From Fasciola hepatica (Eukaryota > Platyhelminthes > Trematoda > Plagiorchiida > Fasciolidae), in NCBI GenBank assembly GCA_948099385.1, contig CANUEZ040000167.1, forward strand, positions 4,563,001 to 4,627,000: a stretch of DNA of 64,000 nt, given 5' to 3'. Under the pieces are notes generated by a model, which searched no databases, was not told the DNA's origin, and was given only the letters and a program-made list of their open reading frames with translations. The number at the start of each line of letters is the position of its first letter. Position 1 is the first letter of the stretch. A program made the translations under genes and the position numbers. This document shows positions 1 through 64,000 of the stretch, in pieces.

Positions 1-489
1 GAGGTTGCTGATAGAAAGCTCAGTGCAATTGCGATGGCAACACGGCTCGCGTATATCACAACAAATCATGTTCTTTTTAACCCTGCGGCACTTCAGGATG
101 TCGCTCATGGACATAGACATCTCCGCTGAAGTACAACTTTCCGTATTTAGAGTTATCGAAGTTAAAGTTCTAACATGAAAGCTGACGTCGCTTCAAGGAA
201 AGAGAAAGTGGTCGGACTATGGATACGCCTCAGCGGTGACGACAAGCAGACAAATTATAAAACGGCTTATCTAACAGTTACCATACTGGTTGCAGAGTAC
301 CGTTGGGGTAACCATACTTCCTATCTGGTAATCGCTGTTCTCCTGAAGTTTTCGTCTGATTTGCAACCGATAACGTAGACACAAGATTTTTCAGACCAAT
401 ACCGGTTGACGTTTAACGTGATGTTTCCTTTTGCAAAAAATCTGAGCCCTAAGCAGCAGTGCGTCACCGTGTGGTGAAGTAACCACTTT
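1..489. other. No recognised feature
   Basis: No reading frame, repeat or RNA gene in this stretch could be tied to a known family. The only open frames are short (under 70 codons) and have no recognisable motif. Confidence 0.4.
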
Positions 490-1200
490 GAACGACGGGC
501 TGCACACTTTTAAGGAAAGGCGCCCAAGTCTTCAAGCAGCATTCGAAAAGATGCCCCTTCATTGTTTTGTACAAGGGTAAAACACATCCAATTTTTGGAA
601 GGAATTTGTTGATTTAAGCCAGAAGGGCTCGTTGAAGGATGCCCTGGCAGCCAGCTTGATAAGCTCTGCCCATCTGAAGCCCCCAGTCGAAACAACATAT
701 AATTCTTTTGTCTGTTACACCACGTCAGTCATGAACGGTCCGAAATCCCCCGTTACTGTTAGACACATTGATGCTCTGGTTAGTAGGAGAAACTCTTCTC
801 GTTTAGCGGCACACTCCCGGTGTGTGGCCACTTGAGTATCTCCCCAACATTTCCAGCTAGTAACTCCCGCTGGCCTGAACCGACAACGTTCACACCGTTG
901 TCATATATGAAACACGAAAGCTTTAGTGCTTCACCCGGGTTATTTACGTAGAAGAGAAACAGAAGTGGTCCCAGGACTGAGCCCCGAGGAACATGACTTG
1001 TCGAACGTACTGGCTCGGAGTTCGCACTTCCAATTCTAACATAAAAAGTCCTGTTGGTCGGGAAACCAGTTATCTAGCATACAGCTGTGCGTTTATCCAT
1101 AAGGCTTAAGCTTACCCAGGAACCATCGGCGATTCTCTGAGTGGAAATCCCTGCAGAAGTCCAGACAGCGAACTACCAATTCAGCTCAGTTCAGCCCTCG
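490..1200 (-). pseudogene. LINE reverse transcriptase fragment (CR1/Jockey-like, group M)
   Basis: Read on the minus strand, the stretch near 939-992 gives VPRGSVLGPLLFLFYVNN, the RT motif B block (consensus G-x-PQGSVLGPLLF-x-x-x-ND) of CR1/Jockey-type non-LTR elements. It is preceded by a diverged TxRTxxVRxGS segment and followed by a ruined catalytic box, where FADD has become IYDN. A tail near 510-600 (VQNNEGASFRM..EDLGAF) resembles the segment after the palm domain that carries the EKDLGV motif. Several stops and frameshifts interrupt it. The element would have encoded endonuclease plus RT for target-primed retrotransposition; only the middle and end of RT remain. It abuts the Gypsy LTR at 1223. 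Confidence 0.72.
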
Positions 1201-1222
1201 TGAAGTCTTACGGTAACGAGGA

Positions 1223-1652
1223 TGACAACACTGGGTAGGACACTTGTATTCCAACGGCCAAACAAGTCAGGTCGCGGAACAAGTGCAATCAATTATATGG
1301 GCCCTTTTTCGGACTGCGCGGCACCAACATTGCTCTCACGGCTGCATGTGCTTTGGCTGCATTCTGGTCAGTTGCCCGTGGCCGATAGCTTGCTTCTCTT
1401 GGGCATCACTTCTATTCGTTTGGTCTAATTGTCTCAGTTGGGGGCTCGGTCGGCAGCGCCACATCTTGGCTATCTTGATGGTTGCCGTAGATCCCCACTG
1501 CTTCCGATCTGATAGTTTGCATGCCTCATTTTGTCTGCTTCGGGAGGCTTCCGACGTGTTTGCCGTCCGTTCATTTATCTGTGGCCCCCGTTTAGTTTGT
1601 CTGTTTGCCTTGATATTTACGTCGTTCCTCTGCCCAGGCTTTTCCCATTACA
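1223..1652 (-). repeat. Gypsy 3' LTR
   Basis: This 430-bp repeat matches 5787-6216 base for base at an offset of 4564 with no indels. I count about five internal substitutions plus changes at the outer end. On the minus strand it starts TGTAATGGGAAAAGCC and ends GTTGTCA, the usual TG...CA. An open frame on its plus strand is only antisense read-through. Confidence 0.88.
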
Positions 1653-1666
1653 CTGGCCCTTCCATT
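1653..1666 (-). promoter_or_regulatory. Polypurine-tract-like primer for plus-strand synthesis
   Basis: On the minus strand the bases just upstream of the 3' LTR read AATGGAAGGGCCAG and are followed directly by TG. A purine-rich run here is expected for the second-strand primer of an LTR element. It is short and interrupted, so this is moderate evidence. Confidence 0.5.
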
Positions 1667-2700
1667 AGAAAACGGTTCGGTCGTGCCTGGGAACCAAGTC
1701 GTATCCTTTGACCCGTTTGTCTTGTTGTCCTTGATCGATTTTGACACTGGAGAACTTCCTATCAAGTACCGTGTAGGGTCCTTTCCATCGTCTGTGGAAC
1801 TTGCTGGCCCCCGGACCGGACACTTCGGGTCTTTCCCTATTCCCTACTTGAACCACCTGCCCCGGCATGAGCAGCTATCATATATGTTTTCGGTTCCGCC
1901 TGTTTTACCTTGCCTTGTTTCTACTCTGGACAACCCTTTTCTGTTGCGCGGCCACACCCTCTGTATATCTCCGCTCTCGGGTTGTCAGAGGTTGATCATT
2001 CTTCATGTTGAGCCACACACCAAGTAGCTTCCTGGGTTTCTGCCCGAAAAACAGTTCAAAAGGAGTCCTCCCCGTCGTTGAATGGTTCACTGCACGGTAC
2101 CTAAGCAAATATCACCGACAGTCCTTCCTGCCAACCACTTTTGTGGTTATCCAAACATTCTTTTATCGATCTGTTGCATCTTTCCGTCATTCCGTTTGCC
2201 TGGTGTTGGTAAGGCGACATCCGTATCTGCCGGATTCTCCACTGTTCCGACATGTCTCGAAACTTCTCCGATTCAAAGCAGGGACCCTGGTCAGTGATGA
2301 CCGTTTCTGGTATATCAAATCGCGCCACCACATTATCAACAAACACTCGAGAGACCATATCGCCTGTTTGACCCGGTATTAGGATAGCTTCCACCGAGCG
2401 AGACACATGGTCAACCACTGACATGGTGTACCAGTTTCCAGCAGCACTCATGGGTAGGCGACCAAAAATATCCAAACCCAAACTTTGAAAGACTTGCCAT
2501 GCTTCTGTGGACTGCATTTGTGGAGTAGCTGCTACGTGCTCTCGGTTCCGCTGACAGTGAGGGCCTGTTTGTATGTACCCATCAACGTCTTGCCTCATCG
2601 TGGGCCAGAGGACCCCGAGCCGCAACAGTTCGGAGGCTTGATGTCGTCCATGTGAGCACGGCCGTACGCCAGCTGTATTGGCAGCTCACTTGATGTCTCG
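1665..2700 (-). pseudogene. Gypsy integrase, broken
   Basis: Three minus-strand frames cover the integrase from C- to N-terminus with increasing coordinate. At 1665-1868 is a GPY/F-like module (KFHRRWKGPYTVLDRK). At 1905-2108 is the usual post-core block (HSTTGRTPFELFFGQKPR). At 2101-2625 is the DDE core, with the first D in GLDIFGRLP, the second in VITDQGPCF and the E in NGMTERCNRSI. Upstream, the zinc-binding HHCC region is reduced to PHCQRNREH after WPTMRQDVDGYI, with the first cysteine of the CxxC pair apparently lost. Frame changes at about 1870-1905 and 2101 break the gene. The intact family protein inserts element cDNA into the chromosome. Confidence 0.87.
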
Positions 2701-3229
2701 GGAACAAAGGGCAGTCGTCTGGGTAGCGGACCTTGTCCCATTTCAAAGCCAACGAACGGTTAGTCGCCTCCCGTGTGCAACCGCTTACAAAACTTTCAGT
2801 AGGCCGTGCAGCGTGGATGATTTCCCATCTGCTCTGGTCTTCGCTTGAAGATATGAACAATCTATCCGCAGCCGACTGTCGCTTCTTTGATGGCTGAAAA
2901 CACCATCACTTTAAATATGCCAATTCACTCGGATTGCTTTGGTCGACAGTTGGTGGTCGGGGATCGGACGGGATAATGCTTCAGGTGTTTCTTTTTCTAG
3001 TCCGTTAACATGCTCGATTGTGAAGGCGAATTCTTGCAGGTGGTATACTCACCTTTCCAACCTCCATATTTGATCTCGTGCTGTCATTAACCACGTCTAT
3101 GGCTTGTGATCCGTTTTGGTGCAGAAGTTATTAGCAGCCAGATACGTTCTTCACATTTTGAGTGCCTACATGATTGCTGAACTTTCCCTTTCCATGGTGG
3201 AGTATTTCCCTTCGGCACTTGTGTGCAGC

Positions 3230-4470
3230 CGGATGGCGAACTCAATCGCCCTAGAAGGTTATGAAAACTCCGCGCCGATTCCAAAGTCACTAACATCTAC
3301 TGCTACCGTGAATTTCTCGCGCGGCTTTGGTATTTTCGAACAGCTCCAAGAAATTGCTGCTCCTTCCTTGAGTTTCCTGAACTTTGCCTCCACATCTGAC
3401 GCCCACTGGAGCTTCTTATACTTCCTCAGTGGTTGAAACAGGACCCCAGCTTTCTGGGCAACATTTTCCACAAACTTGGCTTGATAACTAACCAGGCCGA
3501 GGGGATATCTCAGTTGGCCCTTTGAATTTGGCAACGAAAATCTCCTAATTGTTTCTCTTTTCTCGGATGGGGGTTGAAGGTTTTCTGCTCCACCAATGCT
3601 TCCCAAACAAATGATTTTGTCGTGCGCTATCTGACGCTTCTTTGCACTCAGTGGTAAACCCGCCGCTTTGCTTCTCCCAAGGACTGCGCTTGGTCTGGAC
3701 ATGTGCTCGCCAGTCATCTTTGAAAATACCACCACAACACCGTGCAGGATTTCCAGTGCCTGCAGCAGCAAAAGTCTGAAAGCGGCCGGTGCGCTACACG
3801 GCTCAAGAGGCACCCGCAGGAACTCATGCTGCTTCCCGTTGACACAAAACGCCGTTTTCTCACGGTAGCTTGCGACCACTGGCAGTTACCAGCAGCTCGA
3901 AGTCAAATCGCATAACGACAACATATCAGCACCATAAAGCTGCTTTAATATCTATTCGGTTAAAGGATTTGGGAGTGCGTCCTCAATTGTGACAGGGTCG
4001 AGTTCCTGGAAGTCAACACAGAATCCATACGTTCTGCCCGACTTTTGCGTAAACAACACTGGCGAAGAATACGGACTACTGTCTTCCCGAATTACTTCCC
4101 TCGATAGCATGTTTCGAACTTTCATCTCTGCTTCCGGTGCAACCTTCTGCGGCATCCTCCGATACAATGGTTTGCACACTGCACCCGGCATCAAGATAAT
4201 ACCGTATTATTGCCAATCGCAAAAACCGAACTAGAGCTCTGGTATCGAAAATAACTCTGCATAACTCTCAAAGCACGGTCTGACACACGGGATTAAACAG
4301 CCTGGAACAGGGAAGGTTTTTACACCTCCAAAGCGATATAGCCGGTGCTTGCGGGACAACGGCAAGGTATTTCTCTCTCCAACTTGCAATCGATGAGCTT
4401 CAAAACGGATTTCTGCTTCTACACCTTCCAACAAATCAAGCCCAACAATTATTTTAGTGATCCTTCAAAC
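3230..4470 (-). pseudogene. Gypsy reverse transcriptase / RNase H, broken, catalytic YxDD missing
   Basis: Minus-strand 3952-4194 encodes the RT start (REVIREDSSPYSSPVLFTQK, then a diverged RFCVDYRxLN block seen as GFCVDFQELDPVTIEDALP). Frame 3259-3879 carries FLRVPLEPCSAPAAF, then a spot where YxDD should precede VFSK but reads ILHGVVVVFSK, so the catalytic aspartates are absent. It continues through the connection to an RNase H start (KFTVAVDVSDFGIGAEFS). Frame 4231-4470 holds the end of protease (IIVGLDLLEG) and the linker into RT; no DTG active site was found upstream. The gene is non-functional. Confidence 0.85.
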
Positions 4471-5786
4471 AGAAACATTCCATTTGTCACATGAACACTG
4501 TTGATCTCAAAAACTGTCTGCTGCTTTTAAACTGCTATCGCGGCCACCCCCTTCGACAGCACGCACCTGTATTTTGCATGGTCTTGTGGGGACCCTGCTC
4601 GTTCTGAGGGAATGGCCGTTTGTGGACACCATTTTGGATTTATTTTCTCTACTATCTTCTCTGACTTATGACACCGACCTCACTGTTTTATTCGGTTGCG
4701 TACTTTTTTCTGGACTTACTTTTGCGAGGTTTCTGTCGACCTCATTTTGAATCGCTTCTCCTTTTGGCCCTTAGCCGACTGTCTGCACTCGCGGTTTGCC
4801 TTCTGCTGAGATGTTGCATTCATTTCCATTCGGTGTATCTCTCGTAATGGTACTATTTCGGTGCCACGATATATGGAATACACACTCGCACCTGTCAACC
4901 GTCTTACGTCTTCTCTATTTGTCCGACTGAGGGGATTACTTTGGTATTTTACCAACAGACCGAATAGAAGACACGTTCGCTAGCCGCTTCCAAACGTCTT
5001 TTATAGTCTCACCAAAATTCTTTTCACGCAATTGCAATTTTACTTCCGTCCTCAGTTATGATCTCAACCTCAGGCACCTCCTTCAACTTGAATTTGGAAG
5101 GAGAAAAACAAGGCGAAAAACTTTTTCCTGGACTATATCAGCCAAAATGCTCTATCTTGCAGCGCACAAAATACCTCCTAAATGCACCATGCTTCAATAC
5201 TTCATTCTTAAGGTGTGTTTGTTGGTTGAGCTCCAGTTTTAGATTTGCTCGACCATTTTCTGCGGCGTGGATTCCAGCTCCGATTGCTTTAATCGGGAAG
5301 TTATCACTTTTTTCTAGAGATGCACGAACAGTCATGAACAGGCTTCCTGTATCGTTCATGCAGCTCGACTTTACCTTTCTCAAGCTGCCTTAAAACCGGG
5401 CGATCACAAACAAGGCGTGCCCTGGTTGCGCCACTGGCTCCAGTTAGCTAGGTAGTGAACAACCGGGTCTTGGGTGCCATCAACTAAGCCATGTTGAATT
5501 GGTCCATGGCTTTCCGGCCACCACCCTCCTGTGCAAACTCCTTCACTAGCCTCCCGATAAGTAGGGCTTGTTCCCTTCCCCTTTTCCCCAGATTTGGCAC
5601 CGCCTTGACATGCCAAGCCAGCAGTGCTCAATGGGTCACCAAAAATGTGTATCTCTCATTACTCCGTAGCATGCCGCCCCTCTCCCGAGATCTTCGGCCC
5701 ATTTCCCCGCTCCACCGTCCGCTAACGGAACAAGCCAGGAAAACTTCGTCGAGCCAGCTTGACCACAGCAGAAATGTAAAAAAGGA
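4471..5786 (-). pseudogene. Probable Gypsy gag / protease region, unrecognisable
   Basis: This lies between the 5' LTR and the protease end, where gag is expected. Minus-strand frames at 4716-4955, 5138-5383 and 5404-5631 are open for 75-81 codons, but I see no CCHC knuckle or other gag motif. The assignment rests on position alone. No convincing tRNA primer site adjoins the 5' LTR at 5786, where the LTR edge is itself mutated. Confidence 0.4.
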
Positions 5787-6216
5787 TAAAAACACTGGGT
5801 AGGACACTTGTATTCCAACGGCCAAACAAGTCAGGTCGCGGAACAAGTGCAATCAATTATATGGGCCCTTTTTCGGACTGCGCGGCACCAACATTGCTCT
5901 CACGGCTGCATGTGCTTTGGCTGCATTCTGGTCAGTTGCCCGTGGCCGATAGCTTGCTTCTCTTGGGCATCACTTCTATTCGTTTGGTCTAATTGTCTCA
6001 GTTGGGGGCTCGGTCGGCAGCGCCACACCTTGGCTATCTTGATGGTTGCCGTAGATCCCCACTGCTTCCGATCTGATAGTTCGCATGCCTCATTTTTTCT
6101 GCTTCGGGAGGCTTCCGACGTGTTTGCCGTCCGTTCATTTATCTGTGGCCCCCGTTTAGTTTGTCTGTTTGCCTTGATATTCACGTCGTTCCTCTGCCCA
6201 GGCTTTTTCCATTACA
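5787..6216 (-). repeat. Gypsy 5' LTR
   Basis: This is the partner of 1223-1652 at offset 4564 without gaps. Its transcription-start side (high coordinate) begins TG at 6216 on the minus strand. The other end reads TAAAAAC where the left copy has TGACAAC, so the terminal CA is lost here. Confidence 0.86.
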
Positions 6217-7113
6217 TTTTGGTCGTTCACGCGTATTAGGTTTGAGCCCACATGGTTCCAGACCCTGTGATTATCTTGTCATCAAAAAGTCGCCGGTGAG
6301 CTAGACTTTAGCTGATTGGAGAATGGAGTAACGGGGAAAAGATAGACGGTTCAAAACCCAAATCTCGATGGTATCTTGCCGGTGATACGGAAGTTAGACT
6401 ACTATGCATTGAGGGGAGGCAGTCCACTTGGCTGGAGCAGAACAAGTTGCCCTTTTTTCGTAATTTCATCAGATGTCAAACAGCAAGATTTTCAGACAGC
6501 AAACACTGTGGATTAATTCTTCATTTCTGAAGTGGTTCATTTCAGTTCACACATGACTGGCATTGGCCAGGGCCAAGCAAGCCTCCAGAACTCTCTCGAT
6601 GATATGAACTCCACTTATGCATCCACCACTGCACAGCCTTTTTTCTTTGAACCCTGCTAAAAATTAGGGGGAAACGTCAAAGCTTATCGCAAGTCAACTG
6701 TGGGGAACAATATGAATCGTGAGCGTTCAATAATACAGTACTCCACAAAAGAGAACGCCACTTACAACACAACTAAGACGGATTGCAGTGCTACCACTCA
6801 TCGATCTGGCTAACGTACTCAGAGCTCACTACCAGGAAGTGTCTCGTACCACTTGTAGCGGTTTTTTCATATTGTTAGAGAGGCGTAGCTCAAATACCAT
6901 GTCTCAAAGTCAGAACGAGATTGTTTCGTTGATTCTGCTGTACTGAATCACTCAATTAAAAGCACATAACTTATGAACAAATCTCATCTGTGTAGCCACA
7001 AAGCTTAACAACGAGAACCAGAGTTCAGCAAAGGTCACTCTCTGATACGACCTTCAAGGCAGTCCAGGTTCAAATCAGGGGATTGTTACTTCACATGAGC
7101 GAAATACGAGCAG
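6217..7113. other. Unassigned stretch with a weak S-repeat copy
   Basis: No gene is recognised. Around 6265-6400 are two short blocks (GTCGCCGGTGAGCTAGAC and TATCTTGCCGGTGATACGG) that resemble blocks at 19.88-20.11 kb and, inverted, near 32.56-32.62 kb. They suggest a dispersed repeat, called S here. The rest has no visible structure. Confidence 0.35.
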
Positions 7114-7754
7114 GTGTTAGGTGGGGATGGTTTGGGTGTTATTGATTCTTTGCATATTGTTAAGCCTACTAGTTCTGTCAGTGCCAGGTCATACTTTTCT
7201 AATCGCGATGAGTTTGCTGATATTAGTACTTATAGAATTAGAGTGATGAGATTAGAAAACGAGCTGCGGTTAGCCAGGAAGCAAGCAGAGCCTCTTAAAC
7301 AAGGAGCCGACCTCAGCTAGCCAGCAAAAATTCGGTTGGTTCACGATATTAACATCGAAACGGCACTGTGATCGACGTGCAAAAATCCTTGAGATCACCT
7401 GAAACTACCGAGGCTCTTGCATTCGATCTGCCAAGAGTGGGGCTACCCCATTTCGATGGGCACCCCTAGAAATACTGTATATTCATGAAACAATTCGAAA
7501 ATTTTATTGAGTGCAAAGTTGCAGATCCTGGTCAAAAGTTTTTGTATTTATTACATTACTGTCGTGGGAGGGCCAAAAGTGCTATCGAAAGCTGCGCGAT
7601 GATTGATCCGCCAATGGGGTACATCAGGGCAAGCAGAATCCTTAAAGATATGTTTGGAAAACCATTCGAGGTGGCTAGAAGCCTGATTGATGGTGTTTCA
7701 CTGGAGGGAAAAGGACTGAGGGCAAGGCTGAATTACCGTCAAATTCAGTTATAA
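7114..7754 (+). pseudogene. BEL/Pao gag-like N-terminal region, broken
   Basis: Frame 7114-7320 contains a charged helical stretch (RVMRLENELRLARKQAEPLK), like the coiled N-terminus of BEL/Pao polyproteins. Frame 7485-7754 encodes the conserved gag block FLYLLHYCRGRAKSAIESC followed by RASRILKDMFGKPFEVARSL. The same block recurs, more decayed, at 46.56 kb. Stops and a frameshift separate the two frames. In intact elements this region builds the particle that packages element RNA. Confidence 0.78.
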
Positions 7755-7756
7755 AA

Positions 7757-8623
7757 ATGCAGAATTGCAGTACAGCGCTGGAGCGCTTAGGATACCAGTC
7801 TGATCTGAATGCATTGCACACACAGGAATGCATTATCCGATGTATAACCATTGATTTACAGAGCCGATGGGCAAAAGAAGCTGAAAAAATTTATATGCTT
7901 GGGCTGGAATCTACTTTTAACGATTTGATGGAGTTCATACGTCGTCAATCCCGTATCGCCGACAGCCAATTTGGACAAATCGTACGCGAAAGCTGCAGGC
8001 CGGCGCGAACGGAACCAAAAACTGCTCAAGTTGTAGGGAAGGATTGTAACCGAATCCAGTTCTTGGATAACATGCACATGATAAGTCGAGAGCCCGAGAG
8101 GTCAACTGAATGCAAGCTATGCAACTCCTTGCATCGGTTACCAGATTGTCTGACCTTTTATGGGATGAGTGCACGCGATCAACGGTGCACAGTAAAAAAG
8201 AATGGCTCATGCTTTCTGTGTTTGAACAACTCTCATAGAGCCTCTGAATGCAGCTTAAGAGTGAAATGTGACCAGGATGAATGCTTGAGTAATCATCACT
8301 CGTTACTACATGGCCCCCTCAACAATAGGCCCACCCAGCCGGATGAACCGAGAATTGTCTGTTCAACGGGACATGATGATTTTAGACCGGCGAGATTAGG
8401 CATCGTACCTGTAGGCATCGTGACACTTAAAGGATCGAGGAGGGTCAATGCATTTTTGGACACAGGGTCGGATACCTTGCTGGTTACGTTCGACCTTGTA
8501 GAAAGCTGTGAACTAGCCGGCGAGCCTACCTCGCTCAGTATCAGCATGATTGCAAGGGGTCATGTTAACAACTCTAAGAGGCTGACCCTGCATCTAACGT
8601 CTTCATCTGATGGGGGACCGTAG
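7757..8623 (+). pseudogene. BEL/Pao gag end, CCHC zinc knuckle and aspartic protease
   Basis: This 288-codon open frame continues gag (QSRIADSQFGQIV). A cysteine cluster begins at CKLCNSLHRLPDC, followed by the zinc knuckle CFLCLNNSHRASEC (C-x2-C-x4-H-x4-C), expected to bind element RNA. The BEL-type block CDQDECLSNHHSLLHG follows. Near the end, VNAFLDTGSDTLLVTFDLVE is a retropepsin active site (DTG), the protease that would cut the polyprotein. The frame stops at 8623 and homology resumes one frame over at 8653, so a frameshift disrupts it. Confidence 0.85.
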
Positions 8624-8652
8624 ACATTCTGGAAGCCTTTGCGATAGACAGC

Positions 8653-9684
8653 TTGCCAATGAGACCAGTCGATTCTATTAGATCAATCGCCAAGAGATGG
8701 TCTCATCTCAGAGAACTAGCGTTCGAAGAAGTGTCTAGCACCCACGTCGACATACTAATTGGATGTAATGTGCCAGAAGCCCATTTGGAGCTTGAGCAGA
8801 GCATAAGCCGTCGAAAAGAACCATTCGCTACGCAAACGATACTTGGCTGGACACTTTTCGGACCCCTGACGAACGAACTTCGACAATCGGCATCAACAAA
8901 TTGCTTAAATCTTGCTGAGAGAAGTGCCTTAATAGAACCCAATCAACTTTTCGGTGTCGAATCCAACGGTCCATCTCAGGAAAGCGAAGTTCACTCAAAA
9001 AAAGATCAGCCGGTGCTCTCAGTGGTGAATTCAAAGACGGGACATCGCGCTGGGCAACACATAGTTGCTTTGCCCAAAAGACCATCGTCAAGTCACCTGT
9101 CAAGAAATGGGGAAGTTGTCCGGAGGCTTTTGAAATGCCTCAAAAAGGGACGTTTTCGAGAAGCCCTGCTGAAAGTTGAACACCAGCAGATCACGCAAAG
9201 CAGCTTAGAATTAGCCGATCTAGTGACAGTGTACGGTACCTGGGAGAAACCGCATGGCCGGCGGCGGAACAAAGTACCCTTTGCCAAAAAACGTGCTGAG
9301 CTGAAGTCAGTATCCCTAAACAAACTCGAAATGGCTGCACTGGTATTGGGTTTTAAGGCGGCACCAATACTAAGAGAGAACTGTACCACCATCGAGCCGA
9401 GCCCTGCATATTAGACAGATCCTACAGTTGTGCTCCATTACAGGAAACGGAAAAAAAGAAGAGCGTGTTCAAAACATCAGAGGGTTATTTCACTCGTAGC
9501 AGGAAACAGCGATGGAAATGTTGATGATTCGAGCCCGAAACCACATACAAAAGACAAAGTAGCTTGCAGATCGCCTCGCCCCGAGTTACTCAGCATTTTA
9601 TTCCATTTCATGCTCCACAACTATTCAACTGGACCCATTTTTCCTGAACATTTGCGAAATGTACTTAGTTCTGGTTTTATCTAG
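8653..9684 (+). pseudogene. BEL/Pao post-protease segment joined to RNase H; RT missing
   Basis: The frame starts with WSHLRELAFEE and VDILIGCNVPEAH, then TILGWTLFGPL, all typical between protease and RT in BEL/Pao. HIVALPKRPSS and RRLLKCLKKGRFREALLK match the approach to RT. Instead of the RT core the frame runs into AELKSVSLNKLEMAALVL, the RNase H block (PLKxVSIPRLELxAAV), and TDPTVVLHY (TDSTTVLHY). The codon before TDPT, normally Trp, is TAG at 9412-9414. Homology continues in the same frame to 9684, with FHFMLHNYSTGPIFP resembling the segment before integrase. The join looks like an internal deletion of about 1 kb of coding sequence. Confidence 0.8.
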
Positions 9685-10424
9685 CGTGCACATAGGCGAG
9701 AAGGAGAAATTCGGCAATATTTCACTTGAACAGTTCAAGCGAGGCTTATTAGCTGTGAGCACATTGTGAAACTTCTCTAGTATTTGGAGAACATTTATTT
9801 ACATTTCATACAAAATTTTTGTCGCATATTTTGTACACATAAAAACTTTGAAGTGCTCTGATAGATGTCAGTATTCCGTCGATTTCCGTGTTCCTGTGTG
9901 TTTCGATACTGTCCATTGAACACCTGTTTTCTAAACTTATTCATGGTCAGAAACCGGTTTCCATTTCTTTCGGAAAATTTGGTTCGTTAATTTTATGTAG
10001 TTCCACTGGTTCATAACATTTCGATCTTGTGCGATATCTCATTAGGCGTTGCATCTACGTTCAACTTCTGCGCTCACGCCTGTAAACAAAATTGATATAA
10101 CTAATGGCTGCAAAAGTTTACTGCTTAAGATACGTAGACTGAGCTCGGGCAGTGAAACGTTTTACTCTGTAAAGCCTTCATTTTCATCGTGCTTCTAGCT
10201 GTGTGCTTCGGTCTCTTGATGAATATGCAAATCTCAAGTTGTGCAGCGGGAATTGAAAATTGATTCCTCATGGATTGTGCAAATGATGACTACGGCGGAA
10301 ACCTGTTTTACGCGCAGCTAACACATGAAGTTAGCAACCACATGCACTGAGAGTAGGTTATAGGTAGGTAGGGTGAGAAGCATGACCCAATCCTGAAACT
10401 AAGACAAACATTTTTACGGACGGA
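9685..10424. other. No recognised feature
   Basis: A/T-rich sequence after the BEL remnant. Plus-strand translation shows frequent stops and no integrase motif. No LTR could be paired across the BEL remnant. Confidence 0.4.
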
Positions 10425-10800
10425 TTTTGGCCGGCGGTAAAAAAAAACAAATACAGAAAATTCTTCCACATGTTCCACGTGCTTTGTGAATTCGACTACA
10501 TTTAAAATTATCTTGAAAAGCTCGCTCATATACCATACTTTTTCACGTTCGTTTATTCATGTGTGACATTTGAATTTGGCCCTGAACTGCTTTTGGCCGT
10601 CGTGCCTGAGCCACGGGGATTTGAACCTTTGGGTTCAACTGTGAAGTCTATTTGGCCGCATACTTGAGGTTTGTATATATTTGTACCCTTTGTGAATGTC
10701 AGTTTAGCACCGCAGAAACTACGAATCAATCTTGTTCTGGTTTTGGGATTTGTTTGAATTGGCTACGCGTTGCTCGATTTGCGAGAGCTGACCTACACCC
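10425..10800 (+). repeat. Dispersed repeat R, copy 1
   Basis: About 370 bp related to 16165-16520 and 38055-38406. Shared blocks include the tail CTTGTTCTGGTTTTGGGAT followed by TGGCTACGCGTTGCTCGATT, and a middle block GAAGTCTATTTGGCCGCAT. It straddles the outer edge of palindrome 1. The part from about 10629 on also occurs inverted in the right arm; the part before it does not. Confidence 0.65.
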
Positions 10801-13710
10801 CAGTGCCAACAAAGCTCATAAAGGTCTCCCAGACTCATCCACACGCGAGCTCACGTTCCCCCCGATTTTGGATGACCCCATTCCCTCTACCAACTCCACT
10901 TCTGATTATTCAATCTTTCCCATAACTCATTGCAATATCACCCTAACTCCGTCTGCACCTACGCATCCAAAGACCCCTGGCACTCTTAGTAAGACAGTCG
11001 GGTCTGTGAGCCCACCCACTGCACTCTCTCATTCCCACTGGGATGTATCCGGTTATCATCCAGGCCACCACCGCTGATTGACTCGCCAACACAGACTTAC
11101 ACTCAGAAATCCACACTTCGTCGCCAAAGGAACAGAGCCTATCAAAGAAATGCACATGAAAACGCCAAGCAAATGGCACGATCGAGGGAAGCCTTACGGC
11201 CTTTAGTGAAGCTTTGAATCCCAAGTTCCGGCCTTGGATATATGCCTCTACATTTCAACCATACTTTACTACACCCCGTAAGATACTTTGAGCAGTAAGT
11301 AGCCAAATTCAAACGAATCCTGAAACCGAAACACGACTGGTCCTTAAGCAGTACAAGACTGAATTATGAAATGAGCAACAACATAAAACAAATGCAAACA
11401 TCAACAGGCGATCTTACGGACTCAAAAACGAGAACCAAGTTCGCGGCGTGCAGGGGACAAGCATATGCGTCATGCAGGTCCAAGATGGGATATGACAATG
11501 TAGCGCGTTGGGCGCGAATAAACAAAGGTTGGTTCACGGGAACGTAAATTGTACGGAACACGCAGGTAGTGTATGTAGGCGGGTAATATGACGAAATCAC
11601 GAACTTCTAGTGCATTTGGAGGATTTTCTACAGACGATCGTTGCACTTCTCGTTGCCTTCCGTTCACCGCTCCAAACAATTTCTATCCGCTCAACCGTCC
11701 ACTGTATACTACAACCGTTACCATGTCACTCCCTGAGAATCGTCTCCGTGCGTGATATAACTTTCTACTCCCACGTGACTCATCTACGTATTTAAGTCCA
11801 GCATTTCTACCTAACCGTGTTTGCTTTTTCTGCCGGCCCCCTCTGAGAATATTCACCGTCCTCTCCCTACAACAACTGAGGCTCCTCTTCCATCCTCGCC
11901 CTATTGGCCTCTGCACTTACTACCTTCATCATTACTACCAAACCCCTATTATCTCCACCGTTACCATCACCACCAAAAACCGGAATCATCTATTTGAATC
12001 AAACTCATAAGTGCCCGTTCAATAATGGGCGAAACTAAAACCATTCGCAGTACTGCTCACAACTCCCACTTTGATACTATCGTAGTAGCTGATATTCGGC
12101 TAACGGATTCCGTCCCGTCAGATCGAGTCTTCCTGGTTATTTACCGGGTGTTCTAAACGACCAGGCCTCGTCGTGTGGAGGTTGTTTTTTGATCTATATC
12201 AGAAGTTCCTCGCTGGTTTTTTGATCCCTCATACCACTTTGAAAGCCATTCAGGATTCTCTGTGGCGGCAAATTTCCTTACCGAACTGCTACCCTCATTT
12301 TGGTTGCACCTACCGACCACCTGGTCCCGGCGCTTTAGATCTTACCAATATTATTGACAAATTCAACCTTCTTTTATTGCTGTGCTGTTCCTTCAAACTC
12401 ACTGCTGAGGACTTTAGTGTCCCAAGCATTTTTTGAATATTCTTTCAGCCCCAGGCAACACACTGGACCCCACTTCATGCGTCCACGTAGGGCGCTGAAT
12501 CCAACATGTAACTGTACCAAACATGGGAATCAACATCCTGGATTTATTACTCACTGTTGGTTTATTTGATGTTTCAGCTGGAAATACCGATCTCCTCCCA
12601 GGAAGTGGTCACAGAACGGTGCCCTGCATCTTCGCATTTCCGCAGGCTTCTGATGAGTTACACTCACCCAATTGCCTTTCTTGAACGGTCTCCTGGAATA
12701 ATCTTATCTGCACTCTTTGATCGTTAAACTGGGACGACTTTCACCTGCAGAGCGACCCCCAGCTGACCACTGATTTACAATATATTTTAGCTGATACAGC
12801 CCGCAGTCCGCAATAACCACAACTCGTATCATGTCAAACCGAGTCCTTGGTTCAGTCCCGACCTAAAGCTTCACAAGGTGTGTCACGCCCATAGAGACTT
12901 ATCTTCATTCTTGCAGCTTCAAGGTCTCTCGGTGGCAATCAGAACCAAGACTGACGATGTGCTTAAAATAATTGAGCTATCTGCTCTGCAACGCCATGAT
13001 GCTTCCTCAAATTTGGCACTCCCGCTGAAGAACAGAAATCGGCACAAGTGCGCTGGTATCCCCTCTCTGGCTGAGGAGCTTGATTCCCACTTTGCGGCTT
13101 CCATGATTACGGACCCCCTCCACCTCACTTCCGTGCATAGACCCAATCATCGAGCACATAATATCAGATTTGCAATTTATTCCCAACGAGGTGACAAACC
13201 AGCTTACCCGTGACCGGCAGTCCTCATACCTAGGCCATGATGGCGTTCCCCCGACACCTCTACGTCCTGGAGGAACCGATGTCGTAGACTTAATATTGCA
13301 GGTCCCCAACCTATCTCCCAGGCGCGGTATACTTCCCATTCCATTTCATAAGAAGGAACCAGTACATGACCCGTCAAATTACGGGCCCGACAACCGCACC
13401 CAAAATTCTTCTACGTCAATGGAACGCCTCATCAAACAGCAGACATCCGACTTCTTATTGTCTAATAATATCATCCCTAGTGAGCCGCACAGCTTCCCAA
13501 AATCACTTCCATGCTCCATTTGATAGGACCAGTCTTGAGCCTCATAACAGTGGCTGCTGACGATAGAAAAACCTAACTTTGTTATAAACCTTGATATGAC
13601 CAATGCTTTTACCATGTCCTGCTTTTCCCATTCCTGACCAAACTCACAGCTCACGGCTTTTCCGGTTCTCTTTTATCATGGATAACATCACACGTATCGA
13701 ACCGCTCACC
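10790..13710 (+). pseudogene. L-family LINE remnant in left arm (ORF1 end, endonuclease, start of RT)
   Basis: The order and sequence follow the L LINE at 55.5-63.5 kb. ORF1 tail: STRELTFPPILDDPIPSTNS matches the intact element near 56.90 kb. Endonuclease: IQDSLWRQISLPNCYPHFGC then YRPPGPGALDL. RT approach: SFLQLQGLSVAIRTKTDD, then a GVPPTPLRPGGTDV block and KKEPVHDPSNYG. Homology fades at about 13710, before the catalytic FADD box. An inverted R copy interrupts it at 11279-11634. Stops and frameshifts are everywhere. The right arm holds its mirror copy. Confidence 0.85.
11279..11634 (-). repeat. Dispersed repeat R, copy inside left arm
   Basis: Mirror of 24685-25040. Read on the minus strand it begins CTGTAGAAAATCCTCC, like CTGTAAAAAATCCACA at 38.05 kb, and ends with GGATTCGTTTGAATTTGGCT, the typical R tail. 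It interrupts LINE ORF1/ORF2 homology. Confidence 0.55.
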
Positions 13711-15084
13711 AATTTTAGGATTCTGTTTCCTTTGATCACGGCTTTAATTCGGAATAGTCTTGATTTGAAAGGCAACGCAATGAATTCAGCTAGCGCGCCG
13801 TAGGGTCTTACGTCACTCTGAATAGGAGTTTGGCGGTGGACGTTCATCGACATTTCTTCAGATCCACAAAGTACGTCATGCCTTCTAACGAAGATAGGCT
13901 CAAAAATGGTTATGAGTATGTACGTGGATAGTATCTTTGAGAAAAATTACCCCCAAATGCGCCAAAAGTTTTCGGAATTCCGGTTCGCTCGGAAACAGTA
14001 TCCCGTCCATCTACCAAATTTGCGGCGGAATTCCGCAGGTAATTCCAGTCGCAGCCGGTCCATGTTGCCGTTGGTTATACTTATTTGTCGTCGGTAAAAG
14101 CGAATGCGTCAACTGGTGAGCGGGTTTGTCCACAGCGTGTAAATCTTTGTACAACTTTTAAGCAAAAACAATGCACATAATCCATCGGAAGACCGATGAC
14201 AATACCTGCATTCCTGTTCCCGAAAGGCAAGGCTGCTTGGTGAACAAAGCGAGAGATTTTGTTGCCCGGTTAAGGATCGTCTAACGAGGGAAACGTTGCC
14301 CCATATTGATGGCACCCCTTGCTGCACGCTCTTGTTACGAATGCAGCAACCAGCATGTGACATTTTCGTTTTCACATCCTAACGCGCGATGCGCACGAGT
14401 GGCCGCTTTTAGTGGTGTCCCTAAGAAACCGAAGATAATTTCCATTGAAGGCCATTATTCTGCACTTGCCATATGACGTCGTGCACTTGGTGACTACTTC
14501 AGTGGTTAAAAAAATGCTTCACAAGATGTAAATCTGCGTAAAAGGGAGAAGCGGCTTTATCAAGTACTTCAATTGGTACCGCTGGAATACGTACTGTGTG
14601 TAACATCGTGAGTAATGGGAAATTCCATATCTGTTACCTTTATATATTTTCGTTACGAATTGCAGACCACTTTTCCCACCTTACTCAACATAGTTATGGG
14701 TTGCAGCGATTCAAGTCAGTTTGTTTTATTGCATTTCGGTTGCACTTTCTCGCTCAAGCCGACAGGTCGTAGACGTTCAGTTCGTTTGCTTTGATTTTAT
14801 GGTAGCGTCCAATCAGTCCAAAGGGAAAAATGTCAACATTCGCCGTTTCTAAGGTGATTACTGCGTACGCCGTAGGCGGCCGATTTGAATAATCAATCCA
14901 ATGATATGGAGCTAATCCACTTGGTGTAGTTTGATTATAAAAGTTGGATTTTGGTTGACGGTTATGCGCTTTTTCACGCATCACTTTGTTGTTCAGTGCT
15001 GGTAAAGTATAGTTTACAAATTCCAGTATTGCTTTGGCTTAGAGTTTCAGGAACCGGGGAAGTCATCTACAAAAATGTGTTACC
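13711..15084. other. Unassigned block X of the left arm
   Basis: LINE homology ends at about 13710 and no known family is recognised up to the inner edge of the arm. Its mirror is 21235-22608. Both contain the same 76-codon frame (here 14754-14984, minus strand). It may be an independent insertion whose inner end coincides with the palindrome boundary. Confidence 0.4.
14754..14984 (-). other. Unidentified 76-codon ORF (left-arm copy)
   Basis: The frame begins MMREKAHNRQPKSNF, includes APYHWIDYSNRPPTAYAV and ends with NELNVYDLSA. I do not recognise it. The composition looks protein-like (Tyr, Asn and Pro spread evenly, no low complexity), but the only copy seen is its mirror at 21335-21565, whose identity is explained by the palindrome and is not evidence of selection. 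It could be an exon remnant or a chance frame. Confidence 0.25.
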
Positions 15085-16164
15085 GTTTTTTGGTAAAGGG
15101 AAATATTTGATAGATTGCATTTACCTCAGTCCTCTGGTAATGGATGATCACTGTTTATCACAATGAAGGGCTGTAAAATACCGAACTATAGACAGCTCTT
15201 TTTCATGCCCTCTGAATGAACGAAATATTCTACCCGTTGTCTTTGTGCGAAGAAAATAATTAAGTAAAATCCTTAACATGCCATTAACTCCAAGTTTGTT
15301 TAGTCTCCTAGACTACCGGTAAAATATTCTCGACCTTTCCGCCCCTAACAACTAAATTACCACCAAATGGGTCTCATCAATTATATGGTGCGCAACTAAT
15401 TAGTTGCTCACACGAAATGAGATTCATGTGCCAACTTTTCACAGCATTCGTAAAAAAGAAAGAATAATAATGGCAATCAATATGGCTTGGGCCGAAAAAG
15501 GGCCTTGGGACGCCTTCACTTGTTTCGGCCGTGCAGTGAATTCAACGGCAGTTTTGTTGTGAAATGCTGCGCAATGAAAACATGTCTATCGTCCACAAGT
15601 CACACACAAGACTGATTAGACATCTTCGCCCAAGTCCATCGACGGTTCCTCTTTTCCGCATACGCTGCAGGTAAGCTCACCACCCCTCGACGGCATAGCC
15701 TACCGCACAGCACGTGACAACAGACTGACGAAGCTGCAGCTCACAAACGTTTACATATATAAACGATGGGACAGTCAAAACTCACCAAGCCAAATTAGTT
15801 GGCTGTACTAAAGAAACTGCAGGGAAGGAAAGCTGAACGGTTTAACATTTTACCATGGAAATGAGTTATCAGTTCCGACAAGAAGCTGCAATACATCGTG
15901 ACTTTGACAATTTCCCCATCCATGTCACAACAGCTGAGTGACACTTTACACCAACACCTCTTGAGCGATTGGAGGCTTCCTTGGTTTTGTCGGCTCCACG
16001 CCAAGGAAGTTGCACTTTGGGCCCGACTGAGCTTGGAAAATTTGTTTTAACTACAAGACAGGTAATTTCTTTTTATTATTTCTGGTCAACTCTTCTGTTT
16101 GTACAGATTCTTTCCTGATTCTGGCTACTTTTTGGATATATGGAGTCCAAAGCTCACCTAAAAA
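15085..16164. other. Palindrome 1 spacer, no recognised feature
   Basis: Unique sequence within the window. Short open frames only; no element motif on either strand. Confidence 0.4.
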
Positions 16165-16520
16165 TCTACGCTGGAAATCCTTCCATTTTTTCTAAAAACT
16201 TTGTGAAAGTCACTGCTTTTTGCATCATTTTGATGAGCTCTTTATTCACACAACACCTTCGCGCGTTTCTCCATTGATACAAGACATTTAGTTTGGCCTT
16301 GAACCATTTCTGACCGCAGAATTTGCACCACAGGGCTTTTAACCTTTGTGATTCATTGTTTCGTCTATTCGTCCTCATACTTGAGTTTTGCGTATATTTG
16401 TACTGTTCGTGATTTTCAATTTATTACGGTAGAAACTACAAACTGAATCTGTTGTGATTTTGAGATCCCTGTGAAATGGCTGCGCCTCGCTCGACCTGTG
16501 ATAAATGTGGCCTACAGCCC
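16165..16520 (+). repeat. Dispersed repeat R, copy 2 (in palindrome 1 spacer)
   Basis: Blocks shared with R at 10.4 and 38.1 kb include TTTGGCCTTGAACCATTTCT, CATACTTGAGTTTTGCGTAT, GTAGAAACTACAAACTGAAT and a degraded tail TGGCTGCGCCTCGCTCGACC. It is more diverged than the other copies. Confidence 0.6.
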
Positions 16521-18853
16521 ACTGTAAAAGTATGTTTGTTGTGTCCTTATATTTTGACCCACAAACAGTACCGTAGAATTCGCGGAACAGTCTTGTTTTT
16601 ATCTGAGTTCCGCGTCCACTTTGGTTACCCGTTGCTTTAGGGTTCCGAAGCTCTGCCCAGGAATTTTGACTTTAGTTATTCGGCGGATCGAGCAGCCCTT
16701 CGACGGATATACTTCACTCTGAGCAGGACTTTTAAGTTTTGGTTGATACGCTGGGTGTAAGCACACTAGTTTTATGTGCGGAATATTTTCTATTATACCC
16801 CGTAACTGACTAAAGTTATAGATTGAAGCATTTCACCAATAATGAAGAAACTGGATCTCCTTCCTCAAACTTGTCAATTACTCTTACGAACTGCAGAAAC
16901 TTTCAAGATTAAAAAGTGCTGTTTCATGGTTTTTTATTAAACATGAACGTTCCGTGATTTTGTGCGTAACCTTTAATGTAAACACACTTATAAGCCGAAA
17001 TTCGCCGCCTCAAACACGGGTTAGAAAGAAATAGCAATGGACTGTATAAATAGACCAAGTATTGTAACTCTTACACGTGCCTAATAAGCAATACATTTTT
17101 AGGAGGTTACCAATTCATTTCATTTTTAAAATCCGTTTAAGCAGACCCGTTAAGGTTAGCGCATTTAGGAACCGCCAGATCCTGGAAGGGTGAAGCAAGA
17201 TGTTTCCTACAATTATTTCGATCCTCCGCCGCCAAAGGAGATGGTTAAATGTCTGGGAACAATGCCATGTTCAATTTTACATTTCACCTAATAACAGACA
17301 GAGGTATACCGGAAAGTTTCTATGCGTTGTTCATTTTTCTGTAATTTAAAGTCGAAATTTTGGAAAATGTTTACACTACTCCCTCCACTGCAGTAAAGCT
17401 ATTCGCGTAGTAAAAAGGCGGGTATGACCGGTTATGCATGGAATAAAATGGATATTGGACAACTAAATGAGTATCTTTTCATTATTGGGCAAAAGTAGGG
17501 GCAGTATCATCACTGAACTCCCAACTGTTCATTGTCTTTAGCTTAGAATTCAGTACGGACCGCAAGACCATTGGAAGCTATTTCAATTATCAAAACTAAA
17601 ATGAATCGTGGATTATCCAGTGCTAATGATCAGACGCGCAATGAATCTAAACATAATATTGATGAAGCGCCGTAAAGGTGATCCAGGGAAACTTGCAGAG
17701 CTACATTTTTAGGTTTCACGGCAACTGCAGCGCTTCTGTTATCTCGAAAAATGTACCACTGACGATCTTTTGACGCTGAAAGTGCACTTGCGGTCATGAA
17801 TAGTCTCCGAAGTCATTGCTGAAACATGAGCCACTTGCGCCTATCCCTCTATGTGCGAACAACATAACTCATTATTTTATAAACATACCTTGACTTCATC
17901 ACCGTTATCTCCCACATTTCATTGTTGTATAGATGACAATGATGAGGTCAAGCTAAATTTAGTCAACGGTTTCATGCTTCCTTAGTTTTCAATGGGTTGA
18001 AAGTTCTGGTTGCAAAATGAACCACTCAAAGTGAATGTAATCTGCCACTCATAAACCAAATGCCCCACTGATTCGACAGTTGTCCAAATAATAACTCGGA
18101 CTACTATTTTTACCATGTCATCTTTTTTCAATTGAATTTAAATGCTACCTGCCTTTCCGCGGGTAACAAACCTCGAGAACTAGATCAAAGCTATTAAAAT
18201 ACCAACAATAAGTGGCACTCTATCAGGTATAAAGCAGCTTGAGTAATTGTAATCATCAGTCATCAGAGTTTTCCGTTTTGTTGTGAGTATAAGGTTGCTG
18301 CCCATTGTTTTACCTGGAGGGTTGAGCCTCATTCACCTCAACCCCGCACGATACGCACAGTTGATTGTTGCTGTTCGCCACTTGGATCCCCTTAAGACGT
18401 CAGGTTTTATCAAACGAATAATCGATGAACTTTCCAGTACTTTAGATGAAAGCAGAGCTTCTTTTTCCGGTCGCCAATATCACACTACCGATGGCATTGC
18501 CACGCTATTCACAAATCACCTGCTTCTTCTCCGCCACAGCCAAGGAACCGGACGAGCGTCTTGAAATAACCACACAATACATGAACTTTCGTGAGGTCAC
18601 TATCTCAGCTGCCCAGTTGTGTATGCCCCTCGAACCAAGTGATAGGTTCTCAGGGGGAAAATTTGATGGCCAGCACACAAAAGGGCGGCAGTACACGTAC
18701 ACGGACTCACTGCAGGCACACCCCATGGTTCATGAATAATCGGTCTTTTGATTGTGACTCCTTGGACGGTTAGCTGTACCGCCGTCTGCCGTTACAATGG
18801 CTAAGCATCCACTGGGCAGTAAGCTACTTCAGCAGAATGTGAAAGTAACAGCG
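16521..18853. other. Palindrome 1 spacer, no recognised feature
   Basis: About 2.3 kb without a recognisable gene or repeat. A 93-codon frame at 18283-18564 has no known motif. The segment ends at the (TAA)n tract marking a LINE 3' end. Confidence 0.4.
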
Positions 18854-18854
18854 G

Positions 18855-18889
18855 TAATAATAATAATAATAATAACAATAACAATAATT
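18855..18889 (-). repeat. (TAA)n tract: microsatellite tail of a minus-strand L LINE
   Basis: An imperfect TAA/ACA run directly followed by the 16-base quasi-palindrome CTCGACCGCGGTTGAG (18891-18906). On the minus strand this is the hairpin followed by an ATT-type tail, the order seen at the 3' end of the nearly intact L LINE at 63475-63526. Confidence 0.75.
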
Positions 18890-18890
18890 T

Positions 18891-21234
18891 CTCGACCGCG
18901 GTTGAGGCGTACGCGTAGAAGCATGATCAAGTTTTACAATGTCACTCAGTGAGACGTAAAGTGACATAATTTCAAAGGAGGAGTCGGCCACTTTCGCCAT
19001 CAAGAGAATAAAACTAGGTCAAGTTTAAGTGAATTCTAGTGACAAAGGTTCATGCGGTAAAAACTACCCAGCTTTGATTTAGTCACCAGCGGCAGGAAAG
19101 AAGATGCAAGACATAAAATTGTTGGAACAAAAGTGTTCTCATGATGCAGAAGATATTATATATGCAGGATGTGGCAGAAGTGATAAGCCGGAGAGAACTG
19201 CAAAAGGTGCTCCAGAAAACATTTACAAGTATGAGAAGAACCAAGATACTGCGAACTGGGTGAGATGACTACCAGGAATAATGGGTGTCACACAATGATG
19301 TAAATCTGCAGTTGGTGGAAGAAAAGTGAAGCCGGGAGATAACAGGATTGAACTGCTCAATGGGAATACCGTCAAAGAGGAACAAGATATTGAAACAGAG
19401 GGGACAGTGAACGTGTGTGCTTGCACTAGGTCTGACTACTCTGGTAAAATGATAAATAAACTATTCTATCTAGACTCCCGGGGAGTTTCTGCCTCTCAGC
19501 TGGATATTGTAGGTAAGAATGGTTCACTTCATCTTGGGTTCGCATGTCCACCATGCTAAGACTCTGTAGAAGGATCAGCATCACCCGTTCTTTATTGAGA
19601 TGGATTCCGTTGCTTGGCTGTTGGCCACCCGATGATGCTAAAGTGGGGTATCGGCCAGATATAATACACCAGCCGGAGACTGCCATTGGTAGTGCCTATT
19701 GTCTTGTGAGCACAGTCGTCTTACGGAGTAAGGGATGCTTTGCCAAAGCGGGGGGATTTTCAATTATCGAGAGAAGTGAACAACGTAAACTGGCGAGCCA
19801 CGACGGTTGGAAAAGATGGACTTTGGTTTGTCTTGAAGTATAGAAGTTTTGAAGTAGTACACGGGTATAAGGCTGAAGGCCAAAAGTTTCCATATCTTGT
19901 GGTTATCTTGTTCTCTGAGTGTCACCGGTGAACAGGGGTAATATGAAAGAGATAGAGGGGTGAAAATACAATTCTCGACCGTATCCAGTATTTGGTATTG
20001 CCAACGAAATGGAAGAAAGTCCACTGGAAAATTCGAGATGGTTCAGGATACTGGTATTCACTGTATTTCGCTTCGTGTATTGCCGGTGAGTTGGAAGATA
20101 GAACATTAGACGGAGAAATGGGGAATTCCGTTTAGCTTGAGTGGCGCAAAAGCTTCTGAGTAAGACAATCCCTTGGACATCTGACAACGAGATCTTTGGA
20201 TAGCATGCCCCGCGAGCCGCCTTAAAGCACTCGTGGGCTCGGATTAAGATACCAATTGGCGAAAAACAATCAGAAACGCCATCTAGTCCATTAAAAAGCC
20301 ATCGGGAGTGTTTCCGTTTTTTCGGCTAGATTGCGATTAGGTTTGCCAGCAGATGAACGGCTCCAGTAAATGTTTGGCGGACACAAATCACAATCTACTC
20401 CTTGGCCCTTCAGTACGACGAATGACGTGGTAGAATCAGTCGGTACACGAAACCATGCTCTCGCTCGAGGTTTGTATTTGGGCATTGGGATAGATAAAAC
20501 GGTATCCAGCAGGACCTGTATTAGACGGAGAAAGCGAACTTGGCAGTCTGGGAGGGTTTCGGCTGGAAATCACGATAGACATGTTACCTTTCGAGTTGCT
20601 CATGCGAGATATAAAATAGAGGGGAAGGGGTTTGGTCGGCATGATTACGGGGAAAGCTGGTGCGATATCACTCGACTCAGGCACAAACAGAGGAACCAAT
20701 GACATTATTGGCGAACCGAGAGCGCAGCCGTGGGGAGTTTACCGATCAAATGCTATAGGCTGGAGTCCGGAGCTTGTTTGCAGGGTCTGGTACTATTTTG
20801 GTCTGTGACCTCAAGAGTCGGTGAGGTGTTGGGAGGTGTGAAACGTCCCCTGTTACGAAAATGAGGAAGGATTGCTGGTAAGGAATGGAGAATATGAACG
20901 TCTTTCCCTATGTTCATTTCTTGTAGGATCTAAAGTGACAGTGGTTTGTCATTTGTTTCGTCGATATGCTATCCAGGTCAGTGGGCTAAAACTTGAGTCT
21001 ATGCTGGCGGTTGTAGCCGGCGAAATGCAACCGGGATGTACTGAGAACCCAAATATCTGTTTGTATCACATGTGTGAGGGATATGTGACATTTGCAGCCT
21101 TGAGGTATTGTCAGGTCTGATGTTAACGGATGGTGGCAGTTATTGGTTGCTGTTAGGTGGGGCTGCAAACTTAAATGTGGGTTGGACGCTAAGATCGGGA
21201 AGACCGCGCTACTCAAGGCCTCTTTTCAACGAAG
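18891..21234 (-). other. L LINE 3' region (non-coding), minus strand
   Basis: Matches to the intact element are patchy but run in consistent order. The high-coordinate end (about 21100-21234) corresponds to 61.92-62.0 kb. The low end (18.89-19.2 kb) shares its layout with the 3' fragment at 47.0-47.3 kb, for example a CATGCGGTAA block and a TGCAGAAGA block. The middle (19.6-20.26 kb) carries S-repeat blocks shared with 32.3-32.9 kb. Proline-rich minus-strand frames at 20436-20705 and 20986-21216 have no recognisable domain. Confidence 0.55.
19640..20260. repeat. Dispersed repeat S, copy in palindrome 1 spacer
   Basis: TATCTTGTTCTCTGAGTGTC then ACCGGTGAACAGG at about 19.89-19.94 kb matches the reverse complement of 32.56-32.62 kb. 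On the minus strand AAAGATCTCGTTGTCAGATG (about 20.18 kb) matches AAAAATCTCGCTGTCTGATG at about 32.37 kb. A plus-strand block GAAGTTTTGAAGTAGTACAC matches 32.86 kb. The copies differ in internal order, so element ends are undefined. Confidence 0.45.
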
Positions 21235-21334
21235 GGTAACACCATTTTGTAGATGATTTCCCCGGTTCCTGAAACTCTAAGCCAAAGCAATACTGGAATT
21301 TGTAAACTATACTTTACCAGCACTGAACAACAAA

Positions 21335-21565
21335 GTGATGCGTGAAAAAGCGCATAACCGTCAACCAAAATCCAACTTTTATAATCAAACTACACCAAGT
21401 GGATTAGCTCCATATCATTGGATTGATTATTCAAATCGGCCGCCTACGGCGTACGCAGTAATCACCTTAGAAACGGCGAATGTTGACATTTTTCCCTTTG
21501 GACTGATTGGACGCTACCATAAAATCAAAGCAAACGAACTGAACGTCTACGACCTGTCGGCTTGA
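21335..21565 (+). other. Unidentified 76-codon ORF (right-arm copy)
   Basis: Exact mirror of the frame at 14754-14984, same predicted protein (starts MMREKAHN, ends VYDLSA). No family recognised; see the left-arm entry. Confidence 0.25.
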
Positions 21566-22608
21566 GCGAGAAAGTGCAACCGAAATGCAATAAAACAAAC
21601 TGACTTGAATCGCTGCAACCCATAACTATGTTGAGTAAGGTGGGAAAAGTGGTCTGCAATTCGTAACGAAAATATATAAAGGTAACAGATATGGAATTTC
21701 CCATTACTCACGATGTTACACACAGTACGTATTCCAGCGGTACCAATTGAAGTACTTGATAAAGCCGCTTCTCCCTTTTACGCAGATTTACATCTTGTGA
21801 AGCATTTTTTTAACCACTGAAGTAGTCACCAAGTGCACGACGTCATATGGCAAGTGCAGAATAATGGCCTTCAATGGAAATTATCTTCGGTTTCTTAGGG
21901 ACACCACTAAAAGCGGCCACTCGTGCGCATCGCGCGTTAGGATGTGAAAACGAAAATGTCACATGCTGGTTGCTGCATTCGTAACAAGAGCGTGCAGCAA
22001 GGGGTGCCATCAATATGGGGCAACGTTTCCCTCGTTAGACGATCCTTAACCGGGCAACAAAATCTCTCGCTTTGTTCACCAAGCAGCCTTGCCTTTCGGG
22101 AACAGGAATGCAGGTATTGTCATCGGTCTTCCGATGGATTATGTGCATTGTTTTTGCTTAAAAGTTGTACAAAGATTTACACGCTGTGGACAAACCCGCT
22201 CACCAGTTGACGCATTCGCTTTTACCGACGACAAATAAGTATAACCAACGGCAACATGGACCGGCTGCGACTGGAATTACCTGCGGAATTCCGCCGCAAA
22301 TTTGGTAGATGGACGGGATACTGTTTCCGAGCGAACCGGAATTCCGAAAACTTTTGGCGCATTTGGGGGTAATTTTTCTCAAAGATACTATCCACGTACA
22401 TACTCATAACCATTTTTGAGCCTATCTTCGTTAGAAGGCATGACGTACTTTGTGGATCTGAAGAAATGTCGATGAACGTCCACCGCCAAACTCCTATTCA
22501 GAGTGACGTAAGACCCTACGGCGCGCTAGCTGAATTCATTGCGTTGCCTTTCAAATCAAGACTATTCCGAATTAAAGCCGTGATCAAAGGAAACAGAATC
22601 CTAAAATT

Positions 22609-25600
22609 GGTGAGCGGTTCGATACGTGTGATGTTATCCATGATAAAAGAGAACCGGAAAAGCCGTGAGCTGTGAGTTTGGTCAGGAATGGGAAAAGCAG
22701 GACATGGTAAAAGCATTGGTCATATCAAGGTTTATAACAAAGTTAGGTTTTTCTATCGTCAGCAGCCACTGTTATGAGGCTCAAGACTGGTCCTATCAAA
22801 TGGAGCATGGAAGTGATTTTGGGAAGCTGTGCGGCTCACTAGGGATGATATTATTAGACAATAAGAAGTCGGATGTCTGCTGTTTGATGAGGCGTTCCAT
22901 TGACGTAGAAGAATTTTGGGTGCGGTTGTCGGGCCCGTAATTTGACGGGTCATGTACTGGTTCCTTCTTATGAAATGGAATGGGAAGTATACCGCGCCTG
23001 GGAGATAGGTTGGGGACCTGCAATATTAAGTCTACGACATCGGTTCCTCCAGGACGTAGAGGTGTCGGGGGAACGCCATCATGGCCTAGGTATGAGGACT
23101 GCCGGTCACGGGTAAGCTGGTTTGTCACCTCGTTGGGAATAAATTGCAAATCTGATATTATGTGCTCGATGATTGGGTCTATGCACGGAAGTGAGGTGGA
23201 GGGGGTCCGTAATCATGGAAGCCGCAAAGTGGGAATCAAGCTCCTCAGCCAGAGAGGGGATACCAGCGCACTTGTGCCGATTTCTGTTCTTCAGCGGGAG
23301 TGCCAAATTTGAGGAAGCATCATGGCGTTGCAGAGCAGATAGCTCAATTATTTTAAGCACATCGTCAGTCTTGGTTCTGATTGCCACCGAGAGACCTTGA
23401 AGCTGCAAGAATGAAGATAAGTCTCTATGGGCGTGACACACCTTGTGAAGCTTTAGGTCGGGACTGAACCAAGGACTCGGTTTGACATGATACGAGTTGT
23501 GGTTATTGCGGACTGCGGGCTGTATCAGCTAAAATATATTGTAAATCAGTGGTCAGCTGGGGGTCGCTCTGCAGGTGAAAGTCGTCCCAGTTTAACGATC
23601 AAAGAGTGCAGATAAGATTATTCCAGGAGACCGTTCAAGAAAGGCAATTGGGTGAGTGTAACTCATCAGAAGCCTGCGGAAATGCGAAGATGCAGGGCAC
23701 CGTTCTGTGACCACTTCCTGGGAGGAGATCGGTATTTCCAGCTGAAACATCAAATAAACCAACAGTGAGTAATAAATCCAGGATGTTGATTCCCATGTTT
23801 GGTACAGTTACATGTTGGATTCAGCGCCCTACGTGGACGCATGAAGTGGGGTCCAGTGTGTTGCCTGGGGCTGAAAGAATATTCAAAAAATGCTTGGGAC
23901 ACTAAAGTCCTCAGCAGTGAGTTTGAAGGAACAGCACAGCAATAAAAGAAGGTTGAATTTGTCAATAATATTGGTAAGATCTAAAGCGCCGGGACCAGGT
24001 GGTCGGTAGGTGCAACCAAAATGAGGGTAGCAGTTCGGTAAGGAAATTTGCCGCCACAGAGAATCCTGAATGGCTTTCAAAGTGGTATGAGGGATCAAAA
24101 AACCAGCGAGGAACTTCTGATATAGATCAAAAAACAACCTCCACACGACGAGGCCTGGTCGTTTAGAACACCCGGTAAATAACCAGGAAGACTCGATCTG
24201 ACGGGACGGAATCCGTTAGCCGAATATCAGCTACTACGATAGTATCAAAGTGGGAGTTGTGAGCAGTACTGCGAATGGTTTTAGTTTCGCCCATTATTGA
24301 ACGGGCACTTATGAGTTTGATTCAAATAGATGATTCCGGTTTTTGGTGGTGATGGTAACGGTGGAGATAATAGGGGTTTGGTAGTAATGATGAAGGTAGT
24401 AAGTGCAGAGGCCAATAGGGCGAGGATGGAAGAGGAGCCTCAGTTGTTGTAGGGAGAGGACGGTGAATATTCTCAGAGGGGGCCGGCAGAAAAAGCAAAC
24501 ACGGTTAGGTAGAAATGCTGGACTTAAATACGTAGATGAGTCACGTGGGAGTGGAAAGTTATATCACGCACGGAGACGATTCTCAGGGAGTGACATGGTA
24601 ACGGTTGTAGTATACAGTGGACGGTTGAGCGGATAGAAATTGTTTGGAGCGGTGAACGGAAGGCAACGAGAAGTGCAACGATCGTCTGTAGAAAATCCTC
24701 CAAATGCACTAGAAGTTCGTGATTTCGTCATATTACCCGCCTACATACACTACCTGCGTGTTCCGTACAATTTACGTTCCCGTGAACCAACCTTTGTTTA
24801 TTCGCGCCCAACGCGCTACATTGTCATATCCCATCTTGGACCTGCATGACGCATATGCTTGTCCCCTGCACGCCGCGAACTTGGTTCTCGTTTTTGAGTC
24901 CGTAAGATCGCCTGTTGATGTTTGCATTTGTTTTATGTTGTTGCTCATTTCATAATTCAGTCTTGTACTGCTTAAGGACCAGTCGTGTTTCGGTTTCAGG
25001 ATTCGTTTGAATTTGGCTACTTACTGCTCAAAGTATCTTACGGGGTGTAGTAAAGTATGGTTGAAATGTAGAGGCATATATCCAAGGCCGGAACTTGGGA
25101 TTCAAAGCTTCACTAAAGGCCGTAAGGCTTCCCTCGATCGTGCCATTTGCTTGGCGTTTTCATGTGCATTTCTTTGATAGGCTCTGTTCCTTTGGCGACG
25201 AAGTGTGGATTTCTGAGTGTAAGTCTGTGTTGGCGAGTCAATCAGCGGTGGTGGCCTGGATGATAACCGGATACATCCCAGTGGGAATGAGAGAGTGCAG
25301 TGGGTGGGCTCACAGACCCGACTGTCTTACTAAGAGTGCCAGGGGTCTTTGGATGCGTAGGTGCAGACGGAGTTAGGGTGATGTTGCAATGAGTTATGGG
25401 AAAGATTGAATAATCAGAAGTGGAGTTGGTAGAGGGAATGGGGTCATCCAAAATCGGGGGGAACGTGAGCTCGCGTGTGGATGAGTCTGGGAGACCTTTA
25501 TGAGCTTTGTTGGCACTGGGGTGTAGGTCAGCTCTCGCAAATCGAGCAACGCGTAGCCAATTCAAACAAATCCCAAAACCAGAACAAGATTGATTCGTAG

Positions 25601-25880
25601 TTTCTGCGGTGCTAAACTGACATTCACAAAGGGTACAAATATATACAAACCTCAAGTATGCGGCCAAATAGACTTCATAGTAAAACCGAACGTGAAGACA
25701 GCTTTGGATGCCACTGAAGGTTGTCGGCCAATAAAAACCCTGGCGACAACCTCGTTCGTAACTAGGAACAGAAGCTGGCATCTGGTGCTTCGGGAAGCTT
25801 GGCGGGATCTAACTCAGTGGCAGCGTTTTGATTCAACGGTGCAAGCTCTTAAGATTACACTTTTAGCTGGTTAAGGAGGT
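22609..25880 (-). pseudogene. L LINE ORF1/ORF2 remnant in and beyond right arm
   Basis: The minus-strand coding remnant mirrors 10790-13710 and adds 25691-25880 outside the arm. This extension matches the ORF1 RNA-binding region of the intact copy at about 56.41-56.60 kb: minus-strand DNA such as TGAAGTTGTCGCCAAGATTTT there corresponds to ACGAGGTTGTCGCCAGGGTTT here. Between about 25520 and 25690 a half R repeat replaces roughly 250 bases of ORF1. Numerous stops; no intact domain remains. Confidence 0.8.
24685..25040 (+). repeat. Dispersed repeat R, copy inside right arm
   Basis: Mirror of 11279-11634. It starts CTGTAGAAAATCCTCC and ends with the R tail (GGATTCGTTTGAATTTGGCT, then ACTTACTGCTC). 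It lies antisense to the LINE it interrupts. Confidence 0.55.
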
Positions 25881-26447
25881 GTGCATTAAAAGCTAAGAAA
25901 TGCTCCACACAGTGAGGTGTTAAGGACTTCTTGACATCAGACCCGTTTTGCGAGTGAAATCTGATCACACTGTGTGCATCAAGAAGAGTGATACCAAAGT
26001 AGCAAATTTAGAAAATGGAACGCTTAGCAATAAAAGTGCAATATATCTACCTACTCCGATCTTCCTTAGCGAGCACATTTACAAACGGCCAAAAAGTAGC
26101 ACTTGAGCATGTTATTATCACTAATTGCTAATTATATTAATGAAACGACACATCGTTCTCCGGTTCAGCTGTGAATCAATGAATAATTGTTTAGTCAGAG
26201 GTTTTTTGCCTATCAAGGAAAACGATCTTTGGCTTGTCTCACTAATGTTAAGTCCGAAGCAACCACTGTCATTAAAACCTCAGTCCTTTGTAAACTAGTT
26301 CTTTTGGTGATGGGCTGTGAATTCTCTCAATCTCACTGTTAACTGATATATATAAATATCGGTCACCCCACATATCCAACTGTAACTGGCAGCTTCATGC
26401 TTCTTATTTCACGACAATTTTCACCGGCGTGTTAAAAAAAGCGCTCA
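25881..26447. other. No recognised feature
   Basis: A/T-rich sequence between the palindrome-linked LINE and the solo LTR. No coding motif. Confidence 0.4.
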
Positions 26448-26880
26448 TGTTGCAACGGAAATGCTGGAGCATTGGAATGACGTGAATATCAAGGCGAACA
26501 GACGACCCGATTGAGGGCTACAGATAAATGAACAGACGGCAAATACTTCGGAAGCCTCCCGAAGCAGGCAAAATGAGGCATGCAAACTATCAGACCGGAA
26601 GCAGCGGGATCTACGGCAACCATCAAGATAGCCAAGTTGAGAGGCTGCCGATCAAGCCTCCAACTGGGGCTTTTGGATTAAACGAATAGAAGTGATGCCC
26701 AAGAGAAGCAAGCTATCGGCCACGGGCAACTGGCCACAATACAACCGAAGAACTCAAGCAGCCGCAATGGCAGAGTTGATGCCGCACAGTCTGAAAAAGG
26801 GCCCGTATAAATGATTGTATGTGTTTCGTGACTTGGCTTGTTTGGCCGTCGAAATACAAGTATCCTACCCCATGTTGTCA
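26448..26880 (+). repeat. Solo Gypsy LTR, plus orientation
   Basis: 433 bp starting TGTTGCAACGG and ending CATGTTGTCA, homologous over its length to the LTRs at 1223-1652 and 5787-6216 but in the opposite orientation and clearly more diverged. No Gypsy interior lies on either side, so it is a solo LTR, normally left by LTR-LTR recombination. I see no target duplication: the flanks end CGCTCA and start TCTTC. Confidence 0.85.
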
Positions 26881-29800
26881 TCTTCAATACAGTATGACCC
26901 GATGACTAATTTGATGGTGGTTTACGGAATAATTTATATCTATGTACACATCTAATTTATCGCGTGAACAGAAAGCTACTTACGTGAATCCCATTTCGCT
27001 TCCCTTCCCCGTATATTAATATTATTACTTCGCTTTATTTGCCATCTAAATGCCATACACCACATTAATTTTTCTTGGTCATTCTCACTAAATATGTAAC
27101 CGTACACACATGCATACGTGTTTTGCATGTTTCGTCGTGGACAATGGCAGTTTACTCTATTTTTCTATCAACGCTTTTACCAAAAACGTTTTGTTTAAGT
27201 ACGTTACCACACCCTTGATCCGCTAATGATACACCAAATCGGATTGCATCACTTTGTTTCTTATGTTTACGGCAAATATACCACGACTAAGCAGGACTGC
27301 CGAAAGTCGACAAGGGAGAGTAAACTCGTAACATTTCACCGAAAACAGCCGGAAAAATAATCATGTTATCTGCAACAGTTTGGAGCACCTTATGATAGCC
27401 AATTGACTGACAAAGCGAAATCATAACCGTCAATTTCAGTTACCTACTATAGCTGTGCTTCTTCGTAAAATCTGACAATACTGCGGCAAACTTTGGAGCA
27501 AAATGTCTATAATTTCAAGGTTTACTGAATAACCCCCCCCCCTTGATAATGGCTAGAGAATCTCTTCTAAGTTTTCCACTTGTCCTCCATTGTTAGGCAT
27601 GTCATCAAGTGCATCAATTATTAGGCGAAAACCAATGAAACAGCTTGGTTTTTGCTTACTTTGAACTTGTCGATAATCAAACAAAGTAACTGTTTGCATC
27701 GAAATGAAGTACTTTCCGTCATGGGGCAGAATAGCACACAGTGACACGGACCCGGTGTCTTTTGTGGAGGCAAATTACCCACCAGTCCGTTACTCCCCGA
27801 TCAATCGAATAGAGACGGGAGATATTGGTGTCTGCGAGTGATATCAAACGAAAATCGTTGGCATCTCTGGAAAAAGTCCATGGCTGTCTCTTGCCTGTGA
27901 GTGGCTGGGACTGACCGGGTGAAAGGGTATTCTTGAGAATGACGGTGAATCCAGGTACCGGGAATGTAATACACATTCCATTCGGATAAAATCTAATGAC
28001 GAGAGTTGTTGGCAAACCAAGTTTCGCTCAAGCAAGTGTGAACCAGTGAATTTTGTTCGCAGCCATGAAGGCAAAGTTTAATCCTAAGTGGAATCAGCCC
28101 ATGAGCTGTGAAAGCGGCAGACCTCACGATTCCACAGTAAAATAATGGTTCTTTCTGGAATAACTCCCAAAGCCACTCAGCCGTTTAGGATTATCTATTG
28201 CTCCCTTGAAAATTTTCATTCCCAATTTTATATTCGTTCTGGTTAAAATTCATCCCATTATTCATAGTCCCGTGAGACGTGAAAGTCCAAGACGGAGCCA
28301 GTTGACGAATCGCAACTGCTGAAAGTTTGCCTGACGTGGCATGTGCGATGTTGTTTTGATGTAGCTGCACTTATTTAGTGAGCACTACTTCACAATGAAA
28401 ACGAGATAATAGTTAGGTTATAAGAACGAGGTGCGCCACTAGATGACTAGTCTTTTCAGCAAAATCCCTGTTAACTTAAGAGCAGGTTGTTTTTTCTTGT
28501 CATGTTTATTCTCCGAAAATGTGATGTTTTACAGCTTAGCCTCAGGAAGCATTGATAAAATAGAATAGCCAAGTTTGCCTCAAACAAAAATGAGCAATTA
28601 ACGGTGAAAGTTCGACGCTTCAAACTCAAAGATGACCCAAAATATTTTGCGAAAGACTGTACCTGCTTCGAACTAAGTCACTGTTAAGGACTTCCATGAT
28701 ATATTGCCCAGGTTGCTCATAAAAAGGTTCATCGGCATCTATTGGAAAGCCTGTCTTTCTTGGCTCTCCGATTAGAGGTTACCGTTGTTTGGGGCAAAAA
28801 CTGTGAGGTTGATCATATTAGTGGTTACCCCCGTTGTTTACTGTGTGCAAAGACGGCACTCACAATGTGGTTGTTGCCGCGTAAATACGGTCTGCCTGGC
28901 AGGGGCATTATGAGTTCGTATGGAAAACAAGCTTAATTTCGGCACTTTCCTACTCAACGATATACGCTACTTTGAGGTCGACAATATAAAATGGAGGAAG
29001 ACGGTTGGCTTGTATCAGCATTTGCTCAAGTGGCTGATTGTTGCCTTTACAGAACATGAGAACAGCTGGCAACGACAGTGCATCACGTAATCAACACTAG
29101 TGGTAATTGAACATACCTCGGGAATACTTCTCTTGACGGAACATGCAACGTACACTTTGAATGTATCCTAAACACAAATATGTGAAAAAATGTTGCTTTA
29201 TCACGGAAGAAGTTTTGGAACATTCCTGCTTGTCTACAGCAGCAATGTCTGTAACTGGGACATTCCATTACGATGTTCCAGTCGCTCTTACGCTAGAGCT
29301 TACGAGTTGCATACCACTTATGGGAATCCCAATATATGGTGTTGCTGTGTCATTTTATTCATAGCGTTTCCATATTCTAGTGCTACTGGCAATAATTGAT
29401 TTTGATGTCGTATTTGGTAAAATATTTGTTGTAGAGAATAATCATGTTTTACTTGAAACCATGTGTGACGTTCTATCCTACAGTAACAGAAAGTCACCTT
29501 TCATACAGACCACGGAGGATTTGGTGTACGAGTTTGGTGCGCATGCGAGTGATGGTTTTACCTTCGAATAGCACGTGTTAAAGTGACAACTTGAGTCCTG
29601 GATGCGGTTAGTTACTGGGTAAAATGCTACTCTACCACGAACTTAATCCTATGGCACAAAACATTTGTGCGTAAAATTTGGACTCGTTTTTGGTCATCCA
29701 GTCTAATATTAGACTTAGCCGGTGTTTAATCCACCTATATAATGCAGCAATCATCTCTAAATGAAGGCTTATCTTTTGTTGGTTTAAAAAATACAGTTCA

Positions 29801-32289
29801 ACACAGAGCTCTACGTTACTCCAGTTATTTGGTCAATGAAAAATTATTTTCAGCTGGTTTTTATGTTAAGAACTTCCTCAATCTGGGAACACTGGTAAGA
29901 TGAATGAATCAGCTGGTGTACGTCAGGAAGTCCACTGCGTATTTCCCTGACTTGCCTGCAGCCTTGTTAGGCTCCCTTTATTCTACCTCGAAATAAAGGT
30001 GGCTGTCATGAACGGAATGAAGAATTTTGGCTAGCGAGCTGGTACGAGTAGGAACTATAATATTTACTATGGGTAAAATGTGGCAAGAAATCCAGTGACC
30101 TTATAATTGTACTGAAGACAATCGTCGAAATTCGTCGAACTTAGGCCGCAACAGAGTCCCCTAGTCAGTCTCCGGTTAACCACATTAGTGGTCCTCAACC
30201 ATGCAACTGAGGGATTCCCAGTGAAACAAGGAGGGGATACTAAGAGGACTGTTGGCTTCAGTCTTTACTGTGGCTCTTCTTTTGCCCCTCATATCACCCT
30301 TCTCTTAAGCGCGCTCTGTATCCACAGTTCAAACCGACCCTACAAATTGTGTGATTAACTGAGGACCGAATGCTCTAGCTTTCTCAAGTCTCTAAAGCTA
30401 AACCACCACAGAAGACGCACGTGCCTTCCGGGAATAAAAACTGCAGCTTTCCAACATAATTTATTTCATTCATATGCTCGAAACTTCGCATACATCAGTT
30501 GTTGGTATCAGTTCCCAAAAGCTTATATGAACCCGACCACATGGAAAGTGTTTTATGTGATGAATGGCTAATTTGAGTGTAAACCTGGAGGCACTGTAGC
30601 GGCACTTCATCCCCTGTCTAGTGGTAAGGGGCATTTGGCAACTGCGAGAATAAAACGGAAACACCGAAATTACCTTTAGAAGGAGATTCCAAGAATAGCA
30701 TGAAATTTGTCATTTGTTGCAGCTCGAAAACTTTTCATGTTGCGGGATTGACAGCGAACTTTTGGTATTTGTTCAGATGCGCGCAACAAAATCCAAAACT
30801 CCAAGCTTCTAACTGTGGACTTCAATACGGTTCTTCATAGTAAAATCAAACGCGACACGGAAACTGTAGAGACTTCAACGGTGACCAATCCGTGAGTTAC
30901 GGTTTGCCAGATGCAAGCAAGTTCAGGATTGCTGGAGTTTCAAACGGTCAGGTCAACGAAATGCCCATGGAAAATGTGAGTCAAAGGTCGTGGGACAAAA
31001 CCAATGCATGCACCAGTCAGCGGTCCCTTAAGGCCAAGTTCCGATGTGTGATTCAGCGTATGAGCAGGTATGGAGCACAGCTTCACTGGAAAACAACTTA
31101 TTAGGACGGGCAGGGGTGTCAGACCGGTCTTGAGTAAGGCCCCCGAGCTTCGTTGTCTTGTCGATTACAGTTCTCGCCCGATAATGTGTCCATTCTTATA
31201 TATGAAAAAGATCATTAACCACCGTCGTCTCACTTCAGCTTCTGTTAAGTGGACTAAACATCTTGAAAACCATCCATCTAGAAAGACGCAAGCTTCGCTG
31301 ACCATTATCACACTTCTACGGGAGCATGTTTTGAGCAGCCGTCGAAGAAAGTGTTTTCCACGGTGAAACTGACTGGAACTCATTGGCACTTGTTTCTTTG
31401 GCCAACCTGCAAAACACTCTCTCTGGTAACCATTCTGCATACCCATGGGTCTGCCGCTGTAGCATAGACGCGGCGCAAATCGCGCATGTATATTCGCTAG
31501 CGGCTACAACTGTTCAACGCGTTCTCATAGGTAGACTTTCATCCACACTACAGACTAAAGTGTGGTGGCCAGTCACTACGGCGCAACGACAGTCAATGAG
31601 ACAGTGTGGTGTCAAATGGTGGTACCACGTTCAGTCCGCAGACTCTGCAAAGCAGATTCGGCACATTTTGTCAGCCGGGCGGTTCAGTTCTGGTCAGGTC
31701 ATTTTGCGCAGGAGTAGCCGTGGCCGGGGCCAATGAAGCTTCCGTAATTCTTTCAGTGATATGCAAAGAGCTTAGCACCCACTACTGTGACTTTGGCAAT
31801 TCTTTCCACTTCTGTTGCGCAAAGTGGTTCGCTCCCTCATTTTGACTGGAATAGCGGAATAGAAGCTGTTTCCTAACCATCCAGATGAGAGGTTATCGTG
31901 ACGTGCTCTTTCCTTCAAACTTGGCGCCCCAGGTCTTAAGCCCGGACGCAGGATAACTGAGAAGCCTTGAATAAATGACGACTTCTCCCTCATCCTCAGC
32001 ATCACTTCTGTAAATAACTCTTCCCACTGAGCTAACAGCATCCTTTTGATACAACTTACACCTTGTACGCTAACTACTTCTTTACTTATTCTATTCTTTA
32101 TTTCCACTATTCCCTTCTCGGCGATGCTGGCTGGCATTTATAAACGAAGTCATGTCTTCTCTAATTTTACGTTAATTCCTCTTGTTCTGTTAATTTCCGT
32201 CAAGTTTGCACGGGAGAAGTTACGGCCACCGGTGAGTCCGGAGTTATTCCATTGGATATTTGGTCGATTGGAAAAGAGGATTGGGTTAA
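26881..32289. other. 5.4 kb with no recognised gene or element
   Basis: Both strands were read. Frames of 60-120 codons occur (for example 27719-28015 minus, 31165-31446 minus, 31383-31736 plus, 31772-32137 minus), but none has a motif I recognise. There is a 10-base poly-C run at 27533-27542. This could be unique intergenic DNA or very old repeats. Confidence 0.35.
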
Positions 32290-32940
32290 AAATAAAAGCC
32301 TTGGCTGCCTTGCTTCTGGTACTACCCGTGAGAGTAGGACAGAAGTTAAAGCCACGGACGGTGCCGGCTGTTCCAAAAATCTCGCTGTCTGATGTCCGAC
32401 AGATTTTTCAAGACGAAATCTTTCACACTACTCAAATGAAACCATCTTCTACTGTCCAGTGATCTTTCTTTTCAACTCGTCGGCCATATCAGACAAGGAT
32501 ACCGTCGAGATTTGTGTTTTAAACCCTTTTCCTTTTTTCTGTTTCCTCACCATCCGAATAATCATCCTCCAGCTCACCGGCGACACTCAGACAACAAGGT
32601 ACTCACAAAATCTGGGAACATTTGCGCTTCCATCTCCTGCCCAGGCATATCTTCAAGACTTTCAGATCCTGAGACTGGAAAAGGTGAAGGGGTTTGGGAT
32701 ACCAGTCGTGGCTGCATTTTGGTTCTTGTATTGCCAGTGACCCTGAAATCACGTCATCGGACAGGATGTGTGAGTTTGGCTTGATTAGCACAAAAGGTCC
32801 CGTCCTCGAAAACCTATAGGAGGTAAAACAGCGAGACAGTCGACACTGCTCTGGGCGTGACGCTGAAGTATTGAAGTAATTCACATGTACAGGGCTAGGG
32901 CCTAAATATTCCCGGATATTTTATTCATCTTCTTTTACCT
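32290..32940. repeat. Dispersed repeat S, two partial copies in opposite orientation
   Basis: 32290-32620 matches the reverse complement of 19.88-20.23 kb (blocks CTCGCTGTCTGATGTCC and CTCACCGGCGACACTCAGAC). 32690-32930 matches 19.64-19.92 kb in direct orientation, for example GAAGTATTGAAGTAATTCAC. The two halves thus appear as neighbouring copies pointing opposite ways. Nothing is visible in the next 250 bases. Confidence 0.45.
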
Positions 32941-33189
32941 GGGGTACAGAACCGAAAGAAGCTGAAAAGTTTGGAATGGCAAACGAGCCCAGGAATAAGT
33001 CAGTGATCGGAAGGCGGGAAGACATAAAACCCATTGGCTCATGCTTGATTTATGTACATATATTCTTCTGTTCAACAACATCGGGAGAATATGGTAAGTG
33101 AGAAAGAACATAAATGTTCAATAAAACGGAAATTACTTCAGTCTGTTCCTATTTTCTTTTCACTAATATTTTATTCATGTTTCATGTGA

Positions 33190-33910
33190 TTACTTGGAAA
33201 GAAGAGAGAAACGGCTCAAAATCACTGCTGATAAGAAAACTGAATTAATTTTCGTTGATGGCTCTGTCCCGACCCTAAGCGACGGTCCAAAGGAGCTCTG
33301 AAAGGCTGCCTTGGATGATGCATTCAGTACTTCTAGTGGGAAATTATTCCACAAAGATATAAGCCCGCAAATGACAAGATTTTGGCGCACATGTTTTTGC
33401 TAGTATGGCGCTCAAACAGTCTGTTACCGTAAACGTGTAAAACTGATCAAGTAAACCTGCAGAGATCTCCGCAGATTTATCTGAATGTTCTACCTAAAAA
33501 AGAGAGCCCAAATGCTACCTGCTTCTAAAGGCTAGAGATTCAGTTCAGTCGGGTTAGATGGGAAGGTAGTGTATTGTAAGACGTGCATCAACTTTGTTGC
33601 CTTTCTCTGGGGTCGTTCTAGCAGGTCTGGATTACTGATAAGACCGGCGTGCACCACTCGACTTCGGTATTCCCGCCTGGGACGGGCGCAAGTTCCATGA
33701 AAGAGGCCAAAGCCTTCTTTTGACGAGGGCCATACTTTAAGGCAAGTGTGGGGGCGCGAAATCATTGAGATAGCCCTCAAAACGTTTGCCGGTGGTGCCA
33801 GTCAGAATTATGGGTCTATAACTGGAAGCAAGACATCTACTGATGTTATAGAAGGGTGCAATAATTTTTATTTCCGTGTGCTGAGAAAAAACCCGTCTTT
33901 AGTGCACTGC
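33190..33910 (-). pseudogene. LINE RT fragments: block 1 joined to C-terminus
   Basis: Near 33790-33890 the minus strand reads CLASSYRPIILTGTTGKRFE, the SNYRPISLT..GKxxE block that opens LINE RT domains. At 33540-33680 it reads SNPDLLERPQRKATKLMH, the LERVQRRATKLV motif after the palm. At 33290-33380, SLWNNFPLEVLNASSKAAF matches the C-terminal xxWNxLPxxVVxAxSxxxFK motif. The catalytic boxes that should lie between are absent. Confidence 0.8.
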
Positions 33911-34463
33911 TAGAAGAGAGATGCCTGAGGAGCAGCTAATGTGTCCACCGTCCCCTTGAGAACGACGAAGGTGGATTAGGCCAGGAACCAAGCGGCAATA
34001 TTAGTTGAGCCAATGGAAGCCTCCCATAGCTTAACGAATGAGAACAGTAATATGACTGAGGATGGAAGCCAAAGACGCTGGAGTATGTTGAGGTGGGGTG
34101 ATATCGACGTGGAGCTAAAAGCCATGTGAAGTTGAGGGCTGAAGACCTTGGCTACTTGGCTGGGAGATGTAACTGGGGAACCGACGTGGCTTTGGGGCTT
34201 TGCCCCTTGGAAGACGCACGAACCGAAAGAAAAAAGCCCTGTGAGTCCTTGCTTGAGCGACCACCAACCTTTAAAGTGCCTTCTGGTAAGACCTGATCTT
34301 GTCTGGAGGTTTCCTGACTAATGCGCAAAACCTGCGGCTTTACATCCGGAGAAACGGCTCACTCTCCGATGTACAAGGCTTCTGATGGGACGGGACAGAA
34401 TCCGTTCCCTCGTGCAGGCCGTGGAAACCCCTTTTGTTCTGTTTTCTCAGTAGCACGCTTTTG

Positions 34464-35610
34464 TTATTCTCTCCTGCTAAGCTGCGACCACCGTCCATAG
34501 CCCCGATGCTCTGCGTAACGCAGGAACGGCACCCGCAGCCTTGCATCTGACGATCCACGAGACAGAAGTGGAAGAGAATAAGGAGAAGGTGGTTGGCATG
34601 CATGGGAGGAGCGAGCATTTTTAGTGCTCGCGCCAAGATCGAATGGCCATCTTGTTTGGCAGAATGGGTTCAGATAAACAATACTTTGTGGTGAATAAAC
34701 GAAAAAAAGGTTTGATGTCGATTCACTTCTCCGTGGAGAACGAATTCTGGGGACAAATAGCCCATCACTCAACGAGACCCATCGGCCCAGGATTTCTGCC
34801 ATCCCAACAGCATAGTTTCCCAGGAAAGCTGAGTTCAACTGGAAGTGGAGGAATGTATTGACTTGATCAAAATTGACGCTTTGAAAGTATCTCGAAATTT
34901 TAATTTCTGATGAGAGAGAAGGCCGATTCATGATACATGCGAACCCGATGAGAATGTGATCACCTGTACCAAGAGGCATCAAACAGTGCACCACGTCTAT
35001 TTGGAACCTTTCATTAGCACTGACCAAAATGCAGTAAGGAGGGACTATGTTGTGTGATATCTGGTCGAATCATTTTGGCACCGCACATACCCGTTCTTGA
35101 GAACAGGATCCAGAAGGGGCTCACAAAGGTGACCTCTTGGGCACCAGCTATTTTCCAGTGGATGCCGGATTAGTTGAGTTCACCAGTGGTCAACGGATGG
35201 ATGAAATCTGTAACATTTTAGGGAGCCCAACAAGTCTGCGAATCCTAGGTTGTTAGGCGGAGATGCTTACGAGGGCACGGTAACCTGCACCAAACAACAG
35301 GGTGCCCGGCATGGGAAGGCTCAAGGACGTCCACAGAAAATCAACGAATTAGAAGGTGTAGGTGTCAATGTGGTAAGAGGAGGGACAGAACCATTGTAGT
35401 ATATGATAATTCTGGCAACGCGAACCATGATTGAGTCCGGCCCAGGTGTGGAGTACCTCGGAATTGATATTTCGGCTCCAGGTATGTCAGGATCAAGCCA
35501 GATTTTTGAGAGGACTGTTACCCGAGGCTTCCTATCTACTGCAAGCTGCCAATCTTCCTTGACCTCATTGAGCAGGCTCAGGCAGTAACTTTGAGGATAC
35601 TTAAACACAT
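34464..35610 (-). pseudogene. LINE AP-endonuclease remnant
   Basis: Frame 35321-35608 (minus) encodes VTVLSKIWLDPDIPGAEISI then PRYSTPG, matching the TETWL..xxxIxGY block of LINE endonucleases; the catalytic Glu of TETWL is replaced (SKIWL). Frame 34464-35027 contains LGTGDHILIGF, the SDH active-site block with Ser changed to Gly, followed by a helical stretch ending DGLFVPRIRSPRR, the usual link into RT. The intact domain nicks target DNA to prime reverse transcription. Confidence 0.75.
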
Positions 35611-36060
35611 GTTCATCTGTAGCAGAATTGCCAAAGATAACTGATTTTGGGTTTGAGAGGGAGCAAGAGACAAATTCGGATGAAGGAGGGGCCCTGGGGT
35701 GTCGAGAGCTGGGAATATTGGGGAGCTAAGTGGTGGTGGACTGTTGAGGGGATTGGTAAATTCTGACTAATAGTAACCTTGGGGGCGGGATACAGGGCGG
35801 GTGATCCGGATTCTGTGATTCCATAAAGGAACAGGCCGTTTTTTGTGGCTCCTCCTTTTGAGCACTGGAAGATTCTTTGCTGTGAGCCTTTTCATTTGAG
35901 AATGCCCTTTGTACGACCAGTTGCCTTTCGCGAAAACCTCTTTGCAGTGGCTTCGACCGGAGAAGTGGTCGAGGTTGTTACCAAGGGCCAAGGATGGACG
36001 AATCACATCCATTGATACGGGCTGAATAAGAATTGTGGGACCTGAGGTACCTTTTTGCAC

Positions 36061-36899
36061 GCAATAGGGATTTTGCAGCTTTAGGTTTACTACTGCGGGT
36101 AATTTCTGTTACGGCCTCTGGAGCATCTTAGTGACGACTTCCCGGTTGGTAATTGGAACCACTTAATAATATTCCACAGATGGCGGATTTCAGCTTTTCC
36201 GCGCTCTCCATTCGCTGCGCACATTCACTCGTTCGTTTACCCGGTCGGCGCCGGTCAGATTTACTTTACTTTGCCTGGATTGAGCACATGCTCTTCAATC
36301 CCTATTGAAGGTCTGCTGCTCGGCTGAGCCTAAATTCTTCGGGTGCTTGTTGTGATTGGTCCTTGTGCTACTCTAAGGGGATTTACAGGGAAGTGGGCCT
36401 TCGTAATTTTTCATACTTACATAATAATGAGTAAGTTACCGCAACCACAACATAAAGAATCCTTTGATTACCGCCCAATCGATGTGCTGATTCTCGGGTC
36501 CATTTACTTTGGGATTTGTGGTGAAGTGAGTCGTGATCGATTTTTTGTCTAGACTCCGGAAACAGGCTATATTAACCATGTGATCAAATAAAACCTAACA
36601 AGGCAAAGTACGGACCGCGCAGATGTGTATACGATGACCCAACTTCTGGTCCATTACACATTAGGACTTGGGTCGTCTCGTCCGTTGAGAGACACGGCTT
36701 TCTGAATCACGGTTTTCAAAGGATGACCTTCCCTGTGTGGCTACCTCCCACATTCTCCACCGGAACTAGGCTTCTGTAAAGCATGCAACTCAACAGTTAA
36801 AGCTGGTTTTGTGCTGACAGACTCGTGACATTTGGACCGTTTGGCTCGGGAGTCTCGCATACCGCTAAGGCATTTTTGAACTAACTCTTCACGGGAATC
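36061..36899. other. Largely unassigned; possible BEL/Pao scrap
   Basis: Plus-strand frame 36343-36552 contains YRPIDVLILGSIYFGI, reminiscent of the xPIDLLLGADVF block between protease and RT of BEL/Pao elements. With no neighbouring BEL motif this is weak. The rest shows nothing. Confidence 0.25.
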
Positions 36900-37680
36900 T
36901 AGAGTGCTGATTCGTGACTGCACAAAATTAAACGCAGGTGGTCTCACTTTGAACGGGCGTAATGTCGGACCACTTATCAGGAAAGACATATCCAACAAAC
37001 TTCCTTCCCACGGTAACAATTCTCAAGGACAGCAGCCCAAGGCAAACGCCACTGAGCCGCTTCTCAACTACTCGGCTGTAAGTCCGATTCACAGCCTTGC
37101 TGATGCCGGGCTGGCATAATCAGACAAGGTGGTTGATGATGCATACCTCCACAGCATGCAATACCACGGGGTTTTTTGCAAGCAGCCACTAGCCCTACGG
37201 TTATCAATCAGACGTGAGAAACATAACCCCTTTCTTCGATCTACTGCCTATCTTGTGGATATGTCTAAAGCCATGGCATTCTGGCACGGGTTACCGAGCG
37301 GCGCCCTCAGCGCATTGTGTGGGCTTGAGGTCACCTTTTTTTCTTTGCGCTTTGTGCATATCGCAGCCTAAACCCACCGTGAGGCGGGCCTCGGCTGCAA
37401 GTAGCTTGGCCAACTTGTCTCGCTGTCTTACTTTGGCATGCTGGCTGTCTGAAGTAATCAACAGTGATCCTGAACTTGGAGGACACAGATTTCTTCACTT
37501 TGTGAATGACTTAGCAAAAGGATCAAAAGATGCGCCGTACAAAGTCGCAGGAGGCACGAAACTGATTGAATCAGGAGTGGAGGGATCTGACCGGAGTCCT
37601 CCTCCAGTCACTTGCGTAGAATCTTCCTTCCAATCTGGCAAAAAGCCAATGTTTCGCTGGTGACGGATGCAAACGCACTT
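36900..37680 (+). pseudogene. LINE reverse transcriptase fragment, plus strand
   Basis: Frames follow RT order. NYSAVSPIHS stands for the NYRPVSLTS block near 37.06 kb. HGVFCKQPLALRL is the HGFxKxRSxxTNL block near 37.17 kb. LVDMSKAMAFW is motif A (FVDMSKAFDRV, with catalytic Asp kept) near 37.26 kb. FLHFVNDLAKG is the end of motif B near 37.50 kb, and VAGGTKLI is a ruined FADDTKL (motif C). Several frame changes and stops occur. The outer edge of palindrome 2 (37079) falls inside this fragment, so only the part from 37079 on is duplicated at 43549-44150. Confidence 0.72.
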
Positions 37681-38406
37681 TCAAAGATTCAGCTGAATAA
37701 ATAGCCCGCGAATCGCGGATTGTGAATGGCAAATTTAGGCAGATTGTTCGAGAGACAAAGAGTACAGCGCCTAGGCCGATGGCACACATTTCATGAAACG
37801 GACAGAAAGACCATCCAGAAAACCAAACCAGGGGACATACTTGCGCTATCTCAAACGATATCAAGTACTCGGCCAGCAGTGAAAAATGCGAGGCGACACC
37901 CCGACAGTCAAAATGACCGTGAGTTCTGGAGTTGGGCTTCTCTGAGAGAGCAAGGGAGAGCAAAGAGGACGGTGCCTGTTTCATGTGTCTGAATGACTCA
38001 CATGTCGTAGAAAAGCTGGGTTTTCTTGTGAAGGATGCCACTAGAATCACCTTCTGTAAAAAATCCACATTGAAAATTCCCTCAAACGTTGTACATGATT
38101 TGCGCATATGACTATATTTGACAGTACTTCACTCAGCTTGCACACACACAACACTTCTACACGTTTGCTGGTTTGCTTGAGAAATTCCAATCCGATCTTG
38201 AACCGTCTCTGACCGTCGTGCTTGGACCCCGGGAATGTGAACCTTTGGGTTTTACTTTGAAGTCTATTTTGTCGCATACGTGAGATCTGTACATGTTCAC
38301 TTTAGTTGTGATCTTCAAGCTAGTTCAGTAAATATTAGGAACCGATTTTGTTCTGGCTTTTTGAATCGTGCAAACTGGATATGCGCCGCTCGATTTGCCT
38401 CTCTTG
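37079..38406 (+). repeat. Palindrome 2, left arm (1328 bp)
   Basis: Each position x pairs with 81229 minus x in 42823-44150 with no gaps. All open frames in the arm (the longest is 178 codons, 37571-38107 minus) recur with identical predicted proteins. Mismatches appear only within about 20 bases of each end. The LINE RT here continues outside the arm, so this arm looks like the source. Confidence 0.95.
38055..38406 (+). repeat. Dispersed repeat R, copy 3 (inner edge of palindrome 2)
   Basis: The copy starts CTGTAAAAAATCCACA and includes CGATCTTGAACCGTCTCTGA, GAACCTTTGGGTTTTACTTT, GATTTTGTTCTGGCTTTTTG and the tail ATATGCGCCGCTCGATTTGC. The palindrome arm ends within 10 bases of the R tail. 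Confidence 0.68.
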
Positions 38407-38639
38407 AAGACTTTCAACATCCGCTGTTTCACGCAACTCAGGATCTGTGACCCAGGAACTTGATCGGATGGAACATCGCCTTTTATTCCGAAGTGAACCA
38501 AGACAGACCCGAATGGTCGAGTATGGCCCTAGTGAGGGTGATGACGCGCACGGGAATCGTTATAGGGACTGAAATTTAGGATACGAGATAAGACACAATA
38601 TTGGTAGCCTGTGGGTTAATAAAACGATATGGCTTAGAG
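38407..38639. other. Start of palindrome 2 spacer, nothing recognised
   Basis: Short unique stretch between the R tail and the BEL fragment. Confidence 0.4.
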
Positions 38640-39640
38640 AGTGGAGCCCCGTAATTACTGATGAGTACCGTTTTGCGCAGGCGTGCAGTTCAGTAAATCA
38701 CAATAAAACCACAACTCCTCGTCCCCGGTGGACAGGGAAGTGGTCGAAGCGCCACAGGCCTTCTCTATGGAGGCCCACCAACGAGTCCCACGCGATTCAA
38801 CAAGGTTATGGCAAGGAATTGGCTCCACCTGCGAGGTATACCTTTCGAGAAGGCGGCGAAAGCGCAAGTTGGTATACTGGGTTTGTGGTGCACCTGATAC
38901 CCACTGCTTACTAGACCAAAGGCCTGGAAAAAGCAAGCAGCCATACGATATTCACACTACATTTGGATTGAAACTACGAAAGCCACTTAACGCAAATACT
39001 CAAAAGGCCCCTGCAAGCTTTCTAGGTTCGATTTAAAATTACATCGAGGCTAGGCCCCATAGGTTGTACTGATGCAACCAATTTTTGGACAAATCTGGCA
39101 AACTTGGGTAACCCTCTGTAGGGGACGGAACACCTCTGTCGATGGCAAACGCTGCTATGCGACACACAAGTGAACATCTTTGAACGCCAATCCTGCGGCT
39201 ATCTGGATTAAGGCTGCTACCATATAATCAAAAAATAGTTCCCAAACGATTGTCGTGCCCGAAAAAGCGTTTGAACTAAGATTTATAGCAGAGAAATGGA
39301 TATTTGGGAGCTATGCAATGTGGCCTCTATTTGGGCTCTGTAACAGGGGCAATTAATTCAGAATTTACAGGAGGAACGTGGTACCCACTGCATCACCCCG
39401 TGGTATACGCCAAAAAGCCCCGGAGAGTGACAATAGTCTTCGACCGTGCTGCAAAATACCGCGATGTCTGTCTGAATGGGTTTGCTCTGCAAGCCCCCGA
39501 TCTCACTGTCCCTCTTATCGAAGTATTAGGCTGTAAAGGGGAAATTAGGACAGCTGCGTCTGCAGACTTACGGGAAGTTTTTCTATAGGCCAAGCTCCTT
39601 GCTTAGCAAGGAGATGAATTCATCCACCAGAGTGGCAAAG
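38640..39640 (+). pseudogene. BEL/Pao remnant 3: post-protease block and start of RT
   Basis: The plus-strand frame around 38728-39036 reads VYWVCGAPDTHCLLDQRPGK then KQPYDIHTTFGLKLRKPLN, matching the xLIGxDxPxAHxxLDQR..KxPYAIRTxLGWxLRGPLN segment of BEL/Pao polyproteins. After stops, 39304-39588 encodes WYPLHHPVVYAKKPRRVTIV, FDRAAKYRDVCLNGFALQAP and a DLREVFL end, the N-terminal RT block (YLPHHPV..KPxKVRVVFDAAAxYxGxSLNxxLLxGPDL..DIxxMF). Catalytic RT boxes and everything downstream are missing. The fragment sits alone in the spacer of palindrome 2. Confidence 0.82.
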
Positions 39641-42600
39641 TGGTGATAGCAGCCAACAACCTGGGGAATACTGCTGGAAGGTACACCTGTTTCGGGCAGT
39701 TTGTTCACCTTTCTGAGCGAACCGTGCCCTGAGGGAAACAACCAGAAGACACAGATTTTAAGCTTATTTCGGAGCGCAGGCCAGTGTGACTAAAAACGTT
39801 CCGCAAACTGCTTTCCTGGTTATTTTGAGGATGTGCAATCGGCTACGAAACAGGCGGGTGTGCTTAGGAAGTTTCAGACACAAGGTTGTTCTCGAAGGCA
39901 GATGCCCGAATCCGTATCGAAGGCAGAAAGAATCAGTAACTTTCCCGAATTTGAAGGAAAATTTCCGTAGATTAAACTCAACCGGGAAATAGCCCGGAAG
40001 TGCCTAACATATCTCAGAAAGAGACCCCTCCGAGAAAACAGATGAAACGTGAGCACCACTGGACTATGAAAGGCAATTTAGAACTGACCCACCGAGTCGC
40101 AGGGTGGCATACTTATGTTGGCGGCGATAGGTATCATTACGCACCCGTTGATGTAGCCATTCTTGGAATGGAAATTGAGCTTCTTTACTTTCAAGCCTCT
40201 GTGTTAATTCCATTACCCACTGCAAAATCGCCCCTCTAGTATGGCCATTTCAATCCTGTGATTATGCGTCGTATTCATTTGATTCTAGAGATTTGTCTCT
40301 TTATTCCAATTACGAGCTTACACATGCCTCAGCATATCAATCCCAAAATGCAACTTGACTGGCAAACGAAATTTTGCGACGGAAAAGTTGAAATGAAACT
40401 GCAAGAAGCCGTGCCTACAAAAAACCAGCAACGGAAGTAGACTTTGGCTACGCAGAAGGATTACAGGCACTGACTGTTGGGCCAGGTTGATAGGGTGAGA
40501 GTCATGATCTTTTCCCAAACCTCGGACTTTGACAACCACCAGAAGATTTGGTGGGTGGTGTATCAATCAGTTCACTCGCACATAGAAATTCCTTGCCGAA
40601 TATTGATCGTACATGCCTGTTCCCAAATTATGCTAATTGGCCACCGAATTTCGCGCTTTTAACAGCACACTTTCAACACATTTGGAACACGCTCGTCTAT
40701 ATGTCACGCTTTCCTTAACCGAGACTCAGTTTGACTTGGACTCGAAACCTGTTTGCCGTGATCGCTCATGGCGTTGAACATTGTTGAAATTCGGTTCTTG
40801 TTTGGTGATCACTTTCGCCGCGCAACTCTGGTTTGTAAATGTTTTGTAGTTCGGACTTGGCTAATCTAATAACGTAGAACGTTCGGGTAGACTTTATTTG
40901 GCCTTGTAATTCATTCATTTGCCACGCGTTGCTCTGACGCGAGACAACAAATCAAGTACAACGCTGCTATGCTTGATGTGCTCCGGTACGCCTGTGAGAC
41001 CCGACCTGTTCGAGCGGCCGAACTTAACCTGTTGTTCGTGTTTAACCAATGATGCCTGAGGAGTACCTCACGTATTCGGCTGCACCGGCGAATAGGTCAT
41101 TCCGCGGTTCGAACTCGCTTCTGCGGAGCCGGGAGTGCTGCTCACCAATTAGTGCTGCCGCGTCATTTCATCGGATTCGTTGGTCGGGGGTGCGGTCTAC
41201 GACTTCCACCTAGTCCACCCTATTGTCGTTGTTTGTTTGGCGGGCCTGAGGTCGTCTAAAGAAGTCAGCTCATGGGCCAAAAATTACATGGTGCTGATTT
41301 ATCAAAGTTTTAATTTCGGGGCTTGCTTCTGTCGGCTCTTCGCAGCTGCATGAATGAGCACCCCGAAATTCGCGGAACGGTTGGGTGAGAACTGTGGGGT
41401 ATGGCTCAGCGCCCTTATTCAGTGGCGCCCACGTTGTTACGTACTCGTACAGTGCTGAGCAACAGAGTAAATTCCTGGTGGCCTAAGTAACACAACGGAC
41501 CGAGGAACACACCTAATAGGAAGACTGCGAGGTTGGATTAAACAACCCTACAAATAGTGAGCCTTAAGTGATTCTCACCTCATTTGAGTTTCCTTGTTTT
41601 ACATCTTTAAGGCAGCTTCTACCAAAACTGGTCAGCAAAAGATTCTACCAGGCTGGACAAACGGGAAGAACTTACGGCACCTACAAAGGTGGGTGATAAC
41701 TCCAGTGCACGCCTCCGAAAGCATCTGGGCACTCGATTAACGCTGGCCACTACCGGTCTTGTGCGAGCTGAACTAAAGTGAACTATCTTGCACCAGTTGT
41801 GCAATTATGCTTTACTCGGCGAATCTCGCCGTTTGAGGAGTTTTGGAATTTTAGAACACATCCTTCACCCCATTTTATGTGGATTTTTATATGTACTGGT
41901 TAGCTCCTGATTGATGTCAAGATTTCTCACTACGGATATAACCATCTCCTCTTGAAAAATCAGATCGGCCTGCTTTCCTCATGAGGCAAAGTACTTTTGC
42001 CCTTGTGGCCAATTTCTCATTCCTTAATCCGGATGAGATGGTTCTTTGTGACGCGTTGTCAATCAGTGAAAGAAGAGTTCAGCACAGAGAGGGGTTGCTG
42101 AGACAGACGAAGTGGAGGCCACTGTCCACACCTCCAGAGAAGCGATAACCAGCAAGTCGTCATTTGAAGGTCGCCTTCTTAATTCGGATCACTCTCATGG
42201 CACTGACGTCCCGATATTTACCTTCCCTTACCTACCTCTCCCATCTGATAATCGGTCTACTTGGCCGTTAACCGGAAGGCCCCACCAAATGCACGGTATC
42301 ATAATTGGAATGGAATCCCTAGATTCAGCAAAACGAATAGTTTCGTCAGCCGCAAGGCCCAGGGAGAAAATAAGAGAGCTTGAGGGAGTATCCATCGAAA
42401 TGCCACTTCATCTAAGGCTCCATAATGAGATGGCTGGACGAGCAGCTTCGATCGAAGAACATCCCAGGCTCAGCGCGCCGCCTGTTTCCCAGGTACCGAG
42501 CCTCTAGGATAGAGCTCAAAGTCCACCAACCAACATTTCAATGGTAATTTTATCTCTTAGCACAAAACGTGTTACGGCACTTTTTGCCGATTTCGGGAGA

Positions 42601-42822
42601 CCAAAGAATTCAGGCTCTACCAGGATGTAGACAGTCGGAGGAGATTGAAGAGGACCTACTCAATCCTAGCAGAGCGAACGTAAAACCGACCGGTGCAAAT
42701 CGGGTAGGGAGAACGGGTGAGCTAATGAGGCTAACTAAGGGTGAAGAAGGCTGGAGTCCGTCATCTCTGAATTATTTCTAACGGATTTCATATTCTCACC
42801 GGGGGTCTGTCACTGTACGTCA
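39641..42822. other. Palindrome 2 spacer, no certain feature
   Basis: A frame at 40000-40239 contains APVDVAILGMEIE, loosely like the BEL PIDLLLGxDV block, but it is isolated. A 131-codon frame at 42112-42507 has no known motif. Near 40.90-40.96 kb a tail-like CCACGCGTTGCTCTGACGCG recalls the end of repeat R. No RNA gene or complete element is seen. Confidence 0.35.
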
Positions 42823-43174
42823 CAAGAGAGGCAAGTCGAGCGGCGCATATCCAGTTTGCACGATTCAAAAAGCCAGAACAAAATCGGTTCCTAATATTTA
42901 CTGAACTAGCTTGAAGATCACAACTAAAGTGAACATGTACAGATCTCACGTATGCGACAAAATAGACTTCAAAGTAAAACCCAAAGGTTCACATTCCCGG
43001 GGTCCAAGCACGACGGTCAGAGACGGTTCAAGATCGGATTGGAATTTCTCAAGCAAACCAGCAAACGTGTAGAAGTGTTGTGTGTGTGCAAGCTGAGTGA
43101 AGTACTGTCAAATATAGTCATATGCGCAAATCATGTACAACGTTTGAGGGAATTTTCAATGTGGATTTTTTACA
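42823..43174 (-). repeat. Dispersed repeat R, mirror copy at inner edge of palindrome 2
   Basis: Reverse complement of 38055-38406. On the plus strand here, AGGTTCACATTCCCGGGGTC at about 42.99 kb resembles an RNA polymerase III B box (GGTTCRANNCC). Confidence 0.65.
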
Positions 43175-43548
43175 GAAGGTGATTCTAGTGGCATCCTTCA
43201 CAAGAAAACCCAGCTTTTCTACGACATGTGAGTCATTCAGACACATGAAACAGGCACCGTCCTCTTTGCTCTCCCTTGCTCTCTCAGAGAAGCCCAACTC
43301 CAGAACTCACGGTCATTTTGACTGTCGGGGTGTCGCCTCGCATTTTTCACTGCTGGCCGAGTACTTGATATCGTTTGAGATAGCGCAAGTATGTCCCCTG
43401 GTTTGGTTTTCTGGATGGTCTTTCTGTCCGTTTCATGAAATGTGTGCCATCGGCCTAGGCGCTGTACTCTTTGTCTCTCGAACAATCTGCCTAAATTTGC
43501 CATTCACAATCCGCGATTCGCGGGCTATTTATTCAGCTGAATCTTTGA

Positions 43549-44150
43549 AAGTGCGTTTGCATCCGTCACCAGCGAAACATTGGCTTTTTGCCAGATTGGA
43601 AGGAAGATTCTACGCAAGTGACTGGAGGAGGACTCCGGTCAGATCCCTCCACTCCTGATTCAATCAGTTTCGTGCCTCCTGCGACTTTGTACGGCGCATC
43701 TTTTGATCCTTTTGCTAAGTCATTCACAAAGTGAAGAAATCTGTGTCCTCCAAGTTCAGGATCACTGTTGATTACTTCAGACAGCCAGCATGCCAAAGTA
43801 AGACAGCGAGACAAGTTGGCCAAGCTACTTGCAGCCGAGGCCCGCCTCACGGTGGGTTTAGGCTGCGATATGCACAAAGCGCAAAGAAAAAAAGGTGACC
43901 TCAAGCCCACACAATGCGCTGAGGGCGCCGCTCGGTAACCCGTGCCAGAATGCCATGGCTTTAGACATATCCACAAGATAGGCAGTAGATCGAAGAAAGG
44001 GGTTATGTTTCTCACGTCTGATTGATAACCGTAGGGCTAGTGGCTGCTTGCAAAAAACCCCGTGGTATTGCATGCTGTGGAGGTATGCATCATCAACCAC
44101 CTTGTCTGATTATGCCAGCCCGGCATCAGCAAGGCTGTGAGTCGGACTTA
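43549..44150 (-). pseudogene. LINE RT fragment, mirror copy truncated at palindrome edge
   Basis: Mirror of 37079-37680, with the same ruined motif C and motif A remnants on the minus strand. It begins abruptly at the arm edge, lacking the upstream RT sequence that the left copy has at 36900-37078. This supports its origin as a partial inverted copy. Confidence 0.72.
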
Positions 44151-44182
44151 TCAGCGCAATTCCTTCTTAAGCATAGTAGGCG

Positions 44183-45000
44183 TTGACCCTGACGAACCTT
44201 CAAATACCCGTCGTGAGCCACACCTCGTCTGACAATCCCTGTTCAAATAGACCCAACGATGTCGCCGCTGTTTCTATGGCTAACCTAAAAAACACTACAC
44301 CGGTCTTCTTATTTCACTCCCGCTACCTTCGCCCGAGGTTGCTTCCACCTCGCGCACTAGCACTAAGCCTACGCCCGAAAATCTTATCAGCCACCGAGAC
44401 GTGGCTGACCGCTTAAGTCCCATCACTTCACGTTTCCGTACCACTTTATCAGCCCGCCAACGGCAGATTTAAATGGCGTGGAGACCGCCGCGTTATACAT
44501 ATCAGACATATATTTGCGAAAAAATGTTCTGCCACCCTGTTCTTGCAGGCTCTCTGGATTGTATGGCAGCTCACCGAGGGTCAACAACTACTTCTAACAG
44601 GATGTATTGACCGCGTGCCTGATCAGGATGTGCACTTACTTACAGCAACAACAGAAGCATCTGACTGAACTTCCAACCTCTTTTATTCATGAAAACCTCC
44701 GCTGGTGGCTTTAGCTCGCCTGGAATCTGCTGGAAGGCTGTAAATTCGCTTCCAAAATCTTGGTTCATTCGCATACCTATATTCATAATTGGACACAAAG
44801 TATTTCATTCCCCACTGGAAGGAGAAACATATTAGATTTTATCCTAAGAATTGGGAGCAAGAGTGCATGCACTCGAACCTCAAATTGATTCGCTGTCCCG
44901 TTTGCACTGCCCACTGACTAAACGCTGATAAACCAGCGGAATTGCGTCTTCCAGTAACCAATAAGCATTAACGTATAGCTTACAGGAATTGCCTACCCTG
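44183..45000 (+). pseudogene. LINE endonuclease remnant, plus strand
   Basis: The plus-strand frame ending near 44416 has ILSATETWLT, the catalytic-Glu motif of LINE endonucleases. Further on, near 44.55-44.63 kb, LWIVWQLTEGQQLLLTGCID then RVPDQD matches the LWxxLTL..xxLxGCIYRPPDSD block. Later pieces (LDTKYFIPHWKEKH) may be the LDLxxT region. Stops are frequent. Whether it belongs to group L or M is unclear. Confidence 0.55.
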
Positions 45001-46045
45001 TCTTTTGCCTTAGGAATCTTGGATGAATCCACTTTACCCAGCAACCTGAAGGTGGTGGTCGATCATCTTCATTCCAGGCACTCCCATCTAGGGCCATGAT
45101 CCACTAAAGCTGAGCCGTTTGGGGTTGCCTAACTTCAAAGAAGTTCACCCAAGAAAAGACTTCTCTTTGTATCCTCAGGCAGTACGTTTATTCAGTGGGG
45201 CAAAACTACTTTTATACGCTCTTGGCAGGAACAAGGCATCAACTCTGATTAAGTCAAGGTAGGTCAAAAGGCGCAGTCCATTAAACTTATCCCACACTTA
45301 GCCTGTGCCAACTCTTACTTGAATGACCCTCCATTAGCTTCGGAGGCGTGATTTCCTCACTTTGCCCTCTTTCTGAAAACTAAAGATAACACATCCATCT
45401 CCTAACTGAATCTGGTGGCGTCAACTACATTTTAGTGGCATCGTTTAACTCGTACGGGGGTTCTGCTCTGGTAGCAAGAGAACGACCGTTTTAGAGACCT
45501 GGTCCGGGGGAGTTACTGTAGGCCATGTTCAGTTAAGGGGTCATAGAAGCTTCCCTGGGATTGATAGACACGTTTAGTTTATCGGCAGAGAGCAAGTTCC
45601 CCTCCTCATTGAAGAACTTCAATTATTATGTTAAGGTACAAAAAACATCTATTCGTGTCGATAATAATGGAAAGAGTGGTAGTAATGTACGCTTGAGGAA
45701 GCCCTCCCCAGTGTCCGTCAAATTGGGCTTTTGAGCTATGTCAATTATTCCTACTGGTTTTCGCGAAATATGGCGCGCATCAACCGCCACATGTGAACAC
45801 TTGTCTACTTCCCACTTAAGTGCCGTGCCATCGTTCTAGTTGGACTTGTCTCTGCTGTAACAGTTGTATCCGGCATTGGATTCTACCGGGCCTTGGTTCT
45901 CGTCGCTGATCATCACGGTAGTACAGTTGAGGTTTGTACGTAATTTACGTGAAGAGAATTCATTTATTGCACAGGAATTTACGAATTTATCTCTTTTAGA
46001 CTTTGCGATTCCTTAATTTGCCTACGCGGTATCCACAATCGCAAT
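45001..46045. other. No recognised feature (possible continuation of LINE remnant)
   Basis: Plus-strand translation has occasional LINE-like wording but no firm motif. No LTR was found upstream of the BEL remnant that follows. Confidence 0.35.
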
Positions 46046-46990
46046 GTGGCTGGAGTATTTAACTTTGGGTCTCCAAGAGAAAACCAATATAAATTAGCAA
46101 GAAGGGGACAAAAGCAAACCGAAGCTGGACAGGAAGTAACAAAGCAAGTGCTTAGGGCATTTTCGGATGATAACGATTCGTTTGCTACTACTAGGTCTGC
46201 TAGTCTCTCCCGTGCAACCCCATGTATTTCAGCAAATGATGTAGAATTTAAACATGATGCTCTACATAAATTGAGGAGAGTAGAATCATAATACTGGCCC
46301 GGGCAGCTAAGAAAGAAGCTGAGCTAGCTGGGAGGGAGCAACCTCGAAACCAGAGGTAGGGGTGCTTCAGGAAGCCACAGAGTAGTAAAACTTTCGGTCT
46401 GACAGCTATGCGGGGCCTTTGAAACAGAGCTGTGTAAGCGGGAATAACTCCATAGACCTAAACAAGGTGTAGCTGTACCCGTCTGATTACAGCGCAGACC
46501 ACTATTACAAATTTAATAAGTTATACAGTGGCTTTGAGGGAGAAAGAATTTCTGATCCGGAGCGGGTATTCTTGTACCTGCTGTATTGTGGTCGTGGAAG
46601 AGCCAGGGAGGAGGTCGATGGGTTCTGTATGCCGGATTCGAAAGAGGGCCACATCCATGCACGTGTAATTCTGGGGGACTAGTACAGACGGCCATACAAG
46701 GTAGCTCTCACTTTATTCGATGGAGTGCCGTCGGAAGAACAGTGTTTCAAAGAAAAGCCCAGTTCCTCAGCCAATCTGGTGATAAAGAAGAACTGCGGTG
46801 ATGCTCGGAACTGCCTGGAATTCTGTACAGACCTTAGTTCACTGCATTAAGTGGAGGCCATAGTTCACAGCATACTCACGAAGCTACGGAGTAGCTCGGT
46901 CACGGGGGCCGAGCGGATCAGTATGTTCGGGCGAGAAGCTACGTTTGAGGATCTTAGGCTGTTTGTTGACGGTCAAGTTCCATTAGCAAA
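46046..46990 (+). pseudogene. BEL/Pao gag remnant
   Basis: Frame 46046-46291 is a charged, low-identity N-terminal region. Around 46.55-46.72 kb the plus strand encodes FLYLLYCGRGRAREEVDGF, homologous to the better kept FLYLLHYCRGRAKSAIESC of remnant 1, then RPYKVALTLFDG. At 46851-46990 comes ERISMFGREATFEDLRLFVD and QVPLANQ, where homology is cut by the LINE insertion. Confidence 0.75.
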
Positions 46991-47725
46991 TCAAAATAAC
47001 AATGGTATATTCCTCGACCGCGGCCGAGAAGCATGCATGAGCGTTTGATCAGCGTGTACAATGTTACTTGATAAAATAAATTATCACAAGTTCTGGAAGG
47101 GAAAGTGACCCACCTAAGCAAAACGAGAGGAAAACTGGGCACAGTTTAACCAAAATATAGCGAGAATGGTATATACACATGCGGTAAGTTTGTGACAGTT
47201 TCGATATAATTGTGGGCGATAGTAAAGACTCCGTAGGACATGAAAGTGATGAAGCAAACATGATGTTACAGTGCAGAAGAACGAAATCTACGGGGATGGC
47301 GCAAAGGTGACCGAGGCTGCTCCTTTAGGCTCATAGAACGGAGCAGACAAACAGAGAAAAACTGCGTAAACGTACGCAGAACAACATGTATGAATATGGA
47401 GAGAGCCAGAATCTCGGGACAAAGATGATATGGTTACTAGAAATAAGGCATATCTCCCATTGATTGGAACAAACAGCGGGAGGAAGAGGGATGCGGCCCC
47501 ATGGCATGAAGAATGGAGTGAGCCGCAACATTCATCGGAGGAGGAACATTATATTGACATACAGAAGACGTTATTGGTGTTTGCCTGGACTGAGGCCTGA
47601 CTACTTTAGTAAAATTGTAAAGACATTATCCTATCGGATCTCTCACTGCTTTTTCTCATCCGCACTAGACACTGTGGTCAACCTGAGCATGAAACCAGCA
47701 AGCTTCTAAATCTAAGGTACTACCA
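46991..47725 (-). mobile_element. L LINE 3' fragment inserted in BEL remnant 2
   Basis: Read on the minus strand it ends with the quasi-palindrome at 47013-47028 (CTCGACCGCGGCCGAG on the plus strand), then GAATATACCATTGTTATTTT, as at 63475-63526 and 18855-18906. Upstream it aligns patchily with the other two 3' regions: CACATGCGGTAAG near 47.18 kb, AGTGCAGAAGA near 47.27 kb and GGCTCTCTCCATATTCAT on the minus strand near 47.40 kb. It is a 5'-truncated insertion of about 0.73 kb, typical of LINE integration. Confidence 0.72.
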
Positions 47726-47739
47726 CCGAGCCGGTCTGT

Positions 47740-48240
47740 GGATCTCAGTGGAGACCGGACGGGCAAGCACGCATGAGCTATACCGAGAAGGTGAATGCTC
47801 GTCAGCAGGTGAGTTGTACAAAACCCTATATTGCCTAGCAATGTGCCCTCGCCTGCAGAACGTAGTAGTCGACAAATGCCGTGGAAATGCTGAGAACTTG
47901 GGAGCGCCCCTTAAATGCCTCAAGGGCTCCCATCAAGCAGTGACCTCTTGATTGCAGTCACGTTGCGGTCATTATGGGTGTCATGGAAAGCACTAACACT
48001 TGCTCCATTGAACTAGGAAGTCTAATCCATAGGGAACCCTGAAGCCAACTTTTGTTTGTTCACTGTCTTGCGCTAATGGCAAACCCAGTGGCCCGGGGGT
48101 AGTAGATATCGGCTTAGAAACCACAGCCGGGATGATAAGTGCTTCGGACTTCGTAGATAGTGGCTCGGATTCCACTTTTAGTGAGGAATCTATTTTCAGA
48201 GACATGAAATCAGAGGGGACCGATCTTTGTTGGCAGTGAG
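47740..48240 (+). pseudogene. BEL/Pao zinc-knuckle region and aspartic protease remnant
   Basis: Frame 47748-47951 has GECSSAGELYKTLYC and LGAPLKCLKGSHQAVTS, then CGHYGCHGKH in the next frame, corresponding to the cysteine clusters of remnant 1 with several Cys replaced. At about 48.15 kb the plus strand reads FVDSGSDSTF, a retropepsin active site (DSG for DTG), in the same context as FLDTGSDTLL of remnant 1. Confidence 0.68.
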
Positions 48241-49289
48241 CACAGTGGGTGGGACTCAGGACATCCAGCCAACCAAGCTGCACATACGGCTCGTCTCCTC
48301 GGTCGGCAACGATAAGGCAGGGAGCCCCATAGTGTTCGTCGTTGGTGATCTACCGAAGTGAGCACCTGAGTCAGTGCATCTGGTTTTGAATCAGTGGCCG
48401 CATCTGGAATGCGGCATAACCAAAAGGTGGCCGAATTGCGAAGTTGAATGTTGATCGGTTGTGGCCTATCTAAAGCACACTGGGCAATGGGCCGGAGAAT
48501 AGGGACCAATAAGTACGAGTTGAGCGCACGATATTTAGCTCACTCACACAAGGTAGCACAAAAAGAAGAGAAGACGAGCGGTTCTTAGTCGACTGCGCTT
48601 CCGTGGAAAGGGGCATACACCGAACGGCCATCCCAACAACTGTATAACCCTGCATTTAGTGAACTGTTTACTGATAAGAAAGCCCCTCGGCGAGAAAACA
48701 AGTTAATGCCTAAAGGGGTAGCCGGGGACGCCAAGCACGTAAATTTCGGTCTCAGGGTTACTGTGCCCCGGAAGCTCAACCTAAAACCAATGCCGAAAAG
48801 TCGAGAGGCCTTTTTAAAAGTGCGATCCGTCATCACAAATAGGCTGATTTTAAAACCGTGACCGGGGATGGAGTATATCCGAGCCACACAAAATGAGGTA
48901 GACCTGGGTTACGTAAAAGATTAGGTGCCGCCATAATTACCGCAGATTTGATGTGGTGCTACCCCATCATCCGATCTTGAATCCATAGAAACCGGGAAAG
49001 GTCAAAGAGGTCTTAAATTGTGCTGCAAAATGTCAGTGTCCATCGCGCAACGACCACGTATCACAGAACCCAAATTGGATGACGACTCTGGTTGAAGCCT
49101 TAAGCAGCCTGCGGATGAAAAATTGGCCGCCTCTGCAGATATAAGGGAACCAGTTTTGAAAGTTAGGACGCCCGTTAAAAATAAGGGCGCCGCCCATCTT
49201 CCCTAAAGGCCCGAAAATAATATAGGCCGGAGGCCCGACGGGGGCGGACCCTCAGTTCATCCACTTGGAACAACATCACCACCTTCCTG
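48241..49289 (+). pseudogene. BEL/Pao region between protease and RT, strongly decayed
   Basis: By position this should hold the post-protease block and the RT catalytic core. The plus strand is full of stops and I could not place YxDD or PHHPV. Coordinates are inferred from the recognisable blocks on each side. Confidence 0.4.
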
Positions 49290-50345
49290 CGCTAAACTTG
49301 TCTTGCTGAAGACTCTTAAGCGCTTTTGTAACTCCGACAATCAGTGAACTATTTCCCTGTGGGTGACTTCCTGGTTTCCTTTGATGGCCCGCCTACTGCC
49401 GTCCGACTCATGACTAAACCGACTACCGTTCTGAGGGCAGGACGTTTCAGGCCTACAAAATGGACTCCCAAATGCAATAGGGTGTTGAATGGCGTACATC
49501 AGCAAAGTAAGACCGAGATTGTGAGAGATTTTGAAATCCTGGTTGCAAACAGGGCTTACCCTTGAAGCCAGGTGGAATGCCAAAAGCAAGGAGTGTACAT
49601 CCCATCTTGACCTACTTAAACGGCCAGCTCCATTAAGGGGAATTCTGTCATGCGTCTCAAGTCCCTTTGATTCTTTGAGCTTCGTTTTACTATGTGTGCC
49701 ACTCGAATAGAGGTTGCTGCAATCACTGTGCCACAAAAGGACTGGTTGAGAAGAAATATGCAGAGCGAAGACTACAAGCGATGGCATGAGCGTCAAGACT
49801 GACAAGACCAACTTGGCGAAACAAGGATATAAAGATGTCTGAAGAAAAGCGAATGCGCACGCCAAGCTCGAATCCCCTTATTTTACGATGCATTGGAAGT
49901 GGGCTACGGAGTAGTGGCTCACGGCGACTGGTCACATGAAGTTCATGGACCGCACAGTCAGTCGGCGTTCGCAAAGGCGAGAATAGACCTGTTGGAGATT
50001 GCTTTCATTCCAGGGCGAAAACCTGTGGCAGTAGCACTGGCCTTGGCAGCAGCCATCTTCATCAAGGAGAACCTCGATCGAAATGGCTAAGAACCGAACT
50101 TCTGGACGGATTTATTCATTGTGCTGCACAGCATAAACAAAAACGACATTTTTCAAAGCCCTCGCTTCCAACAGACTCACGGCTATTCGTGAGTCAACCA
50201 GGGCCTACCAGTGGTACTGCGGACAAGCGGCCAGTGACTCAGCTGACTTCTGTTCAAGATGCATGAAAACACTGGAATAGTTGCAGACGCCGACAGTGGG
50301 GCCGGAGTTCTTCAACTTAACTAAAAAGGCGTGTCAAGCAAAGTC
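49290..50345 (+). pseudogene. BEL/Pao RT C-terminus, RNase H and pre-integrase remnant
   Basis: Frame 49344-49565 encodes DFLVSFDGPPTAVRLMTKPT then GRFRPTKWTPKCNRVL, the GGFxLTKWxSNxxEVL block after the RT palm. In another frame, RGILSCVSSPFDSLSFV then CVPLE.RLLQSLC near 49.64-49.73 kb is the RGxLSxVSSLFDPLGFVAPxxLxAKLLLQxLC block. At 49893-50090, YGVVAHGDWSHEVHGPHS to FAKARIDLLEIAFI is the RNase H start, with the PRLEL motif lost. At 50.20-50.33 kb, WYCGQAASDSADFCSRCMK then VGPEFF is the NPADxxSRG..GPxFL block before integrase. Confidence 0.78.
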
Positions 50346-50868
50346 AAGTCCCAAGCCTGCGGAAAGTGGTGTTGAGAAGAAACGAACAATACTGGTTATC
50401 AGCTCTACGGAAACTGGGAGCCTAATGAAGGTTATGTCATGTCCCAGATTGGGATAAAATGGTGGGAGCAGTAAGCTGATGGACGAGGTGCAAGATACTG
50501 CTGACGGTCACCAAAGGTGCAAGACCAAAAACTAGGTTGAATTTGGAAGTAATAAAACCAGGATAAATGCGCGAAGCTGAAATCGATGTTCTGCTTCTAC
50601 CTCATTTACAAACCTTCCCACTTGAGTTCCGTGCTCTCTCTGGGACCAACAATGGCGCCGAAGTAAGCAAAAAATTCGAAAACTGAACTCTTTACTAGAA
50701 AAGGGGCTATTGACAGCTAGGAGAGGTTAGTTGCTCGAAACCTAGATTACAAGATGAAAAGTTTTTGACGGTTTTCCATCATTCACTATATCACGCGATA
50801 TCTGATAGGTCATTTACAACGATAAGAATGACAGGCAGGTTTCAAAGGCTTGTCAGTTAAAATTCGTT
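50346..50868 (+). pseudogene. Trace of BEL/Pao integrase N-terminus, then nothing
   Basis: Near 50.66-50.76 kb the plus strand reads KIRKLNSLLEKGLLTARRG, a stop and LLETLDYKMK, resembling xIxxLxPFLDxxGLLRVGGRLxxxxLxYxxKHP at the start of BEL integrase. No HHCC or DDE motif follows. Confidence 0.45.
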
Positions 50869-50925
50869 GGCGATTTCCGGTGACCGTTGGGCCAGCAACA
50901 GTCAGGCGAGTCACCGGTAATTGCC
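50869..50925. repeat. Imperfect inverted repeat with nested hairpin
   Basis: Arms 50869-50884 (GGCGATTTCCGGTGAC) and 50910-50925 (GTCACCGGTAATTGCC) pair at 14 of 16 positions. The 25-base loop contains GTTG...CAAC, able to form a second 4-bp stem. The function is unknown; it shares the CACCGGTxA core with repeat S. Confidence 0.6.
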
Positions 50926-51272
50926 AAACTGTTATCATCGAGATGCGGTGAAAAGCAAACAAGTGATAGACACCCGAAGCAAGCTTGACTGTGTGATCAC
51001 ATGATACGACCAAAGTCGCTTATGGACTTCTGGGAAAAGTACTTAGGTTCAAGTAGAGTAGAGAGGTTTTACCTGCCACATAAATGAGTGCCTGGGAGAA
51101 TTGGATATAATGACCAGCTAGTCATATCACTTAAGAACGAGTGGATTTGACTGGGAGGTCAAAACATGTTGAAAACTGGAGCAGGCAGAGAAATAAACGT
51201 TCACGAATTCGGAACGCTCTCTTGAAACGGACATACTGAACAGCGCTGCGCTACACCGGGCCTCTATTTTCC
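50926..51272. other. No recognised feature (left flank of TRIM)
   Basis: No coding motif. It ends in the TTCC (51269-51272) that is repeated after the miniature LTR element. Confidence 0.4.
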
Positions 51273-51449
51273 TGTAATGGCCAGGCTGTAAGCCGCCATA
51301 TTGTTGTTCCAGTAATGTAAGTGTTGGTGCCGCTGATACACTTACTGAGCTTCGGCTCATGGAGTCTTTTTTCTTTCTCTTGTGCTTTTGCAGATCAACC
51401 ACGCTCACCCCCCCCCCCGGCGGAAGATCACTGCTGCTTGCGTGTTACA
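51273..51449 (+). repeat. TRIM 5' LTR
   Basis: 177 bp with short inverted ends TGTAA/TTACA. It contains a perfect UUCG tetraloop hairpin (TGAGC-TTCG-GCTCA, 51346-51359) and a pyrimidine run ending TGCTTTTGCAG that looks like a 3' splice acceptor (about 51367-51393), then an 11-base poly-C run. Confidence 0.93.
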
Positions 51450-51453
51450 AATT

Positions 51454-51471
51454 TGGTGCCGCGACCCGGGA
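51454..51471 (+). promoter_or_regulatory. TRIM primer binding site
   Basis: TGGTGCCGCGACCCGGGA begins four bases after the 5' LTR. Its complement ends in CCA, as a tRNA 3' end must, so it is the expected minus-strand primer site. I cannot name the tRNA with certainty. Confidence 0.85.
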
Positions 51472-51751
51472 CCGGAGGTTATGGGAGGCCTTGGTGATTG
51501 ACCTGAAAATGACCGTACAGATAATTGTGCTCTGTGAAGTGTGACACGGTCTTAATGTGGCCCAGTAGAGGTCTTTTGAATTGGCCTGCACGGAGTAATA
51601 AAGCGGAAGGCCTGATTGGTTGTGTAGTTTTGAGGTACTGCGTAATCGGCAGTGAACCTGTAAAATGGCCTGCCCAAGGCGTGGTCCCAGGGAACTGAGT
51701 ACTCCTGTGGTGTGATGGCGGAGTAAGTAACACTGTGGACAGTGTTCTTTC

Positions 51752-51766
51752 GTTGAGGGGGAGCGG
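51752..51766 (+). promoter_or_regulatory. TRIM polypurine tract
   Basis: TGAGGGGGAGCGG directly precedes the TG of the 3' LTR. It is purine-only apart from one C, as expected for the plus-strand primer. Confidence 0.8.
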
Positions 51767-51940
51767 TGTAATGGCCAGGCTGTAAGCCGCCATATTGTTG
51801 TTCCAGTAATGTAAGTGTTGGTGCCGCTGATACACTTACTGAGCTTCGGCTCATGGAGTCTTTTTTCTTTCTCTTGTGCTTTTGCAGATCAACCACGCTC
51901 ACCCCCCCCGGCGGAAGATCACTGCTGCTTGCGTGTTACA
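51767..51940 (+). repeat. TRIM 3' LTR
   Basis: 174 bp, identical to the 5' LTR apart from three fewer Cs in the poly-C run (51902-51909). Followed by the TTCC target duplicate. Confidence 0.93.
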
Positions 51941-51944
51941 TTCC

Positions 51945-52111
51945 CTAGGTTATGTTTGGTTATGTTTATGAAACTTATAACCGTCTGTCATTTAGCTAGA
52001 AAGGCGTAAGAAAAATACCCAAAATTTTCTACGTAGCTTTACACTCTCAAAAAGTTCAACTTGCTGACCCATAATCTTTCCCTCTTCTTCACATTATCTC
52101 CCGAACTACCT
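51945..52111 (+). other. Probable 5' leader of L LINE A
   Basis: 167 bp between the TRIM and the first in-frame ATG of LINE A. It shows no resemblance to the leader of LINE B, so LINE A may be 5'-truncated or of another subfamily. Confidence 0.4.
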
Positions 52112-55100
52112 ATGGAAGCTCCAAAGGGCCTGCGTAAACGTGCCAAGGTCCCGGGTACAAATCAGGCAATTCGTACCGTTAGGCTCAAAAAAACCAGGAA
52201 CGCTCAACCTCAGTCTGCACTCAGTCCATGCTCAGTACCTCTCGTTGATGTTTATGACGTAGTCAACAAGAAGATTAACGAAGTAGATCAAAGAGTGGCG
52301 GACCTGCATAACCAGATCCAGTCCATCGATGATATTCTATTAAAGATATCCCCTTTATCTAGCATAATGGAGCCCACGCCTATTGCTAATCGCCAGAGCC
52401 TAGTCATGGCAGGCCGCTTCTTAGACTCAGTTGCGACGGAAGTTCATAAGCGTATAGCCAACTCCAAAAACGCGATAGTTTTCAACATCCCTGATTGACT
52501 ACCCCTGCCGTCAACCAAACTCGCCATCCTGAATGCTTGCAACATGGCACACCACAGGTGCTATTGCACTCGACTGCGCAAAAAATCACAACGCACTGAC
52601 TGTCCTTTAAAGTTCCAATTCGCTGACGAAGTAACAGCTAGAGAATTCATAACTAGTTGGCAAATCATCGCCAATTCCACCCCATTCAAAAGAATAAGAA
52701 TACAACCGGATAAAACGCCCCTCCAAAGAGAGGTTTTTCGATCACTAAAAAGTGCCTTAGCTCCACCAGCGCAACCTGTGGCTGAAATATCAGTCGCCGC
52801 GTCTTCTCGCTGCTTGTCGATCCACTCCGTAACACAAAAGCCTTCAGTTGTCTGCACGACTCTGGTCGACCTAGACCTGACCCCATCTCCAGCACATCCC
52901 CCCAGTAAACGGCCCTGCCTTCTACCATCAAACTCCGCTTCTTCAAACGGCAACGATATCCATGCCAAACCCACTATTAGCCCAGGGCCACCAAAGTCCC
53001 GTGCATCCAAGCCTGCCGCTGCTAATGCCAGCCTACTGCCCACCGTCTCACCACCGAAAAAGACTCCGGGGAAGTCTGTTGCCAACAGCCCGTCCCGCTC
53101 TAACTCATGTCCCACCGTCTTGCGAACACAGATCGTTCATAAAAGGCATGATCTACTATGTGGCCATTCGTCCCATCGGCAGACAGGACTCTGTGACCCC
53201 CGACAGCTTTTAGCTACTCCGGCTACTCCCGTATTCCCCCTCGTAAGTCTTCTCAGAATCCCATTTAGAACCCCCACCAAGCACTCCAAGTACACCCCAA
53301 ATAAATCATACTTGTTGGCAAGCAGGACGCAACCCTGCATCACCCTAAAGCAGCCAACCCCACCTCGTTGTATTAGCGTGGTACCTCGGCTAATCGACAA
53401 GGTCCTCCCAACTCCACTCTACAATACAGGCGAAAACGGCCACCGAGTAGCGCATCATCATGCATCGGGATCAAACACACCATATTCTCCAAGTTTCCCG
53501 AAACAGTTTTCCAATCATCTGGCTGAGCGCCAGCATCTCCCGTCGAACCTCCGCAACCAATTTCTCTCTCCTCCAATGATACAAATAAGTAACCCCCAGT
53601 CGAATTATAACCAATGGCCTCAATTGTCTAGCTCCGCGCCCTTTCCTGAACACAGGATGGGCCAGTCCAACCAACTACAGTTATTTCGTCGGTCCTGGTC
53701 AAGCGGCAACTACCCGCCCCTGCGTACCCCGTTGAACCCAGTCACCACTACTTTCTACCATCTCACTTGCCGTTACCCATTACCTAAGCATCCAACCCCC
53801 CACCTGGCTACTTCAACCACCCCGGAAATCCCACCTCCCCAAACGACCAATTTTTTCTTGACGGCACCCCCCCAACCCAGCTTCACCCCTTCTTCACAAT
53901 GCCGGCTCCCCACTTCTAACCCCTGTTTAGACTCCTTCACTTCTATACATGACAACCCTGTCGTTATGAGTCCACTTAATGACGTTTACCACCTCGGTAG
54001 TGTTAGCCATCAACACCCGCCGATGGTTGTTCCCACTCCACATCATGACGGTACAGTTGCACTTAACTTGCTTCTCATTAACACTCGCTCATTACTGAAT
54101 AAAACCCATACTCTCCGTAATATAGTACTGTCTTCCGACTTCGACATCATTGTCATAACCGAAACCTGGCTAAATGATTCTGTCCCATTGGACCAAATTT
54201 CTATTGCTGGTTATCAAACCTTCATGAAAAATCGTCGTCGTCGTGGAGGAGGCTGTCTAATCCACGTTAAAAACAGCTTGCCTACAATTCCTCTCTCTGA
54301 TCCAATACTGGACTCAATATGGGTAACGGTTCTTCTGGCCAACTCTCCACTCCATATCGGCTGCGTTTATCGACCACCCAATTCAAACACCACGGACCTC
54401 GCCCACGTAGTCAAAGCCTTTGACCACTTTGCACTATTACCCTCCTCGTCAAAAATCATTGCTGGCGATTTCAATGCACCTAATATCTGCTGGGACACCA
54501 TGTCATCACCCCAATACTTCACGAGCTTCGTTTCGACCATACGCGCAGGGCGCTGGGTCCAGCACGTAATGACACCAACCAGAGGTAACCGCATACTAGA
54601 CCTGATATTTACCATTGGCCTATCGGACGTGATGACTACCGCCCTCAACCCTTTCCCAGGCAGTGACCATAGAATGGTATCTTGCAAATTCACAGCCGGA
54701 CCAATAGACCCCATATGTAGCTCATCTCAACAGCCCCTGCACACGATCAACTGGATGAACCTCAAGCCTATGCTTCGATCCCTCAACTGGGATGACTACT
54801 TCCTACAGCACAACACTCAGCTCGCCAGTGACGTACTCTACCATAAGCTACATAGCTGCTTGTCAGCAATCACCACCATCGGGACCAACCGTTCTCAAGC
54901 CCGCGGCTCCTACCAAACAAAGCTGCAAAATAAACATGCAAAACTGCAGAAGATCTACAATAAAACCAAGGACTTCTCCATACTATTGCAACTTCACTCT
55001 CTCTCTGTCACCATCAGTCTTCGGACTAATGAACTGCTGAGAAAGCAGGAGCTTTCGGCCTTGAATTCCTTCGACAGATCGTACCGATTGTCCTGACTGC

Positions 55101-55477
55101 TGAAGAGCAGAAACCAGAGAGAGCCTACAGGGATACCATATCTAATTTTGGGAAACAGCACGCATATTAAATCTGCAGCTGAAATCGCTGAGGCGCTCAA
55201 TTCCTTCTTTTCAGAATCCATGACCACTGACGCCACTGTAAACCCGCCACCCGTACCCCTCATCACCGAGCAAGTTCTCCCTGACATTAAATTCAGTTTG
55301 AACGATGTGACCCACCTGCTGCTGCGTGTTAGACCCTCCTCCCGCCCTGGCTATGACGGTATCCCCCCAGCACTCTTTCATCTTGGTGGAACTGACATCG
55401 CTGCTATCTTTATGAATCTCTACAACTTATCCATTAAAAATGGCATTTTTCCATCCCAGTGGAAAACTTCAACCATG
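52112..55477 (+). pseudogene. L LINE A: fused ORF1-ORF2, cut inside RT by insertion
   Basis: A single reading frame covers the whole piece and is broken by TGA at 52496-52498 and TGA at 55094-55096. The start is ATG 52112 (MEAPKGLRKRAKV). ORF1 part: helical segment, then an RRM-like region from NAIVFNIPD to KTPLQREV, then a long Pro/Ser/Thr-rich tail. ORF2 follows with no stop between: endonuclease motifs NTRSL, ITETWL, YRPPN, GDFNAP and GSDHRMV are all kept (53.9-54.7 kb). RT begins with RPGYDGIPPALFHLGGTD and ends at SQWKTST (55.47 kb). Homology to LINE B stops there and resumes at 63527. The first TGA stands where B has a CGA Arg codon, suggesting a CpG decay mutation. Confidence 0.9.
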
Positions 55478-56035
55478 TGACCTCACTGCGTTACACCGCG
55501 TAGCTTTCTCGCTGTTATCGGTATAGTTTTTATTAAGCTATCTAGGATAATCCCTAAAACTATAGCTCTAAGGTCTGTTGTCCGACCCAGAAAAAATCAA
55601 GCGATTTTTTCTGAACATTAGTCCCTGGGACCACCCGGTGGTAAAAGATACACACAAAAGTGATCATTGAACTGCTCTTAGGGTCGGAGCTAAGCGAAAC
55701 ATCAGTCTCAGTGAAACCACACTATCAGACTCTAAGACACCACTCAGGGAATCACCTTAGTAAAGAGACTAAAGCCGTCTTGACTTGCGTAATACATCCG
55801 GAACTTTTCAAACAGCACCGTCCGCAGAAACTGCTTGCAGTTTTTAGCTGAACAACTGATACATAATTAGTTCCACTGATATTGACCCCCCGTGGCTAAT
55901 ACTTTCTTCCCCACCTAAGGCTCACATATATTGGCCATACTCTACACCTAATCCTTTGCTTCCGTATAGCCCTCTTACCCCCGCATATTGCCACATCTCA
56001 TCCGATTGGCCATCCACATCCTTACCACCATAGAT
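55478..56035 (+). promoter_or_regulatory. LINE B 5' leader (putative internal promoter region)
   Basis: This is the region between the insertion point and the first ATG of ORF1. LINEs normally carry an internal promoter here. I see no definable promoter element. No second copy of this leader is in the window. Confidence 0.5.
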
Positions 56036-57448
56036 ATGCCCACATCTCCTCCCAACCGACCCAAAATCACTGCCAGCAACCGCCGTCGCAAGACTGCTAA
56101 ACTGCAAAACTCACTGAATAACTGCTCAGTCTCTCTGGTAGATATACTTGGACATGCTAATAGACAAACTACGGAAATGAGCAAAAATCTGAGCAGTCTT
56201 TCCTCTCGCATTGACTCCGCTGATCAAATTATCAGTCAACTGATGCCTATATCATTCTTGCTTGATCCAGCCGCACACCATACTCCAACCAATCTACTAC
56301 TGGCCACGAAGTTTGTGGACACAATTGCCTCGGAAATCTCCAGACGGATAAAAAAGGCAAACAATGCGGTTGTGTTTAACATTCCAGACCGAATACCTCT
56401 CTCAGCTGCTAAAAATATGATCTTAAGCGCTTGCAACCTTGACTCACAACTGTGCCACTGTATTAGACTCCGCAAAACCTCCCTACGCACCACCTGTCCA
56501 CTGCTGTTCCAGTTTACAAATGAAGTTGTCGCCAAGATTTTTATCAGCCGGCAAGCGTTAGTCGTAGCCAAAACCGGCTTCAAGTGCGCCAAGATATTTC
56601 CTGACAAGACCCCACTGCAAAGAGAGGTGCACAAGAGTCACGCCCAGAACAGTAACACCGGTGTTAGCGCAACCAACAATCCACCCCAAAACTCTGGGGC
56701 ACCTATCACTGGCCATCACCCGATGTTGCCATCTATTGCAGATTACAATGCAACCGTAGATTTAGACAGTACGCCAATTTCCTCACCCAATGAGCCACCT
56801 GGCAAACGCCCCAATATCCAGAATAGCCCAAGCAAATCTCCAGACTGGAACAAGCGCCCCAACGTCCACAAAACTGATGAAGGTTCCTCCAACTCATCCA
56901 CCCGCGAGCTCATGTACTCCACAAGTCTAGATGACCCCATTCCTTCTACTAGCTCCATGTCGGGTTATTTAACCATACCTAAAAATCACTGCACCAGCAA
57001 CCCACCTCCGTCTACACCCATGCATCCTGTTACCTCTGGCATTTTTGATAACTCAACCAGGCCCCTAAGCCCACCATCTGCACCCACCCATTTGCAACCA
57101 GAATGTGTCTGGTTACCACCTAGGCCACCACCGCTAATTAGCCCGTCAGTGCAGATTCACCCACAGAAGTTAACACCTCGTCACCAAAAGAACAAGGCCC
57201 ATCAACGTAACGCACATGCAAACCATAAGGTAATGACTCAGTCACGTGAAATTTTACCAGCCCCTTATGCGGCTGGGAATCCTAGTTTTCCATCTCGGCT
57301 AACTGCCTTTTCATTTCCACCCTACTTGTACCCACCTTATCCCCCCCCCATTCACCGCTCCATTACATTACTATCCGCCACACCAACTACTCTATACCTC
57401 TACCGCTACCCAGTCACTCCCTGGGAACCATTTCCTGGTTTCACCTAG
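56036..57448 (+). CDS. LINE B ORF1 protein (RNA-binding, RRM-like)
   Basis: 470 residues from ATG 56036. The frame is open about 16 codons further upstream but without ATG. Residues about 25-75 form a heptad-rich stretch (SLSSRIDSADQIISQLM) likely to be a coiled coil. Residues about 105-180 resemble the RRM-like domain of LINE ORF1 proteins: VVFNIPD as one strand, CHCIRLRK, PLLFQFTNEVVAKIFI, then KIFPDKTPLQREV. The rest is Pro/Ser/Thr-rich and probably disordered. The protein should coat LINE RNA in the transposition particle. No CCHC knuckle was seen. ORF1 ends with TAG, and ORF2 follows 56 bases later in another frame. Confidence 0.82.
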   Translation: MPTSPPNRPKITASNRRRKTAKLQNSLNNCSVSLVDILGHANRQTTEMSKNLSSLSSRIDSADQIISQLMPISFLLDPAAHHTPTNLLLATKFVDTIASEISRRIKKANNAVVFNIPDRIPLSAAKNMILSACNLDSQLCHCIRLRKTSLRTTCPLLFQFTNEVVAKIFISRQALVVAKTGFKCAKIFPDKTPLQREVHKSHAQNSNTGVSATNNPPQNSGAPITGHHPMLPSIADYNATVDLDSTPISSPNEPPGKRPNIQNSPSKSPDWNKRPNVHKTDEGSSNSSTRELMYSTSLDDPIPSTSSMSGYLTIPKNHCTSNPPPSTPMHPVTSGIFDNSTRPLSPPSAPTHLQPECVWLPPRPPPLISPSVQIHPQKLTPRHQKNKAHQRNAHANHKVMTQSREILPAPYAAGNPSFPSRLTAFSFPPYLYPPYPPPIHRSITLLSATPTTLYLYRYPVTPWEPFPGFT

Positions 57449-57504
57449 CTACCCTCTCCCACAAGACCCATCCACGTCTCTTGGCCCAGTACTGCCATCC
57501 ATCC

Positions 57505-60500
57505 ATGGCCGCTTTTTTCCTGCCGGCCCCCTTCGAGAATATTCCCCGCATTCAAACTACTCTCCCAAACAGCACCTCACCATCCCTCTCCCCTCACACT
57601 ATCCCCCTCCAGGCTTCAACTCATCCAATCCGTGGAACAACTGAGGTCCTCCCCCCATCCTTGCCCTATACTTCACTGGAATTACCACCCTCATCACCAC
57701 TACCGAACCCCCCACCATATCCACCACTACCGAGGCCTGTATCATCTCTCTCAGTCATACTTGTAAATGCCCGTTCATTACTGCACAAAACTAAAGCCAT
57801 CCGCAGCATCGCTGAGCCCTCTGACTTTGATATTATCATTGTAACTGAAACATGGCTAACAGATTCCGTCCCGTCAGATCGAGTCTGTCTAGTTGGCTAC
57901 CAGATGTTCCGAAGGAATAGGCCTTGTCGTGGGGGAGGCTGTCTAATTTATGTCAAAAACACTCTGCTGGCCATTCCACTGTCACACACAACTCTGGACG
58001 CCATTCAGGATTCACTGTGGTTAACAATTCCCTTACTTAATTCCTATCTTCATATTGGTTGCATCTATAGGCCACCCGATTCCAACGCTATGGATCTTAC
58101 CAAGATTATTGACGCTTTCAACTATCTTTCATTGCTGCCCTGTTCCTCCAAACTCATAGCGGGGGACTTCAATGCACCGAGCATTTGTTGGAATACTCTA
58201 TCCGCCCCAAACAACTTACTAGATTTTATGTCATGCATCCGCGTTGGGCGCTGGATCCAACATGTAACAGTCCCAACCAGAGGTAACAACATCCTTGATT
58301 TGTTGTTTACTATTGGTTTATCAGATGTTTCAGCCAGTACGCTCGACCTCTTTCCTGGAAGCGACCACAGAATGGTGTCCTGCACCTTCGTGGTTCCGCA
58401 ATCTTTTGACAAATCCCACCCACCCAATCATTACTCTTCAGCAGTCAACTGGGTCAATCTTATCTGCACGCTTCGATCGCTAGACTAGGACGACTTTTTC
58501 CTGCAAAGCGACCCTCAGCTGGCTGCTAATTTACTATATTATAACCTATCATACTTGCTGTCCAAAATCACTACTACTCGTATCACATCAAACCGAGTCC
58601 GTAGTTCAATCCTGAGCCGAATGCAAAACAAGTACCTGAAGCTCCAGAAGGTGTACCAAACCAATAATGACTTATCGTCATTCTTGCAGCTCCAACGTCT
58701 CTCGGTAGCAATCAGAATGAAGACTGATGATATGCTCAAAAAACAAGAAGTATCTGCCTTGCAATGCCATGATACTTCCTCAAAGTTGGCATACCTAATG
58801 AAGAATAGAAATCAGAGCAAACCAGTAAGTATCCCCTCTCTAATCTTAGAAAATAACGACCGCATTACCTCACCTGTAGCGATAGCCGAGGCGCTTAACT
58901 CCTACTTTGCTGCATCCATGACTACGAACCCCCGTACTTTATCCCCATGCATAGACCCTGTCACCGAGCACTCACTGTCTGATTTAGAATTTACTTTAAA
59001 AGAGGTGACCAACCAGATTACCCGTGTCCGGAAGTCCTCACACCTTGGCCATGATGGTGTTCCGCCGACACTTCTACGTCTTGGAGGAACTGATGTCGCA
59101 GCCTTACTATTGAAGGTCTACAATCTATCCATCAAGTTTGGCATATTTCCCTCACAGTGGAAGACTGCGGTCATCATCCCAATCCATAAGAAGGGACCAA
59201 TACATGACCCCTCAAATTACCGCCCTATCAACCACACTCCAATTGCTTCTAGGTTGATGGAACGCCTCGTCAAACAGCGGATGTCCGACTTCCTGTTGTC
59301 CCATAACATCATCCATAGTGGGCAGCATGGCTTCCTAAAATCACGTTCATGCACCACCTGTCAGTACGACTTTTTTAACCTCATAACGGCGGCCGCCGAC
59401 AACGCTAAATCTATCATCATCATATACCTTGATATGACAAAGGCTTTCGACCGCGTCCCTCACGCTTTGTTACTAACCAAACTCAAAGCTCATGGCTTTT
59501 CCGGTTCGCTTTTATCTTGGTTAACATCTTATTTATCGGACCGTTCACAAGTGGTTTCCATTGATGGGTGTCTCTCACAACCTGCTCCAGTCACCAGTGG
59601 AGTTATACAAGGCAGTGTACTCGGTCCTTTACTATTTCTCATCTACATAAACGACATATTTCCCACCTTGCACCATGGTACCCCATTCCTTTTTGCTGAT
59701 GACGTTAAGATTGTCTATGAGTTTCCTCGTCAAAACCTCAACATCATGCTGGATGATATCTCTAGTGACCTAAAGCGACTCGGGGATTGGTGCAATTCAT
59801 GGAATATGGACTTTTCGACCTCGAAGAGCTGCTACACAACATTCAGATGTCAAGTGACCCCCGGAACCCTGCTTATCCACGACCTACCCATTTCGTACAG
59901 CCCTTTAGTTCGAGACCTTGGTCTCCATTATTCTTGTAGCTTTAGGTTTTCTGAGTATGTTCCACTCCAGATTGCAAAAACCAGAAGAACCACTGGTCTC
60001 ATCTCCAGAACTTTTCGGCTAAATGATTGCAAACTGCTCACTTACAAGTCTCACGCCCGGCCTCTCCTTGAATACTGTCCCATTATCTTCACCAACATGA
60101 CGAAATCCGACCGCATTTCTCTGGAGTCCGTGCAACGTCAGTTCACCAAACAATTAGTAGGCTTTTCCTCCAGTCTGTGTTACAAGGATCGATGCATCCT
60201 ACTCAATCTTGACCCTCTATGGTTGCGTCGCATGAAGCTCAATTTGTGCTTCCTGTTTAAGCTGTACCACCGTACGGCCTTTTCGTGTACCGAACCCATT
60301 CGTCTCACTCCCTCCACGAATTATGCTCTACGCCATCGGTCATTGCAGCTCTCTATTCCTAGATCAAAACTAGCGTTAAGATCTAACTTTTTCCTTATAA
60401 AATACTCAAAGTTATGGAATAAACTCCCGCTAAACATCCGCGAAAGTCTCTCAATTTCCCAGTTCAGAGGCTCGCTGGATCACTTCTTGACTGTTCCCAA

Positions 60501-60567
60501 TGTGATCCTTCTTACCGGCTTGACCGTCACCGAAGAGGTGGCCTACGAAAACGGGTTTGATTACTAG
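57505..60567 (+). pseudogene. LINE B ORF2: endonuclease + reverse transcriptase, one internal stop
   Basis: 1020 codons from ATG 57505 with one in-frame TAG at 58486-58488, where LINE A has Trp; otherwise intact. The AP-endonuclease keeps its catalytic set: VNARSL, VTETWL, YRPPDSN, AGDFNAP, ILDLLFT and GSDHRMV. RT blocks: GHDGVPPTLLRLGGTDV, DPSNYRPINHTP, motif A YLDMTKAFDRVPH, motif B SGVIQGSVLGPLLFLIYIND, motif C FADDVKIV, then LGDWCNSWNMDFS. C-terminal blocks LESVQRQFTKQL and WNKLPLNIRESLSISQF are standard for CR1/Jockey LINEs. It would nick DNA and copy the LINE RNA at the nick. The stop separates the two enzymatic halves, so this copy is probably inactive unless read through. Confidence 0.92.
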
Positions 60568-63499
60568 GATAACTGCACTAGAACTTTCATTTCTCACCCG
60601 ATGACAAACGCCAGGGCAACAATTCTCTTTTACGTTATATTGCTTACAATCTACACTACTGTAGCCACAGTTTGCTGACTTTTATAACTATACCTAGTTT
60701 AATGCTTGCCGGTTCTCCTAATTTTAGACAATGTTCCTATTCTATTGCCAACCAGTCTAAGTTTCTTAGTCTTAGATGTCTCCACAGAAAATAAGTACGT
60801 GGCTTCGGACCCTAGGACACTGAGTTCCGCCGTCTACCACTTTACTCGATCCTTTCACTCCTCTCCCGTTCTTCTTTGCTACCACCACTCACCTGGGTTT
60901 TATGCCCGGCCTCAATTCGCCTTTCTTAATCACCTCATTCCAGAATCTATCATCCCAGAAGCCCACCTGCTAGTACTTACTTGGTGGCTTTTCCTCTCGT
61001 CTCACCTCTGTATCTACCACGCACCAACTACTATCATATTCTCTCTTGTGCACCACACCATTTCCCATCAGCAGAGCTAAACTCATCTGCACCAGCTAGC
61101 CCGGAATGGACTCTGATGGTCTTAGGCATGGCCTGGCGCTGTATGAGACTGACACACGTATGCTAGCTTGTGCTTTACAACGTTCGTTGTCCTACTCCGT
61201 GTGTTGCATAATCCCATCCTGCATTTTCCCAGCTCATGCTAGCGAAACCCCTGATGTCAACGGCACCCATACCATTGCGTCGTTGGAACGTGGGGAAAAC
61301 AGACCACCCCCAGCAGTTGCGAAAAAAGACAAATACGCATAAAATTACGATCGGGCGGAGGGGCTATGGAAAGTTCCTATATGGGCTCAACCACCCCTCT
61401 GTTAGGAAACAAACAAAAAAAATAATAATAACAATAAAACTGAAAAAAGAGAACAGTGGAAACGAAAAAGACCTCGTGGGATCGATTCGATCTCCAAATA
61501 CCACTGACATCGGGCTGTGAAGGAATTGGGCAACCTTCATCTATGGGAAAGTATCCCATCAGCTCAAACCTGATCCTGCGAAAGGGGAAACCCCACATCG
61601 CCCTTGTTCGTTCGACAAGCTTTGGTCTTCACGCTCGAGACTGACTGGGGTGACAGCGCACTGGACTCTCCACATACGCTTTCCCATCCCCCGCTCTAAG
61701 TTTCAACCACCCCATACCCACCATAAGCGCACCTAGCATGCACGTCGACGTCAAATACAATCGCTACCTGACCTTCAACCCATTGACCTGGACAGAGTAT
61801 CGACGTACCTGACGAATAACGGCAACCTCGATGAAGCCCGGAAAAGGAAAAAGAGATAAGAACATAGTGGAAACCGGTCACCTTTTCCATCTATACCCCT
61901 CTATCGTCCGTCATCTTTTTTAGAAAGCGGTCTTCTCGATGTCCTAGCATCCAAGCCACGCTTAGGTTTACAACCCTACCTAACAGTAACCACTGCCTCC
62001 TGCCAACTACAATCACTACCGCAGCCTGCTCACAATTAAGTTAAATCTCTGAAATGCAGACGCAGCAGCCAACCGGGTTTACGCTATCTTGCTAGCCGGT
62101 GGTAGTACTTATCAACCCCCTGCAACCCTATGTTACTTAAGCTCTCTAATTAGAACCCAGATCAAAGTACGAAATGTAACACTGACAGTCCACATAGACC
62201 CAGTCAGTTCATTATTAATTGTCGCTATTTATTATCATAACTATCAGCTGGAACCACGTCCAGACTGCTAACACCATTCATTTCAGGTTTGTCGTCGCCC
62301 ACTCTCTCGGGCACCACTTTCGGTGACCAATGTCCACACTTTGACCTGTACCGACAGAGACCTTATTGGCATCTTTTATACCAAACGGGATTGCAATCGG
62401 GCCACACGACCTAAAACACCCCCAAATGCTTACAAGCAGATTGATAGACGTCTCCAAACGCAACACCTCTACTACTGATGTCACTGTTGGAGGCTTCAGA
62501 AATAACAGTTCGCAAGCAACCTTCTATTGATTGATTGACACGTCCCTTACCCCGCCTAATGAACCATACCCACGGGATGCTTCACATCGCCTTGGTCTCA
62601 TGTGAAACAGTCCAATAACAGAGCCAGAATACGCAACACAGGAATTTTTTCTCATTAAAATTCGATACGTTATCCGAACGCGAGTCCACTTGTCCCTCAC
62701 ATCCTTGGTTCCCAACAATGATGCCGAAGATCACTGAGAATCAATAAGTCAATATATTTGTCAGCATAACAGAACAATAAGGCGCGAGCCTACAAGGAGA
62801 TTTTTCGCTCCGTTTTCTCCTCCAAGATTTCATTTTTCTTTCGATCGGTATCCAGCTTGAAATTGACTCTTCACCAGTTAAAGGCCTTCAAGTTGCGCTG
62901 CCTTTTTCTGAATGATAAGGGTTATTGATCCCGAACCTAAACTCACCTTATATATGGATTGCTGTTTCCTCCACATTCATCAACGTTGCCTGTCCATTTC
63001 CACAAAGTTTCCTCATGTCCCCTCGTTTCATGATGAACTCCCTCTCTTAGAATCGGGAATATCCATCATTCCGAGCCAACTTCATCTCCATAGAGAGCCG
63101 CTCTCTTCATATTCACCAAAGTTCACGGTTGTACTCCCATTCATTTCTTTAACCTCTCCATGTCCATTACTTATTCCGTGCATAGAACCCGCAATAGGCC
63201 TCAGTTACCCACATCTTGCATTATTATGACTTATAACGCATCCCTAGCGCTATATTTTCACGATATATTTTGTATTTTCACGGACCACTGCCAACCAGTA
63301 GAATCCGAAACCAAACCGTATTTGCCGCGCAAACCTTTATAATTTCAGTCGACTCAAACTATCTCTAGCTATATTGTTTTGCTTCTGACGACTCCACTTG
63401 CTTTCTTGAAATTCGTGTATAGTTCATTGTTTTGAGTAATGTTATACACCATGATCATGCGCTTGCGCATGCGTCTCGACCATGGTCGAGAAATATACC
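60568..63499 (+). other. LINE B 3' untranslated region (about 2.9 kb)
   Basis: There is no long frame with recognisable motifs. Blocks recur on the minus strand at 18.9-21.2 kb (for example CCTACCTAACAGTAACC near 61.98 kb) and at 47.0-47.7 kb (GCTCTCTTCATATTCACC near 63.10 kb), which supports its being part of the element and not unrelated flank. It is long for a LINE of this type; an unrecognised older insertion within it is possible. Confidence 0.65.
63450..63490 (+). promoter_or_regulatory. LINE B 3'-terminal hairpins (putative RT recognition structure)
   Basis: Three self-complementary blocks in a row: CATGATCATG (63450-63459), ATGCGCTTGCGCAT (63457-63470) and CTCGACCATGGTCGAG (63475-63490, perfect 16-base palindrome). 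The last block is kept with compensation-tolerant changes at 18891-18906 and 47013-47028, each time directly before the ATT-type tail. LINE reverse transcriptases often bind a 3' stem-loop; that role here is inference. Confidence 0.7.
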
Positions 63500-63526
63500 A
63501 TTATTATTATTATTATTATTATTATT
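63500..63526 (+). repeat. (ATT)9 microsatellite tail of LINE B
   Basis: Nine ATT units close the element directly before the resumed RT reading frame of LINE A. Simple-repeat tails take the place of poly-A in many CR1-type LINEs. Confidence 0.85.
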
Positions 63527-64000
63527 CCTACCCACAAAAAAGGTCCAGTGCATGACCCTTCAAATTATCGTCCTATCAACCATACCCCTTTAGCAGTCAG
63601 AATAATGGAGCGTTTGATTAAACAGCGGATGTCCGATTATCTCATTTCCCATAACCTCATTCACAGTGGCCAACATGGCTTCCTAAAGTCACGTTCTTGT
63701 ACCACATGCCAGTTTGATTTCTTCAACCTAGTGACCACGGCAGCTGACGACGGAAAATCTATGATTTTCATCTACCTCGATATGACCAAGGCATTTGACC
63801 GAGTTCCTCACTCCCGATTGTTAACAAAACTCCGGGCCTATGGTATCCATGACCCGCTTTTATCATGGATCACTTCTTACCTGTCGGATCGAACCCAGGT
63901 TGTATATGCTAATGGTCATATATCGCAACCGGCGCCTGTCACTAGTGGAGTCATACAAGGAAGTGTACTTGGTCCGCTATTTTTCTTACTGTATATTACC
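63527..64000 (+). pseudogene. L LINE A continued: RT core, runs off the window
   Basis: 158 codons fully open to the window edge. It begins PTHKKGPVHDPSNYRP, the residues expected after the SQWKTST break at 55.47 kb. It continues with NLIHSGQHGFLKSRS, motif A YLDMTKAFDRVPH (catalytic Asp kept) and motif B SGVIQGSVLGPLFF, ending before FADD. It resembles LINE B throughout but differs at many third positions, so it is a separate, older copy. There is no stop or frameshift here, though the upstream half has two stops. Confidence 0.9.

Follow-up and report, generated by a model that had tools for sequence, protein, structure and literature searches.

Positions 51273-51940 of the 64-kb window, i.e. 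of the whole stretch of Fasciola hepatica DNA analysed here (G000:C167:4563001-4627000), are occupied by a short gene-less LTR retrotransposon (TRIM) of 668 bp, which confirms its classification in the initial annotation (Table 1). The LTRs had been described as identical save for their poly-C length, and indeed they show 0 substitutions over 174 aligned bases and a single 3-base gap in the poly-C (11 vs 8). The reported TTCC target-site duplication (TSD) is likewise present on both sides. Two details had to be corrected. The proposed primer-binding site shows 18 nt of perfect complementarity to the CCA-extended 3' end of tRNA-Phe(GAA), as encoded by gene L080 of the same genome (L081 and L082 have an identical 3' end), but it is situated 4 bases after the 5' LTR and not inside it. 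The purine tract exists as well, but does not touch the 3' LTR, because 3 bases lie in between.

Table 1. Features of the TRIM and its insertion site; positions refer to the window.
Feature	Position	Strand	Basis
Left target-site duplication, TTCC	51269..51272	.	Sequence; single TTCC in 3/3 fetched empty sites (L058-L060)
5' LTR (LTR-A, subfamily A1), 177 bp, TGTAAT...GTTACA	51273..51449	+	Sequence
Intron-like stretch of the 5' LTR, GTAAGT...TTTTGCAG	51317..51393	+	Sequence; use not supported
Internal region (INT), 317 bp, no gene found	51450..51766	+	Also inside fusions L022, L037 and L105
Primer-binding site, tRNA-Phe; AATT (4 bases) between 5' LTR and site	51454..51471	+	18-nt exact complementarity, tRNA-Phe(GAA) gene L080
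Polypurine tract GAGGGGGAG, then CGG before the 3' LTR	51755..51763	+	Sequence
3' LTR (LTR-A), 174 bp	51767..51940	+	Sequence comparison
Right target-site duplication, TTCC	51941..51944	.	Sequence

The only reading frames listed over the TRIM are on the minus strand, at 51445-51935, and span 127 and 147 codons from stop to stop. Splicing of the TRIM LTR at its intron-like stretch was rejected, since the spliced junction has 0 genome matches at up to 2 mismatches. A TRIM driven by a tRNA-, 5S- or ribozyme-derived sequence was rejected as well, as a search of 51100-52100 against Rfam gave 0 matches up to E 5, although weakly similar relics could escape it, and the 64-kb window contains 0 tRNA genes. 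On contig C76, starts of tRNA-Phe genes recur every ~1.4 kb between 59672 and 101547, and the one unit that was read (L081) is a tRNA-Phe gene.

Elsewhere in the window, two pairs of frames with identical translation on opposite strands, 12791-13523 (+) with 22796-23528 (-) and 37193-38128 with 43101-44036, represent large inverted duplications. The window also harbours a LINE, whose named relatives belong to the flukes Dicrocoelium, Trichobilharzia, Heterobilharzia, Echinostoma and Schistosoma, next to records labelled as bacteria. Proteins labelled Streptococcus dysgalactiae (e.g. P0123-P0131) share 50-60% identity with this animal LINE and are probably host DNA in bacterial assemblies.

The sequence into which the TRIM inserted is a LINE-type repeat of this genome (1.4998 Gb, 656 contigs). 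When the flanks were joined over one TTCC, 39 of the 40 scored matches (out of 580 candidates) crossed the join, and the remaining one was the window itself. All three empty sites that were fetched have a single TTCC and lack the insert; they are paralogous copies of the repeat and not the orthologous site of another individual. A genome search with the TRIM returned at least 46 near full-length matches, all of them 93% identical or more, besides one partial match (40 scored of 2674 candidates). The junction of LTR-A, primer site and internal region occurs at 77 places at up to 3 mismatches, 57 of them exact (reversed control: 0), and 76 TRIM 5' junctions remain once the fusion on contig C24 described below is subtracted; older copies such as L097 lie beyond this mismatch limit. 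The 3' end of LTR-A was found 349 times (control: 0), and among the first 100 listed occurrences 75 are spaced 470-520 bp apart as in TRIMs and 25 otherwise.

The TSDs were evaluated in 38 full-length TRIM units, a set which leaves out units without full-length LTRs by BLAST as well as places already covered by another locus. Examples of the former are L002 and L063, whose LTR end is changed, L016/L020, in which the 3' LTR is split, and the first unit of L021, where it is cut. Exact 4-bp TSDs flank 32 of the 38, one has a 5-bp TSD, three belong to one array and two have none. Hence, the TRIM is not part of a tandem satellite, as 32 units each possess their own exact TSD, and dispersed copies, own TSDs and empty sites together led us to reject both a satellite and a single-copy relic. 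The claim of a recent multi-copy TRIM is confirmed: instead of one copy without any empty site there are many copies and paralogous empty sites. Short head-to-tail arrays do exist, at least three of them (C30, C47, C115).

The 38 units fall into two subfamilies, A1 (26 units) and A2 (12 units), which differ mainly in the LTR. LTR pairs without substitution amount to 10/26 in A1 and 11/12 in A2, with a mean LTR-pair divergence of 0.76% and 0.05%, respectively; the A1 values include three array units, in which the two LTRs may derive from separate events. A2 is the youngest TRIM group. Converted into time, these values correspond to ~0.5 million years for A1 and ~35,000 years for A2, which are to be read as a scale only, because the rate (7.1e-9 per site and year) is an intron rate borrowed from the authors of the ta-TRIM study (PMC4558846). 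The TRIM may still be mobilised today, as the initial annotation suggested.

Some insertion sites deserve separate mention. At C9:429298-430631 (L008) the order TRIM-GTTC-TRIM-GTTC represents two insertions on one 4-bp target, and at C115:6876125-6878050 (L006, L056) a TRIM array, GTCT, a solo LTR-B and again GTCT do the same, as if the second element had struck the TSD of the first. The TRIMs at C27:16208281 (L004) and C20:5574308 (L015) carry different LTR types and the same ten flanking bases, TCTACCGTTG / GTTGTGCCTC, so that either a repeat site was struck twice or a copy was converted. A weak target-site pattern was also noted among the TRIM insertions.

A TRIM is expected to depend on proteins supplied in trans, and the initial annotation had named BEL or Gypsy elements as possible donors. 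The junction of an LTR end with the primer site occurs 268 times in the genome at up to 3 mismatches, 74 times exactly, and thus beyond chance, because the reversed control gave 0. The 20 exact junctions fetched outside the first TRIM matches comprised 12 TRIMs, the C24 fusion and seven loci (L017, L024, L029, L030, L031, L034, L035) in which another LTR of ~277 bp, LTR-B, precedes the same spacer and primer site and is followed by gag-pol. Sorting all 74 exact junctions resulted in 60 TRIMs, 12 LTR-B with gag, the C24 fusion and a hybrid on contig C127. None belongs to a BEL element, and a BEL helper was rejected; the Gypsy half of the proposal is supported by the domains of the candidate and by the recombinant molecules. 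The open frame of the C24 fusion (L022) has Pfam matches to aspartyl protease, RVT_1, RNase H, integrase zinc-binding and rve domains, with protease, reverse transcriptase (RT), RNase H and integrase in Gypsy order (residues 362-457, 591-751, 814-946 and 1063-1232). The relatives of its RT piece are mixed (Trichinella, insects, spiders, Spirometra, Sparganum) and include proteins named for the gypsy-type transposons 17.6 and 297. The window itself contains a broken Gypsy-type pol with integrase domains, at 2131-4077 (-), which is distant kin of family B (26-31% identity) and not the helper.

Family B includes a young subfamily, B'. With a 1170-bp gag piece, at least 32 B' copies (among them L022) were found at 98-100% identity; of the remaining scored copies, one reaches 96% and seven reach 91-92% (40 scored of 303 candidates). 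Eight B' 3' windows were read, of which L053 has no LTR, and therefore seven LTR pairs were compared. Five of them match completely, another shows a single substitution, and in the last the two LTRs differ by a 38-nt segment. TSDs of 4 bp flank six of the seven; behind the remaining one, on C16, there is a primer site, as would be the case in a tandem. With five of seven pairs identical, B' is as young as the TRIM. TRIM and B have in common the 18-nt tRNA-Phe primer site, the LTR termini TGTAA...TGTTACA (agreement over 5-6 bases at the start and 7 at the end of the LTR) and the TSD length of 4 bp. The spacer before the primer site measures 4 nt in TRIM and B, and 5 nt in the 28 ordinary B' copies that were read, while complementarity to tRNA-Phe extends over 18 nt in the TRIM and in L031 and over 23 nt in the gag leader of L022. 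Beyond primer site, spacer, LTR ends and TSD length, no further sequence likeness of TRIM and B was found. Family B with its young subfamily B' is the likely helper. That another LTR retrotransposon with a tRNA-Phe primer site is the true helper, and B' merely recombines with the TRIM, appears improbable to us: the sorted primer junctions are the 74 exact ones among 268, which leaves room for such an element, but every one of these 74 is accounted for by TRIM, B with gag, the C24 fusion or the C127 hybrid, and B' is as young as the TRIM.

A physical connection between both elements is provided by fusions, which the initial annotation had not noticed. They were found at three loci on different contigs, C24 (L022), C127 (L105) and C180 (L037), and are all joined at the common primer site. 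The C24 fusion consists of LTR-A2, the spacer AATT, primer site, gag-pol, the B purine tract and an LTR-B' of 236 bp, after which AAATT, a second primer site, the TRIM internal region, the TRIM purine tract and again LTR-A2 follow, all within the TSD GCTG. Its outer spacer is thus of the TRIM type and its inner spacer of the B' type. The gag-pol frame stays open for 1491 codons from stop to stop. The two outer LTRs agree fully over 168 bp; compared with the TRIM L026, LTR plus internal region show 0 substitutions. On C127, an LTR-B' of 236 bp, AATT, primer site, internal region (96% identity) and a complete LTR-A1 (89%) are enclosed by the TSD GTGT. On C180, an LTR-B' of again 236 bp is followed by AAATT, primer site, internal region (99%) and 61 bp of LTR-A1, where the LTR stops and unrelated DNA begins, so that no TSD can be read. 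A pattern for the junction of LTR-B', primer site and internal region found only C24 and C180 at up to 3 mismatches; C127 escaped it and was found by a separate search. The fusions were read in the assembly, and short tandem arrays exist. Even so, we regard it as highly improbable that misassembly produced the fusions, or that the repeats are merely a satellite or a dead relic: the junctions are precise at all three loci, which lie on different contigs and in two cases have TSDs, and dispersed TRIMs have their own TSDs and empty sites.

Further information comes from the LTR-B sequences. In 32 LTR-B copies, not counting those whose LTR-B ends went unrecognised, gaps of at least 5 bases are restricted to two segments of the 277-bp LTR, one of 41 nt (31-71) and one of 38 nt (170-207), positions which also apply to the LTR-B' of L038. 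Both segments start with GT, end with AG, are rich in T over parts of their length and are cleanly present or absent between copies. Their limits are fixed by the sequence; only in L105 does a substitution allow the gap to be placed one base away. Among 29 ordinary B' 5' LTRs, 25 contain both segments, three lack both (L021, L041, L118) and one lacks only the 38-nt segment (L044); this set, made up of 10 LTRs from one batch of loci, the 18 readable ones among 19 from another, and L021, leaves out L110 (no readable primer site), L056 (cut 5' LTR) and L057 (the 96% copy), and L022 was counted as a fusion. Absence of the 41-nt segment alone characterises all three fusions, vs 0 of the 29 ordinary LTRs (Fisher 0.0002, computed after the pattern had been seen and on the assumption of independence, which need not hold for the three fusions). 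The two segments are probably small introns, which would have been spliced from some copies before reverse transcription. A fused RNA that was spliced and reverse-transcribed would explain why the fusions lack the 41-nt segment alone, and this absence fits a fused RNA with LTR-B' inside the transcript.

For the C127 hybrid, recombination before integration is the simplest reading, because two different LTRs within one TSD do not result from normal reverse transcription of one RNA. The situation is more difficult on C24. The junction of LTR-A and gag occurs only once in the genome at up to 3 mismatches, and therefore its TSD and identical LTRs are what speaks for movement of this fusion as a unit; this is the least certain step, because a one-LTR B' circle that entered a resident TRIM would give the same structure. 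According to such a chromosomal origin, circle and TRIM recombined at the stretch of LTR end and primer site, the fusion never moved as a unit, and TSD and LTRs were inherited from the old TRIM. This predicts the observed arrangement, with AATT as outer and AAATT as inner spacer, and only one locus of the C24 type exists. However, it does not account for C127 with its two different LTRs inside one TSD, and it gives no reason why the inner LTR-B' lacks only the 41-nt segment. Hence, we consider the chromosomal origin unlikely, though not negligible.

We rather assume, with good though not full confidence, that the TRIM moves by proteins of the Ty3/Gypsy family B (B'), to which it is joined at the common primer site at three loci. 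In this model, B' particles would take up TRIM RNA along with B' RNA, the B' reverse transcriptase would copy the TRIM RNA from a tRNA-Phe primer, and the B' integrase would insert the cDNA with a 4-bp stagger. Template switching at the common stretch of spacer and primer site could join both RNAs, and a fusion like that on C24 may then have moved as one unit, i.e. as a TRIM equipped with the genes of its helper. A hybrid of the C127 type could start from the inner B purine tract of such a fused RNA.

The order of events could also be reversed, with the fusion first and A2 TRIMs shed from a C24-type fusion by reverse transcriptase jumping from the inner to the outer primer site. The C24 parts show 0 substitutions against L026 and 0-3 per part against all 12 A2 units, A2 is the youngest group, and a rice TRIM partner with a duplicated 25-bp stretch at its breakpoint (PMC4717578) would fit as well. 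Nevertheless, older A1 copies exist without the A2 LTR, and the C24 fusion already contains the TRIM internal region behind LTR and primer site, so that a TRIM-like element must predate it; we are therefore doubtful about a fusion-first origin of A2. A more far-reaching scenario, which we put forward tentatively and would not yet prefer, combines these elements. The TRIM would have reversed its reduction by acquiring the entire gag-pol and one LTR of its Gypsy helper through template switching at the common tRNA-Phe primer site, would have moved as one spliced RNA and become self-sufficient, and would shed hybrids with one LTR from either parent from the inner purine tract and new TRIMs by primer-site jumps, the latter being the youngest burst.

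Helpers of TRIMs have so far mostly been argued from matching ends and primer sites. The presence of a TRIM and its candidate helper in the same inserted molecules connects the TRIM with a single young Gypsy family, so that co-packaging becomes open to a direct test. Should the C24 fusion have moved as one piece, genes of a helper can be won back by a parasite that had none, the opposite of one-way decay. Moreover, the GT...AG segments in Gypsy LTRs could mark copies that passed through spliced RNA.

Many individual features described here have counterparts in other systems, which we compare as far as the available portions of the cited papers describe them. The closest resemblance in architecture is to ta-TRIM of taeniid tapeworms, also a short gene-less LTR element (LTR ~198 bp), with a primer site 4 bases after the LTR and a purine tract 3 bases before the 3' LTR, for which a Gypsy-like helper was likewise proposed from common ends, primer site and TSD length (PMC4558846). 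Ta-TRIM, too, has TSDs of such length (4-5 bp) and a few tandems, besides solo LTRs; its primer is tRNA-Leu instead of tRNA-Phe, and its LTR pairs differ by 2-27%, compared to 0-0.8% on average here (PMC4558846). Its candidate helper lennie was proposed because of eight matching bases at the LTR start, the primer site and the TSD length, so that the agreement of TRIM and B in 5-6 first bases is weaker; however, no intact lennie copy in E. multilocularis and no TRIM recombinants are described in that portion of the paper (PMC4558846), whereas fusions exist here, one of them with an open B' gag-pol frame.

Regarding the helper, Saci2-like Gypsy elements of diphyllobothriidean tapeworms resemble B in length (4.7-5.2 kb), LTRs with TGT...ACA, 4-bp TSDs and a one-frame Gag-Pol, a likeness by description only, and the primers named for them are tRNA-Leu, -Gly and -Lys (PMC12471100), in contrast to tRNA-Phe in B. 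Other small gene-less LTR elements are Helenus, Ajax and Cassandra (PMC10886601) and the plant retrozymes (PMC4918200); neither the tRNA- or 5S-derived LTR sequence of the former nor the hammerhead ribozyme in the LTR of the latter was matched here, with 0 Rfam matches to E 5 around the TRIM. Among animals, TRIMs are known as PbTRIM in an ant (PMC3532108) and biv-TRIM in bivalves, the latter also in tandem but described with no clear primer site and no autonomous partner (PMC6934838), both of which the present TRIM has, the partner as a candidate helper.

Recombinant elements are known from grasses. Complex LTR elements of Triticeae, rice and maize resemble the C24 fusion in having three LTRs, identical outer LTRs and one TSD, and have been explained by template switching; both parents there belong to one family (PMC1950507), whereas C24 joins a TRIM and a Gypsy element with unrelated LTRs at the primer site. 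In rice, OsajRetroS10 and its putative autonomous partner OsajLTRA10 come near to C24, since the long element has the LTRs and internal region of the TRIM, and its duplicated 25-bp breakpoint sequence is reminiscent of the two primer-site copies of C24; these are Ty1-copia elements for which no foreign LTR is mentioned in the available text (PMC4717578), unlike the Gypsy fusion with a foreign LTR found here. In einkorn wheat, a non-autonomous Gypsy element has the ends and primer site of its partner, and its lineages have recombined (PMC11302176). Our literature search, which covered titles and the beginnings of abstracts, found no report of a TRIM with gag-pol plus an LTR of its helper and none on introns in such LTRs. 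TRIMs, Gypsy helpers and recombinant LTR elements are each known separately, and, as far as this search reaches, a TRIM that carries the genes of its likely helper is new.
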